IMG/VR virus record: IMGVR_UViG_3300046777_001575
Coordinates: 1 to 64,000 of that record
DNA length: 64,000 nt
Source: a virus
Reading direction: 5' to 3' (one strand)
This document shows positions 1-64,000 of the stretch, piece after piece (within the stretch, counting starts at the first letter, position 1; the number at the start of each line of letters is the position of its first letter). The notes beneath the pieces were generated by a model. It was not told the DNA's origin, made no database searches, and saw only the letters and a program-made list of their open reading frames with translations. A program made the translations under genes and the position numbers.

Positions 1-493
1 TACCTTTGCCAGATGCTTTTCTATATTCAAAACCTTCATTCATCATTGTTTTTATTTCACCAATGAGTTCTTCTCCTTGCCAATCAAGCATAACATCTCC
101 ATAGCCAAAAATTGGAGGATCCTCATGCTTGATCTTAAATTCTGTTGTAGACTCATTGTTATCGTCACGATAAATCTTAGCAACACCAGAGTTCATCATT
201 GCTGCCTGAATTCTTGCATGCGATAAAGTTCCAGCAGTCATATTTGCAGCAGCGTATGCATCTGCATTGTCTTCAAAAACTTGACCATCAAAAGCAAGAT
301 ACCAATATCTTGCACACTCTCCGTGCCCATAGGCAATTGTTGAAGGTGCAAATGTTTTCTTAGTTGTATGCTTGTCTACACGATTAATGGTATAGCCCTC
401 TTTAATTTTTGCTTCAAGAGCAGCAATGTCCATAGAGTGAACTGGTTTTTCTTCTTGCTTTATCATAACTGTATGTAGTAAATTTTTTGTCAT
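1..493 (-). CDS. Cas4-like PD-(D/E)XK exonuclease (3' end cut by window edge)
   Basis: The first 163 residues are visible; the C-terminus lies beyond the left edge. The order of motifs fits the Cas4/RecB-like PD-(D/E)XK nuclease family: a Cys-containing segment (GHGECARYWYLAF), then GTLSHARIQ with the family His, then GYGDVMLD with the metal-binding Asp, then IGEIKTM with the catalytic E-x-K. Such enzymes resect DNA ends, and phage versions sit in replication or recombination modules, as here beside RecA and DnaE. The start is the ATG at 493, with GAGAAA upstream and a promoter-like TGCTATACT at 517-525. Whether the C-terminal Cys cluster of an iron-sulfur site is present cannot be seen. The superfamily is fairly certain, the exact subfamily less so. 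Confidence 0.75.
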   Translation of the reverse strand, partial: MTKNLLHTVMIKQEEKPVHSMDIAALEAKIKEGYTINRVDKHTTKKTFAPSTIAYGHGECARYWYLAFDGQVFEDNADAYAAANMTAGTLSHARIQAAMMNSGVAKIYRDDNNESTTEFKIKHEDPPIFGYGDVMLDWQGEELIGEIKTMMNEGFEYRKASGKG

Positions 494-516
494 TATTTCT
501 CGTTTCTATTAGTATA

Positions 517-525
517 AGTATAGCA
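517..525 (-). promoter_or_regulatory. Extended -10 promoter before the Cas4-like gene
   Basis: The minus strand reads TGCTATACT, immediately followed by a second TATACT (511-516). It lies in the short gap between the 101-residue gene and the nuclease gene, about 24 bases before the start codon, leaving room for a short leader with a ribosome binding site. No clear -35 box is seen. Confidence 0.4.
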
Positions 526-527
526 GA

Positions 528-833
528 TTAGCGGGTGATATACTTTAGTGCAGAAACAAGATTATTGATAGACTCTGCTGCAGTATAATAAAGATTTTTC
601 TTGCCACGATCTGATTTGTCAACATTGGCCATCCAAGTTGCCTTGAAAGCCATCTTTGCTGCAATAGCCTGTAGTCTTACAATTTCTACAGTAGCAACAT
701 TTAGTGGAATATCTGGCTTAACAATTATTTTGGCAATAAATGTAAGCGCTGTGGTAAGTTCCTCATCTTGCATATAGTCTGCAATTTCTGCCAAACCATT
801 TACCATTTCAATGGTAGTATTTTCGTTTTGCAT
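528..833 (-). CDS. Conserved small helical phage protein, function unknown
   Basis: This 101-residue protein has no catalytic motif that I recognise. It is rich in helix-forming residues, and its C-terminal half (GKKNLYYTAAESINNLVSALKY) looks like a conserved amphipathic helix pair. It begins at an ATG preceded by AAAGGAAAT, a good ribosome binding site. It lies between the 2OG oxygenase-like gene and the Cas4-like nuclease, so an accessory role in DNA replication or recombination is possible, but that is inference from position only. The gene is probably real because it fills its interval exactly and follows the operon direction. Confidence 0.65.
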   Translation of the reverse strand: MQNENTTIEMVNGLAEIADYMQDEELTTALTFIAKIIVKPDIPLNVATVEIVRLQAIAAKMAFKATWMANVDKSDRGKKNLYYTAAESINNLVSALKYITR

Positions 834-845
834 TTATTTCCTTTT

Positions 846-1538
846 TTAGTCGTTGTCGGTTGTGTTTGTTTTTTTAAGGTTGCTTTCTTTTGTAAAAAAG
901 TCTTCATTGTATTTTGCAAATATAGGATCTGCTTGCCAGCGCTTTAATCTTTCTTTTCTTTTTTCTGGATCACGAGCAGCAAAATTTAACTTTTCAAAAT
1001 CTTCTCTTGTTGAAAAGTGCATTGTTAAGACTTCTGTTTTATCTCCATCGTTAAACAAAACAGGCTCTCTCCAGTGTACTTGACCTGCGCCCCAAAATAC
1101 AAGCAGATCACCGTACTCAAGATTAAAACTTTCATTTTCAATTACTATTGGCCAATCAATATTTTTTTCTAACTGATAATCCATAGTTAGTTTAGAGAAA
1201 TAATTGTCTGAATCATAATGAACTGGTAATTTTGGATTTGATTCAGCGCTATGCTCTTTACTATAACTCAAGTAACTATTATGAGACATAAAAACATTTT
1301 CTCCAACTAAGTTGGAAGCAAAAACTTCAAGTTTTTTCTGGATTGTTGGTGGATACATCACCTCTATCTGCATTCTAGCCAACTCCCCTAAAACAAGTGG
1401 GGAATAAAAATTGCCTAGGTCTGTAGCAGCCTTTTGATATTTTATGATTGCTTTTATAACTTCTACTTCCTCATCAGTAAAAAAGTTTTTAATGATATGA
1501 GGAACTATCTTATTTTTTGGTTCATGTCCTGTGTTCAT
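846..1538 (-). CDS. 2-oxoglutarate/Fe(II) oxygenase-like protein (copy 1)
   Basis: The 230-residue protein carries a His-x-Asp pair (H107, D109 in VHYDSD) and a distal His (H155 in QVHWREP). Between them is a D-WPIVIENESF segment that recurs in the proteins at 34706-35287 and 54525-55064. This pattern fits a double-stranded beta-helix 2OG-Fe(II) oxygenase, possibly a prolyl or lysyl hydroxylase. The usual 2-oxoglutarate-binding Arg or Lys after the distal His is not obvious, so activity is uncertain. An upstream in-frame ATG at 1556 exists, but the ATG at 1538 lies exactly 6 bases after a TATAAT (1545-1550), matching the leaderless starts elsewhere. It sits oddly inside the replication block. 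The substrate is unknown. Confidence 0.6.
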   Translation of the reverse strand: MNTGHEPKNKIVPHIIKNFFTDEEVEVIKAIIKYQKAATDLGNFYSPLVLGELARMQIEVMYPPTIQKKLEVFASNLVGENVFMSHNSYLSYSKEHSAESNPKLPVHYDSDNYFSKLTMDYQLEKNIDWPIVIENESFNLEYGDLLVFWGAGQVHWREPVLFNDGDKTEVLTMHFSTREDFEKLNFAARDPEKRKERLKRWQADPIFAKYNEDFFTKESNLKKTNTTDND

Positions 1539-1544
1539 AATACT

Positions 1545-1550
1545 ATTATA
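1545..1550 (-). promoter_or_regulatory. Leaderless-type -10 element (TATAAT) containing a stop codon
   Basis: TATAAT on the minus strand, followed by 6 bases and the ATG at 1538. The TAA at 1546-1548 is also the stop codon of the preceding gene, which ends in Val (GTA TAA T). Confidence 0.5.
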
Positions 1551-1833
1551 CACCATCCTCTAGAAGTTGTTCTAAAATACTCATTTCAATTATGGCAAGT
1601 CTAACCTTAGAGTTGCCCTCGCCCATAACTACAACTATGGCTGGGTCTTTTCCATTCTTTATAGCATCTGTAGTAGCCTTTGCCCAAACCTCTTTATTTA
1701 ATGTAAAAGACTTCCCAACTTCTTTAAAATCTACAACAAAGTTTTTCCAAGAAGCATCACCTTTTTGGGTATTGCGACCAGAGTTTTTGTGTTGTTTGGC
1801 ACCTATTCTATTGGACTCACTCTTTTCCGTCAA
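1546..1833 (-). CDS. Small PD-(D/E)XK resolvase-like nuclease
   Basis: This 95-residue protein has the layout of short phage Holliday-junction-resolvase-like nucleases. A basic N-terminus with KGD (metal-binding Asp) is followed about 10 residues later by VDFKEVGKSF. There D-x-K replaces the usual E-x-K, and then comes an alternating helix and strand stretch with DPAIVVVMGE. The family cleaves branched or replicated DNA; here that is inferred from motif order. It begins with TTG at 1833 behind a GAAGAG ribosome binding site and overlaps the upstream zinc-finger gene by 17 bases. The Asp-for-Glu change and the shortness keep confidence moderate. Its neighbours RecA, DnaE and the Cas4-like nuclease support a recombination role. 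Confidence 0.5.
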   Translation of the reverse strand: MTEKSESNRIGAKQHKNSGRNTQKGDASWKNFVVDFKEVGKSFTLNKEVWAKATTDAIKNGKDPAIVVVMGEGNSKVRLAIIEMSILEQLLEDGV

Positions 1834-1993
1834 AATCGCTCTTCTTTCTTTTTCCTAAATAAACTTTCGTCAAATGCTTATCTTTACACATCCAACTTAA
1901 CATTTGCTGATCTGCATAACATCTCAATGTTGGAACAATTGCCTTACATGTATGACATACCCACTGGCCATGATAGATAGTGAAATTAGCCAC
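1817..1993 (-). CDS. 58-residue zinc-finger protein, GTG start
   Basis: Read from a GTG at 1993, the frame gives a 58-residue protein with four spaced cysteines: C-x2-C (WVCHTCKAI), then TLRCYADQQ, then SWMCKDKH with a nearby His. This fits a small zinc-binding module followed by a very basic tail (YLGKRKKSD). The start overlaps the end of recA by 8 bases and the gene ends inside the resolvase-like gene, so it lies in a tightly coupled operon. Small Cys-rich proteins beside recombination genes are common in phages. DNA or protein binding is likely, but no specific function can be given. Confidence 0.6.
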   Translation of the reverse strand: MANFTIYHGQWVCHTCKAIVPTLRCYADQQMLSWMCKDKHLTKVYLGKRKKSDFDGKE

Positions 1994-2996
1994 TTAGTCT
2001 AGTCTTGATTGATTCTTGCAAGTCAAGATCCTCTCTTACACGATTAACAAATGCTTCTTTACCCTGTACCTTTGTGCCGTCAGGAAGTATGTACCAGGCC
2101 CCTGTACGTTCTACAATACCATTCAGTTCTGCTGTAGTAACCAAATCACCAATGGTATCAAGACCAATGTTATCACCTCTGAAATAAAAATCGTACTCAC
2201 CAGACTGGAACCCTGGAGAGGTTTTTGAGAATTGAAGTTCCCACTTAATAGTTCTACCAATCTTTTCTTCAATTAATTTATCGCCCACTTTTATCTTTCC
2301 CTTAATTGCTTGATTGTCCGACTCTGAAGAAAAGAGTTTAATAATACATGAGGAATAAAACTTAGTAGCCTGACCACCAGAAGGCTGCTGGCTAGTATAC
2401 ATAGCATTGATATTGTTACGAGACTGAGAAATAAGAACAAGCAGAGTTGGCTTAACCTTATTGTTTGCATAGTTAAGCATTTTCCATGCGTTACTAAAGT
2501 CACGAGACTCTGCTCCAATCTGCTTTGTGTTTTCCAAAGCCTTCATTTCATCAGTGTCCTTTTCAAAATAAATTGCAGGAAGCATTGATGTAATAGAGTC
2601 TACCACAATTAAATCAACACCAGCATTCATAAGCCCAACGCCTACATCTACCATATCACTAATAGTTCTTGCTTGTGAATAGATTAGTTTTTCTGGGTCT
2701 ACCCCAAGTTGTCTAGCCCAATCTTCAGAGTATGACATTTCAGAGTCAATCCAAGCACACAACTTTCCTTCTGCTTGTGCCAATGCAATCATTTGTAGAC
2801 ACATAGAAGACTTTGCAGAAGATTTTGATCCCCAAATAAGAACCTGTCTTCCATAAGGCAGACCTCCGCCTAATGCACGGTTTAAACCAAAACTAGGTGT
2901 GGGCTGGTATTCATAGTTTACACCGACACCAGTTCCTAATCTCTTTCTCAACTTGGGATCAAGTTGGGCTAATGCTTCTTCTACGCTAACTGACAT
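1986..2996 (-). CDS. recA: RecA-like recombinase/ATPase
   Basis: A 336-residue RecA-family ATPase that would catalyse strand exchange in phage replication and repair. Recognisable parts are the Walker A region (VLIWGSKSSAKSS), an ALAQAEG..CAWIDSE segment, a Walker B strand (VDLIVVDSITSM) and a LLVLISQSRNNI sensor stretch. The P-loop reads G-x4-A-K-S, with Ala in place of the usual final Gly, which is atypical. Two starts are possible. GGAGG directly abuts the ATG at 3002 but stands 6 bases before the ATG at 2996, so the latter is chosen. It overlaps the end of the polymerase gene by 11 bases. The family call is firm. Confidence 0.85.
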   Translation of the reverse strand: MSVSVEEALAQLDPKLRKRLGTGVGVNYEYQPTPSFGLNRALGGGLPYGRQVLIWGSKSSAKSSMCLQMIALAQAEGKLCAWIDSEMSYSEDWARQLGVDPEKLIYSQARTISDMVDVGVGLMNAGVDLIVVDSITSMLPAIYFEKDTDEMKALENTKQIGAESRDFSNAWKMLNYANNKVKPTLLVLISQSRNNINAMYTSQQPSGGQATKFYSSCIIKLFSSESDNQAIKGKIKVGDKLIEEKIGRTIKWELQFSKTSPGFQSGEYDFYFRGDNIGLDTIGDLVTTAELNGIVERTGAWYILPDGTKVQGKEAFVNRVREDLDLQESIKTRLSG

Positions 2997-5900
2997 GTAC
3001 ATCCTCCAATGTTACTGTTCCGTCCTTAGTCTTTCCAAAATCAAATTTATAATATTTTCCCTCTTCAATATGCATATACGCTTTTGCAAATGATGTTGGA
3101 AATACTGTAATCGAGTGAAGATCTCTCTTAGTATCTGCAAGCGTAAGCGATGCCATCTTCTTACCAGTCTTAGTAACTCTTGGTTTAAATGAAACAACAA
3201 ACATTTCATCATCTTTATAAGGCAATTGCTTATAACTCAAGAACCTAACAAGGGCATGGGACGATTCCTTTATTTCGTCAGACGGTATGAAAGATACAAT
3301 CCTGTTATCATTACAAAGGACCAAGTAAGAACGACCCGTCTCAATAGTTGTATTTTCATCATCAAATATACCAACACTGCCAGTTTTGTCCAAAATTTCA
3401 ACTCGTGACCATCCTGTTCCTCGCTTAATCGATTTTACCATACCCATAAAAATGTATGAGCCCTTTTCTTCAAAGTCAACAATGTCCTGAATAAATGCAT
3501 AATAGTGAGAAGGAATTGTAATATTAAACTCTGGAAGGTTTAAGTATTCATATAGATTCTCTTTAATTTCTTGGTCATTTCTAGGATTGTCTGGAAATGT
3601 TGCTGCACCAATTGCTTTTAGTGCTTGTAGTGCACGAGAGTTTACTCCATTTCCTTTTGTAAAGGTAAATTCTTCAAGTTCTTTGTACGAACTGAATGGT
3701 CGTGCAGATATGTATCTTTCACCAATCTTGTCAGATATGAACTTGATAGCACTGAGTCCAAACCGAATACCTTTACCCTCAATTTTAAAATCGATATCCG
3801 AATCGTTAATGTGAGGTAACTTAATGCTAATGCCCATTCTTTTTGCTTCAATAAGATATTCAGTTCTTGCATCTTTATCCTTTTCATTTTTTAGCACTGA
3901 GTACATAAACTCAAGTGGATAATAATATTTTAACCATGCTGTCCAGTATGACAATGTTGAATATGCTACGGCATGTGACTTGTTGAATGAGTACCCTGCG
4001 TGAGCCTCAAAGTCATGCCATAAATCACGAGCAAGGTTGGGTGAAATAAACTTAGATGCACCCTCTACGAATTTTTCTTTAAACTGATCAAACTCTTTAG
4101 CATCTTTTTTCTTTCCAATGATTTTTCTAACTTTATCTGCTTCCGACATGGACATACCGCCAAGGTGTACGCATGCTTGCATAACTTGTTCCTGGTAAAG
4201 AATACAGCCATATGTGTCCTCCGTAAACTCTTTTAGTACTTGGTGAGTATAGGCAATGTTTTGACGACCATGCTTGCGATCAATATAATCTTTACCAATT
4301 GTATTCATCGCACCTGGACGAACAAGAGCATTTGATGCAGCAAGTTCTGCTAGATTTTTTACACCCATCTTTACAAGAAGGTTTGTGTATGGCGCTGCTT
4401 CACATTGAAACACGCCCTTTGTATATCCGTCTGATAACATCTGATATACATTTGCATCATCCATATTGATCTTAAGAAGATCAATTTTTTTACCATCTCG
4501 CTCTTTAATTATATCAATTGTATTCTTAAGAACAGACAAAGTTTTAAGACCTAAAGCATCAATCTTAATTAAGCCAATTCTTTCGGCTTCTTCCATATCA
4601 ACCCCAACAACAGGAATTCTTTCGTCTGATCCTGTAGAAGATCTTGTTTCAAGTGGTGCATACCTAAAGATTGGTTCCTTTGCAGTAACAACTCCAGCAG
4701 CATGGATACCAGTGCCACGGATACGTCCACGAAGTTGTTCTCCATAGACTTCAACTTCTGGATACTTCTCACGAAACTCGTATGTTGATTTTGCTGTACA
4801 AAAATCATCCCACGAATCTACGGTCTTTAAAACCTTATTAACATCTGACAAAGGAATATTTAATACTCGTGCAACATCTCTAACAATTCCTTTACCAGTA
4901 AACTCAAGGAAGGTAGCAATAGATGCAACATGTCGGTACTGTCTAACCAGATAGTCTTTTACTTCCTCACGACGAGTATCTTGAATGTCTGTATCAATAT
5001 CTGGAAAGTCATTGCGCTCTGGATTAATAAATCGGAAGAACAAAAGATTATGTTCAATAGGATCGATGTCTGTAATCTTTAATGCATAACAAACAAGAGA
5101 ACCAGCAGAAGAACCACGACCTGGACCAACCATAATTTCTTCCTTTTTGGCCCAGTTAATCATGTTACTTACAACAAGAAAGTATGGGGCAAACTTTTTA
5201 TCCTTAATAATTTGCAATTCTTCTTCAAGCCTATCAAGATATTCTTTATTCTCTGATAAGCCTCGTTCTGCCAAACCTTCCAAAGCAACCTTTGCAAGTT
5301 CTTTGTCAGGGCTTTTATATTGTACTGGAAGAAGGTTCAATCCTTCTTGAATTCCATAGTCCCCTACTGTATCTGCCAATAGGAGTGTGTTTGAATATAT
5401 ATCTGGTCTATCAATACCCTGCGCTTCCATGGCTGCTTTAATTTCTTCATATGAAAGAAGATGAATCTCAAACTTATTAAAAGACATCTGTCTGTCTTCA
5501 CCGTATAGGTAGTCAAGGCGCTCCATCATATTAGTTTTTTTCTTTGACTTTTCGTATGTGGCTTCTTTGTTAATCTTGCTATGTGTATTCATGAGTAACT
5601 TAAACTCTTGAATTTCTTTTTGTGACGGATCAACATGGTGGCAGTCTGGAGTGACAATGACATTAATGCCAAACTCATCTGCAAGTTCAATTAAATATTT
5701 ATTAATGTGTGCTTCATTATGAGGCATAACCTCAATGTAGTAGTCGTCATTAAAGCGTTCTTTGAACCAAGAAATATACTTCTTAGCAAGAGCAAATTCC
5801 TCTTCCTCTAGTGCTTTAACTAAAACACTACTTGGACATGCAGAAGAAACAATAATTCCCTCTTTATACTTTTCTAATATACTAAAATCAAATCTTGGCT

Positions 5901-6261
5901 TCTTAAAGAAGCCATCTGTCCAAGATAGTTCACTAATCTTGTTTAAGTTTTCCAAACCAATTTGATTCTTGGCTAGAAGGATAATGTGATTGTAGACAAG
6001 ATCTTGTTGACCTTCTCTTTCAGACTTATCTCGTGTATCAGATATGTCTGCACACATGTATCCTTCTAGACCTAGAATTGGCTTAATGCCCTTTGCTTTT
6101 GCAATACGGTGCAGTTCCCTATGCCCAGATAAAGTACCGTGGTCAGTGATGGCAATCGCTGGCATCCCTAACTCAACTGCACGGTTCACGTATTCTTCTG
6201 GAGTAGCAACACCATCAAATAATGAATAGTGTGTATGGACATGTAAGCCTACGTAGTTCAT
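2986..6261 (-). CDS. dnaE: DNA polymerase III alpha subunit (DnaE type, family C)
   Basis: The 1091-residue protein is the phage replicative DNA polymerase. The N-terminus is a PHP domain (HVHTHYSLFDG and AITDHGTLSG, roughly residues 1-215). The polymerase core contains GPGRGSSAGSLVCYALKIT and the catalytic FPDIDTDIQD near residue 420, with the third catalytic Asp in LIKIDALGLKTL near residue 567. A helix-hairpin-helix and fingers region follows, and an OB-fold-like stretch lies around residues 930-990. It is slightly shorter than typical bacterial DnaE. The start is an ATG one base after the stop of the SSB-like gene, so translation is coupled. All catalytic residues are present and no intein is seen. 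Confidence 0.93.
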   Translation of the reverse strand: MNYVGLHVHTHYSLFDGVATPEEYVNRAVELGMPAIAITDHGTLSGHRELHRIAKAKGIKPILGLEGYMCADISDTRDKSEREGQQDLVYNHIILLAKNQIGLENLNKISELSWTDGFFKKPRFDFSILEKYKEGIIVSSACPSSVLVKALEEEEFALAKKYISWFKERFNDDYYIEVMPHNEAHINKYLIELADEFGINVIVTPDCHHVDPSQKEIQEFKLLMNTHSKINKEATYEKSKKKTNMMERLDYLYGEDRQMSFNKFEIHLLSYEEIKAAMEAQGIDRPDIYSNTLLLADTVGDYGIQEGLNLLPVQYKSPDKELAKVALEGLAERGLSENKEYLDRLEEELQIIKDKKFAPYFLVVSNMINWAKKEEIMVGPGRGSSAGSLVCYALKITDIDPIEHNLLFFRFINPERNDFPDIDTDIQDTRREEVKDYLVRQYRHVASIATFLEFTGKGIVRDVARVLNIPLSDVNKVLKTVDSWDDFCTAKSTYEFREKYPEVEVYGEQLRGRIRGTGIHAAGVVTAKEPIFRYAPLETRSSTGSDERIPVVGVDMEEAERIGLIKIDALGLKTLSVLKNTIDIIKERDGKKIDLLKINMDDANVYQMLSDGYTKGVFQCEAAPYTNLLVKMGVKNLAELAASNALVRPGAMNTIGKDYIDRKHGRQNIAYTHQVLKEFTEDTYGCILYQEQVMQACVHLGGMSMSEADKVRKIIGKKKDAKEFDQFKEKFVEGASKFISPNLARDLWHDFEAHAGYSFNKSHAVAYSTLSYWTAWLKYYYPLEFMYSVLKNEKDKDARTEYLIEAKRMGISIKLPHINDSDIDFKIEGKGIRFGLSAIKFISDKIGERYISARPFSSYKELEEFTFTKGNGVNSRALQALKAIGAATFPDNPRNDQEIKENLYEYLNLPEFNITIPSHYYAFIQDIVDFEEKGSYIFMGMVKSIKRGTGWSRVEILDKTGSVGIFDDENTTIETGRSYLVLCNDNRIVSFIPSDEIKESSHALVRFLSYKQLPYKDDEMFVVSFKPRVTKTGKKMASLTLADTKRDLHSITVFPTSFAKAYMHIEEGKYYKFDFGKTKDGTVTLEDVHVS

Positions 6262-6262
6262 A

Positions 6263-6919
6263 TTACCAATCAGCGTTGGTAGATGAAGTTACGGATGGGC
6301 CATCAAAACCCAAATAGTATGCTTCTTGTTCAGCATAAGGAATCTTCTTTAGTGCTGACTCAAGTGGGTAAGGCTTAATATCTCCCCAAGCAAATGGCTC
6401 CTTATCTGGAGCAGATGGAATAAGAGTGTAATTAGTTTCAGTTCCCTGACCATTACGCTTTAACTTCCATACTACGTTTGAGATGCTTCCTGTTTCAAGT
6501 GCATACTCACGAATTGTATTAAATGATGACTGCTTGCTGATACCCATTGACCAGATAGCAACATATGGTGCTTCAATACCGTCATCAACTAGGACGTTGC
6601 AGTAAAAGCGAAGACGGCCACGCCATCCAGCCTTTGGATCTTTTCTGTGCATTTCTTCTGCCCAGTCACGACCTTCTGTGTCCATTGTGTCTACAGCCTT
6701 GCGCTTATAGTCCTTTGGATTTACGTGTTCCTTTACAACAAGTGCAAGACCACGATCTGCACTATAGTTTGCAGAGTCTTCATCAAGTTCTTCAATGAAC
6801 CTAATCTTTACCGATTGTCCATCAGCAAGTTTTAGCCACTTAACCTTTGGACCATCATTTTCATACTTTGGCTTATCGAGCAGGGCGTTAATGTTTTTTA
6901 GTCCCTTTACTACGCTCAT
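6263..6919 (-). CDS. Putative single-stranded-DNA-binding protein
   Basis: The 218-residue protein is likely the replisome ssDNA-binding protein. A central strand-rich region starts with WLKLADGQSVKIRFIEEL, followed by VVKEHVNPKDYKRKA, FYCNVLVDDG and SNVVWKLKRNGQGTETNYTL. The short C-terminal tail ends in an acidic-aromatic pair (NADW), as in many SSBs that recruit partners. This layout resembles proteins annotated as SSB next to polymerase and primase genes in actinobacterial phages. It has a strong ribosome binding site (AAAGGAG) and sits between primase and polymerase. No classical bacterial SSB signature is visible, so the call depends on context and fold-like pattern. Confidence 0.6.
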   Translation of the reverse strand: MSVVKGLKNINALLDKPKYENDGPKVKWLKLADGQSVKIRFIEELDEDSANYSADRGLALVVKEHVNPKDYKRKAVDTMDTEGRDWAEEMHRKDPKAGWRGRLRFYCNVLVDDGIEAPYVAIWSMGISKQSSFNTIREYALETGSISNVVWKLKRNGQGTETNYTLIPSAPDKEPFAWGDIKPYPLESALKKIPYAEQEAYYLGFDGPSVTSSTNADW

Positions 6920-6942
6920 ATTATTCTCCTTTGTTTGTTATA

Positions 6943-7887
6943 TTAGTTTAGCATAAGAGATATAGATTTGTCAAACTGAAATTCTAACTTAGCAAGTTCT
7001 TCGTCTGACATATCGCCTATATCTTTATATTGTTTGTTTAATGTAATAACGGAAACACGACTAGAAAGTTTTGTGACTATCCTATCTTTCATGTTTCCTC
7101 CTGCCTCATCGTTATCTGCAACAACAATAATGTTATTGAAATACTTCTGAAGCAATTCTATTTGTGTGCTGGATACATTTGCACCAAGTGTTGCAACGGC
7201 TGGAAGACCGACCTGATCAAGTCTAATAGCGTCAAATGAAGACTCCACTACATAGACTCTATCTGATTTCTTTACACGATGTAAATTAAAAAGGGTCTTG
7301 CTTTTTGGAAGCCCTGGAGTATTTTTAAAGTCTTTACCCTCAATAGATCTTCCAACAAACCCCAAAGGTATTCCGTCTGGACTATGAACTGGAACAGTAA
7401 CCATATCCTGTTTATCCGAATATCCCAAAGAAAATTTAATGCATGATGGCTTTATAATTTTCCTATATGCAAAATAGTTTTTTGCCCTTTCAGAACTAAC
7501 TAAATTATTGTGTAGCCTTTTAATAATTAGTTCATCAAATGGCTTGTATGTTTCTTCTTTTATAAGAACACGATCAATTTCTACAGCAATATTACTTTCT
7601 TTTTTCTTACTATTAATAAATCTGGCAGCCTCAAAATATGTTCTTCCAGAAGTATGCATCACTAGTTCTGTAAGGTCTGCAGATTTTTGACAAGAAAAAC
7701 AAAAAAACATTCCGCTATCCTTTTGTACTTCACCCGCTGGTGTTCTATGATTATTATGAAATGGACAAAAGATCATAAAGTCTGCATCAAGTTCAGACTC
7801 TATTGTTATACCAGATCCTGTAAGGACTCGCTTGACTTGTTCTGCGGAATAAGTATTGGATTGGTTCCGTCTATTCCTGCTATCCAT
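6943..7887 (-). CDS. dnaG: DNA primase (DnaG type: zinc finger plus Toprim)
   Basis: The 314-residue protein makes RNA primers for replication. The N-terminal zinc finger has the CHC2 layout: C41-x2-H44, then C63-x2-C66 (FFCFSCQ). The Toprim domain shows the conserved Glu in VYVVESSFDAIRL near residue 210 and the acidic pair in VVADNDEAGG near residue 258. It is about half the length of bacterial DnaG and lacks the C-terminal helicase-binding domain. This fits a phage form that works with a separate DnaB, encoded just upstream. The ATG at 7887 is preceded by GGAAGAG. It overlaps the previous gene by 82 bases. Confidence 0.88.
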   Translation of the reverse strand: MDSRNRRNQSNTYSAEQVKRVLTGSGITIESELDADFMIFCPFHNNHRTPAGEVQKDSGMFFCFSCQKSADLTELVMHTSGRTYFEAARFINSKKKESNIAVEIDRVLIKEETYKPFDELIIKRLHNNLVSSERAKNYFAYRKIIKPSCIKFSLGYSDKQDMVTVPVHSPDGIPLGFVGRSIEGKDFKNTPGLPKSKTLFNLHRVKKSDRVYVVESSFDAIRLDQVGLPAVATLGANVSSTQIELLQKYFNNIIVVADNDEAGGNMKDRIVTKLSSRVSVITLNKQYKDIGDMSDEELAKLEFQFDKSISLMLN

Positions 7888-8150
7888 TCGCTCTTCCTTT
7901 TCCCTGCGTAAACTGCATGTATCGATAATTCAAATTCAAAAAAGTTCTTTATCTCATTATACCTTATAGTGAAATCTGGGTCAAGATCAATTCTTGGAAC
8001 ATACCCACTTAATCTCATTTCTGATATTAATAATCTTATATACTCCTCTTTAAGCCTTCCGATCATTGAGTCGTCATAAATTATTCCGTCAAGGCAAAAG
8101 CGCTTAATTGACTTATGATGATATGAGCCATTGGCACCTTTTTTTGACAT
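7806..8150 (-). CDS. Hypothetical replication-module protein
   Basis: A 114-residue protein between DnaB and primase, overlapping primase by 82 bases. It has a basic N-terminus (KKGANGSYHHKSIKRF), a helical middle, and a strand-rich C-terminal half (NFFEFELSIHAVYAGKRKSEW). No catalytic motif is recognised. TATAAT lies 5 bases before its ATG (8156-8161) and no ribosome binding site is visible, so it may be expressed from a leaderless transcript or by readthrough. The long overlap with primase is unusual, but both frames appear real. A primase or helicase loading partner is possible from position only. Confidence 0.55.
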   Translation of the reverse strand: MSKKGANGSYHHKSIKRFCLDGIIYDDSMIGRLKEEYIRLLISEMRLSGYVPRIDLDPDFTIRYNEIKNFFEFELSIHAVYAGKRKSEWIAGIDGTNPILIPQNKSSESLQDLV

Positions 8151-8162
8151 ACCATATTATAA

Positions 8163-9383
8163 CTACTTATCTTCAAAATCTTTATACCTGTAATATCCCT
8201 TATCAAAATCGCACTGAACTAAGAAATCACCCATAAAGCCGTTACGATTCTTACGAAATGCACATTCAATGATATCGCTATTAGTTCCACGACCCAATGC
8301 AAGCACCCAGTCAGCATCATAAGCAATCTGTCTAGACCATGCCGTTTGACCCAATGTAGGTACTGTAGATAGATCGTTAACATCATCTGGGGTAGCAGAT
8401 GAAATAGCAATAATTGGAACTTCTTCGCTAATAGCCATAAGTTTAAGTTCACGAGAAAGATTCTTCATTCGCACTGTTTCATTATCTGACTTTTGATTAG
8501 GAGCCATCAACTGAAGGTAGTCTACGATTACAAAGTCTGGCTTATATTGATCAATCTTTCCACGAAGAACTGATGGGTTTATCTCACCACCACTATCATT
8601 TGAGATAATGTGAAATTCTGATTTGCCAGCAAGATTCTTTGCATGCCAATCTTTTAACATGTCAATTTCAATCTCACCATTGCTAATTTTTCTATGAGAC
8701 CAACGACCTTCACCCATAATTGTAAATACACGATTGCGTACCTCAGTCTCTGACATTTCAAGAGAAATCACCATTGGAGACTTTCCTTGTTTCCATGCCT
8801 GAACAGCAAAGTAAAGAGCAAGCCATGACTTACCAATTCCTGGGTATGCAAGAAAGACCCCAAGTTGTCCAGGCATAATTCCAGAAGGTAAATAGTTATC
8901 GAATCCTGGAAGTCCTGTTTTAATTCCAGCAAGTCCTAGTGACTGCTGCTTCTTGACATTTTCAAAGTAAGCAATTGCAGACTCAAGATCTGTTACATCG
9001 ATATCACGAATTGCTGCAGTATTCTTTTTTAATTCTGAAGTTTTTGTAATTAGGTCATTAAGAGCGACTGTCCCGTTATTATTCTGAATCTCAGAGGCTG
9101 CGGACCGAAGAATATCTTTTAGGCTATCTGTTAGATACTCACCTTGTAGTTCTTCTAGGTGGTGCTTTGTTGCACCAACGCCCTGTACTGGCTCAAAATC
9201 TCTAAATTTTTCAGTAACTAGTTCTGCTGGAGGAAGGACAGAGTTGTTTTCAAAATATAGCCTGACAAAGTTCCAGATATCTCCATGAGTACGTAGTAGG
9301 TTGTCTACATTTGCCTGAAGAAGAACATGGATCTGTTTATCTTGCAAAACAGCAGTTAATAGTTTTGCTTCTGTATTATTCAC
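8163..9383 (-). CDS. dnaB: Replicative DNA helicase (DnaB family)
   Basis: A 406-residue hexameric-type helicase that would unwind DNA at the phage fork. The Walker A motif is FLAYPGIGKSW near residues 178-186, and the Walker B strand is PDFVIVDYLQLMAP near residue 285. IIAISSATPDDVNDL and LALGRGTNSDIIECAFRKNRNG resemble the later DnaB/RecA-fold motifs. The N-terminal 150 residues form a helical domain. It starts with GTG at 9383 with AAGGAG upstream and overlaps the preceding gene by 8 bases. It forms the core replication operon with primase, SSB-like protein and DnaE. Confidence 0.88.
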   Translation of the reverse strand: MNNTEAKLLTAVLQDKQIHVLLQANVDNLLRTHGDIWNFVRLYFENNSVLPPAELVTEKFRDFEPVQGVGATKHHLEELQGEYLTDSLKDILRSAASEIQNNNGTVALNDLITKTSELKKNTAAIRDIDVTDLESAIAYFENVKKQQSLGLAGIKTGLPGFDNYLPSGIMPGQLGVFLAYPGIGKSWLALYFAVQAWKQGKSPMVISLEMSETEVRNRVFTIMGEGRWSHRKISNGEIEIDMLKDWHAKNLAGKSEFHIISNDSGGEINPSVLRGKIDQYKPDFVIVDYLQLMAPNQKSDNETVRMKNLSRELKLMAISEEVPIIAISSATPDDVNDLSTVPTLGQTAWSRQIAYDADWVLALGRGTNSDIIECAFRKNRNGFMGDFLVQCDFDKGYYRYKDFEDK

Positions 9384-9684
9384 TCAACCACTCCTTAGCC
9401 ATTCTTCTACGCTCTACTCTTTCTTTATCGTCTTGCTGCTTATCTAATCTTGCTTGTAATATTTTTTCTGTATTGTACGCAAAGTAATTCCAAGAAGGAG
9501 ACTGAGCAACACTAAAGTAATACTCCAAAAGATCATAACATGCTCCTATTCCATACGACTCAATTAGTGCATCTGAAGCCCATTGCTCTACGTTAAGGTT
9601 TAAAGATGGCTTTTGTTCATACTTTGCAGTATGGTGCTTGCTATATCTTGAAAGCAAAGCCATACGGTCTTTGCGTTCAGCCAT
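9376..9684 (-). CDS. Hypothetical helical protein upstream of DnaB
   Basis: A 102-residue, Trp/Tyr-rich helical protein (ACYDLLEYYFSVAQSPSWNYFAYNTEKIL) ending in a charged helix (RVERRRMAKEWLSE). It has a good ribosome binding site (GAAGAGAAG before the ATG at 9684) and overlaps the helicase gene by 8 bases, so both are probably translated together. No family is recognised. A role with the helicase, such as loading, is only suggested by position. Confidence 0.6.
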   Translation of the reverse strand: MAERKDRMALLSRYSKHHTAKYEQKPSLNLNVEQWASDALIESYGIGACYDLLEYYFSVAQSPSWNYFAYNTEKILQARLDKQQDDKERVERRRMAKEWLSE

Positions 9685-9893
9685 TACTTCTCTTCAGCCT
9701 CACTTTGTGCTTCAAGAATTTTTGATGTTAGTTTATCTTCAACAAACTTATACACACGCTCAAAAGCCTGTTCTGTATTCTCTCCATCACGCTTTGAGTC
9801 TACAACACCAAGGTCTAGCCTTAGTGATTGAAAATTTCCTAGATTAAGTGTGTATCCAAGTGTTACAGATACCTTTGTTGGTTCATTTTCCAT
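9684..9893 (-). CDS. Small conserved phage protein, function unknown
   Basis: A 69-residue protein with an N-terminal beta-rich half (KVSVTLGYTLNLGNFQSLRLDLGV) and a C-terminal charged helix. The frame is open from a GTG at 9908, but AAGGG stands 7 bases before the ATG at 9893, so that start is preferred. Its last base overlaps the first base of the next start codon. The pattern of strands ending in a helical tail with EQAFERVYKFVEDKL resembles small conserved phage proteins of unknown function. Confidence 0.6.
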   Translation of the reverse strand: MENEPTKVSVTLGYTLNLGNFQSLRLDLGVVDSKRDGENTEQAFERVYKFVEDKLTSKILEAQSEAEEK

Positions 9894-9907
9894 TTCTATA
9901 CCCTTCA

Positions 9908-10450
9908 CTAAATAGATTCATTCCAAATTGGAACAAACCGACCATCTTCTGTTTTCCTATATGTAAGTATACCATCGCCCATTCTGCGTGTCAACTCTTG
10001 CCTAGTAGGAGTAATATCATTTGTAATTAATTTATCTTTTCTTGGTCTTCCAATATGGTATGTAGCAAGTATATCACGAATCTCTCTGACTTGCGATTCA
10101 GAGTAATACGATCTTACCTGAAAGCCTCTAGCGCCACCCTTTTGAGAACCCGTAGGGAATGGAATGATTCCTCTTTTCATTAGTGATGGCATATACTTTT
10201 TATGACGATTAACTAATTCAGCAGTCTGACCGACGGTATAAGCCCTTTCTCTCTTATTTTTAAAATCACTAATTAAACAACTTTCAATTTGATCCTTAGT
10301 AATATTATAAACAGACATTATTCCATTAGAATGATTATAATGATGAATTCGAACAAGGCTCCCATTAAGAAACCAAACCTTTTTATTACCTGGTATTACA
10401 GGTGACTCATTGTATTTTTCGCTCTCAATAGTTCCCTTTTTAGTAACCAT
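9908..10450 (-). CDS. MerR-like helix-turn-helix DNA-binding protein
   Basis: The 180-residue protein contains a winged helix-turn-helix-like segment (YTVGQTAELVNRHKKYMPSLMKRGIIPFPTG) with the spacing seen in MerR/excisionase-type DNA binders. A basic AT-hook-like GRPRKDK and a second basic region follow. The N-terminal third (VWFLNGSLVRIHHYNHSNGIMSVYNI) is strand-rich and may sense or bind a partner. The start has GGAGGGG immediately upstream. It is the likeliest transcription regulator or origin-binding protein in the replication block. An excisionase role is less likely because no integrase is seen. Confidence 0.6.
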   Translation of the reverse strand: MVTKKGTIESEKYNESPVIPGNKKVWFLNGSLVRIHHYNHSNGIMSVYNITKDQIESCLISDFKNKRERAYTVGQTAELVNRHKKYMPSLMKRGIIPFPTGSQKGGARGFQVRSYYSESQVREIRDILATYHIGRPRKDKLITNDITPTRQELTRRMGDGILTYRKTEDGRFVPIWNESI

Positions 10451-10587
10451 TGCCCCTCCGAAGTATGACTAGGTGGATGAAAAAAAACTCTAAGCCCACA
10501 ACTTATACAGTATATCTCTAGATGATTAAGTTCAGTATACTGTCTATCTACGAACATTCTTCCATTACATTTTTTGCAAGATATCAT
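10396..10587 (-). CDS. Zinc-ribbon protein
   Basis: A 63-residue protein with two C-x2-C knuckles (ISCKKCNG and IYCISCGL) about 24 residues apart, the form of a zinc ribbon, followed by a basic helix (LLKRELLRAKNTM). The start codon shares bases with the stop of the minor tail gene upstream (TAATG), so it is translationally coupled. Its end overlaps the HTH gene by 55 bases. DNA or RNA binding is plausible; a specific role is not known. Confidence 0.6.
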   Translation of the reverse strand: MISCKKCNGRMFVDRQYTELNHLEIYCISCGLRVFFHPPSHTSEGQWLLKRELLRAKNTMSHL

Positions 10588-11030
10588 TAGTTTGGTATTC
10601 CGACTATGATTAAGTTAATACCAATACTTGTATCTCCGCCACTATTAAATTTTACTGTCCCCTCTACCCTTGAAGTTGATATGCTGTTAATTGTTACCAT
10701 AACATCTTTTCCAGCATCTGTACTTCCAATGTTTATTGGGGTTGCAGTTACAACTGGTGCAAATTTAAAGTCTGTTCCAAAATCATAAAAAAATGGTTTA
10801 GAAGATCCTGCAGTCTGTGTTGTGCTTGTTGTGACCTGTACATAACCACCTATTATACGTGCCTCTGATGCCTTTACGCTTTGCTTTCCTGATGTTGGCG
10901 TATCTACTGTTACATACTTGTATGCTGATGGTGATATTTGAGTTGATAAATCATTAATAGCCTTAACAATCTGATAGATATATGTTACATCTAGTGGTTG
11001 CCCTCTTTCGGGCACAGGTAAAATAGACAT
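10587..11030 (-). CDS. Minor tail/fibre-tip-like protein
   Basis: 147 residues from the ATG at 11030. The N-terminal helix (VTYIYQIVKAINDLSTQIS) resembles short fibre oligomerisation segments. The strand-rich C-terminal part (FFYDFGTDFKFAPVVTATPINIG...) resembles the small beta-sandwich domain of fibre tips. An in-frame ATG at 11066 exists, but the ATG at 11030 lies 6 bases after TGGTATAAT, a leaderless start. It is the last gene of the tail block and may be a receptor-contacting protein; this is inference. Confidence 0.5.
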   Translation of the reverse strand: MSILPVPERGQPLDVTYIYQIVKAINDLSTQISPSAYKYVTVDTPTSGKQSVKASEARIIGGYVQVTTSTTQTAGSSKPFFYDFGTDFKFAPVVTATPINIGSTDAGKDVMVTINSISTSRVEGTVKFNSGGDTSIGINLIIVGIPN

Positions 11031-11036
11031 AATACA

Positions 11037-11045
11037 ATTATACCA
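11037..11045 (-). promoter_or_regulatory. Leaderless promoter TGGTATAAT for 10587-11030
   Basis: TGGTATAAT on the minus strand followed by 6 bases and ATG (11030). The TAA at 11038-11040 is also the stop codon of the upstream gene, which ends Leu-Val-stop. The in-frame ATG at 11066 lies upstream of this promoter. Confidence 0.55.
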
Positions 11046-11469
11046 GAGACCTAACCCCAGAATCATAAACCTTAAGAGTATTATTAATCACTGGATTTAT
11101 TGATGCTGCCTGGACTAGAACCCTAACAGAAGATGTTCCAGTTTTTAAAAATGAATATGTGTTGCTATTAGCAATTCCAATATTTGAGTATTCTGCGCCG
11201 TCAAAAGAAACAAATATATCATATTTATCTTCAGAAGAAAAATTTGATGACTTAAACCAGTTGACAATAATTGTATTTCCAATAATATTGAGGTCACCAG
11301 AAACAGTCTTTATTGGCTCATTATCAACAAAAAATGACTGAGACCATGGAGATTTTCTATTTTTGTCTTCTGAGACTAGCCTAAACCTTATGATTCTTTT
11401 GTTATCAGATGTTGTTTTTCCTAATAGTTCTTTTTTTACAACAATATTTTTTATTCCTTGATCTGCCAT
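11038..11469 (-). CDS. Minor tail protein with Ig/FN3-like fold
   Basis: A 143-residue strand-rich protein. IIRFRLVSEDKNRKSPWSQ, then IIGNTIIVNWFKSS, then YDIFVSFDGAEYSNIG gives the alternating pattern of a fibronectin-III or Ig-like beta-sandwich with a conserved Trp. Such domains decorate phage tails and help adhesion to cell surface sugars. It starts at an ATG that shares bases with the previous stop (TAATG). There is no signal peptide and no enzymatic motif. Confidence 0.5.
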   Translation of the reverse strand: MADQGIKNIVVKKELLGKTTSDNKRIIRFRLVSEDKNRKSPWSQSFFVDNEPIKTVSGDLNIIGNTIIVNWFKSSNFSSEDKYDIFVSFDGAEYSNIGIANSNTYSFLKTGTSSVRVLVQAASINPVINNTLKVYDSGVRSLV

Positions 11470-12836
11470 TATACTACATCCAAACCAAATCTAAATTCAA
11501 TATAGTTTGTTGTATTAGCAGATTTAATGATTGTTCTTGCTTCTGGAGTTTTTACAACTGTGTACCCAGTTAATCCATAAACAGAGTTATTAGATGTAAC
11601 ATTTTCAAGTCTAAGACCATCCAAACAAACATAAAAGTCTGATGTTGGTGTTGTGCTGCCATCTTTTATAACACACGCATAGATTCTCACAGTATTTACT
11701 TCAGACCAAGAAAACTCTGAACTTTTTTTCAATTCCTGAAGTTGCTTAGATACGACAAAATATCTATTTGTTGCAAAATTATTTGCTGTATCATCTACAA
11801 CTGCTTCAAATGTTGCCCACTTGCCATTTTTAAAAGTTCCCGTTGATGAGAATTCAACAATAAGTCTTACGGATTTTGGAAGCGTATTGGCAGATCCAAC
11901 TTTGTTTACAACAGAAAATGCTAATCTTAATTCGTCTGTTGGTGAATTTTTACTAAAATCTACAGAAGAGTTTGTTAACTGTATAAAGTTTGATCCACTT
12001 TCTGCTACTAGACTACCATCCTGACCTATTGTAATATTTGCATTATTTCCAGATATTGCAAAAATATTATTTAAAAATCGACATCTTTCATATCTCTGAA
12101 CTCGATTTGAATTTGTAAAAATTTTATTATCTGCATTTGTTTGAAATACTGGATATACTTGATTGATAATGTTTGTATCAACATCATTAATTAAGTATCC
12201 AGAAGAAACAAATTTATCTAAAATATTAGCACTAGAAGAAACAGTAAAAGATGTTGCTGTTGGAACTGTTGCAATAGTTGCATCTGTCATATTAAATGTG
12301 GATGGCGCAATTCCAGATATAGATATTTTTGTTCCTATCGTAAGACCATGTTCTGCGTCAGTTGTATACGTTATTGTAGATCCTGAAGGTGTTGCTGAAA
12401 CAGATATAGCATTAACTATTTTAACAACACGGTCATCTAAGGGTTCATAAATTGAAGGAATTTCTGCTGCTTGTGATGAATACTTCCAAGGCTCTGACTC
12501 AGAAAAAGAATACACAGTTTTGCTATCAAATGCTCCTGCAGAAGGATTTGAGGCTGCAGAGAATACACCAACCTCTGTAATCTCGTATCTTTCTTGAGTT
12601 GGCAGTTCTGCTGTTAATACAACTTTAGAGACACCATTATCATCTACAAATCCACGAGAAATAATTGGAACTCGAAACATTTCAAAATCAAGAGAAGATT
12701 TATTAGAATAGTCACCCAAAGTTCCATCTGAAAGTATTGGCTTTGCTCCACACCCAATTGCTATATGAGAGGCATACGACGATGTTTGCCCAACAAGATA
12801 CTTTGCTAAAATATTTTTTCCTATATTAGTTATCAT
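11469..12836 (-). CDS. Minor tail protein with carbohydrate-binding-like C-terminus
   Basis: The 455-residue protein begins like many phage tail appendage proteins (MITNIGKNILAKYLVGQTSSYASHIAIGCG). An internal small beta domain follows (ITYTTDAEHGLTIGTKISISGI, the pattern of tail-associated sheet modules). The C-terminal third (SVRLIVEFSSTGTFKNGKWATF ... VCLDGLRLENV) looks like a jelly-roll carbohydrate-binding domain. It likely forms part of the baseplate or tail tip and contacts the host envelope. The ribosome binding site GGAGGAAG precedes the ATG at 12836. Assignment rests on pattern and position between hub and tip genes. Confidence 0.55.
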   Translation of the reverse strand: MITNIGKNILAKYLVGQTSSYASHIAIGCGAKPILSDGTLGDYSNKSSLDFEMFRVPIISRGFVDDNGVSKVVLTAELPTQERYEITEVGVFSAASNPSAGAFDSKTVYSFSESEPWKYSSQAAEIPSIYEPLDDRVVKIVNAISVSATPSGSTITYTTDAEHGLTIGTKISISGIAPSTFNMTDATIATVPTATSFTVSSSANILDKFVSSGYLINDVDTNIINQVYPVFQTNADNKIFTNSNRVQRYERCRFLNNIFAISGNNANITIGQDGSLVAESGSNFIQLTNSSVDFSKNSPTDELRLAFSVVNKVGSANTLPKSVRLIVEFSSTGTFKNGKWATFEAVVDDTANNFATNRYFVVSKQLQELKKSSEFSWSEVNTVRIYACVIKDGSTTPTSDFYVCLDGLRLENVTSNNSVYGLTGYTVVKTPEARTIIKSANTTNYIEFRFGLDVV

Positions 12837-13381
12837 TAACTTCCTCCATTGTATATTGTATCATCAAAGATAGACCCACTTGTTAAGATTTGAACTTCTG
12901 CCTGTTCGCCATCCTTTAAGTTTATAAGATTTATTACTAGGTCCCCCGTTATCGGGTCTATATATATTGATTTACAGTTTGGCACCTTGGTCCACTTAGT
13001 TTTATCTGGCTCGTCAGCATTTTCTATAAGGTCATAGCCATTACCACATACTGGCAAGTGATCCAAAATAGAAAGTGATAGCGACTTAAAGTAGGAGTCT
13101 GAAGACTGAAGACGAAGAACATTGTTTGGATTGTATTGTAAATATAGATCGGATAAATTTTTTATTGGGTTATATATTATTTTTTGACCATTAACAATAT
13201 CGTGCCTAGAGATTGTTGCAAGTTCTTGTCCGCCTATATCTTCAAATATAAGGTCTGTCATTATGTCAATAGACATAACGTCGTCATCTTTAATTATTAG
13301 ATCTGGCGTAGCAATTTTTACCGCATTACTATCAATTATTGTTTTTGGTTCTGGAATATTTGGAACTGCATCTGTTGTCAT
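12836..13381 (-). CDS. Baseplate/tail-tip structural protein
   Basis: A 181-residue protein with an extended Pro/Asp-rich N-terminus and a C-terminal beta region (SIYIDPITGDLVINLINLKDGEQAEVQILTSG). It lies between the 1429-residue hub protein and the 455-residue minor tail protein, and both junctions are TAATG or immediately adjacent. It is therefore probably a small baseplate component. No enzymatic motif is seen. A good GAGGT site lies 7 bases before the ATG at 13381. Confidence 0.5.
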   Translation of the reverse strand: MTTDAVPNIPEPKTIIDSNAVKIATPDLIIKDDDVMSIDIMTDLIFEDIGGQELATISRHDIVNGQKIIYNPIKNLSDLYLQYNPNNVLRLQSSDSYFKSLSLSILDHLPVCGNGYDLIENADEPDKTKWTKVPNCKSIYIDPITGDLVINLINLKDGEQAEVQILTSGSIFDDTIYNGGS

Positions 13382-16300
13382 TATACTACCTCACTTAAAA
13401 AGACTGTCATTTCTGGACCATTAGAATTTTTTAGATAGTCAATATTGTATACCACAAACCTATTTGAAGAAGAAGATGCCATATGTATTCCATTTTCCTC
13501 ATAGTCTAAAGTAACTATATCTCCCAATTGTAGTGTTGGAATTGGGAATATTTTAACACCTATAGACTTTCTTGGTTTTGTTATTTTTTCAACAAGCCAG
13601 GTCATTAAACTATGTGCTTCATCATAAGACTGAATATAGGGAGCATTTAGAGAAAAATCTTTTTTGCCATAGGTCATCCTGCTTAATTTGATGTCTTGAT
13701 AATCTTGTTTAAATTTATATGGATTGGATATTAGTTTGTCAGCAACAAACTGTGGATTTGAGGTTAGGCTATTTTTATTAAAATAGTCATCAACAGTTAA
13801 TCTATTTTCAGATTCTTGTGTAAATGTTACTCCCTGTATTCTTAAATAATTACCAGTTGTTTCATCTAAACTTATTGCTGTATCTGTTGCATTAAATATA
13901 ATAAATTCTGCTCCATACGATCCCGCCCTAAATCCAGAAACTACATACCCTTTTAGTTTATTAAATGTTGGAGATATTTTTGCAGTTAATGCTGGGAAAG
14001 CCTTGTCATATTTACATTTAAATGTTGCTGCTTCACGCATTATGCTTCCAAATTCTTCAAAAAATATATTATATTTTGGTGCTTCAGACTCGCCTATTCC
14101 AGAAAGATAAGTGTTTTGTATTAAACCGCTTATGGCATATTTTCTGAAAGACTCATTTACATCAATATCGGAATCTCCAAATATTGAATCAACTGGAGCA
14201 CCTAAAGAAAATGTTGTATTTTGTGAATAATTATTACATAAAGCATAAACATTTTCAAACATAATCCTTGAAGATCCTCTTGTAAAAAGACCAATTCCAG
14301 AATAAACTGGTAATGGATCTGAATCATCAACTGTTTTAATTATTTTACCATTTAGATATAAATAAAATCTTCTAACTTTTCCAATATCTTGATACTCAAC
14401 TGCAAGATCATATACTGTTGGATTTTCTTCTGCTACAATTCGTGCTTGACCAGTAAACTTTCCATCGTCTACTGTTATTTCACCAAGACCTTCCCATAAC
14501 TTAACTGGAACTGCTTTACCATTATCAGACTTAATCTTATAAAAGAAAACATTGCTAACACTTTCTCTTTCTTCTTGAGACAAATTTCCCATACCAAGTG
14601 CTGCAATTTCAAAATAATACCCAACATTTGTTGATGAATTTAGCATAAACGCAATGCCACCAGACCCGCCAGATATATTAATATTTTTATCTGGCGTACT
14701 ACCATTTACGACATAGTAGGTTGCGGAACCATTTGATGTTTGGCCCCTGTCTGTACTATTTTCAATTTTACCCACAATTCTCATTCTTGTGCCAAAATGT
14801 TTGTATTTGTTGTCGTCTAAAGACTTATGCACATATGATATAAAATTTCTTGGCTTTTCTTTAGTAGTAAAGTTTGGTCCAGTCAGAGATAATGCTGATG
14901 ATTGCAGAGTGCCACTTTGAACTGGTGTTGATGTACTGATCTCTCCTAAAAATGATGTAGACATAAAGTTTTTAATAATTCCACTTCGAGAAGATGTTCT
15001 TGCAAGAGCATCTGAAGATATTCCAGAATCAGTTAATTTGCCAGAACTAGAAACAGTTGTTGCTGGCAAAGTTAAATCTTTTTGAAATAGGTATTCGGAT
15101 GACATATAGCATCCTTTTATGTTTTCATCAGATTTCCAATAGTCTGAAATTCCAGCATTATGCTCGACTATTTTAGTTCCAAACTGACCACGACCATGTT
15201 TTTGAACTTCGCCATTTTGTAATTTGATCACTCCATTTTGCTCAAAATATTTTGGCTCAGAATATATTCTAACAAGACCAGTAGGATATATTTTTCCATT
15301 GAATGGAAGTTTAGAAAAATAGTTTTGATATTCTTCTGTTGATGTTATCCAAACATTTCCAAATCCAGAAACATTATACTGAACTGCATCATATTTTATA
15401 ATTTCTCCCTGTGAATAAAAGTATCCATTATATCTTGTAATCCAGTAGGCTGCCTCTCCAAGACTAAATGTATTGTTTATTAAAATATTATTTTTAACTG
15501 CAGGAACATCGGCTGTCAAATTTGAGTTAAGAGGAATTGCACTAAGAACATAAGCAGACTGATTAGCGACTTCGTTGTTAATAGATTTTGTGTTTTGAGT
15601 TCCAGAAACTTCCCAAAGAAGCGCTGGCTTATATGTATAATATCTTTCATTATCAACAAGGCTTGCCTGCCTAATAGATCCTATCGATCTTTGTATATGC
15701 CTTGTAGTATAGTTAATTGCTCCATCGTTATATACAGAGTTTTCTTGTGTTGAAACAGAAATTATGTTTGAAAGTTTTGGCTTGTTTGTTTTATTTTTAA
15801 CTTCAGAATCAGTAATAAAATCTTTTGTTCCTTGAAGTGCAAAATCGGTAGGTCTTTCTTTTTCAGATGGCATTATATAGTTTTTACTCATCATAACAAA
15901 ATTATTATATTCATCAAAAAACATAGCAGTTTGTGTTGATATAGCCAAATCTTGTAGAACTTGAGCAACGCTATTTTCTGGAGCAACAAAGAAGTATGGA
16001 ATAATTATTTCTTTTTCACCTGGAACTCTTTTAAAAGTATAGTTAGAAAAACCAATATGATCTAAAAGCAAAGACACTGCAGAACTAACAGATACCTCTG
16101 TCATCAAAATTTCTGGCGCAGTTATTGATTCAAGATACCAATACAGATCTCTTAAATTTATCGATACACTCTTTGTCATTAAGTCTTGTTTTGGGAACGC
16201 ATCAGCATAAAGAGTTTTGATTGGAACATAATAGTCCCAGCCATTAACATCAGCAATAACCTCATGGAATCTAAACTTTATATGCCTTGCAATATATTTA

Positions 16301-17670
16301 GATATAATACTGTTTGTATTATTTGGGTTAAATGCTTGATCGTAGTCAAAGATACTAATGTTGCCACTAGACGCAATTAGTTGACCAACTGGTAATCCAG
16401 AAACTCCCAAGTCTGAAGCGCTTTTGGTTATTGAATAATCTAGTGTCTTATCAGAAATATTCATTATAAGTCTTGGAGAAATTTCAATAAGATCAAACGT
16501 AGAATCTTTATTTTGCATAGTATCAACAACAATTCTAATGCCATCAATATATTCAAACTCTCTAAATTGTGGCTTGTTATCAATCGATCTAATAAAAATA
16601 TCTGGTGAGGTAGCATCAGTAATAAAGTTAGTTAACCTATCAACTGTTTCATCTTGAATATACCACCCATACTTCGGTGTAATTATTGTATAGTCTGTCC
16701 CGTTCCAAATATGAAACTTTCCAATGTCATTTATATTTTCTTTAATAAGATATGCGTATCCAATTACAGATTCCTCTGGTCTTAAAGATATACTTGAATA
16801 TGTTTCTGCAAAAACAAAAGTAGATCTCCATTCGTCTGGAATAATAAGACCATATGCAATTTCTACATATCCATCACTTTTAATTATTGAAGATCCATCT
16901 ATTCTTCTAGATGCTGAATTAAACGATATTGTGTCTTCCCAATTACCATTTTTTAAAAGTTGAATTTTCCATTTACTAGGAACTTTTTGGTTAAGTTCTC
17001 CAAAAAATGGATCTGCAAATGTTCCTGTAGGTGAAGAGAATGGCCCCAAGTCTTCAGTTCCAATATGTGTTTGCATTTTTACGACTACTCTATTTACTGG
17101 AATTTTTTCTTTATACACTACAAACGGACACGCATCTTCTATATAATTTTGAGAGCCACGAACATTCGATGCTATACCATATTCTTGGCCATTCTCAGTT
17201 CTGTAAGATGTCCAATATTTAAATTTATCATTTTTATCTGGCATATAATATCTAGGTCTATCTGCCATAACTATGTTTGGATGATGAAGTTTTCCATTTT
17301 CAAAAAATACAGCCTTGTTAATTCCAGATCTTGGTCTAAACTGTTCAAAACATGCTTCTAAAGAATATAAGGTTTGTGTTTTTTCTTTTTTAGTTAAAAT
17401 AGTTGTTGGTGTATCTTCATTATCAAATGTTCCATCAACCAATACATCAGCGTCAGTTGCTCCTGTATAAAAATTTCCAGCATCATTTATATCAAAACTT
17501 GTTGGAAGAGATGAGTAAATTGATGATATTTGATTAGGTCTATATCTATAATTTCCAACATGCTTTATATTGGTTGGTATATTCATGTTCCATTCTGCTG
17601 TAATTATTGACTTGTTTTTTACTGTGGAAGAAGTCTCTAAAAATGATTGAAGTTCCTTGTCTACAAACAT
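13381..17670 (-). CDS. Large tail hub/minor tail protein
   Basis: The 1429-residue protein is probably the tail hub with fused receptor-binding-type domains. The N-terminal 400 residues are mixed. Around residues 400-560 the sequence (LIMNISDKTLDYSITKSASDLGVSGLP, DYDQAFNPNN, SINLRDLYWYLESI) resembles the hub beta-barrel fold of siphophage tail proteins. A LamG/concanavalin-like stretch (VEYQDIGKVRRFYLYLNGKI, YSGIGLFTRGSSRIMFEN) lies around residues 1090-1150. The C-terminus returns to hub-like sequence (PRKSIGVKIFPIPTLQLGDIVTLDYE). Its position just after the distal-tail-like gene matches the usual siphovirus order. The ribosome binding site is GGAAG. Confidence 0.65.
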   Translation of the reverse strand: MFVDKELQSFLETSSTVKNKSIITAEWNMNIPTNIKHVGNYRYRPNQISSIYSSLPTSFDINDAGNFYTGATDADVLVDGTFDNEDTPTTILTKKEKTQTLYSLEACFEQFRPRSGINKAVFFENGKLHHPNIVMADRPRYYMPDKNDKFKYWTSYRTENGQEYGIASNVRGSQNYIEDACPFVVYKEKIPVNRVVVKMQTHIGTEDLGPFSSPTGTFADPFFGELNQKVPSKWKIQLLKNGNWEDTISFNSASRRIDGSSIIKSDGYVEIAYGLIIPDEWRSTFVFAETYSSISLRPEESVIGYAYLIKENINDIGKFHIWNGTDYTIITPKYGWYIQDETVDRLTNFITDATSPDIFIRSIDNKPQFREFEYIDGIRIVVDTMQNKDSTFDLIEISPRLIMNISDKTLDYSITKSASDLGVSGLPVGQLIASSGNISIFDYDQAFNPNNTNSIISKYIARHIKFRFHEVIADVNGWDYYVPIKTLYADAFPKQDLMTKSVSINLRDLYWYLESITAPEILMTEVSVSSAVSLLLDHIGFSNYTFKRVPGEKEIIIPYFFVAPENSVAQVLQDLAISTQTAMFFDEYNNFVMMSKNYIMPSEKERPTDFALQGTKDFITDSEVKNKTNKPKLSNIISVSTQENSVYNDGAINYTTRHIQRSIGSIRQASLVDNERYYTYKPALLWEVSGTQNTKSINNEVANQSAYVLSAIPLNSNLTADVPAVKNNILINNTFSLGEAAYWITRYNGYFYSQGEIIKYDAVQYNVSGFGNVWITSTEEYQNYFSKLPFNGKIYPTGLVRIYSEPKYFEQNGVIKLQNGEVQKHGRGQFGTKIVEHNAGISDYWKSDENIKGCYMSSEYLFQKDLTLPATTVSSSGKLTDSGISSDALARTSSRSGIIKNFMSTSFLGEISTSTPVQSGTLQSSALSLTGPNFTTKEKPRNFISYVHKSLDDNKYKHFGTRMRIVGKIENSTDRGQTSNGSATYYVVNGSTPDKNINISGGSGGIAFMLNSSTNVGYYFEIAALGMGNLSQEERESVSNVFFYKIKSDNGKAVPVKLWEGLGEITVDDGKFTGQARIVAEENPTVYDLAVEYQDIGKVRRFYLYLNGKIIKTVDDSDPLPVYSGIGLFTRGSSRIMFENVYALCNNYSQNTTFSLGAPVDSIFGDSDIDVNESFRKYAISGLIQNTYLSGIGESEAPKYNIFFEEFGSIMREAATFKCKYDKAFPALTAKISPTFNKLKGYVVSGFRAGSYGAEFIIFNATDTAISLDETTGNYLRIQGVTFTQESENRLTVDDYFNKNSLTSNPQFVADKLISNPYKFKQDYQDIKLSRMTYGKKDFSLNAPYIQSYDEAHSLMTWLVEKITKPRKSIGVKIFPIPTLQLGDIVTLDYEENGIHMASSSSNRFVVYNIDYLKNSNGPEMTVFLSEVV

Positions 17671-18308
17671 TATACTTCTTCCAAAGTTACAGAGACATTC
17701 CAGTAGTCAAACTTTGTTCCTCTTTTTTCAACTGAGTAATTAAAATTACTAATAAACATTTCTATTAGTTGATTATACTGTCTAAGACGATCATACGGGT
17801 CTGGCTGACCATTAAAAACATCTTTTTTGTCATACGCAAGAAAAACCCAGAAAGAGTCTTTATGATTTTCATACCACTCAAGCATATCTGCTCCACCTGC
17901 GCCACCATCTGTTGTATATGATGTATGTGGCGATATGCCAGTTTCTGCATTAAATGCTGGAATATTAGAATGAGATCTAGACGGAATCATATTCCAACTG
18001 GTACTAAGTTTTAATTTATCTGCAATATGATAGGATCTCATTCTTCCATTAATCATTCTTTCACGCTTTTCAATACGTTCATCTGAAAACTCTAATGGTG
18101 ATCTGTTGTCATCTGTTAAAATTAAAAACTGATTAATTAGTGTGTCGTCTGGTTCACCAGTTGTATCTGCACCAACTTCTAACCCATATGGAACATATAA
18201 CTTATTAATTATGGTGCCTGAATTTTCAGACCAAAGCATACCACTAGGTCTACTATATCTTTTTCTTCCTTGGATATAAGAGTACCTTGGATCAATTTCG
18301 TCTGCCAC
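17670..18308 (-). CDS. Distal tail (Dit-like) protein
   Basis: The 212-residue protein is encoded directly after the tape measure and before the large hub, the standard place for the distal tail protein that caps the tube. It contains [18 protein letters not shown] and a C-terminal strand ([13 protein letters not shown]) typical of minor tail proteins in actinobacterial siphophages. It starts with GTG at 18308, overlapping the end of the tape measure by 17 bases, with GGGGG 8-12 bases upstream. No adhesion domain insertion is seen. Confidence 0.6.
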
Positions 18309-21300
18309 TTATACCAATCCCCCTAATTCTTCTGTCTTCTGTTTGTCTAATTGTTGACATTACTGCCTGTGCAATCTCGTTTGGATTAGCATCTGTCTTT
18401 GCATTAACAGTTAATGTATATGTATTATTATACACTGCTCCCCCTGGGTTTTTACCACTATTCATTGCTCTGAGAGTATCAACACCATGTGTATCGACTG
18501 CATACTTACTCATTATAAATTCTCCTGGAGTTAACATTGCTGGGATAGTATCTGTTCCTCTTGCAAAACCACCACTAGCAAAATATTTAGGAGGTACTAT
18601 TCCACCCATGCTAAAACCAAATCTACCAAACACGCTCTTTAAAGCATTAGTTACTGTTGCAACAGGTTTTGTAACTATATTTTTTACTGCTGATGCAACA
18701 TTGGATACCCCAGTTGCAACTGCCTTGGCTACTGTAGAAACAGTACTTGCAACTGTTTTTACTACCGCAGTTGCTGGCTTTGTAACTGCTGCTACAACCT
18801 TTGCAATTGGCTGATTTACACCTAAATTCCACCCAACAGAAGGAACGGATGTTGTTTTTGTTAATGGGCTTCCACCAAGTGGATTAAATGTAGGGGTTGT
18901 TGTTGCTGTAGGCTTAGGAGTAGGTACTGGATTTGGTGTTGGATTTGGTGTTGGATTTGGTGTAGGGGTAGGATCTGGTGTAGGATCTGGCTTTGGTGTA
19001 GGGGTAGGGTCTGGCTTTGGTGTAGGGGTAGGGTCTGGGGTCGGAGTAGGCTCTGGTGTTGGTTCTGGTGTAGGCTCTGGTGTAGGGGTAGGCTCTGGTG
19101 TACCAGATGTTGCTCCAGTGATTGCATCATTGCCACTTGACTGTTGATTATTATATGCCTGTATTAATTTGTCTTGAGTATTTAAAGCAAGTTGCATTGA
19201 CTCTATAAACTGCTTACTTCTTACCATAGCAAGATCTACCTGATTTTTAATTGCTTCCCAAGCATCTCTTGTTTTTCCAAGAACAGTTAAATTTTCAATA
19301 TCAGTTTTTAATTGAATTTGTTTTAAACGAATAAATTCTTGAGCAGGTTCTATCTTCTTTTCTTCTAAATCAAATATCTCATTTTGCAAATCTTTAATAT
19401 CAGACTCAAGTTCTTTCCTAGTTCTATATGTTTTTGTAACTGGGTCATAGGCTTTTACTGAGTTGAGTTCATACTGTCTAGATTGCTCTAATGCTTCTCT
19501 CTGCTTTGTTACAGCATCAGCAGCCTGCTGTGCTCTCATTTCTTGTGCAGCCCTTGCCGCTGCTGCTATATCTCCAGATGTTAGAGCCTCAGCAAGTGTT
19601 AGTTGGCCTCTTTGCTGATTAGCAATAGCAGCATTAGCCTTTTCAACATCGTCTAGTGCTTTGATTCTTTCATCATATTTTTCATTAATTTTTTGCTCTT
19701 GATCTTCAATAGCCTTTAAGGATGCTTCCTTATCATCAATTTTATATTGAATTCCAGCAATAGTATTTTGTGCTTCCTCAATTATTTTATTGCTTTCTTT
19801 AGTGTCTAAATTAAACTTTATTTGAAGTGCAGTTTCTTCAACATCAAAGGCCTCCATAGCGTTACTAAATCCTTGATCAAACATGTCTTGCATAAACCCA
19901 ATAGTGCTCTTTAGTTGATTTAGTCTTTCATTAAAATCACTCACCATCTTATTTAGTTCATTTTGTGCAGCAATAATTTGTGCTCTATCTGCACCCTTAC
20001 TTATTAAACTGTTTATTCTTGATTGTTGAGCAGCAATAGCATTTTCCATTGATCTTAAGTTTTCATCAGAGCCAATTGCAAAAGCAGTTTCTGAACTGTA
20101 TTGTTGTCTAATTCTATTTTCTTGAACTCTATCTTTCTTAAATTGAGCAATGTCTGTTTTTATTCCTGAAACTGCTGCAGCCTTTTCTTGTGCAATAGTT
20201 AATGCTTTATATTTTGCTATAAGTGATTTTAAGGTTTTATCGTTAACCCCATTTGCAATTGCTGCTGCAATTGTTTTATCAGAAATTAATTCGTATGCAT
20301 TGGCAACTGGCACTCCAAGTTTAGACAACTTATCGAATGCAATAGTTTGATTTGATAATGCTTTAGACTCTTCTTCCATGCTAGAATTAAAATCTCCCAT
20401 GGTGATTGAATACAAAGCCTCTTGAATATTTTTAGCATCTCTTTTTAGTGCAATAATATTTCCCTTGTTGTCAAACTTAAACAAAGAATTTTTTCTCTTT
20501 TCATATTCTTTTGGATCCATGCCAACAATTAGTTCAATAAGGTCCTGACTTCCACCTAGTGCTCGAATATCATTTTCTATACCACTAAATACATTTATTG
20601 TCTTGCTGCCTCCAAATAATTTATCCAATGCCTTACGAGAAGCAGACCAGCCTTCTGTAACTTTGATTTGATTCATTCTTACATCTCTAAGTTTCTTTAC
20701 AAGGTCGTCAAGTGGAGAAGCCTCAACCTTGCTTCCTCCACCAGTATTGCCACCTGTTGGAGCATTTGTATTAACTTGAACATTATCAACAACAGCCTTG
20801 TTTCCTTGAGCCTCTATATATTTTTGTACAATATAGGATTTGCTTCCAGTAATACCAGCACCACCTCTTGGGCCAGTTTCTTTACGCCAAGCCTTGAAAT
20901 CTTCGCTTTCAAGTATCTGTGGTTCTGGAACATTAATTAATGTAGAGATAGTAGTTGTATAAACTTTTTGCTGATCTTCAGTTAGAGTATTGAAATATGC
21001 TTCATCAAATGCTGCAGTTCCCTTAACCTGTGGCATAATTTCATAAACAATTTTTGCTGTTAAATCTTTGCTTCCTTCAATGCTGTCAAGCATTTTGTTT
21101 AGTCTGTCGTATGCTTCTTTATTCTTTGGATCTATGTAATAACTTACCATTACATCTGATGGTATAACAGCATTAAGATTATTTAACTTAATTATATTTT
21201 TTGTAAAATCAAGAGCATCTGAGTCTTTTTCAAATGCTTCTACCTTAGTAATAAATTTTGTTTGTACTGTTTTATTGATTTTATTGTCTGCACCAAGAAT

Positions 21301-24300
21301 ATTTTGTGCTGCAACACCAATTGACTCAGAAGTTGCACCACTAAACTTTGTAATAATATTCATCATCTTTGGAGCAATATCTTTATTGTCTGTTGCTAAC
21401 TGAAGAAGGCTTCTAAACACTGCTGGAGGTATATCGCCACTTGCCATCTTTGCCTGAATCAAGAACTCTTGTCCACTATCAATAGCACCAGACTTTCTCA
21501 AATCTCCTGCTTGCTGATTAACAACATCAAGATAAGCCAATTGATTTGGATCATTCTTATATTTTGCAGTAGTAGCCTTTTTCATTCCAGACATCATTGC
21601 TTCTTGAAGTCCTCCAGCACTATTGTACTGGCTAACAATGTCTCCTTGCAATGCTGCTTGGGCACCTGTTAGTTTATCTCTTTCTTTGATATACCTGGTT
21701 TGCATTTCATTGGCTTCATTAATTTTACCCTGCAACTTTAACTCTTCAATTTTCTTTTGATAATACATATCAAATGAATCAAGCATTTGCTTGTTTTGCT
21801 CCATAGCAATTTTTGCATCAACTGCATATGCTGCTCCTAAAGTCCCTGCTTGTTTTGTAAATTTCTTTGATGCAAAATAGCCTCCGATAGCACCTGCTGC
21901 TGCACCAATTCCTCCACCAATTATTGCTCCAACAACGTTTCCAACTACTGGAACAGCGGTACCAATTGCTCCACCAATTGCTGCGCCTGCTGCTGCTCCT
22001 CCAAGAGCAGAAGCACCTATTCCAACCTTTTGCATTGTTTTTTGTCCAGCAAGTTTGGTTATAGGATTTGCATTTTGAATATTTGAGATACTGCTCTTCA
22101 TATTCTTAGAATTTTCTTGAATCATTTTCATTCTAATTTCAAGCGGCTTATCTAAAAGGTTTTCTCCATTAGGTCCTAGAAGACTTTCTAGTTGAGCAAT
22201 AACCTTAAGACCAATTGACATGTCTCCTGCTTGTCTTGCAGCATTCATTGCTAAACTCTTTGCCTGACCTATATCCATAGCACCTGACATAATTGCAGAA
22301 GATAACTGACTGCTCAAATCTTTTACTGCAACATTTCCCTTGCCTGCAGCATTTTGTTCAGCAATTCTCTTTGTTAATGCTTTACCTTCTGCAGTCTGAG
22401 TAAATGCTTCTCCATACGTTGTCTTTCCTGTTGCTGGACCAAGCATTGAAAAAGAGTTTTTGCGTCTCAGGTCCATTTGTTCAGATGCTGTTACTTTACC
22501 ACTAAACTTTGCTATTTCATTAATTGCAGAAGTTGTTCCTTTAAACTTTTCGCTTTCTTCCAATACCTTTTTCTGTGCTCCGTCAAATGCCATTCTTAGC
22601 GCAACAAAGGATCCAACTGTTGCTGCAAGACCAATTGCTAGTGCTGCTGCTGGACTCTTTAGCATTGGCAAAATCATTGACAATCCCATTAAAGGCATCA
22701 TAACCTTTTGTGATATTTCTCCAACTTTGCCTGGGGCCATAGATCCAATCATTGCTGCTCCAGAAGCAATTCCTACTGCTCCCCCAAGACCCATCCCTGG
22801 TCGTTTACCTGCATCAATTCTTGCTTGTCTTTTTGCTGCTCTATTTTCAGCAAACTTAGTTAATCTTCCCATTGGCGTTCTTGCTTTTGCTTCTGCTGCT
22901 GCTCTTGCATCAATAATTGATTGCTGGTATGCAACCTTTGCAGCCAACTTACTTCTTTTTTCTTCTAATGCTGCTTGTTTTCTTCTTCCCCGCATAACTG
23001 GATCAATTGGTCCAGTAGTTCCATACATAGCAGTTTTGTTTGCATTAATTCTTGCTTGTGTTCTTGCTTCTGCTCTTTGTCTTTTTTCAATTTGGCGACG
23101 TAAAGATTTTGCATCAGCATCTATTGGTCCTGTTCCATACAACAATGTTCTTGATGCTGCTGCTGCTGATTGAGAAAGAGTTGTTCCGATTGTACTACCA
23201 ACAGATCTTGCTTCTGCAATAGATCCTCTTGCTCCATCTATTAATGCTGTTGCTACTGTGCTCCTTGCTTCTGGTGCATCGGATTTTCCACGCAAGACCA
23301 TAGGCTTTTGACGAATTTTTGGCTCTGTTGATGCTGGGGCTAGTCTTGTATCCTTTGTACTTCCAGTAGATGACTTAACTCCAGCAGGCTTACTTGTTGT
23401 CTTTGGTTTTTTTGTTTTTCCAGTTTTTGGATCTTCTACTACTTCGTCTGGTTTAATTAAAATAGATGTATGAAGTTTGTGTATTTTTTTCCAATCAACC
23501 TTTTTACCTTCTCTAAGTCTATCGACCATTGCTTGATAATATGGTCTTTCTTCTGGACTAAGGTCCATAGTTGCTAGTGTTTTTTCTAGTTTAGGTAAAA
23601 CTCTATCAATTTCAGCATTCATTGCATTGTGATATTCTTGAGCAGTCATCCCCTTTGCAATATCTGCTGTTGCGTTTCCAAACCAGAATGGAGATTTTCC
23701 TGCTGCAGGGCCCTTAACACCACTCAGGTTTATTTTTGCCATCTCTTCCATTGAAGGAAGATTTTTTACAAAGTCTCTCTTGCCAGATGCTCTATCAAAT
23801 ACTCCTGCTGCTCCAACATCTGCAATAACATTTCCACCTAAGTTTCCAGCCTTTAGGTCTTTGTCTATTCTAAGGTTTGCTGCTACAAGTTGTCTAAAAT
23901 ACTGTTCTTTTGTAAAGTTCTTGCCCATCTTTGAAGAATCAAACCTTGCATCATATGGAGACTCTAATACAATTATCTTTCTCTTACCGCTTGGGTCTGT
24001 AGGATCAATCATTGTCCTTACAGTTTGTTTTGGAGCATCTAGTCCATGAACATCACGAGCAATTTGAGTTGCTCTTTGTTCTGCAAGTGCTCCCTTTTCA
24101 TCAAGCATAGGCTTAACAAATACTCTTGATCCATCTGGCTTTTCATATAGTCCACCTAGGCCACTAACAGGGAAACTGAATCCAGTAGTTGGAGAGATCT
24201 GTTTTCCAAAGTCTGTTGGAGATAACTTGCCAGACTTGGTTTTTGCTGCCTCTTTTGCAATATCCTTTAGTATCTTTACATTCTTTGCTTGGCTTGGGTT

Positions 24301-27240
24301 TGCTGCTCTTTTTGCTGCTTCATCACTTCTGCGCTTAGATTCTTCATCTTGGCTTATTGATACACGATGACCAGAGCCAAGTCTGTTCATATTTACAACA
24401 GTTCCATCATTAAGTGTAACAGTTGAAGATCCAGTCTTAACAGCCCCACTCTTTTTGCTTACTCTTTCTTCAATAGTAAATGATTTGATAAGTCCCTTTT
24501 CAACTGCATTACTAAGAATCTTTCTGCTTTCTTCTGGAGTTGTTCCAAGACCTTTTCCAAGCAAGAACTTTGTAGATGTTTGATACAACTTTTGAGCATC
24601 CCTATATACAGTGCTTGAAGCAATCTCTGGACGTTCTGCTGGAATTCTCTTTGTAAAAATGTCACGAACTAAATTATCATTTACTCCTTTTATCTTCCCA
24701 TCTGCAAAATCTTGTTTAATTATTTCAATTATTGCACGATCCATTGCCTCAACACTTGCTGCTGGAAGTCTAGAAGGGCTCCACTTTCCTGGACCAAGTT
24801 TTTCCCACTCGGCTATAAATATTTTTGGATCTACACCTGCACTAGAAGTCATAGACTTATTTAAGTGCTCTGGGAAAGTAAATGCAAGTTTATGAAGTGT
24901 GGCTGTTGTTGCTGGAAGACCCTGTGATTTTAAAATTGCTTCAAGTGCTCTAAGTTTACCCTTTTGATCATCAGACAGAAACGCATTATCTCTTATGATG
25001 TCAGAAATAAGTTTTTGTTCACTCTTTCCACCAACGTGTGTGATATTTGTTTTTGTTGCTACATCTACTCCAGTGCTTCCCTCATTAAATCCCTGTACTT
25101 TTCTACCTGCAACCAATTGTGCAATCATTGGTCTGTTTGCTGGATCTTGTGCTGATTTTGCTGGAATAACTGCTTCTCCAGGTGTAAGCATTGTTGGAAC
25201 AGAGTCGGTATTACCGCTTCCTGGAACTTGCGTAGTTCCTGTAGAATACTTCTTTAGTCCTGGACCCTTACCTCCACCTTTAACTGGACCCGTGAAGCCT
25301 ATTTGTGCTGCAATTGCTCTCTTATATGCTGATGCAAGTGAGTTAACTGCTGCTGCCTCAGAAGTAAATGTTTGTTGAAGTCTTTGATGTACTTGGTCAA
25401 GGGATGCAGCAACTGCTGATGCTTCTAACTGCTCTTTAGTTAGATAAGATGTTTGTTCTCCTAAAATCTTGCTTGTATTTCCAGTTTTGTTATACATTGA
25501 CTTCATGCTTGCAAAAAGTTTAATAATGTTTGCAGCAGCGTTTGCTATCAAACCAAATGTCATAAGGAGAACTGGACCAATTCCAGCAACTGCAACAGTT
25601 AAAATAGTAATAAACTTCTTTGTTCCATCTCCAAGGTTGTTAAACTTATCAAGAACTTTGCCAACAAACTCAACTATAGGGGTAAGTGCTTTTAAGAATT
25701 GTTCTCCTACTGGAGCAAGAGAAGTTTTAAGATCTTCCATAGATTTCTTAAACTTATATGTTGTTGTATTTTGAATCTTATCTAATTCTCGCTGTGACAA
25801 GATAGCAAGTTCTTCTGTAGTTGCCCTTGTTAGACCTAATACTCTTTGCGCTTGTGTACCTTGCGCTGTTACGTTCTGAAATAATGTAGATAGTCTTGAG
25901 AACTGGAACTTACCAAACAACTGTTCAATAGCACGAGCACGATTAAGTGGATCTAAGGTATCTAGTGCCTGTGCAAAACCAACAACAGTAGCCTTTATGT
26001 CTCCCTTATTTGCTTCAACAATGCCACGAATATTAACACCAAGATTTCCAAGCATCTTTGCTGCTTTATCAGATGGATTAATTAATGATGCAAGACCAGA
26101 CTTTAGTGCGTTAGCACCTTCTGATGCGTTGATTCCACCTTCCTTCATTGCTGTAAGGAAGAATGCCAAATCTTCTACATCTCCACCAAGTTGCTTAACA
26201 ACTGGACCAGCCTTTGGAATTGCAACTGTTAAGTCTTCAATTGATACAACAGTTTGGTTTTCAACTGCGTTAAGAAAGTCAATTTTCTTTGCAAGATCTG
26301 CTGAGGCAACACCAAACGCATTTGTTACCGATATTGTTGTTTCCAATGCCTGTGTTTGTTCAACTCCACCAAGAACTGCAAGCCTTGTTGCCTGTGCAAC
26401 CTGTGCAGTTAGTTCTGCCCCCATCTTACCCATTGCTGCTGCATCTGCAGCCATCTTCATGGTGTCTTCAACTGCAACTCCATACTTGGTATATTCTTTA
26501 GCAAGAGTTTGAATCTGCTTTATCATTGCATCTGTTTCTTCTTGCGTTGTAAACATTTCTCCGTATACACGCTTGAATCTGATTGCTTGCTCTTCAAGTT
26601 GCATAAATGTCTTTGAAGCCTGTGCTCCAAGCATTGCCAATGGGACTGTGAAACCAACCATCAACTGACGGCCAGCCCACTGTGTATTCTTACCAAAATT
26701 TAGAAGATTTGTGGATCCTTGTTTTAATAGTTGATTAAGGAGTTGCTGTCTCTGTGCTGCGATTGCTGTTTGAGTGCCTAGATTCTTCATATCTAGGGTA
26801 AGAGGTCTTACAGCGATTGCCTCTAATGCACCATTTGCACCACGACCCAGTTTAATATACTGTGTCTGAATATCTTTTACACGCTCTCGTGCAACCTTGT
26901 TTATTGTTTCAAACTCAGACCTAAATAGTCTTCCAAAGGTTTTTGTGGCTGCTCCAGTGTATCTAAAATATTCTCTGGATGTTAACTTGTTACGTTCTAA
27001 CGCATCAGTAAAATGCTCTGTGCTTGTTGTTACTTGTCGCATAGATGCCTGGAATTGTCCAGTAGCATTTATTGCGTTCATCAAGTTTTTTGCTTGATTT
27101 GCTGATACTGCTGCTGCTGCAGTACCAGACTTTGCCATTTGTGTATGGAAGGCTGATATTTGACGTTGTAGAAGTTTTAGACTTGCTAAAGCATCCGACG
27201 TATCAATATTTACATTAATATTGGATTGAATATCAGCCAT
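18292..27240 (-). CDS. Tail tape measure protein with kinase-like insert and Pro-rich linker
   Basis: At 2982 residues this protein would set tail length. The usual 0.15 nm per residue gives up to about 0.45 micrometres, less if inserted domains do not count. The N-terminal 500 residues match the TP901-type tape measure core ([37 protein letters not shown]). Hydrophobic or glycine-zipper segments lie near 540-570, 1485-1550 and 1737-1792. Residues about 1015-1260 look like a degenerate kinase fold. A coiled coil lies near 2470-2520 and a PT/PE/PD/PK-rich linker at 2711-2778. The motif TxPxMLTPGE occurs twice, near 690 and 2915. The ribosome binding site GAGGTG precedes the ATG at 27240. Confidence 0.88.
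18905..19105 (-). repeat. Pro-rich linker-coding repeat in tape measure gene
   Basis: In-frame imperfect repeats encode a stretch such as [13 protein letters not shown] that changes to [13 protein letters not shown] and then [11 protein letters not shown]. The alternation of Pro with Thr, Glu, Asp, Lys or Asn predicts an extended, stiff linker. It is a potential substrate for prolyl hydroxylation and O-glycosylation. Confidence 0.7.
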
Positions 27241-27258
27241 CCATTAACACCTCGTTAT

Positions 27259-27585
27259 TTAGTTGTTTGCAAGATTGCCTAGCAAAGTTGCGTCAGAAAG
27301 TTTAATTCCTGATGCTTCTTCAACAATCTTGTATACAGTTGGAAGATCTAGATTTTCTTCTAAGGCTTCCTTGTCTTCCGCCAATTCTGGCTTGTACTGT
27401 TGCATTGCGATTTGTACACAGTCCATGAGCAAATCCATAGACTTTTCGTTATCTTCTGCGACCTTTGCAATATCTTCAAACTTCTTCATAAATGGACGAA
27501 GTAGAGAGATCTTTAGTGGTCGGACCTTGACTTTTGTACCGTCAATTAGTGTTACTGTCTTTTCTTCTGTTGTGGCGGTTGCCAT
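27259..27585 (-). CDS. Tail assembly chaperone, short form
   Basis: A 108-residue protein immediately before the tape measure, where siphophages encode the G-type tail assembly chaperone. It is clearly paralogous to the N-terminal half of the upstream 225-residue protein. Both have a start like MAT..., then LIDGTKVKVRPLKISLLR, MQQY, LEENLDLPTVYKIVEEASGIK. Normally a long form arises by programmed frameshifting, but here the long form is a separate gene and no slippery site or downstream extension frame is present. It has a strong ribosome binding site (AAGGAGG) and its own promoter-like element at 27612-27620. Confidence 0.75.
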   Translation of the reverse strand: MATATTEEKTVTLIDGTKVKVRPLKISLLRPFMKKFEDIAKVAEDNEKSMDLLMDCVQIAMQQYKPELAEDKEALEENLDLPTVYKIVEEASGIKLSDATLLGNLANN

Positions 27586-27611
27586 CTATTCCTCCTTATA
27601 AGGTTTAGTCA

Positions 27612-27620
27612 ATTATACCA
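27612..27620 (-). promoter_or_regulatory. Extended -10 promoter TGGTATAAT before the short chaperone gene
   Basis: TGGTATAAT on the minus strand in the 58-base gap between the two chaperone genes. A leader of about 20 bases would carry the AAGGAGG ribosome binding site. This may give the short chaperone and tape measure independent transcription. Confidence 0.5.
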
Positions 27621-27643
27621 TAGGACAGGCTTATTTTTTGTTA

Positions 27644-28321
27644 TTAATAACTTTCATAATCAAGACCCATTCCTATACCAAAACCAGCCTTTTCTGCATT
27701 TTTACCTTGTAGGGCAAGTATGTCATTTCCATCACTCACTGCACCCTTGCTAAAAACCCTGGCTTTCATATCTTCCCATGCATTGCTATTTCCAGAATTT
27801 TTATCTAAATCTACACCCTGCATAGCAGCAGAAAACTTTTTGTCAGAATAGTCTAGTTCTCTTTTAATTTGTAATGTAGCGGTCAACTCTTGCATTGATA
27901 AAGAAGACTCTAATTCTTCATAATCTTTCCATATACCAAGCAAAAAAACCTCGGACTCTAATTTAGCCAAATCCAATGTCTCCCAACTGGATCCACTTTC
28001 TACCGCTTGAGATTTTACTGTATCTTCTGACTTTTCATTAATTTTGATTCCTGCTGCTATATCAATAATTTCATATATTGTAGGCAAATCAAGATTATCT
28101 TCTAATTGCTCTATTGTTTTTATTGATGGATAGTATTGTTGCATTGTAACAAGAGCACATTCAGCCAATATAGCAATTGACTCATCATCTGTTTTTGCTT
28201 CTTTAATCTTTTCAAATGTTTCTAAAAACTCTCTAAGATATTTTATTTTTAAAGGAGCAGCAATAATTATGCTGTCATCTATTAAAGATATTTTTTTAGT
28301 ATCGTATATTTTAGTTGCCAT
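27644..28321 (-). CDS. Tail assembly chaperone, long form
   Basis: A 225-residue protein. Residues 1-105 parallel the 108-residue protein downstream (shared IDDSIIIAAPLKIKYLREF-like start, MQQYYPS, LEDNLDLPTIYEIIDIAAGIKI). Residues 106-225 add a charged helical extension (WETLDLAKLESEVFLLGIWKDYEELESSLS...), as expected of the GT-type chaperone that binds the tape measure. Its ATG lies 6 bases after TGATATACT with no ribosome binding site, so it looks leaderless. It starts just after the terminator that ends the tail tube gene. Confidence 0.7.
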   Translation of the reverse strand: MATKIYDTKKISLIDDSIIIAAPLKIKYLREFLETFEKIKEAKTDDESIAILAECALVTMQQYYPSIKTIEQLEDNLDLPTIYEIIDIAAGIKINEKSEDTVKSQAVESGSSWETLDLAKLESEVFLLGIWKDYEELESSLSMQELTATLQIKRELDYSDKKFSAAMQGVDLDKNSGNSNAWEDMKARVFSKGAVSDGNDILALQGKNAEKAGFGIGMGLDYESY

Positions 28322-28327
28322 TATATA

Positions 28328-28336
28328 AGTATATCA
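28328..28336 (-). promoter_or_regulatory. Leaderless promoter TGATATACT for the long chaperone
   Basis: TGATATACT followed by 6 bases and ATG (28321) on the minus strand. It lies immediately downstream of a strong terminator, so a new transcript would begin here. Confidence 0.55.
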
Positions 28337-28369
28337 AACAGAAAGGCCCAACCCCGAAGGATTGAGCCT
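28337..28369 (-). terminator. Rho-independent terminator after the tail tube gene
   Basis: On the minus strand, AGGCTCAA pairs with TTGGGCCT and continues with T-G and C-G pairs around a TTCG tetraloop (hairpin 28344-28369), followed by TTCTGTTT. The G-U pairs form only in the minus-strand transcript, which fixes the direction. Confidence 0.85.
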
Positions 28370-28387
28370 CTCATATATTAAGTTGTA

Positions 28388-29044
28388 TTATGCTGTTAGG
28401 GAACGATCTACGATCTTTCCGTATGACGCATTGTCGTTTGGAAGAAGACGGAATGATACTTCAAACATTGAAGCCTCATCACGCTTTGCTGATACTGTAA
28501 CATTCTCAATTGAGAGTGCACGGTATGCAACATAGATTCTTTCCTTTGGCTCTAGAGAAGAACCAGAACCTGGTCCTACTGCTACGAGTCCACGCTCTAG
28601 CGGAACGTCACCGATATCACCAGCAGACATCTTGAGTTGTGAAACTCCTGATGCTGTTGTTAGATCTGAGTCGTCTCCAGCAATTGCTACTAGAAGATTT
28701 TCTAGTGTTGCTTCTGCGAATGCAGTGTTTAGATTAACTGTCATACCTTGCTTGAACAAACGAGCAACGTCGAGAAGTTGGTCTACTGCTACTTCACCGA
28801 AATCAGGCTGGAATGCGAGTTCCAAACCATTTGATGTGTATCCTACGTTGGTATAGTCATTATTTGATGACAATGTATCCTTGTAAGATGTTGTGGATGC
28901 TGTGAATACTGGAAGATCTGCTGATGCTTGAGTATCAGTAATTGCTCCAGTTAATGCTTCGTATCCAATTGGACCTGCATCATGTGTAAAAAGTGCTGCT
29001 GCACCCACGATGATGTTACTACTTGAACCACGGCTGTATGCCAT
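28388..29044 (-). CDS. Major tail tube protein
   Basis: A 218-residue protein between the tail terminator and the chaperones, the standard position of the tail tube protein. The sequence is strand-rich with low charge (NYTVGYTSNGLELAFQPDF-like centre, LLVAIAGDDSDLTTASG, KERIYVAYRALSIENVTVSAKRDEAS) and ends in SFRLLPND, typical of tube proteins that make stacked rings. The ribosome binding site GAGGTGAG precedes the ATG at 29044. Its base composition is less AT-rich than its neighbours, as in the major capsid gene. This and its private promoter and terminator suggest strong expression. Confidence 0.75.
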   Translation of the reverse strand: MAYSRGSSSNIIVGAAALFTHDAGPIGYEALTGAITDTQASADLPVFTASTTSYKDTLSSNNDYTNVGYTSNGLELAFQPDFGEVAVDQLLDVARLFKQGMTVNLNTAFAEATLENLLVAIAGDDSDLTTASGVSQLKMSAGDIGDVPLERGLVAVGPGSGSSLEPKERIYVAYRALSIENVTVSAKRDEASMFEVSFRLLPNDNASYGKIVDRSLTA

Positions 29045-29095
29045 ATATTCTCACCTCTTTCATTTTATTAAAAGGGGGTTTGTTTCCTCATCATA

Positions 29096-29101
29096 ATTAT
29101 A
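29096..29101 (-). promoter_or_regulatory. -10 promoter element before the tail tube gene
   Basis: TAGTATAAT on the minus strand in the 65-base gap before the tail tube gene. It leaves a leader of about 45 bases that carries the GAGGTGAG ribosome binding site. Confidence 0.45.
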
Positions 29102-29109
29102 CTACCCTT

Positions 29110-29640
29110 TTATGATGGATTTATTGGATGCCAGTCATAGTCGATAATGATCTTATTCCCCGCATAAGTACGGGCTGTACCAAAGTCAATAATATCTCTT
29201 GCTTCCTCAAGTTGATATATCTTAAAGTTGTGGAAAAACAGTGGTTTAGACTCATTTGACCAAAGGGCCTCATTTTGTGCTGCCCACTCATTTATATCTT
29301 TTGCAGAATCATCTGCATTGTCCAATAAATCACTTACCATTTGCTGTATATAAACCATCTGCTCAGATGGACTCCAACCTTTACTTACATTTCCTGTAGC
29401 ATAAAAATAGTACAAAACTTGTTCACATTTTATGTATGGAAATGGAGTTCTTCTCATTCTAAACATTCTGTCATATACTCCAAACAGTCCATTTGTATCT
29501 GGAAAAGTTTGAGTTAGTGAGTCAAGATCTGTTGGTAGTGTTGGAAAAAAATAAGTTGTTTCGTCTGTGCCAAACCTTTCATCAACTTTTGATGCCAAGT
29601 ATTTATTAATTATTGTTGGGGGATGATGTACTAATGCCAT
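29110..29640 (-). CDS. Tail terminator-like protein
   Basis: A 176-residue protein directly before the tail tube gene, where siphophages encode the tail terminator that caps the tube at the head side. The sequence has KCEQVLYYFYATGN, a helical QMVSDLLDNADDSAKDINEWA and a C-terminal FHNFKIYQLEEARDIIDFGTART. This alpha/beta pattern is compatible with that family. The start is coupled to the previous stop (TAATG) with GTAGGTG upstream. The call rests mostly on position. Confidence 0.5.
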   Translation of the reverse strand: MALVHHPPTIINKYLASKVDERFGTDETTYFFPTLPTDLDSLTQTFPDTNGLFGVYDRMFRMRRTPFPYIKCEQVLYYFYATGNVSKGWSPSEQMVYIQQMVSDLLDNADDSAKDINEWAAQNEALWSNESKPLFFHNFKIYQLEEARDIIDFGTARTYAGNKIIIDYDWHPINPS

Positions 29641-30314
29641 TATGCACCTACCCCTGCATTAGCAATCCAGCGATAGCCAGTTGATACGCCCTTTGTCTTA
29701 CCCATCTTTTTGCCTGCTTGCAAATTCTTTTTATATACTTGTGGGTTTTCAAGATACTGTGCGATTCCACTTACTCTTAAGAATGCTTGAGAAAAATATC
29801 TATTAAAGAACATATCAAACACTTTTTCAAAACCACCCTGAACTTCTGTTCCTCCAGGATTTAAAACTTCTACTGGTCCCTGTGTAAATACTGTCTCTCC
29901 ATTTTCTTCAAATGCTAAAACTTGTGCAGTTCTAGGTCTTATTGTGACTGGTATCCCCTGTTCCATAATTCTAGCCTTATCATAAAATGGTGTTCTAGAA
30001 CCATTTTTAATTGATGTTGATTGACTAAACGAAGACTTAAAAGAAAGGCCTAGATTGCTGGTTGTATAAGATATATCATATAGTCTTGCGCTTGGACTTC
30101 CTGTTTGGTTCCACTCATATATATGATGTAGCATATCTGGGTTAACTCTTGCATTTGAGTCAATAAATTCTTTCATTAATTCTACCGTTTCCATTCCTAC
30201 TGTTTTTAAGAATATAGTTTTTCCTCTTTGAATACCATCTAAAAATCCAATAGAGTAGTCAACAATGTTACTCATTTCCTTCTTAAACTGGTTAGAATTA
30301 AATACGGCTCTCAT
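29640..30314 (-). CDS. Neck/tail-completion protein
   Basis: A 224-residue protein with an N-terminal helical region (MRAVFNSNQFKKEMSNIVDYSIGFLDGIQRGK) and a central beta region. Its place between the head-closure-like and tail-terminator-like genes matches HK97 gp10-type neck or tail completion proteins. The C-terminus is basic (KKMGKTKGVSTGYRW). The CAGGTGACGT ribosome binding site precedes the ATG at 30314, and the gene overlaps its upstream neighbour by 4 bases. Confidence 0.45.
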   Translation of the reverse strand: MRAVFNSNQFKKEMSNIVDYSIGFLDGIQRGKTIFLKTVGMETVELMKEFIDSNARVNPDMLHHIYEWNQTGSPSARLYDISYTTSNLGLSFKSSFSQSTSIKNGSRTPFYDKARIMEQGIPVTIRPRTAQVLAFEENGETVFTQGPVEVLNPGGTEVQGGFEKVFDMFFNRYFSQAFLRVSGIAQYLENPQVYKKNLQAGKKMGKTKGVSTGYRWIANAGVGA

Positions 30315-30760
30315 ACGTCACCTGTTTGATTTTCTGACCTTCTGATTACTACGTTATAGGACTCAACTACTCCAAATGGTCCAACAAAAGGCTCGTATGT
30401 GGCTATTTCAAAGAGGGTCCCCTTACCAGATCTTGGACCAGAGGTCTCCATATAAACAAGGTTACCGCTTTGATCTCTGATATCTGTTATTAAGATATTG
30501 GTTAGAGAATTTTTGTTATCACGAGAAGATATTCGAATATCTGATTTTGTTCTGCCAACTAAAATTGAATTCTGTGTTATATTTACGTTTGGCTTTACTT
30601 CTTCTTTAAAAGCAGATCCGCCAGATGAAAATGTGCAAGCAAACACTCTATCTAAAACCCATTGCTTTTTTATTGCACCGTAGTTGCCTTGTTCTACTAT
30701 AGGATGATAAACTGATGCTTGAAGCGGATACATGAAGTCTGGGGTTTCGCAAACAACCAT
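30311..30760 (-). CDS. Head-closure (stopper)-like protein
   Basis: A 149-residue strand-rich protein. DRVFACTFSSGGSAF, ILVGRTKSDIRIS, NILITDIRDQSGN and ESYNVVIRRSEN are consistent with the small beta-barrel of head-tail stopper proteins. It is encoded right after the adaptor-like gene, as in HK97-type modules. A TTGGAG site lies just upstream of the ATG. There are no catalytic motifs. Confidence 0.45.
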   Translation of the reverse strand: MVVCETPDFMYPLQASVYHPIVEQGNYGAIKKQWVLDRVFACTFSSGGSAFKEEVKPNVNITQNSILVGRTKSDIRISSRDNKNSLTNILITDIRDQSGNLVYMETSGPRSGKGTLFEIATYEPFVGPFGVVESYNVVIRRSENQTGDV

Positions 30761-31641
30761 TATAAAACTCCAATTTTTGTAATAGACTTATTATACTTTG
30801 AGAGTATTTTGTCTACAATTATATTTCCTGTCCCCTGGAAAATACCTTTATCAAACTGAATTCTATATTGATCAGTATTGTATGAAGTAACAAATCTCTT
30901 GTAATAGTCTAACTTTCCACATTCAATATCATGAATCAGCATCTCTGTTGCTCTAACAATGTCTGATGGCACGGTAGTGTATCCATGCTCTACTACAATT
31001 CTATAGTCCCAAGTATTTCCAAACCCTCTGTACACAAACTGTGGGTCAAGTGAGTCTGAAGATGCTGCTGGTAAAACCAGTGGAGCAGATTCAGCACGAT
31101 TAATATTGTCTATTGATTTTTCAACAATTGCTGTTTTGTCTGATGTGACCTCAAACTCTCTATCTGTTACTAATTTGTTATTTTCATATACTGACAAAAC
31201 CTTCTTTACGTCATCCCATATTGGTAAGTAATCTGATCCTGTTCCTGTAAAATGTAAAACCTTTTTCTTATAATAAAATCCTTCTGGAACTATTGAATCA
31301 ATTATTGCTCTTGCAATTTCTTCATTATCAGCGTATGAAGCAATTTCTGATGCAGTACTTGCTTTATTGTTTGGATTAACATATGGCCTGGTTACCTCAT
31401 ATGTGTCATCAAAAATAATTTCATCTAAAACTTTAATTTCTACTCTATACTCAGAGTCATATCTTCCAGGTAGATTGATTGTAATTGTATCTCCCGTCGA
31501 TAGTTCTTCAAACTCTAAAGTAGAAAATGAAAGGTCCGCCATATCAGTTACCAAAACTGTAACATCTTTATCTGTAATAGATGCAGGGATAGTGTAAGTA
31601 ACTGGTATGTCTGCGTATGGCGGAACTCTCAATATATCCAT
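30760..31641 (-). CDS. Head-tail adaptor-like protein
   Basis: A 293-residue protein encoded after the major capsid. The N-terminal half is a beta-sandwich-like region (VTYTIPASITDKDVTVLVTDM...). The C-terminal half is helical with VVEHGYTTVPSDIVRATEMLIHDIECGKLDYYKRFVTSY. That part has the character of HK97 gp6-type adaptors, which bind the portal ring. The extra N-terminal sandwich makes it longer than the usual 100-residue adaptor and may be a decoration domain. Confidence 0.5.
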   Translation of the reverse strand: MDILRVPPYADIPVTYTIPASITDKDVTVLVTDMADLSFSTLEFEELSTGDTITINLPGRYDSEYRVEIKVLDEIIFDDTYEVTRPYVNPNNKASTASEIASYADNEEIARAIIDSIVPEGFYYKKKVLHFTGTGSDYLPIWDDVKKVLSVYENNKLVTDREFEVTSDKTAIVEKSIDNINRAESAPLVLPAASSDSLDPQFVYRGFGNTWDYRIVVEHGYTTVPSDIVRATEMLIHDIECGKLDYYKRFVTSYNTDQYRIQFDKGIFQGTGNIIVDKILSKYNKSITKIGVL

Positions 31642-31644
31642 CTT

Positions 31645-32070
31645 TTATTGCCCAAAAGCCTTCTTGACTTCTTCTGGTGTAGCAATACGAACATGTGATC
31701 TTGTTAGCCACTTGTCAGCCTGTTCCTTGGTAACGATGTTGTAGCCTTTAGAAATTGCTCCAACCTCTTCCCAGCGAACACTCTTAGTTGAATGAATTGC
31801 AACCTTTTCTGAATTATCAACTTCTGGCTTGATTTCTTTCTTAGGACCATCTGCTGCCATTGACCCAATAGCACCTGTTTGTGTAAAGCCTAATGATTGA
31901 ACTGGCTCTTTTACTGCTGGTGCTTCAACTGCTTTTTCGGCAATTGGTTCTGGTGTAACTGCTTCAACGGCTGGCTCTGCTACTGACTCTGCTGGTGTTT
32001 CAACTACTGGAGTTTTAGCAGGCTCTTGCTGTTTTGCTATATATTCTGATAACGGACTATTATTTTCCAT
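31645..32070 (-). CDS. Small structural protein with Pro/Ala/Glu-rich N-terminus
   Basis: The 141-residue protein has a disordered P/A/E/V-rich first half (PVVETPAESVAEPAVEAV) and a compact C-terminal domain (VRWEEVGAISKGYNIVTKEQADKWLTRSHVRIATPEEV). Proteins with this C-terminal pattern often follow the major capsid gene in actinobacterial phages; their role is unclear, possibly capsid decoration or connector support. It has a strong ribosome binding site (AAGGAGG) and its own TGATATAAT promoter, just after the capsid terminator. Confidence 0.6.
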   Translation of the reverse strand: MENNSPLSEYIAKQQEPAKTPVVETPAESVAEPAVEAVTPEPIAEKAVEAPAVKEPVQSLGFTQTGAIGSMAADGPKKEIKPEVDNSEKVAIHSTKSVRWEEVGAISKGYNIVTKEQADKWLTRSHVRIATPEEVKKAFGQ

Positions 32071-32088
32071 TGTATCCTCCTTGTTTGT

Positions 32089-32097
32089 ATTATATCA
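32089..32097 (-). promoter_or_regulatory. Extended -10 promoter TGATATAAT after the capsid terminator
   Basis: TGATATAAT on the minus strand, followed by a leader of about 12 bases with AAGGAGG and the ATG at 32070. Together with the terminator at 32110-32139 it re-starts transcription after the capsid gene. Confidence 0.6.
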
Positions 32098-32109
32098 TTA
32101 AAGTATTAA

Positions 32110-32139
32110 GGGGGACAGGAGAGTGAACTCCCGCCCCCC
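32110..32139 (-). terminator. Terminator after the major capsid gene
   Basis: A 12-pair G/C-rich stem (GGGGGGCGGGAG with CTCCTGTCCCCC) and a 6-base loop on the minus strand. Two G-U pairs form only in the minus-strand RNA. The following sequence TTAATACTTTAA is only a weak U tract. Confidence 0.75.
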
Positions 32140-32160
32140 ATTAAAGGTACTGTTTACAGA

Positions 32161-33294
32161 TTATGAATCTGAAGCAGCGTCAGCGAATGCAATTGCATCC
32201 TCTTCTTCCCATTGAATACCAAAGCGGACGAATACTGTGTATTCAATTGTGTCCTTCTTTGCTACGTATTCACGGTTTACAGTGATATCTCTTTGGAATC
32301 CCCATACACGGTTGGCAGGGAATGTCAAATCGATATAGCCTGCTGGGTAGTAAGGAACTTCCTGAACTTCAATTCCGAGAACACGAGTTGTACGTGCTCC
32401 ACCGAATGTCTGTCCGATACCATCGAGGTATGATTGACGATTTGCCTGAGTGCTTCCTGGAACCTGTCCAGCAAATGCCTCAGCAACTGCGTCAGCAAGT
32501 GTACCGTTGTTCTTAACGATTCCACCGAATGCGTCAGTACCTGCATAGAACTTAAGATTGTTCTTAAGTGCACGGTACTTACGTGGCATTGCATTGATGA
32601 TGCCCTGCATTACATCAGGTGTCCAGGCATTGTTTGATACCTCTACAACTGACTCATGTGCATCTCCGTTTGTCTTTACCTTGTTGATAAAGCCTGGCAT
32701 GATTGACAAGAATGCTCCTGTCGCACCATCACCATTGATAGCGAGATCTTCGATATCATTTGCGAATGCGTTGGTCATCAAGCGTACCAAGTGATCTTCT
32801 AGAGCGTCACCTTCTACACCATCTTCCAATGATTCTGCTGTTACTTCCCAATCAAGACGAATCTTCTTGGTAGTAAGTTCGACCTTAGAGAATGTTGCAC
32901 CTGTGTTTGTGTAGTTGCCAACTGCTTGCGCTGCTGCACGAATTACACGCTCACCGACGTTTACCTTCTCAAGTTCCATTGAGTTAGCCTTCATTGTTAC
33001 ACGACGGCCATCCTTTGCTAACACTGTAGCGTCCCAAACATAGTCGATAAAACGACGTGCCTGCTCGGGGCGCAAAATTCCAGAAGCCGCTGAACCACTA
33101 GGGTTAACAGCGTTTGCTCCGCTTGTAGATCCAAGAGTTGCTGTTGGAATATTACCAAGTGTGTTTGCACCTGGATCTGTTACTCCACCAATTCCACCTG
33201 ATGCGAAAGCACCTTGACCCTGGTAAAGACCTGGTGTAGTTCCACCTAGATCTCCACTAGCGCCTGGCTGGTTTTTGATTATTTCTTCTGACAT
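32161..33294 (-). CDS. Major capsid protein (HK97 fold)
   Basis: The 377-residue protein follows a protease-scaffold gene and forms the icosahedral shell. The Ser/Gly-rich N-terminus (about 80 residues) is followed by a typical HK97-like body. VGERVIRAAAQAVGNYTN, the long-helix region SLEDGVEGDALEDHLVRLMTNAF and a C-terminal ITVNREYVAKKDTIEYTVFVRFG strand are recognisable. The frame is open to an ATG at 33321, but AGGAGGTGA lies ideally before the ATG at 33294, so that start is chosen. Codon choice is less AT-biased than in neighbours, fitting high expression. Confidence 0.85.
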   Translation of the reverse strand: MSEEIIKNQPGASGDLGGTTPGLYQGQGAFASGGIGGVTDPGANTLGNIPTATLGSTSGANAVNPSGSAASGILRPEQARRFIDYVWDATVLAKDGRRVTMKANSMELEKVNVGERVIRAAAQAVGNYTNTGATFSKVELTTKKIRLDWEVTAESLEDGVEGDALEDHLVRLMTNAFANDIEDLAINGDGATGAFLSIMPGFINKVKTNGDAHESVVEVSNNAWTPDVMQGIINAMPRKYRALKNNLKFYAGTDAFGGIVKNNGTLADAVAEAFAGQVPGSTQANRQSYLDGIGQTFGGARTTRVLGIEVQEVPYYPAGYIDLTFPANRVWGFQRDITVNREYVAKKDTIEYTVFVRFGIQWEEEDAIAFADAASDS

Positions 33295-33317
33295 ATTGTC
33301 ACCTCCTAGTGATTTGT

Positions 33318-34649
33318 TCATTTGAATAGATCGGCTGTTTTGAGGAAACTACCGCCCCATAGGGATTTTTCAACCATTTCAGGTTGAGACTGAAAGATAT
33401 CGCCGATATCTCCAGACTTTCGGAATGCGGTGTCTGCTTCCACAGCGTCTACTCGTTTTCCAAATTCATTAAACTCATTTGTTACTGATGCAATATCTTT
33501 TGCAACGGCTGCAAATGAATCCTTTACTACATCAACATCTACCTTTGAAGACTTAAGAAGTTCTACTTCTGCTTGCAAAGATTTTACTGTTGACAATAGA
33601 TCGCTAAAGGCTGATGTTAGATTATTCTTGATTTCTGCAATTGCTTCAACAACTACATCATCTGACTTAGATACATCTGCGCTTGCGTCTGCTACCTTTT
33701 CAACTGCTTCTGCAACTGGTGCATTTTCAGTATTTTCTACAACTGCTTCTTCTGACTTTACAACTTCTGCTGTTTCAGTCTCTTCTGCTTTTGCTACTTC
33801 GGTAACTTCTTCAACCACGGCATCTGCCTCTGGAGCGACCACAACATCTTCAACTACATCTGTCTTTTCAACTTGTGTCTTTGATTTTGTCATATGTTGT
33901 ACCTCCTTGTTAATCTTAGAAGTATTAATGCCTTTAGCACTATCAACTAAGAATTTTATCATTGTTGTTTTTTCATCATCCGTTTTTTCAACGAACCCTA
34001 TGTTTTCCATCTGCTCTCCAGTAATGGGGCTAAGTTCTGACTCGTTTTCAGATGAAATTACAATTCCATTTTCCTTATCATAAAAAACATTTTCTAATAC
34101 TGTTGTATCTGCTTTAATTACGTCAACACCGTCAACCTTTTCTACAGATACAATATTTGCAAACTGATTTGCTGGGGAATCTACAAGACTCAACTCAACC
34201 AAATCATAATCTTTAATAATTCTAATCTGTGAGTCTGATTTTTCATCATAACCATCATCCCACTTATTCATACGACCACCAATAGAAAATCCTGTTAGTG
34301 TGCCGTCCAAAACCTTTTCCCATGTATCTTGTGCACCCTTTGAAACATATGCAGATACAAAAACACCTTTATAAAATTTCTTTGATTCTGGATCAAAGTA
34401 CTTATCTTCTTTAAAGTTAATCATTTTTCCAACTGCTAATGGTTGGTGCATTTCACGAATATTACCACGGAACTTTGCAAATGCATTCATAGACGCTTCA
34501 GAAGTTACAATGTCGTTTTGCTTGTCAAGATTATCTAGAGATGCAAAACCAGAAACAATGCGTCTTTCCTTGTCTACCTTACTAAAAGGCATCGAAAGAC
34601 GAAGATTTTCCCCATCTGAATTCCAATGGGCTTTTGATATATTGCTCAC
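33318..34649 (-). CDS. Prohead protease fused to scaffold
   Basis: The roughly 443-residue protein matches HK97-type S78/U35 prohead proteases. The N-terminal domain has RRIVSGFASLDNLDKQNDIV, the catalytic His in IREMHQPLAVG near residue 66, Ser in LTGFSIGGRM near residue 120, and VELSLVDSPANQF near residue 153. The long C-terminal half is an acidic, Val/Glu-rich scaffold (EEVTEVAKAEETETAEV) with a coiled coil (LLSTVKSLQAEVELLKSSKVD). The protease would cleave the scaffold and capsid N-termini. GTG codons occur at 34652 and 34649; the latter stands 6 bases after TATAAT, so a leaderless start is proposed. Confidence 0.82.
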   Translation of the reverse strand: MSNISKAHWNSDGENLRLSMPFSKVDKERRIVSGFASLDNLDKQNDIVTSEASMNAFAKFRGNIREMHQPLAVGKMINFKEDKYFDPESKKFYKGVFVSAYVSKGAQDTWEKVLDGTLTGFSIGGRMNKWDDGYDEKSDSQIRIIKDYDLVELSLVDSPANQFANIVSVEKVDGVDVIKADTTVLENVFYDKENGIVISSENESELSPITGEQMENIGFVEKTDDEKTTMIKFLVDSAKGINTSKINKEVQHMTKSKTQVEKTDVVEDVVVAPEADAVVEEVTEVAKAEETETAEVVKSEEAVVENTENAPVAEAVEKVADASADVSKSDDVVVEAIAEIKNNLTSAFSDLLSTVKSLQAEVELLKSSKVDVDVVKDSFAAVAKDIASVTNEFNEFGKRVDAVEADTAFRKSGDIGDIFQSQPEMVEKSLWGGSFLKTADLFK

Positions 34650-34655
34650 CACTAT

Positions 34656-34661
34656 ATTATA
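34656..34661 (-). promoter_or_regulatory. Leaderless-type -10 element for protease-scaffold
   Basis: TATAAT on the minus strand, 6 bases before the GTG at 34649. No ribosome binding site is placed properly for this gene. Confidence 0.45.
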
Positions 34662-34705
34662 TACCCTCTTTTTTCATATCTTGAATACTGAGATATAGAT
34701 AACGA

Positions 34706-35287
34706 CTAATTTCTCCACCCTGGTCTTGCAGCCCTGAATAGCGCATTAAGAGATTTTTCACTCATCTGAAATAGCCCCTTTGATATACGCATATATTCGC
34801 TATCTTTTTGTGCTAGATGAACAAAAAGAAGGGTTAGGTGATCATCTTCACTAGAAGAGGGAAAGTCTGGTCTTCCATGTACTTCCTCTTCACCCTTAAT
34901 AAAAAAGATAGAGTTTGGTACATTGCTAAAACTTTCACCATTAATAATCAATGGCCAATCGATAGTGCCATCAATAACCATGTCCATTACCCACTCGCCA
35001 GTAGTTATATCTTTGTGTTCTCTAAGTTCTGGAACTAGACCATCTTTAATTCTGTAGTCAACTATTTGACTGTATACGATTTCTAGTGAGTCATCTCCAG
35101 TTTCTTTCTTTGCTATATTTAAAAACATTGTACTAAACTCTTCTGGCAAAAAGACTACCTTGTAGTACCTAGTAAGTTCTTCACCATAAGACCAAGAACT
35201 CATATCTTTTTTTTGATCTAAAACATATGCTTTTATTTTGTCAAAAGTTTCATTATCAAAAAAATTATTTTTATATATAGATCTCAT
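34706..35287 (-). CDS. 2-oxoglutarate/Fe(II) oxygenase-like protein (copy 2), between portal and protease
   Basis: The 193-residue protein has H91-x-D93 (REHKDI), distal H137 (EEVHGRPDFP) and the IDWPLIINGESF segment shared with the proteins at 846-1538 and 54525-55064. This points to one paralogous 2OG-Fe(II) oxygenase-like group. In the third copy the matching motif is EHWREDFP. It is inserted between portal and protease genes, which are normally adjacent, so it has probably been acquired. Its start shares bases with the portal stop (TAATG). It may hydroxylate a virion protein, but no substrate can be named. Confidence 0.6.
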   Translation of the reverse strand: MRSIYKNNFFDNETFDKIKAYVLDQKKDMSSWSYGEELTRYYKVVFLPEEFSTMFLNIAKKETGDDSLEIVYSQIVDYRIKDGLVPELREHKDITTGEWVMDMVIDGTIDWPLIINGESFSNVPNSIFFIKGEEEVHGRPDFPSSSEDDHLTLLFVHLAQKDSEYMRISKGLFQMSEKSLNALFRAARPGWRN

Positions 35288-36879
35288 TATGATGAAGACC
35301 GACCCTCACCCTTTGGATTTCTTCCAGATACAGTTGAAGTACTGTCAGAATTATTATTTGTTCTTTCTGCATCTCTTGCTCTTGTAGTATTTGCCTCTGC
35401 TGCGGTAGTTGGTTTAATATCTAACACTTCGTCTCCGCCTTCTCTTTGTGGCATGTCCAAAATTACTCTTGCCTCATTTGGAGTTATGATTTGATTCTTG
35501 ACATATCTTTCAAGAATTTGAGATTGTGCAATTTCATCAGTAAGTGTTAATTCGTTGAACACAAACTCAAGAATGTCTGTTTTTTCTCTAATGATTTTAT
35601 TGATCATCTTTTCAAGTTGTCGTTGTGCTGGTCTAGCAACCTGTTCCTTAAAGGTGCGATCCTGTGCAAGTGCTGCTGCAATAGAACCAGAATCGCCACC
35701 TCCAAGTTTAGACAGTGGCACTTGATGTGCTACTAGGATGTCATCACGGTTTTGTTTACGATACTCTTTAAATGAGCCGTCTTGTATACCGTCTTCGATG
35801 GGATCCATTTTAAATTCAACTTTATTATTTTCGCTATCTCCTGGAAGTGGAATATATAGCGTTCTGTGCGATTGCCCTCTAAGATTTGTTTGTAAGAACC
35901 TAAACATCTTGTCTTCTGCATCTCCAGAAAGTTTTGCACCCTTTAATGTTACAACATATCTTGGTACTGCCTTGTTAGCAAAATAATCAATATTGTACTG
36001 TGAAGCAAGTGAGTCTCCATGTAATGAGTTAATAGCCGACATGATGTCAGGAACTCCATAAAATGTATTAAGAGGTGAGTATTGCTTAAAGTGAATAATT
36101 TCATTTGGTCTTGAATCAGTTGTTAAAGGATTTGGATTCTTTGCTCCAAAGTTACGGAAGTAAACAATCTTGTTTCCAATGATCTGTACGTAACCATCCT
36201 TGAGTCGTCTTACTCGCATTGTAGTTGCTGGTATATGTCCAACATATCCTATCTCACCACGAATAGTTCTACCAATTTCTAGATAGCCATTTCCTGTTGA
36301 CTGTAGGTCTGTATAAACCTTTTCCATTGTTGCTGTAAATGAGTCGTCATCATTAAGAGATTCTAACCAATCACGCATTTCAATCTTTGCTCGTTCGATT
36401 CTCTTTCTGGCTTTTTGTGTTGCGCTATTATCTTCTGCTGACTCAAGCCTCATGAGGGTTCTTTGAGAAACCTTAAACTCGTATCCAAGTCCAACAATGT
36501 TTTCTACCTTTGCGTCAATAGCAGCATGATTAGCAAAAGATGTATCGTAGTAGTTTGCCAATTCATAAAGATTCCATGGTGGCGTAATGACATCAAACAT
36601 TCCATAGCCGTTTACATATACTAGCCCTGGATTTATCTCTTTTGACTGTGCTCCATCAATACCGCTTTTTCCAGCAAGTGCTGCTGTTGTATATTGAGTT
36701 GTTGGCTGTACCATCTTTGATGAAAGCCTAGAGGTTCTTCTTTTAAAGTTTGCATCTAGACCGTCTAAACTTTTTAGGGTTTCCCAAGTTCCAGTAAAAG
36801 GATCTGACTTTGCAAATGGGTCATCTTTCTTAATTGCATCATCAATTTTTGCACTAATCACATATTCATTATCTTCCAT
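35287..36879 (-). CDS. Portal protein
   Basis: The 530-residue protein is the dodecameric DNA gate of the capsid. Matching features are the N-terminal ITPPWNLYELANYYDTSFANHAAI segment, the wing region (STGNGYLEIGRTIRGEIGYVGHIP), the stem/clip region (IHFKQYSPLNTFYGVPDIMSAIN) and the crown helices with RPAQRQLEKMINKIIREK. The C-terminal 50 residues are polar and disordered (TNNNSDSTSTVSGRN). A TGAGGAA ribosome binding site precedes the ATG at 36879. The terminase that normally lies just upstream is not found there. Confidence 0.85.
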   Translation of the reverse strand: MEDNEYVISAKIDDAIKKDDPFAKSDPFTGTWETLKSLDGLDANFKRRTSRLSSKMVQPTTQYTTAALAGKSGIDGAQSKEINPGLVYVNGYGMFDVITPPWNLYELANYYDTSFANHAAIDAKVENIVGLGYEFKVSQRTLMRLESAEDNSATQKARKRIERAKIEMRDWLESLNDDDSFTATMEKVYTDLQSTGNGYLEIGRTIRGEIGYVGHIPATTMRVRRLKDGYVQIIGNKIVYFRNFGAKNPNPLTTDSRPNEIIHFKQYSPLNTFYGVPDIMSAINSLHGDSLASQYNIDYFANKAVPRYVVTLKGAKLSGDAEDKMFRFLQTNLRGQSHRTLYIPLPGDSENNKVEFKMDPIEDGIQDGSFKEYRKQNRDDILVAHQVPLSKLGGGDSGSIAAALAQDRTFKEQVARPAQRQLEKMINKIIREKTDILEFVFNELTLTDEIAQSQILERYVKNQIITPNEARVILDMPQREGGDEVLDIKPTTAAEANTTRARDAERTNNNSDSTSTVSGRNPKGEGRSSS

Positions 36880-36881
36880 AA

Positions 36882-37268
36882 TTATTCCTCATCACCATAT
36901 AGAGCAATAGTATCTTTTGCTGCTTGAACCGCACCCAGATCATTAAGATTTGGAATTAGTCCAGACTTCATTCTGTCAACCTGTTCTGAATACTCTTCTT
37001 CAGAAACTCTTGTTAGTCCTGGAACAAATACACAAGTTCCATCTCCTGGATCTCCATAGTGCATTGCTGCCTTTTTTAATTCTGCTATTCTAGAAATATC
37101 ATTTTTATCTGAAGGGATATTCAGCACAGAACCATTACCATCTGTAAACCATTTACCATTTGCTTTTTTGTAGACATAAAGTCCCCAGTCATAGTTTTTT
37201 TCAATGACCTGTCTTCGAACATTTTTTACAATTGGTTGACCAGTTTTTGGGTCTATTAATGAATCCAT
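36882..37268 (-). CDS. Hypothetical protein preceding portal
   Basis: A 128-residue protein with YDWGLYVYKKANGKWFTDGNGSVLNIP and a GDPGDGTCVFVPGLTRVSEEEY segment. It lies 2 bases upstream of the portal gene and is co-directional. The initiator ATG lies 7 bases after TGGTATACT with no ribosome binding site, so it appears to be the first, leaderless gene of the capsid operon. Similar small proteins precede portals in several actinobacterial phages. Function unknown. Confidence 0.6.
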   Translation of the reverse strand: MDSLIDPKTGQPIVKNVRRQVIEKNYDWGLYVYKKANGKWFTDGNGSVLNIPSDKNDISRIAELKKAAMHYGDPGDGTCVFVPGLTRVSEEEYSEQVDRMKSGLIPNLNDLGAVQAAKDTIALYGDEE

Positions 37269-37275
37269 AACTATA

Positions 37276-37284
37276 AGTATACCA
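37276..37284 (-). promoter_or_regulatory. Leaderless promoter TGGTATACT of the capsid operon
   Basis: TGGTATACT on the minus strand, 7 bases before the ATG at 37268. It sits in the 18-base gap after the LamG-like gene. Confidence 0.55.
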
Positions 37285-37286
37285 TA

Positions 37287-40200
37287 TTAAACTGGATCAA
37301 CAACTACTTGGCTCCAGTTTACGTCAGAATATCCAGTATATCTATAGTTTCCAAACCTTAAAACCCTGCTATCGTCTACTATAATCTTGTTTGTTCCTGT
37401 ATAACTCTTATAAACTTCTGCTGGGTTCACACCATAGTAACTTGTTTCTGATAAGACCAGAACCTTGTTCCAATTAAATGATCCGACATTCCAGAACTTC
37501 CAGTCCAAATCTGTCGCATTAAGCACCTTAACCCTAAACCAAGGCCTTTCAGAAACATTCTGAACCTCTTGCAAATTTGTTGACTGATAGAATGAAATAT
37601 TGTTAAATAGCAATGGGCCAGTTAGTCTTATTGCTCCTTCAAAATATGAAAAATCTAAAATATTTGCAAAACTAATGCCAATAAATCCCCAGTCTTGAAG
37701 TGTAATTACTGGTTCTTTTACTATCTTGCCGTTCCAGTAAAACCCTATGCCATCTTGTATTAATCCAGTCTTAGAATTAATTGCATAAATTTTTGCTCTT
37801 CGTCCGCTAGGATCGCAAGCAACAAGATAAAACTTTATATACGAATCACGACTTTCTATTTCAAAAATTTGTGTTGGTGCATATGGGAAATAGTCACCAT
37901 CAAACCTAACAGCAAGTTGCATTGCAATAACCTTAAAACCATCAGATCTACTACTATTAACTGGAATCATAAGACCTCTATTTATTAGTGGATCATATTT
38001 TCCTTTTAACTGAATACCACTTGTTTTTGTTAAATAAAGATATGGAGATGACGCATTATAAATTGAAAATGGATTATCCTTTTTAAAATTATAATATATG
38101 CCAGTTTTTGTATATGGGTATATTGGTGTTCCAAATCTAGTACCAATTGGGCTTGCATCTGATTCATTAAGTGCCTGAGAACAATAAGATAAATTTTTTA
38201 TATTTACATTATTTATTTCAGAATTTTTTACATTTATATCTATATGCGTTACTATTGACAAATCATTAAAATCAACTCCAGAGGGTGGATAGATGATCAT
38301 ATTGTCTACAACCTCATACTTTGTTGTCATCCAATCTGAACCTGGAATTAGTACACCGTCTCTTGATGGTCTTTCTATTTTTGTAAAATAAGAAGATGGC
38401 GCATTTGCCCCAAGTTCTGTATATTGAAAGGTTATGTATGTTTTTACAAGTGCCCCGTCAGTATCATATCTATAGTCTTTTGAAATTTTATTTTTTAAAT
38501 CTTCATAATCATTATATCCAGTAAACAAATAATTATCTAAAGATTCATAGGTTCTTTGTATTGGGGATCCATACTGATTAGCAAGATCTTCATATGTCCA
38601 AGCAACTGGACTAGTCTCTATTGCAATTGTTTTTGTTGGAATTGGATAATTAATATTAAATTGAATAAAATCAAGATCAAAATATTGATCGCCTCTTTGA
38701 TCAAGAACAGACTCTGCAAAATACGTTAATGGCAGATTATCTTCCCAATATGCGTTTGATGCAACAGCAAGTGTATACTTGTCAAACAAGATATCGGGAA
38801 TCAGGGTATAACTTGCAGTATGCTCAACTAAAAAGTCTTCCTCTAAAAGAATAACTCCTCCACCAGAAATTGCTCCTGGGGATGTATCTGTTGTCCCTCC
38901 GTAAGGTGGCAAAGATGTGGTATCAATTCCTGCATCAATATCTACTATTTCATTATTTTGATAGGCAAAGAATAAATCTTCGTTTAACTTTGGAACCCCA
39001 ACCTCATTAAATAAGTTTTTAATTTTTTGAAAATTATATTTAGTTGCAAATCCAACATTGTAAATTTTTCCATCAAATGTTGCAGTGTTTGTTTTATCTC
39101 CACCAACGTACATTCTTAAATCTGAATAGGACCCAAAAAAATCTGATACAGGATTTCCAAAAACTTCTACAAATCTAGGGATATTAATACCTGCCTCAAA
39201 GAACTCATTGTTGTTTAAAATTTCAGAAGAATATAAGATTTCTGATTGTCCATTTATGCTTATAATATATTTTAAAACATTATTTTCTACCTGTATCTTA
39301 AAATAATTAGAAGTATTTTCTTTTTCAATTTTAAAAAGTATTTGTGGGCCTATTACACTACCTTTTAATTGAAAACATCCATAAAATGCTGAAACTGGAG
39401 TTTTTAAAACATCAAAATTTTCAAAAAATAAATATCCAGATACGTTATTCCACAAAGTATTTGGCTTAAATGAAAAATATTCTCTATTATCATAAAAAAA
39501 GTTTGAAGCATCTTCTACTAAATTAGCAACCCTATTATCTTCAAACAATTCTAACTCTGTTTTAGAAGAAAGAAAAACTTTTGGAAGTGGATGAGATATT
39601 ACAGAAAGTGATCTATTTGATGTTGACATATTATCATTAAAACCCTGATTCCAGGAACCTATTTTAGGATAAGAATAATTTGCAGTATAATCTGCAAAAG
39701 AGTAGTCAATTGCAACTGACGTACCGCTATATGCTGTATTTATATTTTCTGGAACCTCAACACCCTGGCCAAACACATACCGTCTTTTTGCAACTTGGCT
39801 AGGAACCAAATATGGGTATATTCCAACACAGTCTACGTCTATTGGAGATACATCATCATAAGCATAAAAGCCAATCCAGTCTTGATCTTTGTTGTCGGTA
39901 TTTAGTTTTGATGGCAAGTTTGCAGAATCCTGTGAATATGGAATTGATATAACCTCTTCTCCATTAATTAAAAAGGATGCATTGTCTTTTCCAATCTTTA
40001 AATGAACAAGCATTGGCCTTGTCCACTCTCCAATATAGTTTGTTTTATACTCATTTCCAATTTTTAATCCTACAGAAGGGCCATCCACATAAACTCCATC
40101 TGTTGAACCAATAGGACCAATTATTCTTTTCCTAGTATTTGTGTAAGAGTTTATTCGAATCCATGTTTCAAGTGTATATTGTTTAAATTGTCCTAAAGAA

Positions 40201-41027
40201 TTTAACATTCCAGCACCAGGAATAATTAAAGAAGGTTTTCCATTATTTTCAAATAAAGTTGTGTGCCCAGAAGTTCCATAAATCAGTGGTATACCAGCAT
40301 TTTTTGCTTTTATCATGTTATCAGAAACAAGATAATAGGCATTTAATTCTTGAAGACCATAGCATTTAGCAATAATCCCTTTGTGTGGAGACAAAGCAAT
40401 TGTTGATGGAATATCTATAACGCTAGTTCCTAAAGAACTTGAAGCAAACTCTTCTGACCATTGGCCAAGAGTTATTCCGTTGACTCTAAATGCATGCTCT
40501 TCATTTTTATTTTCAACATATGTAATTTCAAATACTACCCTAATATTTGAGTCATCTGGTGGCGCATCAAAAGTTTCTGATATAAAAATCCATTTATTGT
40601 TTACAACTGTATCAAAATTTTTAAGATGGGTGACGGTTTGATCACTTGTCGTATCTACATATTCATACCCAATTGATAAACTTGTAATATAGGAACTTTC
40701 TGAATAAAAATAACCACCTACACAAAATGTTTTTAGGTATTTACTTAAATCTTGTATGTTAATTAACTCTTGGCTTTTTGCAGTAATTGTTGTTGTTCCA
40801 TCTAATGAACCAGTTGCAACAATTCTACCAACATAACTATCAATAAACGGTGTATCAGAAGTTTTGGTATATGCGCTTGCCAATCCACCATTTATTGACC
40901 AGTTAGAAAGATTTCTTTGTGACTCTGATATTAAAGAAATATAGTCTGCTCCATCATCAAGAGCCCATAGCCCAATAGGATGTTCTGCAAACACCTTTTC
41001 TGCATATAAGTTTGATAGAGTAGACAT
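37287..41027 (-). CDS. Large LamG/concanavalin-like structural protein
   Basis: A 1246-residue, aromatic- and Asn-rich beta protein. LamG-like motifs include FKQYTLETWIRINSYTNTRK and MLVHLKIGKDNASFLINGEEV near residues 270-340, and a second set near 1080-1150 (VAMQLAVRFDGDYFP-like). Such proteins form appendages that bind polysaccharides on capsid or tail. It lies upstream of the capsid genes rather than among the tail genes, so it could be a capsid or neck whisker. A TGGTAAAAT element stands 9 bases before the ATG at 41027. No enzymatic residues are recognised. Confidence 0.6.
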   Translation of the reverse strand: MSTLSNLYAEKVFAEHPIGLWALDDGADYISLISESQRNLSNWSINGGLASAYTKTSDTPFIDSYVGRIVATGSLDGTTTITAKSQELINIQDLSKYLKTFCVGGYFYSESSYITSLSIGYEYVDTTSDQTVTHLKNFDTVVNNKWIFISETFDAPPDDSNIRVVFEITYVENKNEEHAFRVNGITLGQWSEEFASSSLGTSVIDIPSTIALSPHKGIIAKCYGLQELNAYYLVSDNMIKAKNAGIPLIYGTSGHTTLFENNGKPSLIIPGAGMLNSLGQFKQYTLETWIRINSYTNTRKRIIGPIGSTDGVYVDGPSVGLKIGNEYKTNYIGEWTRPMLVHLKIGKDNASFLINGEEVISIPYSQDSANLPSKLNTDNKDQDWIGFYAYDDVSPIDVDCVGIYPYLVPSQVAKRRYVFGQGVEVPENINTAYSGTSVAIDYSFADYTANYSYPKIGSWNQGFNDNMSTSNRSLSVISHPLPKVFLSSKTELELFEDNRVANLVEDASNFFYDNREYFSFKPNTLWNNVSGYLFFENFDVLKTPVSAFYGCFQLKGSVIGPQILFKIEKENTSNYFKIQVENNVLKYIISINGQSEILYSSEILNNNEFFEAGINIPRFVEVFGNPVSDFFGSYSDLRMYVGGDKTNTATFDGKIYNVGFATKYNFQKIKNLFNEVGVPKLNEDLFFAYQNNEIVDIDAGIDTTSLPPYGGTTDTSPGAISGGGVILLEEDFLVEHTASYTLIPDILFDKYTLAVASNAYWEDNLPLTYFAESVLDQRGDQYFDLDFIQFNINYPIPTKTIAIETSPVAWTYEDLANQYGSPIQRTYESLDNYLFTGYNDYEDLKNKISKDYRYDTDGALVKTYITFQYTELGANAPSSYFTKIERPSRDGVLIPGSDWMTTKYEVVDNMIIYPPSGVDFNDLSIVTHIDINVKNSEINNVNIKNLSYCSQALNESDASPIGTRFGTPIYPYTKTGIYYNFKKDNPFSIYNASSPYLYLTKTSGIQLKGKYDPLINRGLMIPVNSSRSDGFKVIAMQLAVRFDGDYFPYAPTQIFEIESRDSYIKFYLVACDPSGRRAKIYAINSKTGLIQDGIGFYWNGKIVKEPVITLQDWGFIGISFANILDFSYFEGAIRLTGPLLFNNISFYQSTNLQEVQNVSERPWFRVKVLNATDLDWKFWNVGSFNWNKVLVLSETSYYGVNPAEVYKSYTGTNKIIVDDSRVLRFGNYRYTGYSDVNWSQVVVDPV

Positions 41028-41064
41028 TATAAGTCTATTTTACCATAGAAGACTTCTTATTTTT

Positions 41065-41559
41065 TTAATTTTTAGGAACCCACAACTTCTCACTACCCTT
41101 ATTGTGATACCTAGCCATCACAAATAGTAAGTCTGAAAGTCTGTTCAGATATTTTGCAATATTTGTATTTATACCATCTATTTTCCAAACCTGACGCTCT
41201 GCTCTTCTAACAATAGTTCTGGCGTTGTGCAGTGGCCCAGTAGGTAATATAAAAGAGTGCAGCGGTTCTAAATATTTATTATAATCATCTATAATATTTT
41301 CTAAATAGATAACTCTTTCTTCAGAAATTTTTATTGTTAACGCTCCAGCAAGTTCTGCACCTAAGTCAAAAAGATCACTTTGAATTCTATCTGTAATATC
41401 ATTATGAAATTCGATTGCCATACCGATAGCAGAATTTGCCTCATCTATCACACCAATAGCCTCTATCAGGTCGCTACTTTTGTCTACTATTTTGTTGTTG
41501 GCGGTTGATGTTTTTCCACCGTCCCCTGTTTTTGTATAAATACGAGTTAGATGAACCAT
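41065..41559 (-). CDS. PduO-type ATP:cob(I)alamin adenosyltransferase
   Basis: The 164-residue protein converts cob(I)alamin plus ATP to adenosylcobalamin. PduO-family motifs are in order: N-terminal RIYTKTGDGGKTS (ATP site), IEAIGVIDEANSAIG, FDLGAELAG, FILPTGPLHNARTIVRRAER and KYLNRLSDLLFVMARYHN. Length is normal for the family. An in-frame TTG at 41583 exists, but the ATG at 41559 shares bases with the stop of the preceding 54-residue gene (TAATG), so coupling sets the start. As last gene of the operon with the class II ribonucleotide reductase, it would supply that enzyme with its cofactor. Family assignment is firm. Confidence 0.88.
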   Translation of the reverse strand: MVHLTRIYTKTGDGGKTSTANNKIVDKSSDLIEAIGVIDEANSAIGMAIEFHNDITDRIQSDLFDLGAELAGALTIKISEERVIYLENIIDDYNKYLEPLHSFILPTGPLHNARTIVRRAERQVWKIDGINTNIAKYLNRLSDLLFVMARYHNKGSEKLWVPKN

Positions 41560-41723
41560 TAGTGTCCCGTCAAAGATCTCCAAATATCAATAGTCATCTG
41601 GTTTGCTATATATAGTGCACAAATATTTATAACTAGTTGAAAAATATATTCAATAGTTTTTGGTTTCTTTTTTTGCAAAGGAAACTGTATTACATTATTT
41701 AAATTTTTATATGCTAGTTTCAT
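41559..41723 (-). CDS. 54-residue single-span membrane peptide in the B12 operon
   Basis: The frame starts with an ATG that overlaps the previous stop (ATGA) and ends in a TAA that overlaps the next start (TAATG), so it is coupled on both sides. A basic segment (QKKKPK) is followed by one hydrophobic span (YIFQLVINICALYIANQM) and a short tail. It looks like a small membrane protein with a cytoplasmic N-terminus. It may partner the DUF4430-like protein, perhaps in B12 passage across the membrane; that is inference from the operon only. Confidence 0.6.
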   Translation of the reverse strand: MKLAYKNLNNVIQFPLQKKKPKTIEYIFQLVINICALYIANQMTIDIWRSLTGH

Positions 41724-42175
41724 GGAAACCTAACCTTGCCATTGTCAGCAAACACTAAGCCAATGGAGTCTCCTGGATTCAAATATTGTTCATTAATTGC
41801 AAGTTGACCCCAGCCCCACTCTTTAGTAGGGAAAGGCAAAAATTGTTTTTCTTTAATAATAATTGCCCAATATGCTTTTTCTGATGGCATTCCGTCGCAT
41901 GGCTCAATTGTTGCATTTGGCAAATTGTTTACTCGACAAACAACAGCGTCACCCCATCTTTTTGTACCTTCTATTGTTAAGCCAGCCTGTTTTAATAAGT
42001 CTAAGGCAATAATTTCTGTAGAAGATTCTACGCATTGATTTGACTTTGTATTATTATTTAATGAGCCGTAATCAATATATAAATTAATACACTTACTGTC
42101 TTCATTTGTTACAAGAGGCAGACCAAAGAATGCCAGTGTAATAATGACTATAGACATTAATGTTTTTTGAATCAT
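41720..42175 (-). CDS. Membrane-anchored or secreted DUF4430/transcobalamin C-terminal-like protein
   Basis: The 151-residue protein begins with a hydrophobic signal or anchor (IQKTLMSIVIITLAFFG). The rest matches the DUF4430 fold, which is related to the C-terminal cobalamin-binding domain of transcobalamin. It has IIALDLLKQAGLTIEG, WGDAVVCRVNNLPN, AYWAIIIKEKQF and YLNPGDSIGLVFAD in family order. In bacteria such domains occur beside B12 uptake genes. Here it lies between a B12-dependent reductase and a B12 adenosyltransferase, so extracellular or membrane-side B12 capture is likely. The ATG at 42175, right after the reductase stop, is preferred to an upstream TTG at 42199. Two Cys pairs could form disulfides outside the cell. 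Confidence 0.65.
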   Translation of the reverse strand: MIQKTLMSIVIITLAFFGLPLVTNEDSKCINLYIDYGSLNNNTKSNQCVESSTEIIALDLLKQAGLTIEGTKRWGDAVVCRVNNLPNATIEPCDGMPSEKAYWAIIIKEKQFLPFPTKEWGWGQLAINEQYLNPGDSIGLVFADNGKVRFP

Positions 42176-42177
42176 TA

Positions 42178-44208
42178 CTATCCAATCTTTATTTCGCAAT
42201 AATCAGTAGTGCAGTAAGCCTCACCTTGTGCTTCTAGATTATCTACTCCGTCGTAAATAGCACTAAAGTCAATATGCTTCAGTTTACCAATATAGGACTC
42301 ATACTCTTCTTCAGTAATTTGAGTGTATGGCTGTTGTGGATAAACAGTATTTCCCATTGGCAGAAATGAGACTGCCTTTAATTGTCCCTCGTACATATGC
42401 AGTGCTGGGACAACATGCTTTGACTCTGTTTCCTTATCAAATGAAAGTGTTACAGAAACACCATTATCAGACCAGTACTTCTGAGCAGTTGCAGCAAGTG
42501 CGATCTTTTCAAATAGGGTTACATCCTTTTCAGATCTTGGGTGACCTGACTTGATTGGGAAGTATACGACTGATGTGTTTGCTGATACTACGTCATCTTC
42601 GATTGTGTACCCTGCTGCTTTGAACAAGTGCATCATTGGATCTGTGTTTCCAAATCGAACTGCACGAAGGAAGAAGTTTCCTCCAGGTCCCCAGTGAACT
42701 CCAGGAGTTGCGCCAGAAAGAATTGAAACTGATCCTGATGGCTTAACTGTTGTTACACGAATTGATTCACGAACACAAAGCCATTCTGAATATGAGTGAT
42801 CATATTTACGAATTGTTGTGTATCCTTCGTCCATCCATTCACGAACCGTTGGCAAACCTTTTTGATCAGCAAATGATGCAATGCCAGTAAGTGATGTACC
42901 AATACGACGATTGCGCTGCATGATGCCATTAGTCTGTTGCCAGTGTGTTGGAACGAGTGTTACAGTCTTTCCATAAAGATATGCAAACTTCAGGGTACGC
43001 AGGAAGTCCTCCTTGGATTCATGACGATTCAGGTGCACTTCTACAAGTGTACACAATTCGTATGATTCCAATGGCTGCTCCGCACATGGGTTAAATCCCA
43101 TCACACGATAATCTTTACCGTCTGGCGCATCCTTTAGTCGTCCATAATTACGAGCAACATCAAGCCAGATAAAACCTGGTTCTCCATTTTCTGTAATCAA
43201 ATCTACATAGTCTTCATACTTAGTCCCCACCTCTGCTGAGATAGAGTTATTAGACATCCAAGCCCAACCTGGATTTTCTGGGTCAAAAGAATTGCGCTCT
43301 GGAAACACTTCTGCATTCTTAAGATTCATGAATGCTTGGTCACCTTCATTTCCTAAAGCAAGGGTTGCAGAACGACGAACATTGCCAGATACTACACAGG
43401 TACCAATTAGGTTTACTAGGTCTACAATGGCACGAGAATCTAGTGTTTCACCTGCTCTGGAGCCGATTACACGGTCTATCTGATCATGCAACTTAATAAG
43501 AGGTGCAGGTCCCGATGCAACGCCACCAAAACCTTTAATTGGTGCTCCAAGAGGTCTAATTAAGTCATAATTAAACTTTTGAATACTTTGATTTGGTCTT
43601 AGGTAAGAGTTAATTAAAAGTCGTACCGACTCCACCCAACCCTCACGAGTGTCTGGAATTTCAAAGATCTCTTCTGGCTCCGTCGGTGTATAGATTGCAA
43701 AATTCTTATCCTGTCCAACAGTGTCAAAGCCTACACCAATGCCAAGCATTAATGCATCCATCACCCAAGCAAATAAGGCTCCTGGATCATTTTTATCAAG
43801 ATCTTTTGTTGAAACCATTGCACAATTTTGTAGTGCTGCTGAGTTCTTCTTTTCCATAGTCATAGGAGTTCCAAATGCCCACATGCCACGACCTGGTGGT
43901 GTCCACTTTAACTCAAACATTCTCTGGAATGCTTCCTGTGCTGACTTCTGAGCCTTATAGTCATTCCATGGCAAACGATTTTCCTTAGCATGATTCTTCT
44001 GTACGGAATACATACCCTCGATTACACGACGACAAACTTCGTGCCATCTTTCCTTAGTTCCATCTTCCTTCATTCGAGAATATGTACGAATAAAAGTAAT
44101 CTCTCCAAGTGAATTTTCTGCTGCATCTTTGAATCCAAATGGGCTTTCTGCATTCTTGTACTTTTCTACAAAATCCTCTGGAAGTTTAAAACTAAAAAAA
44201 TCTGACAT
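42178..44208 (-). CDS. nrdJ: Class II (adenosylcobalamin-dependent) ribonucleotide reductase
   Basis: The 676-residue protein makes deoxynucleotides with adenosylcobalamin as radical source. It resembles the monomeric triphosphate reductase type. Motifs are LQNCAMVSTKDL (redox Cys), GIGVGFDTVG, MGFNPCAEQPLESYELC with the thiyl Cys near residue 376, and VTTVKPSGSVSILSGATPGVHWG. The C-terminus has C666-x4-C671 (YCTTDYCEIK), the spacing of the thioredoxin-accepting Cys pair in that type. A TGCTATAAT promoter and an AAAGGA ribosome binding site lie upstream. The next three genes are coupled to it and concern B12. No intein is seen. Confidence 0.92.
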   Translation of the reverse strand: MSDFFSFKLPEDFVEKYKNAESPFGFKDAAENSLGEITFIRTYSRMKEDGTKERWHEVCRRVIEGMYSVQKNHAKENRLPWNDYKAQKSAQEAFQRMFELKWTPPGRGMWAFGTPMTMEKKNSAALQNCAMVSTKDLDKNDPGALFAWVMDALMLGIGVGFDTVGQDKNFAIYTPTEPEEIFEIPDTREGWVESVRLLINSYLRPNQSIQKFNYDLIRPLGAPIKGFGGVASGPAPLIKLHDQIDRVIGSRAGETLDSRAIVDLVNLIGTCVVSGNVRRSATLALGNEGDQAFMNLKNAEVFPERNSFDPENPGWAWMSNNSISAEVGTKYEDYVDLITENGEPGFIWLDVARNYGRLKDAPDGKDYRVMGFNPCAEQPLESYELCTLVEVHLNRHESKEDFLRTLKFAYLYGKTVTLVPTHWQQTNGIMQRNRRIGTSLTGIASFADQKGLPTVREWMDEGYTTIRKYDHSYSEWLCVRESIRVTTVKPSGSVSILSGATPGVHWGPGGNFFLRAVRFGNTDPMMHLFKAAGYTIEDDVVSANTSVVYFPIKSGHPRSEKDVTLFEKIALAATAQKYWSDNGVSVTLSFDKETESKHVVPALHMYEGQLKAVSFLPMGNTVYPQQPYTQITEEEYESYIGKLKHIDFSAIYDGVDNLEAQGEAYCTTDYCEIKIG

Positions 44209-44241
44209 GTGTTTCGTCCTTTCTAAAACGGAATAGAGTTA

Positions 44242-44250
44242 ATTATAGCA
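44242..44250 (-). promoter_or_regulatory. Extended -10 promoter TGCTATAAT of the nrdJ-B12 operon
   Basis: TGCTATAAT on the minus strand, about 33 bases before the nrdJ ATG. The leader contains the AAAGGA ribosome binding site. Its upstream half lies in an inverted repeat (44250-44274). Confidence 0.6.
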
Positions 44251-44274
44251 GAGTTTTATTAAAAGTAAAACTCT
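44250..44274. promoter_or_regulatory. Perfect inverted repeat overlapping the nrdJ promoter (operator candidate)
   Basis: AGAGTTTTA (44250-44258) and TAAAACTCT (44266-44274) are exact inverted copies separated by 7 bases. A third copy of AGAGTTTTA lies at 44292-44300. The pair occupies the -35 to -14 zone of the promoter, where a repressor or activator would bind. It does not match the NrdR box, and no cobalamin riboswitch fits in the short leader. Confidence 0.5.
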
Positions 44275-44297
44275 ACCTAAATGTATTGTTGAGAGTT

Positions 44298-45011
44298 TTA
44301 TTTAAAAGTTTTCTTTTGCCAAAACTTAAGTCTATAACCATTTTGAAAAGTAGATCTAACCTTATTACTTTGTTCTTCTACTTTTTTTGTTGAGAAGTTT
44401 TTGTCTAATTCCATGACCCAATCTTCTCTTTTAAATGGAAAAATTTGAGACATTGGCGTTCCCTGCTTTATGGTTCCTTTAAAATTCTTTTTTATTAAAA
44501 AAGAAAGATGTCCATCAGTAAAATAGTTATCAGTATCAACTACAGCATCTATAGCCTTTAGTGGTGATGGTGGTTGGTGCATTGGGCTTGTAAAAAATGT
44601 GCTATATCCAGCACTAGTTTGTACCATCCAAGTAGGATGAATTCTTAAAATTTTATTGCAATAGATATCGCTATCTATCGGCAAATGAGATACCTGTTCT
44701 TGTGAATGTTCACTTATTAATAAGGAGTAATACTTGTTCATGGCAGCAGGAAGTTGAATGTTAACATTTCCATCAGTTGTGTCTATATATATATCACATG
44801 GTACCTTTAGAAGATATCCCATTGCCATTGCATCAAAAAACGCTTGACATTTTTTTACTGTTAACCTCATGACACCCTTGTCAGGAACATCGCTACCTGA
44901 AATTGCAGGTTGCTCTTTATACCAAGTCGGAATATTTTTAGTTGCCTGCTCTGGTTCTGGAACAATATTAACTAATTGAGGATACATTTGAAGAAATCTA
45001 ACAGTGTTCAT
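44298..45011 (-). CDS. Conserved hypothetical phage protein
   Basis: A 237-residue protein with VPEPEQATKNIPTWYKEQ, a conserved-looking MRLTVKKCQAFFDAMAMGYLLKVPCDIYI centre and LRIHPTWMVQTSAGYSTFFTSP. The pattern resembles a conserved protein seen in aquatic tailed phages, but I cannot name a biochemical activity. Its promoter is TGATATAAT (45033-45041), with a GAAAGG site before the ATG. It is the third gene after a GNAT-like gene and a 137-residue gene and may act with them. Confidence 0.5.
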   Translation of the reverse strand: MNTVRFLQMYPQLVNIVPEPEQATKNIPTWYKEQPAISGSDVPDKGVMRLTVKKCQAFFDAMAMGYLLKVPCDIYIDTTDGNVNIQLPAAMNKYYSLLISEHSQEQVSHLPIDSDIYCNKILRIHPTWMVQTSAGYSTFFTSPMHQPPSPLKAIDAVVDTDNYFTDGHLSFLIKKNFKGTIKQGTPMSQIFPFKREDWVMELDKNFSTKKVEEQSNKVRSTFQNGYRLKFWQKKTFK

Positions 45012-45032
45012 ACAAGCCTTTCTTTTATATTA

Positions 45033-45041
45033 ATTATATCA
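45033..45041 (-). promoter_or_regulatory. Extended -10 promoter TGATATAAT
   Basis: TGATATAAT on the minus strand in the 32-base gap before 44298-45011. A ribosome binding site (GAAAGG) lies between it and the start codon. Confidence 0.5.
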
Positions 45042-45043
45042 TA

Positions 45044-45457
45044 TTAAAGGGTTTGCCACAATGTTAGATCCTGTAATCCTAAAAGATAACTTGGAGCAAC
45101 ATAGAAATACAATAACTCCTCATCATCCTTTACAAATGTTGAGTTGTCTACTCCTTCGGACATTATTAAAATATTTTTAGAATTTGGCTCAACTACAACA
45201 AACTGGTCTTTAATATAAATATTTTCAATAATAGTATTTTTTTTATTTGTATATATTTTACCATAAAAAGACAAACTTTTATTAAATCCAGAAGTAAATT
45301 TTACTCCATTATGCTTATATAATATTTTTTCATTAGAAAACAAAACTTTATAGTCTTGTTTTTCATAATTTATATTATTTTCTTTACACATTTTTTTTAC
45401 TAGTTTATTAATAGATAATTCTACGCTAGTCTCTATATTATCAACAATGTATTTCAT
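45044..45457 (-). CDS. Hypothetical protein, strand-rich C-terminus
   Basis: A 137-residue, Lys/Asn-rich protein. The N-terminal half is basic and helical (SINKLVKKMCKENNINYEKQ). The second half is strand-rich (FVVVEPNSKNILIMSEGVDN, ELLYFYVAPSYLLG), possibly a cupin-like half barrel. It overlaps the GNAT-like gene by 4 bases (ATGA) and is therefore in the same operon. No catalytic residues are recognised. Confidence 0.5.
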   Translation of the reverse strand: MKYIVDNIETSVELSINKLVKKMCKENNINYEKQDYKVLFSNEKILYKHNGVKFTSGFNKSLSFYGKIYTNKKNTIIENIYIKDQFVVVEPNSKNILIMSEGVDNSTFVKDDEELLYFYVAPSYLLGLQDLTLWQTL

Positions 45458-45963
45458 CTTCTTGAAACCATTCTACCAAAAAAAATATATGGATATATTG
45501 GTTGATCAAATAACTCTTCTCTTAAATCCAATGCTTCTTCTACTGGGGTATCTTTAATACGATCAGTATTTAAAGCAGCAGAAAACAATCTGTTTCCACT
45601 TTCTGGACCATAGTCGTGTTTTAAATTTTTGTTAAATAAAAAATATAGTAATTTTGCACCGTAAGCCAATGCTGCCTTACCTACACCATTATTCCTATAT
45701 ATTGGCGATACATACATTCTGTCTGTAAAAACATCTCCAGAATCATCATGTTTTTTCCATGTTGCGTATACTCCTGGGTAATCATTTAAAATATAGTCTC
45801 CAACATAAACAGACCCGCTTGGATATTTGTCATTAAAGTATACTATTGCTATTCCATCTATAGGGATTTTTCCTTCAAAGAATACATAGTGTACCCATCC
45901 ACCTTCAAGTTCTTCTGGGTGCTTAAGTTCTTTAAAACCAGAAGTGTCTATACGCTCAAACAC
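45454..45963 (-). CDS. GNAT-type acetyltransferase
   Basis: The 169-residue protein has the acetyl-CoA pyrophosphate loop of GNAT enzymes. MYVSPIYRNNGVGKAALAYG contains the R-x-x-G-x-G/A motif after a beta strand, and an N-terminal alpha/beta region has IPIDGIAIVYFND and SVYVGDYIL. The C-terminus (EELFDQPIYPYIFFGRM) is aromatic. It may acetylate a virion sugar or a host protein; the substrate is unknown. The start is GTG at 45963 with no clear ribosome binding site. Confidence 0.6.
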   Translation of the reverse strand: MFERIDTSGFKELKHPEELEGGWVHYVFFEGKIPIDGIAIVYFNDKYPSGSVYVGDYILNDYPGVYATWKKHDDSGDVFTDRMYVSPIYRNNGVGKAALAYGAKLLYFLFNKNLKHDYGPESGNRLFSAALNTDRIKDTPVEEALDLREELFDQPIYPYIFFGRMVSRR

Positions 45964-45978
45964 AGAAAACTATTCTGA

Positions 45979-47220
45979 TCAGTATCCATCATAGACCAAG
46001 AAATGGTCTGTGTAAAACATATCATATGGTTCACAGTTAATAGAGATAACCTCATGTGGAAGGTTTGAAAGGATGAACTCGGTTACTGGGGTCCATGTGT
46101 TAGTATCTGTTGACCATAGTTCGTCTGTTTCTAATACATCTGCAGCCATTATAATTCTGGCAACACCATCTCTTTTTATAAGCATACCGTGATTTGCTGA
46201 ATAAAACTCTCCGTTTAGAGATACGGCTTGCTCTGCTGTACGTGATCCTATATTTACAATTGTTGTTACCTTATCAGGAACCATCTGAAGATCGGATGGA
46301 TTACGGCTCCAATTAGCAACATCTTGTAGTGTAAAGTTAGATCCTAATCCAGGAATTTCTGTAGAAACAAGTTGATCCCCAACCTTAAGAGTTGATGCCT
46401 GTGTATATCCATTTGTAGTTAAAACTAGTGTATACATACTAACAGATTTACCTGCACCGAATGCTCCGAATGCTGAGAAAGCACCGAAAGCACCGAATGC
46501 TCCGAATGCTGAGAAAGCACCAAAGGCACCGAAGGCTCCGAATGCTGAGAAAGCACCAAAGGCTCCGAAGGCACCAAAGGCACCAAAGGCTCCGAAGGCA
46601 CCGAAGGCACCGAAGGCTCCGAAGGCACTAAATACTGTTGTAACTGATCCAGACTGACTAGAAGTTTGTGAATTACCATTTGCATTTGTAGCATATACAT
46701 TATATGTCTGTGCAGTACCTTGCTCTTGACCAACATCTACAGATGTTGAAGATGTATCTCCTGATTTTCCATCGTCAGAACTCCAACGATAATTAGTAAT
46801 AGCCTTACCACCATTTGCTGGGGCTGACCATGAAACGGTATCTACACCTGCTGAAGGAGATGATGCTGATGGAGCACTTGGCGTTGCTGGGACAGTTGTA
46901 ACTAACACAGAAGATGATACTGAAGAATATGGAGATTCTCCACTAGCATTGATGGCCTTAACTGTAAAGGTATAGTTTGTGTTAGATGACAGTCCTTCTA
47001 TACGAACTGGAGAAGAAGAACCTGTTGCAGTATGACCACCACTAGATAGCACTGTATATGATGTTGCTGCGTATACACCTGATGGGGTAAACGCTACATC
47101 TACTGCGCCATTGTCATATGCTCTATTTGTTCCAACATCTGTTACTGATGTTATTGTTGGTGTTCCTGGGGCCAAAAAGTCATTGGCTCCTTGACTCATT
47201 CTGCCTGCTTGCTTTGACAT
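45979..47220 (-). CDS. Fibronectin-III / (GAF)n / Hint-like fibre protein
   Basis: The 413-residue protein has three parts. Residues about 15-195 form two fibronectin-III-like domains (YTVLSSGGHTATG, LSSNTNYTFTVKAINASGESPYS, then VSWSAPANGGKAITNYRW). Residues about 197-257 are 18 tandem triplets of Gly/Ser-Ala-Phe. Residues 258-413 resemble a Hint (hedgehog/intein) domain: SVSMYTLVLTTNG...LKVGDQLVS, then YSANHGMLIKRDG, then EVISINCEPYDMFYTDHFLVYDGY at the C-terminus. The first Hint residue would be Ser rather than Cys, and no extein follows. It is a likely surface-exposed fibre with a self-processing or anchoring domain. RBS AAGGGAG. Confidence 0.65.
   Translation of the reverse strand: MSKQAGRMSQGANDFLAPGTPTITSVTDVGTNRAYDNGAVDVAFTPSGVYAATSYTVLSSGGHTATGSSSPVRIEGLSSNTNYTFTVKAINASGESPYSSVSSSVLVTTVPATPSAPSASSPSAGVDTVSWSAPANGGKAITNYRWSSDDGKSGDTSSTSVDVGQEQGTAQTYNVYATNANGNSQTSSQSGSVTTVFSAFGAFGAFGAFGAFGAFGAFGAFGAFSAFGAFGAFGAFSAFGAFGAFGAFSAFGAFGAGKSVSMYTLVLTTNGYTQASTLKVGDQLVSTEIPGLGSNFTLQDVANWSRNPSDLQMVPDKVTTIVNIGSRTAEQAVSLNGEFYSANHGMLIKRDGVARIIMAADVLETDELWSTDTNTWTPVTEFILSNLPHEVISINCEPYDMFYTDHFLVYDGY
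46455..46630 (-). repeat. Tandem 9-base repeats encoding (G/S)AF triplets
   Basis: In-frame units of 9 bases (GGT/GGA-GCC/GCT/GCA-TTC/TTT type) encode 18 Gly/Ser-Ala-Phe triplets in the order SAF(GAF)7 SAF(GAF)3 SAF(GAF)3 SAF GAF. The Ser units recur at regular intervals. Different codons are used, so the protein sequence is maintained rather than being a recent DNA slippage product. Confidence 0.85.
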
Positions 47221-47243
47221 ATCTTAATCTCCCTTAATTTGTA

Positions 47244-48941
47244 TTATGCTGATAAATCTCCGAAGACTAGCCATCCACCTGGTGTCTTCATTGCTGTTGC
47301 AACTGAATTAGTTGTTCTAAATTTTAATCCAGGGGTTCCAACTACGCCATTGCTAGAACTAAACTGTGCCCCAGTACCAGACTCTTGGTAAAAGTCAATT
47401 GACTGTCCAGTTGAGTATCCTGATGCAGGAAGTGTAATAGTTACGGCTCCTGTTAGTGGGACAAATTTGTCTGCTTCTCCTGCTGCAAGTGTTGCAGATG
47501 ATGAGATTGCTGTTGCAAATGTTGTAATTGAAGGAACTCCAACCTTTGTCTGTGTACCGTCTGAAAACACTATACCAGATGAAGGAGTTACTGTCGTTGC
47601 CTCAAGTGCTCCAACCGCAAGGGCATCAAGTGATCCTTGTGTAAAGTCAACTGTTGTTGCTGGCTCTGTTGTTACATCCTTAAACAACTTCCACTTAGAG
47701 TCAGATACGTCTCTTACGATACCTGCGTGATAGCCAGTCTGACCATCATTGTAGGCAACTACAAGACCAAGGTCAACTGTGTTTGCTGCATTTTGATGAG
47801 CAAGTTGAACCATATTGTCTTCAATCACAATAGATGTTGCTGAGGCATTAAAACTTCCACCATTAACTGTTATATTTCCATCAACAACAAGGTTGCCGTC
47901 AATTTCCATATTTCCAGTAAATGTCTGATTTGCTGCATTTTTGTAAGCCAACTCTGCAGTATTTGTAATGCCATGTACGTTCTCTGTTAGAGATGCGTGG
48001 GTGTTAACAGAAGTATCTACATAACTTGTAGTTGCAACTGTGTTATCTATATCAAATCTATTGTCAACTGAATTCCAATCAATTCCTGTACCAGCAAGAG
48101 TTGATTGGTCTACAGTTGCACCGCTAATAGCGTTTGTCAAATCTGTTTGTGTTACAAGAAGTGATGTATCTGCAATTCCATGGACATTGGTTTCATCTAG
48201 ATTGTGAACTGAGATTTTATCGTCTGCTGCTTGTCCTGCTGCTGTAATTGCTTCAGTTTTTGCTGTATCAATTGCTGATGCTTGTGCTGCAGAAACTGGC
48301 TTATATTCATCTGCTGTGTCGTCTACATTTCCAAGTCCAACCATGGCCTTAGTAATACCAGAAACTGTTCCTGTAAATGTTGGTGACTCAATAGGTGCTT
48401 TAAGACCAAGTGCTGTATTTACATCTGCAGTTAATGCTAGTGCTGATGTATCTGCAATCCCGTGAATATTTTCTGTAAGATTCTTATGAGCCAAAACACT
48501 GTTATCTGCATATTCTTTTGTTGCAATTTCTGCAGTATCTGCAATGCCGTGAACATTTATAGTATTTTGTGTATGAGTTAAAAGTGACTGTCCAAAGTAA
48601 TCTCTTGCTTCTTGAAGAGCCCCTGTAGCAGTAACATTTATAAGATCAACTCTTTGATTTGTTGCGTATAGTGACAAAAAGTCAGGATTGTCACCAAGTG
48701 CTGCTGCTAACTCATTGAGTGTATTTAAAGTTTCTGGGGCTGCATCAATAAGATTATTGATTGCTGTCTCAAGTTCTGCTGCATTAGCAAAATATTGTAG
48801 GGCAGACCATGTGGATGTTCCATTTCCCATCTTAAATTTATTTGTGTCGGTTTCAAAACCGATCTCACCTGCTGCCAAAACTGGATTTGCAGCCGTCCAT
48901 TGGGCTGCAGTACCTCTGCGCTGTTGCATTCTTGTTGCCAT
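47244..48941 (-). CDS. Tail fibre with Mtd-type N-terminal module
   Basis: The 565-residue protein starts with RRGTAAQWTAANPVLAAGEIGFETDTNKFKMGNGTSTWSAL, the short module found at the N-terminus of many phage fibre and tropism proteins. The middle has repeated VHGIADTAELATKEYADNS-like units. These also occur in the 1010-residue protein at 56329-59361, with a shared GTGIDWNSVDNRFDID piece. The C-terminal 100 residues form a strand-rich tip (FVPLTGAVTITLPASGYSTGQ). The ribosome binding site AAGGAG and a TGTTATAAT promoter lie upstream. It is likely a host-receptor fibre. Confidence 0.75.
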   Translation of the reverse strand: MATRMQQRRGTAAQWTAANPVLAAGEIGFETDTNKFKMGNGTSTWSALQYFANAAELETAINNLIDAAPETLNTLNELAAALGDNPDFLSLYATNQRVDLINVTATGALQEARDYFGQSLLTHTQNTINVHGIADTAEIATKEYADNSVLAHKNLTENIHGIADTSALALTADVNTALGLKAPIESPTFTGTVSGITKAMVGLGNVDDTADEYKPVSAAQASAIDTAKTEAITAAGQAADDKISVHNLDETNVHGIADTSLLVTQTDLTNAISGATVDQSTLAGTGIDWNSVDNRFDIDNTVATTSYVDTSVNTHASLTENVHGITNTAELAYKNAANQTFTGNMEIDGNLVVDGNITVNGGSFNASATSIVIEDNMVQLAHQNAANTVDLGLVVAYNDGQTGYHAGIVRDVSDSKWKLFKDVTTEPATTVDFTQGSLDALAVGALEATTVTPSSGIVFSDGTQTKVGVPSITTFATAISSSATLAAGEADKFVPLTGAVTITLPASGYSTGQSIDFYQESGTGAQFSSSNGVVGTPGLKFRTTNSVATAMKTPGGWLVFGDLSA

Positions 48942-48982
48942 ATTTTATTTCTCCTTATGGGGTCTGCCCAATTTCTTATCTT

Positions 48983-48991
48983 ATTATAACA
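48983..48991 (-). promoter_or_regulatory. Extended -10 promoter TGTTATAAT before tail fibre gene
   Basis: TGTTATAAT on the minus strand in the 56-base gap upstream of the gene at 47244-48941. The leader of about 35 bases contains AAGGAG. Confidence 0.5.
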
Positions 48992-48997
48992 TCAATT

Positions 48998-49453
48998 TTA
49001 ATTGAAGTTATCTGTTGCACTGCCTCCGTCAAACACAACTGTCCATTCTGTTGTAGAAGGCCCTCCTGCATCTAGTCCTATTCCGAGTGGGCTATTAAAA
49101 GAACCACCTTCATAGAATTGAGACACTATGAATCCAGTTCCGTCAATTGCTGTATCGTGAATATGTTGTGGAAGATTATTTGTATCATCAATAGTTGCTT
49201 GGGTATACCAAACTCCGTTATAATAAAAATTAACCCTATTTGTTGAGGTATCTAGCCACTGTGATCCATTAGTTGGTGAAGAAGGAGCAGTTGTGCCTAC
49301 AGCCATAGACAATGTTAAAGAGTCTACATACTCCTTGGTTGCTGCATGTGAAGCAAGAGTTGGTTCTCCTACTGTTACTGCGCCTCCGAATGTTCCGCCG
49401 TTTGCTACGATCAGTCCATTCTTGACCTTGAAGTCTTTTTCTACTGTTGCCAT
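48998..49453 (-). CDS. Short tail fibre-like protein
   Basis: The 151-residue protein has the same N-terminal attachment module as its upstream neighbour (MATVEKDFKVKNGLIVANGGT against MATVNKDFKIKSGLVVEG). A THAATKEYVDSLTLS unit and a small tip (WTVVFDGGSATDNFN) follow. A middle stretch (GTTAPSSPTNGSQWLDTSTNRVNFYYNGVWYTQ) is a common fibre motif. It is a shortened paralog that may assemble on the same docking site. RBS AAGGAG. Confidence 0.65.
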   Translation of the reverse strand: MATVEKDFKVKNGLIVANGGTFGGAVTVGEPTLASHAATKEYVDSLTLSMAVGTTAPSSPTNGSQWLDTSTNRVNFYYNGVWYTQATIDDTNNLPQHIHDTAIDGTGFIVSQFYEGGSFNSPLGIGLDAGGPSTTEWTVVFDGGSATDNFN

Positions 49454-49492
49454 TTACTACTCCTTCTTCCAACTATTTTTATTTTTTAAAAC

Positions 49493-51139
49493 TTAGTCAT
49501 TGTAAGCAAGCAGTGTTGCTGCTACAAGAACTTCTGAATTATTGTTTGCTGTTGTTACGTTTAGGTTATACGCTGATTGTCCATCCCAAACAACAGTTGC
49601 TGTTGCAAGTGGATTTTCTGAGGTATAAATTGTTCCGTACTCAACAACTGCAACATTGTTACTTGCATCTGTTGTTGCAAGAATTTCAGTTACATGAGAG
49701 AAAGATCCACTAATTACACGAACAAGGTACTTTGCGCTGCCCTTATTTGTTGCAAATGAGTGAACTGTTGCTGTTGAAGCAGTTGGAACATTTGTCCAAG
49801 TTGCTTCTTCACGACGAACCCAAGTAATATCAACAGATTCTGGCTGAATGTTTGAGCCAGAGACTGCATCAAGTGCTCTTTGTTCTGTGAAGTAAAGATT
49901 TGTTGTACCTTCAGTTAGGTCATCAGTATCAGAATCTGCAACACCGTTTTCTGCGGTAATTGTAAGACCACCATTACCTGTACCAGTAATTGTGATATTT
50001 GTTAATGTTGCAGTTGTAAGAAGTGCTGCTGCTGAATCCTTAGCACGAGCATCTGTGAAGTATTGACTTGAACCTTCTGCAACATCGTCTGTATCAAGAT
50101 TATCAATACGAGTATTTGTTGCTGAATCAAGTCCAGAAGCATATCCTTCTGCTGCAGTTTGTGCTGCTGATGCTGAACCTGCTGGATCATAGTTTCCTGC
50201 AAGTCCATCAGCATAATCTTCAGCATTTGACTGTGCTGTTGATGCTGCTGTATCTACATAAGCCTTAGTTGCTGCTTCAAGATTATTTACTGGGTCTGCA
50301 TGAAGAACAAGAGCACCAGTCATGGTGTCTCCAGCCTTTGCAACCTTTTCTCCTACTGAGGTAGCAAGGTTTGCTGCAAAGTTAGCGTCATCGCCAATTG
50401 CTGCAGCCAATTCATTGAGTGTGTCAAGAAGTGCTGGTGCAGAATCTACAAGATCTGCAACCTTTTGATCAGCATAAGCCTTTGCATCTGATTCTGCTGT
50501 ATCAGCATATGATTGATATGCTGTGGTAATAGCAGCCTCACGAGTGTCTGTGTATGCTTTAGCAGCATTAGCCTTTGAGGTAGCGTCTGCTGATGCTGTA
50601 GCCTCTGCTGCAGATTGAGCATTTGCTGCTGCACCTGCTGCATCATACCATGTGTCTACTACAAATCTATCAATTCCAACAAAAGATATAGCATTTGGTC
50701 CAGTACCAGGATAAACTTCAAGACCGCTAACTGAACTATCTCCGATTGCTCCATGTGTATTTACAGAAATCTCTCCATTTACAATATCAATACCCAATCC
50801 TTCAGAAAATGCTCCACGAGCACGAGTATCTGTGTAATAAAGGTTGTTTGAACCCTCTGAAAGACTGTCTGTATTATGATTTGAGATGTCAGAAACTGTA
50901 CCTGTTACATCACCAACAAGATCTGCTGTAATTGTGCCTGCAGCAAAGTTGCCTGAGCCATCACGCTTTACGACCTTATCTGCTTCATTTGCTGAGGTGG
51001 CTGTACCACCAATTAAATTGACGACATAATTTTGATCGTCTTGCTTTTTTGTAAGAATATCATAGCCATTAACTGTAGCAGTTGTACCTTCAACGACGAG
51101 ACCACTCTTAATCTTAAAGTCTTTATTTACTGTTGCCAT
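49493..51139 (-). CDS. Tail fibre-like protein with Ala-rich coiled regions
   Basis: The 548-residue protein has the MATVNKDFKIKSGLVV docking module. Next comes a VKRDGSGNFAAGTITADLVG segment common in fibres and long Ala-rich helical stretches (AANAQSAAEATASADATSKANAAKAY). Two similar STNLYFTEQRAL/SSQYFTDARAK units follow. The C-terminal domain (KYLVRVISGSFSHVTEILATTDASNNVAVVEYGTIYT) is homologous to the C-terminal half of the 148-residue protein at 51159-51605. The ribosome binding site is AAAGGAG. It probably forms a trimeric fibre. Confidence 0.7.
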   Translation of the reverse strand: MATVNKDFKIKSGLVVEGTTATVNGYDILTKKQDDQNYVVNLIGGTATSANEADKVVKRDGSGNFAAGTITADLVGDVTGTVSDISNHNTDSLSEGSNNLYYTDTRARGAFSEGLGIDIVNGEISVNTHGAIGDSSVSGLEVYPGTGPNAISFVGIDRFVVDTWYDAAGAAANAQSAAEATASADATSKANAAKAYTDTREAAITTAYQSYADTAESDAKAYADQKVADLVDSAPALLDTLNELAAAIGDDANFAANLATSVGEKVAKAGDTMTGALVLHADPVNNLEAATKAYVDTAASTAQSNAEDYADGLAGNYDPAGSASAAQTAAEGYASGLDSATNTRIDNLDTDDVAEGSSQYFTDARAKDSAAALLTTATLTNITITGTGNGGLTITAENGVADSDTDDLTEGTTNLYFTEQRALDAVSGSNIQPESVDITWVRREEATWTNVPTASTATVHSFATNKGSAKYLVRVISGSFSHVTEILATTDASNNVAVVEYGTIYTSENPLATATVVWDGQSAYNLNVTTANNNSEVLVAATLLAYND

Positions 51140-51158
51140 TTTTTATATCTCCTTTTAT

Positions 51159-51605
51159 TTATGCCTTAAGTCCCATACGTGCAAAACGTACAGTGACTGG
51201 CTTGATCGCAGGATCTGGAGTGACTGTCAAAGCCACGGTATTTCCAGTGCGAGAGACATTAACGGTGCCAATATTCCCATCATTGTCGATTGTTCCATAT
51301 TCGCTGACTGATACATTTGTACCGTCAACGAGAATTGTCATTTCAGTTGCGTAGAACTTATTGTCCCCTGCTGTAGTCTTTGATATTGAAATAATATACT
51401 TGACCATACGCCAAACTGTAGCATCAAAGTTATCAATTACAGTTACGTTCTCAATACCAGTGATTGTATTTTCATTATTTCCTGCTGATCCCAAGTCTGT
51501 TGACTGAGATGACAGGGTGTCAATTAAATCTTCATAGTTTTCTTGAGTAGGTCTATCTCCTGTTTGAAATAGGCTCTTAACTCCTGGAATTGATATCTTT
51601 GCCAT
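51159..51605 (-). CDS. Virion structural protein with fibre-tip domain
   Basis: The 148-residue protein has a short N-terminal segment (PGVKSLFQTGDRPTQENYEDLIDTLSSQ) often seen in virion structural proteins. Its beta-rich C-terminal domain (MVKYIISISKTTAGDNKFYATEMTILVDGTNVSVSEYGTI) parallels the tip of the 548-residue fibre. Its ATG lies 6 bases after TGCTATAAT and no ribosome binding site is visible, so it is probably leaderless. Confidence 0.6.
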   Translation of the reverse strand: MAKISIPGVKSLFQTGDRPTQENYEDLIDTLSSQSTDLGSAGNNENTITGIENVTVIDNFDATVWRMVKYIISISKTTAGDNKFYATEMTILVDGTNVSVSEYGTIDNDGNIGTVNVSRTGNTVALTVTPDPAIKPVTVRFARMGLKA

Positions 51606-51611
51606 ACTGAG

Positions 51612-51620
51612 ATTATAGCA
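51612..51620 (-). promoter_or_regulatory. Leaderless promoter TGCTATAAT for 51159-51605
   Basis: TGCTATAAT followed by 6 bases and the ATG at 51605, in the 33-base gap after the 74-residue gene. Confidence 0.6.
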
Positions 51621-51638
51621 TGTATTTTAATAATATAA

Positions 51639-51863
51639 TTAAAGAATATAGTTACTATACCCAATAACCTGTAAAGGAATTCCTGGAGTATTTCCCAAGC
51701 CAATAGCCTGTATTTGAAGTGCTGTAAACCTAACTCTAAATGGCAAGATCTCTTTAATTACTGATTGGCGAGTAAAGTCTTGTATTTGTATTTCTGGATA
51801 ATCAATAGGAAATATTTTTTCTGTCTTATTTTTTAAATTATCAAGGATTACTGCTGTTGCCAT
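51639..51863 (-). CDS. Small structural protein, function unknown
   Basis: A 74-residue protein with IFPIDYPEIQIQDFTRQSVIKEILPFRVRFTALQIQAIGLGNTPGIPLQVIGYSNYIL. The second half is strand-rich and ends in an aromatic tail. The start shares its A with the stop of the preceding baseplate-like gene (TAATG). It is probably a minor virion component. No family is recognised. Confidence 0.55.
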   Translation of the reverse strand: MATAVILDNLKNKTEKIFPIDYPEIQIQDFTRQSVIKEILPFRVRFTALQIQAIGLGNTPGIPLQVIGYSNYIL

Positions 51864-52273
51864 TAATCTGTTACATCTTCAAGGATCTTCATGCTACCCT
51901 GGCAAACTGTCCATACTCTTGTTGGGTCTGATACTTGAATATCAAAGATGTCTCCTGTTTGAAGTTGTGCCGACTCTTCTGCCGTAAGCCAAACTGTGAA
52001 CTCTCCAACCAAATCATCTTCATCTGCCCTTGGAGTTATATTCATAACAAGCACAGCATCATCAGTAATAATTCCTGGCTTTGTGTTTGGTCTTTTAATT
52101 TTCATTGCAATATCCCACTCAGATCCCTCGCCTTTTAGAACAAGTGGTTGTTTAGCATCATCTGTTACATAAACCTTAAAACCAGAAGTATCTCCACGAA
52201 CTACAGTCCAAATAACTGTTGGTGGTTTGTTACCGATATCGTATGATGTTTGAGATCCTCTTTGAATAGCCAT
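51863..52273 (-). CDS. Baseplate-type small beta protein (paralog A)
   Basis: The 136-residue protein shares VIWTVVRGDTSGFKVYV and a terminal MKILEDVTD with the proteins at 61991-62392 (IKWNVVRGDTSPLRIEF ... ISVIGDVTG) and 59980-60420 (YYKGDTFEFRIYPKKND). The three resemble the N-terminal domain of baseplate upper proteins of siphophages. The ATG lies 6 bases after TGATATAAT, and the TGA of that element is also the stop of the upstream gene. Confidence 0.55.
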   Translation of the reverse strand: MAIQRGSQTSYDIGNKPPTVIWTVVRGDTSGFKVYVTDDAKQPLVLKGEGSEWDIAMKIKRPNTKPGIITDDAVLVMNITPRADEDDLVGEFTVWLTAEESAQLQTGDIFDIQVSDPTRVWTVCQGSMKILEDVTD

Positions 52274-52279
52274 AATGTT

Positions 52280-52288
52280 ATTATATCA
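52280..52288 (-). promoter_or_regulatory. Leaderless promoter TGATATAAT whose TGA is a stop codon
   Basis: TGATATAAT followed by 6 bases and the ATG at 52273. The first three bases (52286-52288) are the stop codon of the upstream 192-residue gene. Confidence 0.6.
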
Positions 52289-52864
52289 CGACAAACCGTC
52301 TTTGAGTGCTCCCCATGTACCATTGCCTTTTGTTTGAACAACTATCATTCCACCATTTGGCTTTGTTGCTTTAATTGCAAGCACCCCTACATATCTTGCT
52401 GGACCAGTTGCTGGACGACCTGCGACTAAATTTCCAAGATTGTCTACATAAATTTTTGTTCCAGCAACAACATCGCCAAAACCTGTTGTATTCATTTGTA
52501 TAATTCCAGAAACTACCGCAATACCGTCACCGCCAGTAGCACTTGAAGGTAGCATATCTGATTGCAATAAACCAAGTATCGGAAAATCTGGGTTATGATC
52601 AGGACTTGATGGATTATATTTTTGCACAAGTGGTTTTAATTTACCATCATGAGAAGTGCTTCCAGAAATAAATACTGGAGTTCCTGCGGGTAGTGCAATA
52701 GAAGAACTTGCATTTCTTACAGGAGAAGAAACGCTTGTCATTCCTAATGGTGGCAAAATATCATTTAAAGCATCAACTAATACTTTAAAGTCTCCGTGTA
52801 CATTAACTGGATCAGATGCAATAGGATATTTCATATTAGGATAATTAGATGACTGGTTAGGCAT
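52286..52864 (-). CDS. Virion structural protein (tail region)
   Basis: The 192-residue protein has a polar N-terminus, then DFKVLVDALNDILPPLGM and a beta-rich domain with SSIALPAGTPVFISGS, ILGLLQSDMLP and AGTKIYVDNLGNLVAGRPATG. This resembles head-fibre or decoration proteins with a jelly-roll that are often annotated as virion structural. The ATG lies 7 bases after TGGTATAAT, with no ribosome binding site. It is the first gene of a minus-strand unit that starts opposite the endolysin promoter. Confidence 0.55.
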   Translation of the reverse strand: MPNQSSNYPNMKYPIASDPVNVHGDFKVLVDALNDILPPLGMTSVSSPVRNASSSIALPAGTPVFISGSTSHDGKLKPLVQKYNPSSPDHNPDFPILGLLQSDMLPSSATGGDGIAVVSGIIQMNTTGFGDVVAGTKIYVDNLGNLVAGRPATGPARYVGVLAIKATKPNGGMIVVQTKGNGTWGALKDGLS

Positions 52865-52871
52865 AATCTTT

Positions 52872-52880
52872 ATTATACCA
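52872..52880 (-). promoter_or_regulatory. Leaderless promoter TGGTATAAT for 52286-52864
   Basis: TGGTATAAT followed by 7 bases and the ATG at 52864. It lies back to back with the plus-strand endolysin promoter. Confidence 0.6.
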
Positions 52881-52890
52881 CCCTATAAAG

Positions 52891-52920
52891 TTGACTTTTG
52901 GCCAAAATTTGTGTTATACT
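52891..52920 (+). promoter_or_regulatory. Endolysin promoter (-35 TTGACT, extended -10 TGTTATACT)
   Basis: TTGACT at 52891-52896 and TATACT at 52915-52920 are 18 bases apart, and TG precedes the -10 with one base between. It is the best classical sigma-70-type promoter in the window. Transcription would begin near 52927, exactly at the interleaved inverted repeats. Confidence 0.7.
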
Positions 52921-52946
52921 TGGTAGTAACACCTACCAAGGTGTTA
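52919..52946 (+). promoter_or_regulatory. Two interleaved inverted repeats at the endolysin transcription start
   Basis: CTTGGTAG (52919-52926) pairs with CTACCAAG (52933-52940), and TAACACC (52927-52933) pairs with GGTGTTA (52940-52946). The arms alternate, so only one hairpin can form at a time, or both could make a pseudoknot; in DNA they are overlapping palindromes. The position over +1 suggests an operator or a leader switch that controls lysis timing. Confidence 0.55.
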
Positions 52947-52967
52947 TTGTTTTCTAAGGAGGAAACT

Positions 52968-53531
52968 ATGATTAAATTTATCGAAAGAAACAAAGAGATC
53001 ATTAGCACACTCAGTATCGTGGTATTAGTTAGTGTTTTTTCAAATTCTGCTAATGCTTCTGTAGATCTTGATACTAAAAACAATCTTAGCCTGGAACAGG
53101 CTCAGACTGAAAAGACTACCTCGAAAGAGGTTTTTTTGGTTTCTAAGGCCAAAAAGTTGGAGAGTTTTGAAAACAAGACATCTCTTACAGACCTAGAACT
53201 AAAAGAACTGCTTTCTCTGGTTGGCTTCAAGGGTAGAGACCTTGTTGTTGCCTGGGCAGTAGCAAAAAAGGAGTCTAATGGTAGACCATTGGCATTCAAT
53301 GGAAACCACAAGACTGGAGATTCATCCTACGGGATGTTTCAAATTAATATGATAGACAACCTTGGTCCTGACCGTAGAACCAAGTTTGATCTTGATTCAA
53401 ATGCTGAGTTATTTAACCCCGTGAAGAATGCAGAGATTGCATACTACATGACAAACGGTGGAGAAGACTGGTCTTCTTGGAAGGGTATAACCCCTAAGAC
53501 CAAGTACTGGATGACTAAATTTCCTAATTAG
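52968..53531 (+). CDS. Secreted lysozyme-like transglycosylase (endolysin)
   Basis: The 187-residue protein would degrade host peptidoglycan. It has a signal peptide (basic MIKFIERNKE, hydrophobic TLSIVVLVSVF, predicted cleavage after A30). The lysozyme-like domain has the catalytic Glu E102 in VAWAVAKKESNG and SYGMFQINM at 120-128. These are the two signature pieces of SLT/lysozyme-like enzymes. The real start is the ATG at 52968 behind AAGGAGGAAACT; an upstream frame from 52911 overlaps the promoter. It is the only plus-strand gene among the fibre genes. The export signal suggests a signal-arrest-release or Sec-type endolysin. Confidence 0.78.
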   Translation: MIKFIERNKEIISTLSIVVLVSVFSNSANASVDLDTKNNLSLEQAQTEKTTSKEVFLVSKAKKLESFENKTSLTDLELKELLSLVGFKGRDLVVAWAVAKKESNGRPLAFNGNHKTGDSSYGMFQINMIDNLGPDRRTKFDLDSNAELFNPVKNAEIAYYMTNGGEDWSSWKGITPKTKYWMTKFPN

Positions 53532-53547
53532 TATATAAAAATAAATT

Positions 53548-53571
53548 ACCCCCTAGAGAAATCTGGGGGGT
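53548..53571 (+). terminator. Terminator between converging endolysin and glycosyltransferase genes
   Basis: A 10-pair stem (ACCCCCTAGA with TCTGGGGGGT) and a GAAA loop, followed by TTTATTTAT on the plus strand. One U-G pair favours the plus-strand RNA. An A-rich stretch on the other side (AAAATAAATT) makes it likely to stop the converging minus-strand transcript as well. Confidence 0.85.
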
Positions 53572-54528
53572 TTATTTATCTCTTCTTGGTGGCATTCCAT
53601 ATCCACGATTTTCTATAACAACATGAGAAGAATAGTTAGGAATAAAAGTTAAATATTTTTTAGAAAGTCCAGTAAGTTCACAAAACTGCTGGACTTTTTC
53701 TTTTGGTATATCTAGCATACCTGACATTAATAAGGACAGCCTATCTGTTGATTCTTGCACATGGCTCCAATAAACTTCTTTTCTATCATCTGCCCATGGA
53801 CGTAATGTTTCTCTTGTAACGGTTCCATTTGGCTGCTTATGAGACTCATGGTGAAAAACATCTCTAGTTCCTATTGAATATATTTCCCAATTTGCTGCAA
53901 AAGTTCTTAATGATAAACAGATTTCCTCGGTATTAAAAGATTCTTTTTTTGATATTCCAACCTCGTCAACCCATTTTTTGGGAGCAAAAAGATAACAACA
54001 GGTTGCCCAATATGACCTTACTATTTCATTATTTTTTAAAACACTATACCCTGGAAAACTAAAACCAGGAATAAACTCATTATAGTGGGAGGCATATTTT
54101 GAAAAAGTATCAACACCAAAATCAACTGAATTATCCGACATAAGTTCATAATTTGCTGGAGCATAAGCAATTATAATATTTTTACCTAAAGAGTTTATTT
54201 CTTTATATCTAGTACAAGCCAAATCATCCCATCCAAAAGACGCATAGGTATGAGAATCAAACTGTATAAAAAAATCATACTCCAGGTCAATCTGTATTGC
54301 TAAATTTCTAGCCCAACCAAGTCCACCTCTATATTTAGAAATATCATAATGCAAATACCTAATTTGATTTGAAGGTATAAAAGAAAAATCAAAAGTTTCA
54401 GAATCTTCAGAAACTAAAGAGAAAAACAATCTATCTTTATATTTGGCCTCCTGCCACAGTGATTTGATTGTTGTATAAAATTCTGGATCACAATAATTAA
54501 CAACACTAATTAATATTTTTTCGTTCAT
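53572..54528 (-). CDS. Glycosyltransferase of the Skp1 hydroxyproline GlcNAc-transferase type
   Basis: The 318-residue protein matches the family that adds GlcNAc to hydroxyproline of Skp1 (GT60, GlcNAc domain). It starts with KILISVVNYCDPEFYTTIKSL, then IRYLHYDISKYRGGLGWARNLA and FFIQFDSHTYASFGWDD, where D91-S-H93 is the metal/nucleotide-sugar motif. A conserved SYWATCCYLFAPKKWVDEVG and FNTEEICLSLRTFAANWEIYS (acidic catalytic region) then VFHHES follow. The ATG overlaps the preceding 2OG gene (ATGA). Its position right after two hydroxylase-like genes suggests that it glycosylates hydroxyproline in a phage or host protein. The acceptor and sugar are inferred. Confidence 0.72.
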   Translation of the reverse strand: MNEKILISVVNYCDPEFYTTIKSLWQEAKYKDRLFFSLVSEDSETFDFSFIPSNQIRYLHYDISKYRGGLGWARNLAIQIDLEYDFFIQFDSHTYASFGWDDLACTRYKEINSLGKNIIIAYAPANYELMSDNSVDFGVDTFSKYASHYNEFIPGFSFPGYSVLKNNEIVRSYWATCCYLFAPKKWVDEVGISKKESFNTEEICLSLRTFAANWEIYSIGTRDVFHHESHKQPNGTVTRETLRPWADDRKEVYWSHVQESTDRLSLLMSGMLDIPKEKVQQFCELTGLSKKYLTFIPNYSSHVVIENRGYGMPPRRDK

Positions 54529-55064
54529 TTTTTCTTTCTTATGTGTGTCTCTAGATATTCTGGTCCCTCAACAAAATACCAATGATCTGGTTCTGCAAAA
54601 TGAAAAAAAACCATAGCAACATTATTGTTGCTTGGATTTGGAAAATCTTCTCTCCAGTGTTCTTGATCATTTCCATAATAAGCCAACGCTTGATTTGGCT
54701 TTAAAGAATATGGAACGCCCTCAACAAAAAGGGGCCAGATTTCTTTTTGATATACACATAAGTCTAAAGTATATGTGCAAGCGTTATCATCCTTGTGTCT
54801 ATACAGACTAGCATCTGGGCCTTCATAGTGTGCAAACAACGAGTATGTTGGTAATAAGTTTTCGCTTTTAAAAATTTTTCTAGCAATAGGAACCAGTTTA
54901 ATTGATATTTCTTTTAAAATTGGCAAAGATTTTTCAGAAGCAATATACCTAGAAAACCCATTCTGATATTCAAGACTTTTTGGATCAGGAATAGAACTTA
55001 TTAAATTATCGTAATCTATTTGATTTAAAACATTCTCTATGAGAATAGGATTTTGAATATTCAT
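54525..55064 (-). CDS. 2-oxoglutarate/Fe(II) oxygenase-like protein (copy 3)
   Basis: The 179-residue protein has H90-x-D92 (YRHKDD), distal H136 (DQEHWREDFP) and EIWPLFVEGVPYS between them. It is paralogous to the proteins at 846-1538 and 34706-35287. The fold looks like a 2OG-Fe(II) oxygenase. A clear 2-oxoglutarate-binding Arg after the distal His is missing, unless the Arg in HWRE serves. It overlaps both neighbours by 4 bases, so it is made together with the prolyl-hydroxylase-like and glycosyltransferase proteins. Confidence 0.6.
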   Translation of the reverse strand: MNIQNPILIENVLNQIDYDNLISSIPDPKSLEYQNGFSRYIASEKSLPILKEISIKLVPIARKIFKSENLLPTYSLFAHYEGPDASLYRHKDDNACTYTLDLCVYQKEIWPLFVEGVPYSLKPNQALAYYGNDQEHWREDFPNPSNNNVAMVFFHFAEPDHWYFVEGPEYLETHIRKKK

Positions 55065-55645
55065 TTAATCCAACTTGCTACAGCATATCTTGTTCCATCA
55101 GTAACTTCTGAAACTGAATGATTATATACATATGTTGATGGGAAAATTATCATTTCATTTGCTTTTGGTTTATATGATATCTCAAATCTTGGAAAGTTTA
55201 TTTCTCCACCAGTATAATTATCGTTTAAATAGTAAACACTAGAAAGTCTTCTATGGTATTGTGGATGATCATCTATATGATTTGTAAAATATTGACCCTT
55301 TCCATATTTTAGAAGTTGATAATTGTCGTGATCAGAAAAATAAACTCCGTAACTAGCCATATATTCTTTTTCTGCAACAACCAAAGTGTTATAAAATAGG
55401 TTAGCAATATTTTTCTGAAATGCATCTACAAGTGTTGAATACTCTTCATCTATACCATTAATAAACGGAACAGATATAGAACTTGTGTTTCTTACTTTTG
55501 TATCTACCCCGCCAATAACTGTTGCAGAAAACCACTCAATACCAGAAGATGTCATTCCTTCTTCTATATCGTTCACTAAATTTTCATGACCATCAATTAG
55601 ATCAGAATAAACAACTATGCCTGGAGCAATTTCTTTTTTTACCAT
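55061..55645 (-). CDS. Prolyl-4-hydroxylase-like 2OG-Fe(II) oxygenase
   Basis: The 194-residue protein shows the full set of 2OG-Fe(II) residues in the prolyl-4-hydroxylase arrangement. They are H123-x-D125 (FTNHIDDH), distal H176 (YVYNHSVSEV) and R186 (TDGTRYAVASWIK), with the typical LSSVYYLNDNYTGGEINFP between. It would hydroxylate proline (or another side chain) using O2 and 2-oxoglutarate. Its start abuts the stop of the zinc-finger gene. It stands in the same operon as the glycosyltransferase and follows the gene for a protein with many PT-rich linkers, which makes these linkers candidate substrates. Confidence 0.8.
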   Translation of the reverse strand: MVKKEIAPGIVVYSDLIDGHENLVNDIEEGMTSSGIEWFSATVIGGVDTKVRNTSSISVPFINGIDEEYSTLVDAFQKNIANLFYNTLVVAEKEYMASYGVYFSDHDNYQLLKYGKGQYFTNHIDDHPQYHRRLSSVYYLNDNYTGGEINFPRFEISYKPKANEMIIFPSTYVYNHSVSEVTDGTRYAVASWIK

Positions 55646-55885
55646 TTACCATTTCCCTATCGGACAAAAAGCCTTTTCAAGTTTTGTTTTTGCTTTCATA
55701 AAACAACCACACTTTTTACATTGTGTTGTTAGTTTTATTAACTCTGGGCAACTTTTGCAAAGACTATATCTTTCTGCTGCTTTTTCTTCACTTGCCCATT
55801 CAGTGTTTGGATTAACAAGATCCCAGGGACGAACCTGTCTCTGTTCATTGTTTTGTTTACTTTTATACTCTTCCCATTTATTCAT
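55646..55885 (-). CDS. Cys-rich zinc-binding protein of aquatic-phage type
   Basis: The 79-residue protein has a charged N-terminus and a compact Cys cluster: YSLCKSCPELIKLT, then QCKKCGCFMKAKTKLEKAFCPIGKW. The arrangement of C-x2-C, C-x2-C-x-C and a final C matches a small family common in T4-like and other aquatic phages (function unknown). The start overlaps the previous stop (ATGA) and the stop abuts the next start. Zinc binding is likely. Confidence 0.65.
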   Translation of the reverse strand: MNKWEEYKSKQNNEQRQVRPWDLVNPNTEWASEEKAAERYSLCKSCPELIKLTTQCKKCGCFMKAKTKLEKAFCPIGKW

Positions 55886-56271
55886 TCGTATTGCCCTGGT
55901 AGTTTAAATGTATCATCTAAGAACTTCCATCCTACTGTAACAATTCTTCCATACTCATGACCATCGTCAACATTGATAGCCTTTGCATCTGAAAGCAAGA
56001 TAGAGTATAACATTTCATCACATAAAATTGTTTCTACAACTTCATTGTTTTTAATAATATTTACTGTATATGAACCAGTTTGTTCGTCAATGCTATTTTC
56101 TGTAAAACTATCTGCAGAATAAAGCATTGCTCCAATATTAGAATCAACAACATCAATATGAACAACTTCATCACCAACAACATATGCTATAGCCATTCCT
56201 GCAATATTGTTTGCTAATTTATTTTGTTTGTCTTCTGCTGTTACCCATTTAACATCCTTATAATTAATCAC
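55882..56271 (-). CDS. Hypothetical protein heading the hydroxylase-glycosyltransferase operon
   Basis: A 129-residue beta-rich protein (AYVVGDEVVHIDVVD, TGSYTVNIIKNNEVVETILCDEML, YGRIVTVGWKFLDD). It starts with GTG behind AAGGAG and has its own promoter (TGATAGAAT at 56298-56306), so it is the first gene of the operon that ends with the glycosyltransferase. No family is recognised. Confidence 0.55.
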   Translation of the reverse strand: MINYKDVKWVTAEDKQNKLANNIAGMAIAYVVGDEVVHIDVVDSNIGAMLYSADSFTENSIDEQTGSYTVNIIKNNEVVETILCDEMLYSILLSDAKAINVDDGHEYGRIVTVGWKFLDDTFKLPGQYE

Positions 56272-56297
56272 AAATATCTCCTTATTTCTCTAATAAT

Positions 56298-56306
56298 ATT
56301 CTATCA
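56298..56306 (-). promoter_or_regulatory. Extended -10 promoter TGATAGAAT of the hydroxylase-glycosyltransferase operon
   Basis: TGATAGAAT on the minus strand, about 27 bases before the GTG at 56271, with the AAGGAG site between. It lies in the 57-base gap after the Pro-rich fibre gene. Confidence 0.5.
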
Positions 56307-56328
56307 TAAAAAGACTCTACTGTCAAAA

Positions 56329-59300
56329 CTAGCACGAGGATAGGCTTCCAAGCGGATCACATGCTCCTGGATACATGCAGTATGGAGAAGGAAGGTTGGC
56401 GTAGTCAGACTGGCTACATGTACGATTTGAACTTGCTGGTGGAGTTGGGGTAGGAGCAGGTGGTGTTGGTGTAGGAGCATAATCTCCCTGACAAATATTT
56501 GGACATGATCCTGGAGTTATACACCATGTTCCATTGCCATAGGTTCCACATGCACCACCATAACTTACGCAAGTATTGCAGTCAGCAGTTGGTGTTGGAG
56601 CAGTTGGTGTTGGTGCAGTTGGTGTTGGAGAACAGTTTGTAGACTGGCAAGCAGGGAAGTCCCCAGTTGTGTATATACATTGACGTGAGTAGCCAGTACC
56701 AGAACCAGAATTATCATATCCTGGAGTTGTATATGAACAGTTTCCTGTTCCACCGCACTGATAACTTTCAGTACACTTCCACTGTGCAGTTACTGCAGTT
56801 GGTGTTGGAGCAGTTGGTGTTGGTGTTGTAGGAACACAACCATTAGTTTGATCTATATTTGGACAAGAACCTGGAGTTACACATGTTCTATAATATTCTG
56901 AACCAGAAGGGCATCCAGAATTTGGTCTTGTTGCATATGATCCATCAGCATATGGAGAATAAGTATTACATGTGTTACAGTCAACTGTTGGAGTTGGGGC
57001 AGTTGGAGTTGGGGCAGTTGGAGTTGGGGTAGATCCACACAAAGACTGAGCATTGGCCAATGCAGTTTGATAATTTGTGGTTACTCCTGATTCAGTACAT
57101 CCTGTTGCACTTTGATATTCTGCTCTAGCAGTATTGCTATTTGGACCATCAATTACTTCTGGGAGACCATTACAGCATCCATAAGCATAATAGAATGTTT
57201 GAGTTGGTGTTGGGGCAGTTGGGGTTGGGGCAGTTGGGGTTGGTGTTTGAGAATATTGATATACAGTTATTCCAGCATTAAGACCACAAATATCTGTTGT
57301 TCCTCCAGCAGGACTCTGAGAAGCAACAGTTCCATTATTTTGTTGAGTTGCACCAACTGTTGTATAATCTAAGTATTCAAATAACCATCCAGAAGCAACA
57401 ATTGCATTTCCTGCAGCAGATTCTGTCATTCCTACAACATTAGGTAATGTACAATTTGCAGGTGGTGTTGGGGTAGGAGCAGGTGGTGTTGGTGTTGGAG
57501 CAGGTGGTGTTGGGGTAGGTGTAGAAGAACATCCTGTTGGTGCAGGTCTTGCAGATACTATTGAGCAATCAATCTTTGTCGCTCCTATTCCACTAAGCAA
57601 GTTTGTGTATACTGAACAAGCCTCATTTATATTTGTTGTCAAAACATTGTTTGCATCAACTGTGTATGATTCTGAATATGGCTGACCGTCAAGGCAATAT
57701 GCAAGATAAACTGTTCCAGGGTTTACAACTGGAACTGATGGGCATCCGCCACCATATCCAAGAAGAGCAACTATTTGCTCACTAGTTAACGATGGATTTG
57801 TTGTTGTTCCAACAACTACAGTTGAACTTGCTGTCGCTGTTCCATATGCTCCACCTCGGCTACCAACGATTACTGGATCGCAATAAGTATAAATGTTATA
57901 TGTTCCTGGGGTTGGTGTTGGTGTTGGGGCTGGATCATTTATACAAGAAACACCCAAACTGGTATACAATGGAGAAGATGCTGTTCCCTGTACACATGTA
58001 AAGTTAGTTGCTCCATTTTGACTTAAACTATTTCCAATTCCAGTACATGCTTCATTTACTGATGTATATCCACCATAAGATATGTCCATACCAGAGTATC
58101 CGTTTATGTATCCACTGCTATCACAATATGCATAGGTTATGTAGATTGGTCCTGATGTTGGTGTTGGTGTTGGTGCTGGAGTTGGTGTTGGGGAAGCACC
58201 AGGAGTTGCAGCAAATGTTATTGATCCTGTAGAACTTTGATATCCAGCACGGGATGCAGTTATATATACTGTATAAGATTGGTTTGGTGTTAGACCGCTA
58301 ATATTAAATTCTTCTGGAAATTCTTGATTCTGTGTTCCTAAAGAAGAAGAATAAGAGTTACTATAGTCGTGATTGGTTATAGTAACATTTGCATAAACGG
58401 AACTAGGATAAACATTCCATCCTGTTGTATATGTAAGTGTTGGCGTTGGAAGCGTTGGCAATGTTGGTGTAGGTGTAGGGGCAGGTGGTGTAGGTGTAGG
58501 GGCAGGTGGTGTAGGTGTAGGGGCAGGTGGTGTAGGTGTAGGGGCAGGTGGTGTTGGTGTAGGGGCAGGTGGTGTAGGTGTAGGGGCAGGTGGTGTTGGT
58601 GTAGGAGCAGTTGGTGTAGGAGCAGTCGGTGTTGGTGTTGGGCTTACTATGTTAAGTAAATTTCCAAAAAAAAACCATGTATCTGAGCCTATCTTTGAAA
58701 GAGTTCCTTTTGAGTACTGACCATCCAAAGAACGAACATTTGATTTGCTATTAAGAAATACCGAAGAATCTTCTTCAGTAATTGTCGTAAGTGCTGTACC
58801 TATTTGAATTATGTCAACAGAATAACCTACAGGAATTTGTACTGAAGAATTTTTTGGAAGAGTTAGAGTGTTTGGAGTAGAAGTAGATAGAAGAATAGTT
58901 TTTCCAATATCTTCTGCAGAGAGTGTAAAACTTTCTGTTTTTGTTATTACTGTTCCAGTGTTTGCAAGTGCTGGATCCAAGTCAAATCTTAAATCTACAG
59001 AATTCCAATCAATACCATTTCCAGCAAGATCTGAGTATGCTGATGTTGCTCCATTAATACCATTAGTAACTGCTGTATCAACATATGCTTTTGTTGCTAG
59101 ATTTGCAGTGTTAGCAATACCATGAACATCTGTAGTCTTTGCGCTATGTGTTGCATCTGCATCTACAAGATTTTGAAGGTGTTTTGCAATAGATGGGTTT
59201 ACTAGGTTTGCAGGATTTACATTTGCGCCATCATAGGCATATGATCCATAGTGATAAAGCCGTAGGGCTGCCTGAATATCTGCAGCATCTGAAAGACCAG

Positions 59301-59361
59301 GCACTTTGGTAGGGAAAAGCCCAGTGCCATTGACGGTATTATCAATATTTTCTGCTGCCAC
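56329..59361 (-). CDS. Giant modular adhesin/fibre with PT-rich linkers, PASTA and Cys-rich modules
   Basis: The 1010-residue protein has an N-terminal fibre module (VHGIANTANLATKAYVDTA, GNGIDWNSVDLRFDLD) shared with the 565-residue fibre. A PT/PPA linker at about 240-303 and an FN3-like domain (about 303-387) follow. Next are Cys-rich modules separated by short PTPTAPTPT linkers. A PASTA domain lies at about 635-706 (LPNVVGMTESAAGNAIVASG ... NGTVASQSPAGGT). More Cys-rich modules follow to the C-terminus. PASTA binds peptidoglycan, so it probably reads the host wall. Disulfides are likely outside the cell. It starts with GTG; a TGGTATAAT promoter precedes it. Confidence 0.72.
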   Translation of the reverse strand: MAAENIDNTVNGTGLFPTKVPGLSDAADIQAALRLYHYGSYAYDGANVNPANLVNPSIAKHLQNLVDADATHSAKTTDVHGIANTANLATKAYVDTAVTNGINGATSAYSDLAGNGIDWNSVDLRFDLDPALANTGTVITKTESFTLSAEDIGKTILLSTSTPNTLTLPKNSSVQIPVGYSVDIIQIGTALTTITEEDSSVFLNSKSNVRSLDGQYSKGTLSKIGSDTWFFFGNLLNIVSPTPTPTAPTPTAPTPTPPAPTPTPPAPTPTPPAPTPTPPAPTPTPPAPTPTPPAPTPTPTLPTLPTPTLTYTTGWNVYPSSVYANVTITNHDYSNSYSSSLGTQNQEFPEEFNISGLTPNQSYTVYITASRAGYQSSTGSITFAATPGASPTPTPAPTPTPTSGPIYITYAYCDSSGYINGYSGMDISYGGYTSVNEACTGIGNSLSQNGATNFTCVQGTASSPLYTSLGVSCINDPAPTPTPTPGTYNIYTYCDPVIVGSRGGAYGTATASSTVVVGTTTNPSLTSEQIVALLGYGGGCPSVPVVNPGTVYLAYCLDGQPYSESYTVDANNVLTTNINEACSVYTNLLSGIGATKIDCSIVSARPAPTGCSSTPTPTPPAPTPTPPAPTPTPPANCTLPNVVGMTESAAGNAIVASGWLFEYLDYTTVGATQQNNGTVASQSPAGGTTDICGLNAGITVYQYSQTPTPTAPTPTAPTPTQTFYYAYGCCNGLPEVIDGPNSNTARAEYQSATGCTESGVTTNYQTALANAQSLCGSTPTPTAPTPTAPTPTVDCNTCNTYSPYADGSYATRPNSGCPSGSEYYRTCVTPGSCPNIDQTNGCVPTTPTPTAPTPTAVTAQWKCTESYQCGGTGNCSYTTPGYDNSGSGTGYSRQCIYTTGDFPACQSTNCSPTPTAPTPTAPTPTADCNTCVSYGGACGTYGNGTWCITPGSCPNICQGDYAPTPTPPAPTPTPPASSNRTCSQSDYANLPSPYCMYPGACDPLGSLSSC
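58471..58640 (-). repeat. Tandem 21-base repeats encoding the APTPTPP linker
   Basis: About seven in-frame 21-base units encode the heptad A-P-T-P-T-P-P, nearly identical in DNA with occasional GTA/GTT changes. Shorter versions of the same linker recur at about 56450, 56590, 56800, 57000, 57210 and 57470. The DNA is prone to slippage, so linker length may vary between isolates. Confidence 0.85.
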
Positions 59362-59379
59362 TATAGATCACCCTGTTTC

Positions 59380-59388
59380 ATTATACCA
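59380..59388 (-). promoter_or_regulatory. Extended -10 promoter TGGTATAAT before the giant adhesin
   Basis: TGGTATAAT on the minus strand, 18 bases before the GTG at 59361, with AGGGTGA as ribosome binding site between. The TAA at 59381-59383 is also the stop of the upstream gene, which ends Val-Val-stop. Confidence 0.55.
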
Positions 59389-59977
59389 CCGTAATAAAGA
59401 GATGAACATATTTTGGACCAGACATTGCGACCCATTCTCCATCTAGATATTCTACACCCTCTATTTCAAGTGGTAGGGCAATAAATCCCTGAGTTGTATC
59501 TACTTCTTTTATAATTAAGTTTGTTGCTAACGGTCCAGCAGTTTCTGGTGATGAGATACTGTATTGAACGCTAAATCTTGACGAACTAATAGTTCCTTCT
59601 GCTAAATCATATATGCTTGCAAGGTTTATTGGAGCAATTGTTAGTTTACCATTTACTGGAGTTAAAGGACCTTTGGTTTCAGAATAAAAGTTTGTTTTTA
59701 AACTAAGCATTGGTGTCCACTGTGATCCAGTTGCTGTTGCTACTCTTTGAAAAACAGTCTTATATGTTGGTGAAGATGGACTATAGTCAATTGCAATATC
59801 TAATGGCTGAATGTCTTGTACTATTACCTTATGAACATTTATATCTTGTGGATTTCCAAGTGATCCAACAATGATACTTCCACGGTCACCTGTTGGACCA
59901 AAATCTAAATCCAAACTAATTGTTTCTGGTCCACCAAAAACAGTTAAGTCATCATTTGATAATAGTATGTCTGCCAA
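59381..59977 (-). CDS. Minor virion protein, beta-rich
   Basis: A 198-residue beta protein (ISLDLDFGPTGDRGSIIVGSLG, SLKTNFYSETKGPLTPVNGKLTIAPI, EWVAMSGPKYVHLFITVV). It starts with TTG at 59977 behind CTGGAG and lies between a baseplate-like gene and the giant adhesin. It resembles a fibre-associated structural protein with a short collagen-like GPTGDRG. No family is named. Confidence 0.5.
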   Translation of the reverse strand: MADILLSNDDLTVFGGPETISLDLDFGPTGDRGSIIVGSLGNPQDINVHKVIVQDIQPLDIAIDYSPSSPTYKTVFQRVATATGSQWTPMLSLKTNFYSETKGPLTPVNGKLTIAPINLASIYDLAEGTISSSRFSVQYSISSPETAGPLATNLIIKEVDTTQGFIALPLEIEGVEYLDGEWVAMSGPKYVHLFITVV

Positions 59978-59979
59978 TG

Positions 59980-60420
59980 TTATGCTCCAGTTACCTGATC
60001 AGTAATTGTTATTTTGCCAGTTAGTAGTGTGTGAACTAGTGGATAAGATTCTGGATTTCCTGCAGCGCCTGCTGGCTTTACCACCTCTACGTCATAAACG
60101 TATTCTGTTCCTGCAACTAGCGTTGTTGAGTCTTGCGGTCTAATTGCACACCTTACATGTGTTCCATCATCCCAAATTCTTGCATAGCAATTTATTTTAT
60201 TGGCAACTCCAGCAGTTCCTCTTGCTGTAGATATTGTAAATCTTGCACTATCATATGGGGCAATTGTATCAATTACGCCGTCTATTGTACTAGAAGAATC
60301 TGAGTCAATCTGGTAAGATGACAAATTAAAAACCGTTCCATCATTCTTTTTCGGGTAAATACGAAATTCAAAGGTATCACCCTTATAGTAGTTAAAGTCA
60401 TAAGTCGCTGGAAATGCCAT
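59980..60420 (-). CDS. Baseplate-type small beta protein (paralog B)
   Basis: The 146-residue protein begins FNYYKGDTFEFRIYPKKNDGTVFNLSSY and ends TGKITITDQVTGA. It is paralogous to the proteins at 51863-52273 and 61991-62392. The pattern resembles the N-terminal domain of siphophage baseplate upper proteins. The ATG lies 6 bases after TGGTATAAT and no ribosome binding site is visible. Confidence 0.55.
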   Translation of the reverse strand: MAFPATYDFNYYKGDTFEFRIYPKKNDGTVFNLSSYQIDSDSSSTIDGVIDTIAPYDSARFTISTARGTAGVANKINCYARIWDDGTHVRCAIRPQDSTTLVAGTEYVYDVEVVKPAGAAGNPESYPLVHTLLTGKITITDQVTGA

Positions 60421-60426
60421 GGTTTT

Positions 60427-60435
60427 ATTATACCA
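60427..60435 (-). promoter_or_regulatory. Leaderless promoter TGGTATAAT for 59980-60420
   Basis: TGGTATAAT followed by 6 bases and the ATG at 60420. The TAA at 60428-60430 is the stop of the collagen-like gene, which ends Val-Val-stop. Confidence 0.65.
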
Positions 60436-61159
60436 CGCTGACGTATACAGAATTGAAAATTACTGATGCATCAAAGTCTGTTCTTATCTGGGGGACGGCA
60501 CCATTTCCCCACATGTCTTTATCCTCTATAAAGATTTGCTGAGTAATAGAAAGTATATAAGTTCCTTGATATTTAAATGACCCTATTAACTGAACAAATT
60601 CTTTATCTTTGCTTGGAAAATAGGTTCTTATCCAAACCTCTGTATTTGATGTATGGGTGGTTAGTTCAAAGTTATAGGTTACAAATACCTGAGATCCTTC
60701 TTTTATACCGTGAAAGTTTAAAGCCCTTTGATTACTATTCCAGAGACTTGTACATTCCGCAGGAAGATATGTTTCATTTTGTCTTTTTCCTTTAGTATCA
60801 AGAATAAGAGTTACCCACCCATCATCTCCTTGAGTAATACCCAACTTTATTGGTTTATCGAGCATATTAGTATATGATGCCCAGCCAGCCTGCTGACCAG
60901 CGGAAGATAAAGAACTTAATCCATCTTTTCCAGAAGGTCCTTGAGGACCTCTTGGCCCCTGCTTACCCTCTGGGCCTGGTTCTCCCTGCTTACCATCTTT
61001 TCCATCTCTGCCTGCAGGTCCTTGAGGCCCAACTGGTCCAGGAACTGGGAGGAAAGATAATGTATTTTCCGATGAAACACTAGTTTTATTTTGCTCAACT
61101 TGTGCAGCATAAGATGTTTTTTTTGCGCTAGGAAAATCCATGGATTTAGAAACTGCCAT
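60428..61159 (-). CDS. Collagen-like virion protein
   Basis: The 243-residue protein contains 13 uninterrupted Gly-x-y triplets at about residues 41-79 (GPVGPQGPAGRDGKDG and similar), enough for a short triple helix. Before them is a 40-residue N-terminal segment; after them a 160-residue beta-rich tip with KLGITQGDDGWVTLILDTKGK. Trimeric fibres with collagen-like stems are common in phages. A prolyl-4-hydroxylase-like enzyme is encoded 5 kb downstream in the same direction. The ATG lies 6 bases after TGAGATAAT without a ribosome binding site. Confidence 0.75.
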   Translation of the reverse strand: MAVSKSMDFPSAKKTSYAAQVEQNKTSVSSENTLSFLPVPGPVGPQGPAGRDGKDGKQGEPGPEGKQGPRGPQGPSGKDGLSSLSSAGQQAGWASYTNMLDKPIKLGITQGDDGWVTLILDTKGKRQNETYLPAECTSLWNSNQRALNFHGIKEGSQVFVTYNFELTTHTSNTEVWIRTYFPSKDKEFVQLIGSFKYQGTYILSITQQIFIEDKDMWGNGAVPQIRTDFDASVIFNSVYVSVV

Positions 61160-61165
61160 AGGAGC

Positions 61166-61174
61166 ATTATCTCA
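61166..61174 (-). promoter_or_regulatory. Leaderless promoter TGAGATAAT for the collagen-like gene
   Basis: TGAGATAAT followed by 6 bases and the ATG at 61159, a one-base variant of the recurring TGnTATAAT. Confidence 0.45.
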
Positions 61175-61176
61175 TA

Positions 61177-61623
61177 TTATTCACAAATATAAGAAAATGA
61201 CATATGAAATTTATCATTAGTATCTAAAATAAATGGAGAATTATGATCAAATGGCTCATCAAGTGCACTTGACTTTAAGTTCCAAACTGTCATACCAATA
61301 CTTCCAGGTGATAAATGACCTTTAATACTATAATGATCAGTAGCACCATTATTTGCATGATGAATTGATCCACCATAAACATCTGTATGATACTTTGATG
61401 CTATTGGCAGTGTCAATGAATACTGCCCAGTTCCAAAATTAGTAACAGTTGTAAATAATACATCTATCTGCACAGTTACTAAATTACCAATTTTAATGTA
61501 AGAGCCAGTTGCTGGTGTTCCAGTAAATGTTAATCCTGTAGCAGACCATATCGGATTATACGAATTAATTTTTGTAGTAAGTCCTCCGACATCTCCGAAG
61601 GCGGGATGTGTAAAACGTGCCAT
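61177..61623 (-). CDS. Fibre-tip-like protein
   Basis: The 148-residue beta protein contains IWSATGLTFTGTPATGSYIKIGNLVTVQIDVLFTTVTNFGTGQYSLTLP, a common tip domain of phage fibres and C1q-like trimers. It ends SPFILDTNDKFHMSFSYICE. The start shares bases with the previous stop (TAATG). It probably contacts the host surface. Confidence 0.6.
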   Translation of the reverse strand: MARFTHPAFGDVGGLTTKINSYNPIWSATGLTFTGTPATGSYIKIGNLVTVQIDVLFTTVTNFGTGQYSLTLPIASKYHTDVYGGSIHHANNGATDHYSIKGHLSPGSIGMTVWNLKSSALDEPFDHNSPFILDTNDKFHMSFSYICE

Positions 61624-61904
61624 TATGAACCACTTTCAAGACTTGTTCTTAATACTGCTAATTTCATTTCGTTTACAGAAGATATTGCATATAGAGCATC
61701 TTCGCCAGGTAACTCAAAAGAAATAGAATGGTTTGGCATAATTCTAAATCCATAGGATAAAGATGTAACATCTTCGGCCCCAATGTATATGTATCCAGAG
61801 TCATTTACATTTTGCAATGTTATGTCCATGCCAGAATGAGAACCATTTGGGGTAAGCCTTGTTGCTTCTGTGTTACTAAGAGTTCTTAGTACATGCTGTG
61901 TCAT
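61623..61904 (-). CDS. Small virion protein, function unknown
   Basis: A 93-residue beta-rich protein (GMDITLQNVNDSGYIYIGAEDVTSLSYGFRIMPNHSISFELPGEDALYAISS). The pattern looks like a small jelly-roll or cupin-type structural unit that recurs near phage receptor-binding proteins. The ribosome binding site AAGGTAGGT precedes the ATG at 61904 by 7 bases. No family name can be given. Confidence 0.55.
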   Translation of the reverse strand: MTQHVLRTLSNTEATRLTPNGSHSGMDITLQNVNDSGYIYIGAEDVTSLSYGFRIMPNHSISFELPGEDALYAISSVNEMKLAVLRTSLESGS

Positions 61905-61991
61905 TTATTTACCTACCTTAAAGGTTTTATTTTTTATTTTAATTGTTGATGGGAGTTGTGGTTTTGGTGATGAAACCTTAATTACTGCCAT
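61905..61991 (-). CDS. 28-residue basic peptide gene
   Basis: The frame starts with an ATG sharing bases with the stop of the upstream gene (TAATG) and ends one base before the next gene. It fills the interval between them exactly. The peptide is basic (MAVIKVSSPKPQLPSTIKIK, then NKTFKVGK). The fit and the coupling suggest a real gene, but no function is known. A chance frame in an 87-base interval cannot be excluded. Confidence 0.45.
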   Translation of the reverse strand: MAVIKVSSPKPQLPSTIKIKNKTFKVGK

Positions 61992-62392
61992 TATAGACTC
62001 CCAGTGACATCGCCAATTACAGATATAGTTCCAATAACTGGAGTCCAAATTGTCGGTCCATCCATATTAACATTTGGTCCATCAATAGTTACCTGAAGAT
62101 CAAACATTAGTTCAGCAACTATACTCTTATATCCACTGCCCCAAAGTTCTGTTATTGAGGCTGGAGCCATAATGTCGACATACCCTGCGCCAGGAGTTAC
62201 CTCTAGTTCATCCAGGAAATCTGTTTTTGAATCATAACTTGTTGCTTTATAGGTCCAGTCAGAGGTATCAAAATATGTAGTTTCATCATCTTCTAAAAAT
62301 TCAATACGAAGCGGAGAGGTATCTCCTCTGACTACATTCCACTTGATAGATACTGGATCTGCTCCAAACACCTCTGGGCCACACATACTCAT
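61991..62392 (-). CDS. Baseplate-type small beta protein (paralog C)
   Basis: A 133-residue protein with VSIKWNVVRGDTSPLRIEFLED and a C-terminal WTPVIGTISVIGDVTGSL. It is homologous to the protein at 51863-52273 and more distantly to 59980-60420. The frame is open to a TTG at 62428, but the ATG at 62392 lies 7 bases after TGGTATAAT, so that leaderless start is chosen. It is the first gene of the host-recognition cluster. Confidence 0.55.
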   Translation of the reverse strand: MSMCGPEVFGADPVSIKWNVVRGDTSPLRIEFLEDDETTYFDTSDWTYKATSYDSKTDFLDELEVTPGAGYVDIMAPASITELWGSGYKSIVAELMFDLQVTIDGPNVNMDGPTIWTPVIGTISVIGDVTGSL

Positions 62393-62399
62393 AATCTTG

Positions 62400-62408
62400 A
62401 TTATACCA
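62400..62408 (-). promoter_or_regulatory. Leaderless promoter TGGTATAAT of the host-recognition cluster
   Basis: TGGTATAAT followed by 7 bases and the ATG at 62392. TTGGTA lies 17 bases upstream as a possible -35 and falls inside the inverted repeat at 62420-62459. Confidence 0.6.
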
Positions 62409-62419
62409 TGAAAATTGAC

Positions 62420-62459
62420 TAATACCAAGGTTGGTGGGTATAGGACAAACCAAGGTATT
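62420..62459. promoter_or_regulatory. Inverted repeat with ACCAAGGT cores (operator candidate)
   Basis: On the plus strand CTAATACC (about 62420) and GGTATTAG (about 62452) are inverted copies separated by about 24 bases. Each is joined to an ACCAAGGT core. The same core with similar flanks occurs at the endolysin start (TACCAAGGTGTTA). It overlaps the -35 of one promoter and lies downstream of a second. Confidence 0.45.
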
Positions 62460-62472
62460 AGCCAATAATAAA

Positions 62473-62481
62473 ATTATACCA
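62473..62481 (-). promoter_or_regulatory. Second upstream promoter TGGTATAAT
   Basis: TGGTATAAT on the minus strand, 81 bases before the ATG at 62392. Its transcript would include the inverted repeat at 62420-62459 as a leader hairpin, so the cluster may have two promoters with different regulation. Confidence 0.45.
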
Positions 62482-62659
62482 TAATAGACAAAAAGGACAT
62501 GATATTAAAGTTTACCAAATTGTTACAATTGATAATGTCCGTTTTGTTACTTTTAAGATGAAATGCCAGGATTGGGATGGTGTATACTTAAATATATATA
62601 AGAAAAGAAATATCCTTATAGTTTTAAAAACTATCTTATATATAATATATAGGAGAAAA
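62482..62659. other. AT-rich intergenic control region
   Basis: The region between the promoters at 62473 and the 24-residue frame at 62660 is very rich in A and T. It contains a 17-base palindrome (ATAGTTTT and AAAACTAT around one A, 62618-62634), a plus-strand TATACT (62583-62588) preceded by TG, and runs of TATA. No gene with a ribosome binding site is seen on either strand, apart from a hydrophobic minus-strand frame that I reject. It could serve as an early promoter region or an origin. Confidence 0.4.
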
Positions 62660-62734
62660 ATGAGAAAAATAGTTAATCGAATTAAGTTGTATTTTATCAA
62701 AAGAAAAAATAAAAATCAAAGATATATCTATTAA
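62660..62734 (+). CDS. 24-residue basic peptide with strong ribosome binding site
   Basis: ATG at 62660 is preceded by AGGAG with 4 bases between. The frame encodes 24 residues, very basic (MRKIVNRIKLYFIKRKNK and so on), and ends at TAA 62734. The strong site argues for translation, but its short length in A-rich sequence makes chance possible. It might be a leader peptide or a small DNA-binding peptide. Confidence 0.35.
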   Translation: MRKIVNRIKLYFIKRKNKNQRYIY

Positions 62735-62736
62735 AA

Positions 62737-62991
62737 TTAAATTTTGTTTTTTGATATATATTCTATAAGTATATCGTACATGTGGTCTAGTTTTCGACTC
62801 ATATCTTTTCTTTTTTCGTCTGCGTCATTAATACGATTTTCAAGCCTATTAACCTGGTCTTTTAGCGATGATCCAGAATTCGGTTTAAGTTCGCTTAAAT
62901 AATGTTTTACAAGCCACTTGATTCCAAAAGCAATTGATGATACAATTGTTAAAATGGCTACAATTAACGAAGCCCAATCTTGTACGGTCAT
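62737..62991 (-). CDS. Single-span membrane protein with coiled coil (holin-like)
   Basis: The 84-residue protein has one transmembrane span (DWASLIVAILTIVSSIAFGIKWLV) near the N-terminus. A long charged coiled coil follows (SSLKDQVNRLENRINDADEKRKDMSRKLDHMYDILIEYI). This resembles small membrane proteins near lysis genes of actinobacterial phages, some called holins. The endolysin is 10 kb away, so a holin role is tentative. The ATG lies 6 bases after TATAAT and no ribosome binding site is visible, so it is likely leaderless. Confidence 0.55.
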   Translation of the reverse strand: MTVQDWASLIVAILTIVSSIAFGIKWLVKHYLSELKPNSGSSLKDQVNRLENRINDADEKRKDMSRKLDHMYDILIEYISKNKI

Positions 62992-62997
62992 GAAAAT

Positions 62998-63003
62998 ATT
63001 ATA
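62998..63003 (-). promoter_or_regulatory. Leaderless-type -10 element TATAAT for 62737-62991
   Basis: TATAAT followed by 6 bases and the ATG at 62991. It lies back to back with a plus-strand TATTTT (63009-63014) that stands 6 bases before the ATG at 63021. Confidence 0.5.
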
Positions 63004-63020
63004 AGGGGTATTTTAACAAA

Positions 63021-63791
63021 ATGAAAACAGACATACTTGAAACATTAGAGCATTCTAAGAATTTAATAATATCCCCTGATATGGATGGTTTTATGACCGC
63101 AAAATTAATAGAGCGTTTTAACGGTTCGCAAATAGTAGGTTCGTATGATAAAAATATTTTATGTCTCGCCGACGGGATAAATCCAGAAGAGTGCTTGTTC
63201 GTCGACTGCGACATGAATCGTCAAGAGTATGTATCTTTAGGAAACCATATGCGGTTATTAAAAGACAATATGTCAGTTGAGTCATTCAATCCGAATGTGC
63301 ACTTCGGCGTTTCGACATATAGCGACAAGTTTCCTTTCGCAACCGCTTTTTTGGTTTCGTTCGCAACAGAGGTTCAAACCTCCAATTCTGACCTAATACG
63401 CATGGCCTTTGCTGATTCAACTCTCAAGAACATGGAGAAGTATGAGCCTAACATGCGAAACTGGTCAAAACGGATGGATCATGATGCAGTAAAGTACATA
63501 ATAGACAATTCGGACATTGCAAAATCAAATGATGCACAGGCAAGGTTTGATTATGTTGATCAAGCATTTGTATCAAAACGTTACGGCAAGGAAAGATATT
63601 TGGATACCCTAAATAAGGCCCTAGAAGCGCAGGGGATGAAGTTTCAAACCCTAACTAAGGGTATTAAGTACATATGCGATAAAGTTGGCATAGAAACCCT
63701 TATAAGGTATAATAGAGATATAATCTCATATGCCGAGATATTTACAGGAGAATATTCTGTTACTTACGACCAAGAAAAGGAATGGGTATGA
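63021..63791 (+). CDS. Putative DHH-like phosphoesterase (tentative)
   Basis: The 256-residue protein begins with a region resembling DHH-type phosphoesterases. LIISPDMDGFMTAKLI (D20-x-D22-G) is followed by CLFVDCDMNRQEY (D62-x-D64) and SLGNHMRLL near residue 75, where the family would have DHH. The remainder is helical with no motif that I recognise. The degenerate third motif makes activity doubtful. It is on the plus strand, with a slightly higher G+C codon choice at its start than the neighbouring AT-rich region. The ATG lies 6 bases after TATTTT; no ribosome binding site at proper distance is seen. Confidence 0.3.
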   Translation: MKTDILETLEHSKNLIISPDMDGFMTAKLIERFNGSQIVGSYDKNILCLADGINPEECLFVDCDMNRQEYVSLGNHMRLLKDNMSVESFNPNVHFGVSTYSDKFPFATAFLVSFATEVQTSNSDLIRMAFADSTLKNMEKYEPNMRNWSKRMDHDAVKYIIDNSDIAKSNDAQARFDYVDQAFVSKRYGKERYLDTLNKALEAQGMKFQTLTKGIKYICDKVGIETLIRYNRDIISYAEIFTGEYSVTYDQEKEWV

Positions 63792-63973
63792 CAAAAGAAG
63801 AAGTTATTCAAACAATGATTGATACAGTAAATGTTTATAATATTAATTTAATGAAGCAAGCCAAGATGAGCGAAGATGAAATTACAAAAAATATTGACGG
63901 ACAGTACCCCGCACTTCACTACATGTTTACTTTAATATATGATGATCTTGAAGTTAAGGATGCTTTTAAGTAG
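63788..63973 (+). CDS. Small hypothetical protein, coupled to 63021-63791
   Basis: A 61-residue protein whose ATG overlaps the preceding stop (ATGA), with AAAGGA 7 bases upstream. An earlier in-frame ATG at 63782 is less well placed. The sequence is helical and acidic (VIQTMIDTVNVYNINLMKQAKMSEDEIT). No family is recognised. The last 27 bases of the window hold nothing further. Confidence 0.6.
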   Translation: MTKEEVIQTMIDTVNVYNINLMKQAKMSEDEITKNIDGQYPALHYMFTLIYDDLEVKDAFK

Positions 63974-64000
63974 AATCTGAAAAAAATTATTTGCCACAAC

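Follow-up and report, generated by a model that had tools for sequence, protein, structure and literature searches.

The window, by which we mean the whole 64,000-base stretch analysed here, belongs to a 78,477-base IMG/VR virus record and encodes a portal protein 47% identical to those of Streptomyces phages, e.g. Coruscant, together with a tape-measure and minor-tail gene set. Owing to this Streptomyces-phage-like portal and tail gene set, the source is likely a tailed phage of an actinobacterium; a 12-kb query from its structural region had no match in a phage DNA search. The genes of interest run along the minus strand in the order collagen-like protein, two small tail ORFs, 1010-aa fibre, 129-aa ORF, prolyl-4-hydroxylase-type oxygenase (P4H), second oxygenase (OX2) and glycosyltransferase (GT), followed on the plus strand by a convergent lysozyme-like gene (Table 1). 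The four genes that an earlier note on this DNA had singled out (GT, OX2, P4H and fibre) all lie at these minus-strand positions, and the enzyme genes do overlap, with ATGA at both the P4H/OX2 and the OX2/GT junctions.

Table 1. Features of the fibre-enzyme locus and its borders (window coordinates).
Feature	Position	Strand	Basis
GT60-like glycosyltransferase, 318 aa; DSH 91-93, E201-E202	53572..54528	-	PF11397, AF2 model
OX2, second 2OG-Fe(II) oxygenase, 179 aa; HxD 90-92, H136, R138	54525..55064	-	conserved residues, AF2 fold
P4H-type 2OG-Fe(II) oxygenase, 194 aa; H123xD125, H176, R186	55061..55645	-	PF13640
Small ORF, 129 aa, fibre-enzyme gap	55882..56271	-	recurs in 14 related slots
Tail fibre/adhesin, 1010 aa, proposed substrate	56329..59361	-	tail-fibre PHROG residues 140-238; PASTA match
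Lysozyme-like gene (SLT_3), convergent, slot border in most relatives	52911..53531	+	PF18896 E=6.3e-16
Terminator-like hairpin, GT/lysozyme gap	53548..53571	+	pattern match only
Collagen-like tail protein, upstream, neighbour conserved in relatives	60428..61159	-	PF01391 E=7.6e-8

The fibre is rich in proline (128 residues, 59 P-x-P triplets), and its small domains are joined by APTPTPP/APTPTAPTPT linkers, with 10 APTPTPP copies in about 8 linkers. Two further structural proteins had been named alongside the fibre, and both descriptions are accurate: the upstream protein is collagen-like by its Pfam match, and the tape measure (18292-27240, minus strand) carries a PT/PE/PD/PK linker from residue 2714 with 20 prolines in 40 residues. 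The broader proposal that the phage modifies the proline-rich linkers of its virion survives in part: adjacency and covariation (see below) favour the fibre linkers as targets, and no link from the cassette to either the tape measure or the collagen-like protein was found.

The first enzyme of the operon matches PF13640 well above the cut-off (E=2.6e-19). Its iron triad, H123, D125 and H176, is invariant in 83/83 related P4Hs, and position 186 is arginine in 73 and lysine in 10 of them, such that a 2OG-binding Arg/Lys is present in all 83. The canonical P4H motif read from the letters is thereby borne out, and the enzyme is best described as a prolyl-4-hydroxylase-type oxygenase for which C4 hydroxylation of peptidyl-proline is predicted; related 2OG enzymes hydroxylate residues other than proline. 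A sequence search of the PDB returned bacterial and PBCV-1 P4Hs among its relatives; the top-ranked pentatricopeptide matches were repeat artefacts, with the true P4Hs lower in the ranking. Phages encode 2OG oxygenases in large numbers, one such P4H being matched by 184 records.

OX2 is recognisable chiefly by fold. It matches no Pfam family, its only PHROG matches are labelled 'ferrochelatase', and a PDB sequence search with its profile returned nothing useful. Its AlphaFold2 model (pLDDT 95.5) aligns in Foldseek with 2OG oxygenases and prolyl hydroxylases (E~1e-6), including MysH, TlxI, HIF prolyl hydroxylase 2 (PHD2), the PBCV-1 viral prolyl hydroxylase and the Dictyostelium PHD, and H90, D92, H136 and R138 are invariant in 34 relatives. 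On the modelled double-stranded beta-helix and the HxD...H motif, OX2 is a 2OG-Fe(II) oxygenase, in agreement with its earlier description as oxygenase-like. OX2 lacks an Arg/Lys at the usual 2OG spacing, about 8-12 residues past the distal histidine; the invariant R138, only two residues past H136, may bind 2OG instead. The OX2 profile also matches two more minus-strand ORFs of the window (34706-35287 and 846-1556), one of which sits between the portal and prohead protease genes; the 193-aa one keeps the HxD and H motifs and has no Pfam match. More generally, several PHROGs of phage 2OG oxygenases (phrog_2954, phrog_3531, phrog_2297 and phrog_274) bear the name 'ferrochelatase' or 'DNA endonuclease (V)', mislabels that have been carried into cyanophage and pelagiphage records. 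The cultured cyanophage Synechococcus phage S-SCSM2R (222458-234784) encodes a 427-aa protein matching both the P4H and OX2 profiles, a fusion with several glycosyltransferase genes and a radical SAM gene behind it and no Pro-rich ORF within 6 kb.

The third enzyme matches the Pfam 'GlcNAc' family PF11397 at 59.6 bits (curated cut-off 21; E=4.7e-16), by which domain we place it in CAZy GT60; the family assignment of the earlier note is therefore upheld, with no grouping to an unrelated family. D91, H93, W100, D101, E201 and E202 are invariant in 19 relatives, and the AF2 model (pLDDT 91.0) matches GT-A enzymes, its nearest PDB folds being polypeptide GalNAc-transferases (E~1e-10). The D91-S-H93 motif, with both metal-site residues invariant, resembles the DxH metal site of those transferases. 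PDB sequence searches with the GT and with its profile yielded nothing useful. Among cultured phages the enzyme is rare, with one weak match in Xanthomonas phage XacN1; its relatives, like those of OX2, are numerous in IMG/VR.

Two additional IMG/VR scans queried flanking genes only, so that loci were not picked for their cassette content. The 191 slot loci reduced to 117 distinct ones, of which 109 offered a fibre of sufficient length for analysis. The slot shows a recurring order of Pro-rich fibre, small ORF, oxygenase(s), sugar gene(s) and convergent lysozyme, and of the 109 fibre/slot pairs 103 have an oxygenase, 88 a sugar gene and 82 both. The commonest families are P4H (86), OX2 (81), epimerase (50), GT60 (45), the JmjC/cupin-like oxygenase c4 (32; KHxD...H conserved, a cupin-type iron site) and fucosyltransferase-like (31); rarer ones are SGNH-like, GT8-like, two further fucosyltransferase-like families, radical SAM, sulfotransferase, methyltransferases and a nucleotidyltransferase. 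Pfam matches for the sugar genes include GDP-sugar epimerase (PF01370/PF16363), sulfotransferase (PF03567), NTP transferase, FkbM methyltransferase, HtrL_YibB and a weak O-FucT, with the fucosyltransferase-like and GT8-like labels resting on weak or no Pfam matches plus sequence reading. Slot oxygenases (P4H, OX2, c4) and sugar genes are thus interchangeable among about a hundred relatives. The small ORF varies as well: the 129-aa protein of the window, which has neither a Pfam nor a PHROG match and is possibly a fibre assembly protein, is replaced in other slots by unrelated small ORFs.

A Pro-rich ORF lies within the five genes upstream of 71 of the 76 distinct OX2 genes that have five upstream genes available, as compared with 31% of other genes at the same loci. 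Indeed, on contigs that lack this lineage's marker genes, 11/12 OX2 genes still have a Pro-rich ORF upstream. The distribution is not that of a cassette found mostly in phages without Pro-rich proteins, the outcome that had been named as telling against fibre modification.

Several slots carry further features. Three Pro-rich fibre ORFs (L007:4556-5914, L022:5458-7179 and L041:5984-7786) have a C-terminal Hint/intein-like domain (weak Pfam), and fibre ends of this type terminate in ...VHNK or ...SHNKKG. A second kind of linker, FFPPFFPP/PPYF, occurs in L022:17103-17902 and in slots such as L259, L170 and L204; in some phages it accompanies GT60 and radical SAM genes. A window ORF at 44298-45011 (minus strand) matches DUF6065 weakly (E=0.0015, short of the curated cut-off), and a family whose DUF6065 match is weaker still sits between OX2 and GT60 in slots L035-L046.

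Enzyme type covaries with the linker motif of the neighbouring fibre. With similar fibres merged into 86 clusters, OX2 and P-x-P linkers occur together (odds ratio 14, p=2e-7), as do c4 and VTP linkers (p=2.7e-11). On a tree of flank proteins, which provides 13-23 independent pairs per trait, the associations persist, with values given as same/opposite pairs and p values drawn uncorrected from about 75 such tests: OX2-PxP 11.1/0.9 (p=0.006), c4-VTP 11.2/1.0 (p=0.006), sugar genes-PxP 10.5/0 (p=0.001) and OX2-non-GT60 sugar genes 11.7/0.2 (p=0.001). GT60, for its part, avoids VTP linkers (0.1/8.2, p=0.008). Linker classes and motif thresholds were set after the data had been seen, and the P-x-P result shifts with the threshold (at least 2, p=0.003; at least 4, p=0.006; at least 6, p=0.065). 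Neither OX2 nor c4 is significantly related to fibre length or Cys content on the same tree; one fibre domain family shows a negative correlation with OX2 (p=0.016). GT60 correlates with glycine (10.7/1.4, p=0.012), one result among the ~75 uncorrected tests to which we attach no meaning. This covariation supports modification of the phage's own linkers, and it predicts sequence preferences of OX2 for P-x-P and of c4 for VTP.

Because fibre and cassette are adjacent, part of the covariation could come from block transfer; at the extreme, fibre ends and cassettes would simply move together and their match would carry no functional meaning. Trait turnover on the flank tree is high (15-26 changes per trait), as such shuffling would have it. 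Yet P4H, which lies closer to the fibre than OX2, does not track P-x-P (3.7/6.6), and neither do the small ORFs adjoining the fibre show a significant association, both of which argue against block transfer; we hold linkage as the whole account to be improbable. The same P4H pairs give no support to the idea that P4H presence steers linkers towards P-x-P.

The enzymes might also act away from the fibre, on phage DNA bases, host surface glycans or host proteins, with their position incidental. Phage DNA modification is known to employ 2OG oxygenases plus glycosyltransferases, and the tail/neck regions of cyanophages contain arrays of 2OG oxygenases that lack a neighbouring Pro-rich ORF. Set against this, the window's oxygenase belongs to the P4H/PF13640 family and not to TET/JBP, the GT has a polypeptide-GT-like fold, enzyme type covaries with linker motif, and the place behind the fibre is steady even on contigs lacking this lineage's marker genes. 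We consider an off-fibre role improbable.

If the fibre linkers are the substrate, the next question is which residue receives the sugar. The earlier note proposed a chain modelled on Skp1, in which P4H would make 4-hydroxyproline (Hyp) in the linkers and the GT60 enzyme would add alpha-GlcNAc to it. One half of this proposal stands, in that the P4H, whose catalytic residues are intact, shares one overlapping operon with a PF11397 GT, and GT60 does contain a Hyp-modifying enzyme, Gnt1 of Toxoplasma and Dictyostelium, whose Hyp is made by PhyA (PMC6939170). The dependence of GT60 on Hyp fares less well: GT60 is not associated with OX2 (2.6/7.1 on the flank tree), P-x-P linkers and sugar genes are tracked by OX2 and not by P4H, and P4H is missing from the slot of many GT60 loci (L003, L006, L008, L010, L012, L013, L017). 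Such GT60-only phages of this clade are not devoid of hydroxylases, as all five records tested carry PF13640 oxygenases elsewhere, which speaks for the chain. In more distant phages, GT60s have TPTP proteins as neighbours, and 8/10 such records, which may be fragments, have no PF13640 match. Taken together, the Skp1-like chain appears unlikely.

The T. cruzi polypeptide alpha-GlcNAc-transferase is also a GT60 enzyme (PMC6939170) and has Thr as its acceptor (PMC3769586), which offers another reading: GT60 would glycosylate Thr of the Thr-Pro linkers in a mucin-like manner, with the oxygenases acting separately on Pro or supplying Hyp only for a fucosyltransferase/epimerase branch. The avoidance of VTP linkers by GT60 and the association of OX2 with non-GT60 sugar genes agree with such a division, as do the solved folds nearest to the GT model, which are those of Ser/Thr GalNAc-transferases, although fold similarity does not set the acceptor. 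TPTP-rich ORFs adjoin distant phage GT60s in 24/38 loci, with 12.5 expected, and GT60-like genes that a search with three query sequences recovered from two bacterial MAGs (Planctomycetaceae, L325; Desulfobacterales, L329) likewise neighbour TPTP-repeat proteins. Weighing the other way, GT60 loci of this clade nearly always have an oxygenase, and the linkers of GT60 loci contain no more or less Thr than those of other sugar loci (p=0.62 in the reduced set), which speaks against GT60 picking Thr-rich linkers. We therefore hold this reading tentatively, at somewhat short of an even chance. A Thr acceptor for at least some GT60s is what the missing GT60-OX2 association, the P4H-less GT60 slots, the TPTP neighbours and the records without PF13640 point to. 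Linkers with only 5-12% Thr+Ser nevertheless occur with OX2, fucosyltransferase-like and epimerase genes (L193, L276, L318), in keeping with Hyp as the acceptor of that branch. In the window itself, where Thr-rich P-x-P linkers are found with P4H, OX2 and GT60, either Thr or Hyp could serve as the acceptor.

On balance, the explanation that we favour, and regard as probable, is a virion-protein modification cassette that acts on the phage's own fibre at its Pro-rich linkers. Since the enzyme set tracks the type of proline repeat, the tail-fibre linkers of these phages are probably hydroxylated and glycosylated by their own enzymes. The fibre would be made with small domains connected by Pro-rich linkers; the co-produced 2OG oxygenases (OX2, with P4H) would hydroxylate linker prolines; and the GT60-type polypeptide glycosyltransferase would place an N-acetylhexosamine-like sugar on the same linkers, at Thr and/or hydroxyproline. 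Among relatives, a change of linker type goes with a change of oxygenase and sugar genes, joint swapping being expected if each enzyme set matches its acceptor sequence. The modification may serve to stiffen or shield the linkers, to alter receptor binding or to resist proteases.

A bolder generalisation, to which we give nearly but not quite an even chance, is that matched oxygenase and glycosyltransferase sets widespread among phages write Hyp-linked (and Thr-linked) glycans on their own tail-fibre linkers, with linker and enzyme set exchanged together to diversify an extensin- or mucin-like coat. Among the open-access papers searched, we found no description of such fibre hydroxylation or glycosylation in phages. 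If true, hydroxyproline O-glycosylation would extend to phages, a way of stiffening or shielding tail fibres and of diversifying them would come into view, and compact enzyme-linker pairs would become available. Furthermore, many phage 2OG oxygenases have no known role, and finding the matching substrate of some of them would make these orphan genes a testable system.

Among known systems, the hydroxylate-then-glycosylate logic on repetitive structural proteins is shared with Mimivirus L230, which hydroxylates and glycosylates collagen on Lys, and with plant extensins and arabinogalactan proteins, wall proteins whose Hyp-O-glycosylation relies on other GT families; neither system is from phages or forms a swappable cassette. 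The Skp1 pathway of Dictyostelium and Toxoplasma (PhyA and Gnt1) has the same pairing of a P4H-type oxygenase with a PF11397/GT60 GT. Its target is one proline of a cytosolic ubiquitin-ligase subunit, whereas the candidate target here is a set of repeated fibre linkers; the phage cassette also has a second oxygenase, and its distribution does not support GT60 dependence on Hyp. The T. cruzi mucin enzyme (TcOGNT) is of the same GT family and targets Thr-rich mucin-like chains, but it is a eukaryotic secretory enzyme with no oxygenase partner described. The chlorella virus PBCV-1 enzyme vCPH has a viral P4H fold, matched by both the OX2 (by fold) and the P4H of the window, and we know of no glycosyltransferase/fibre cassette paired with it. 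Although this viral P4H acts on Pro-containing peptides, hydroxyproline was not found in the virions (PMC7019647), an observation that counts against the fibre-modification reading. What sets the phage cassette apart from the eukaryotic systems is its tie to the fibre and the interchangeability of its oxygenases and sugar genes.
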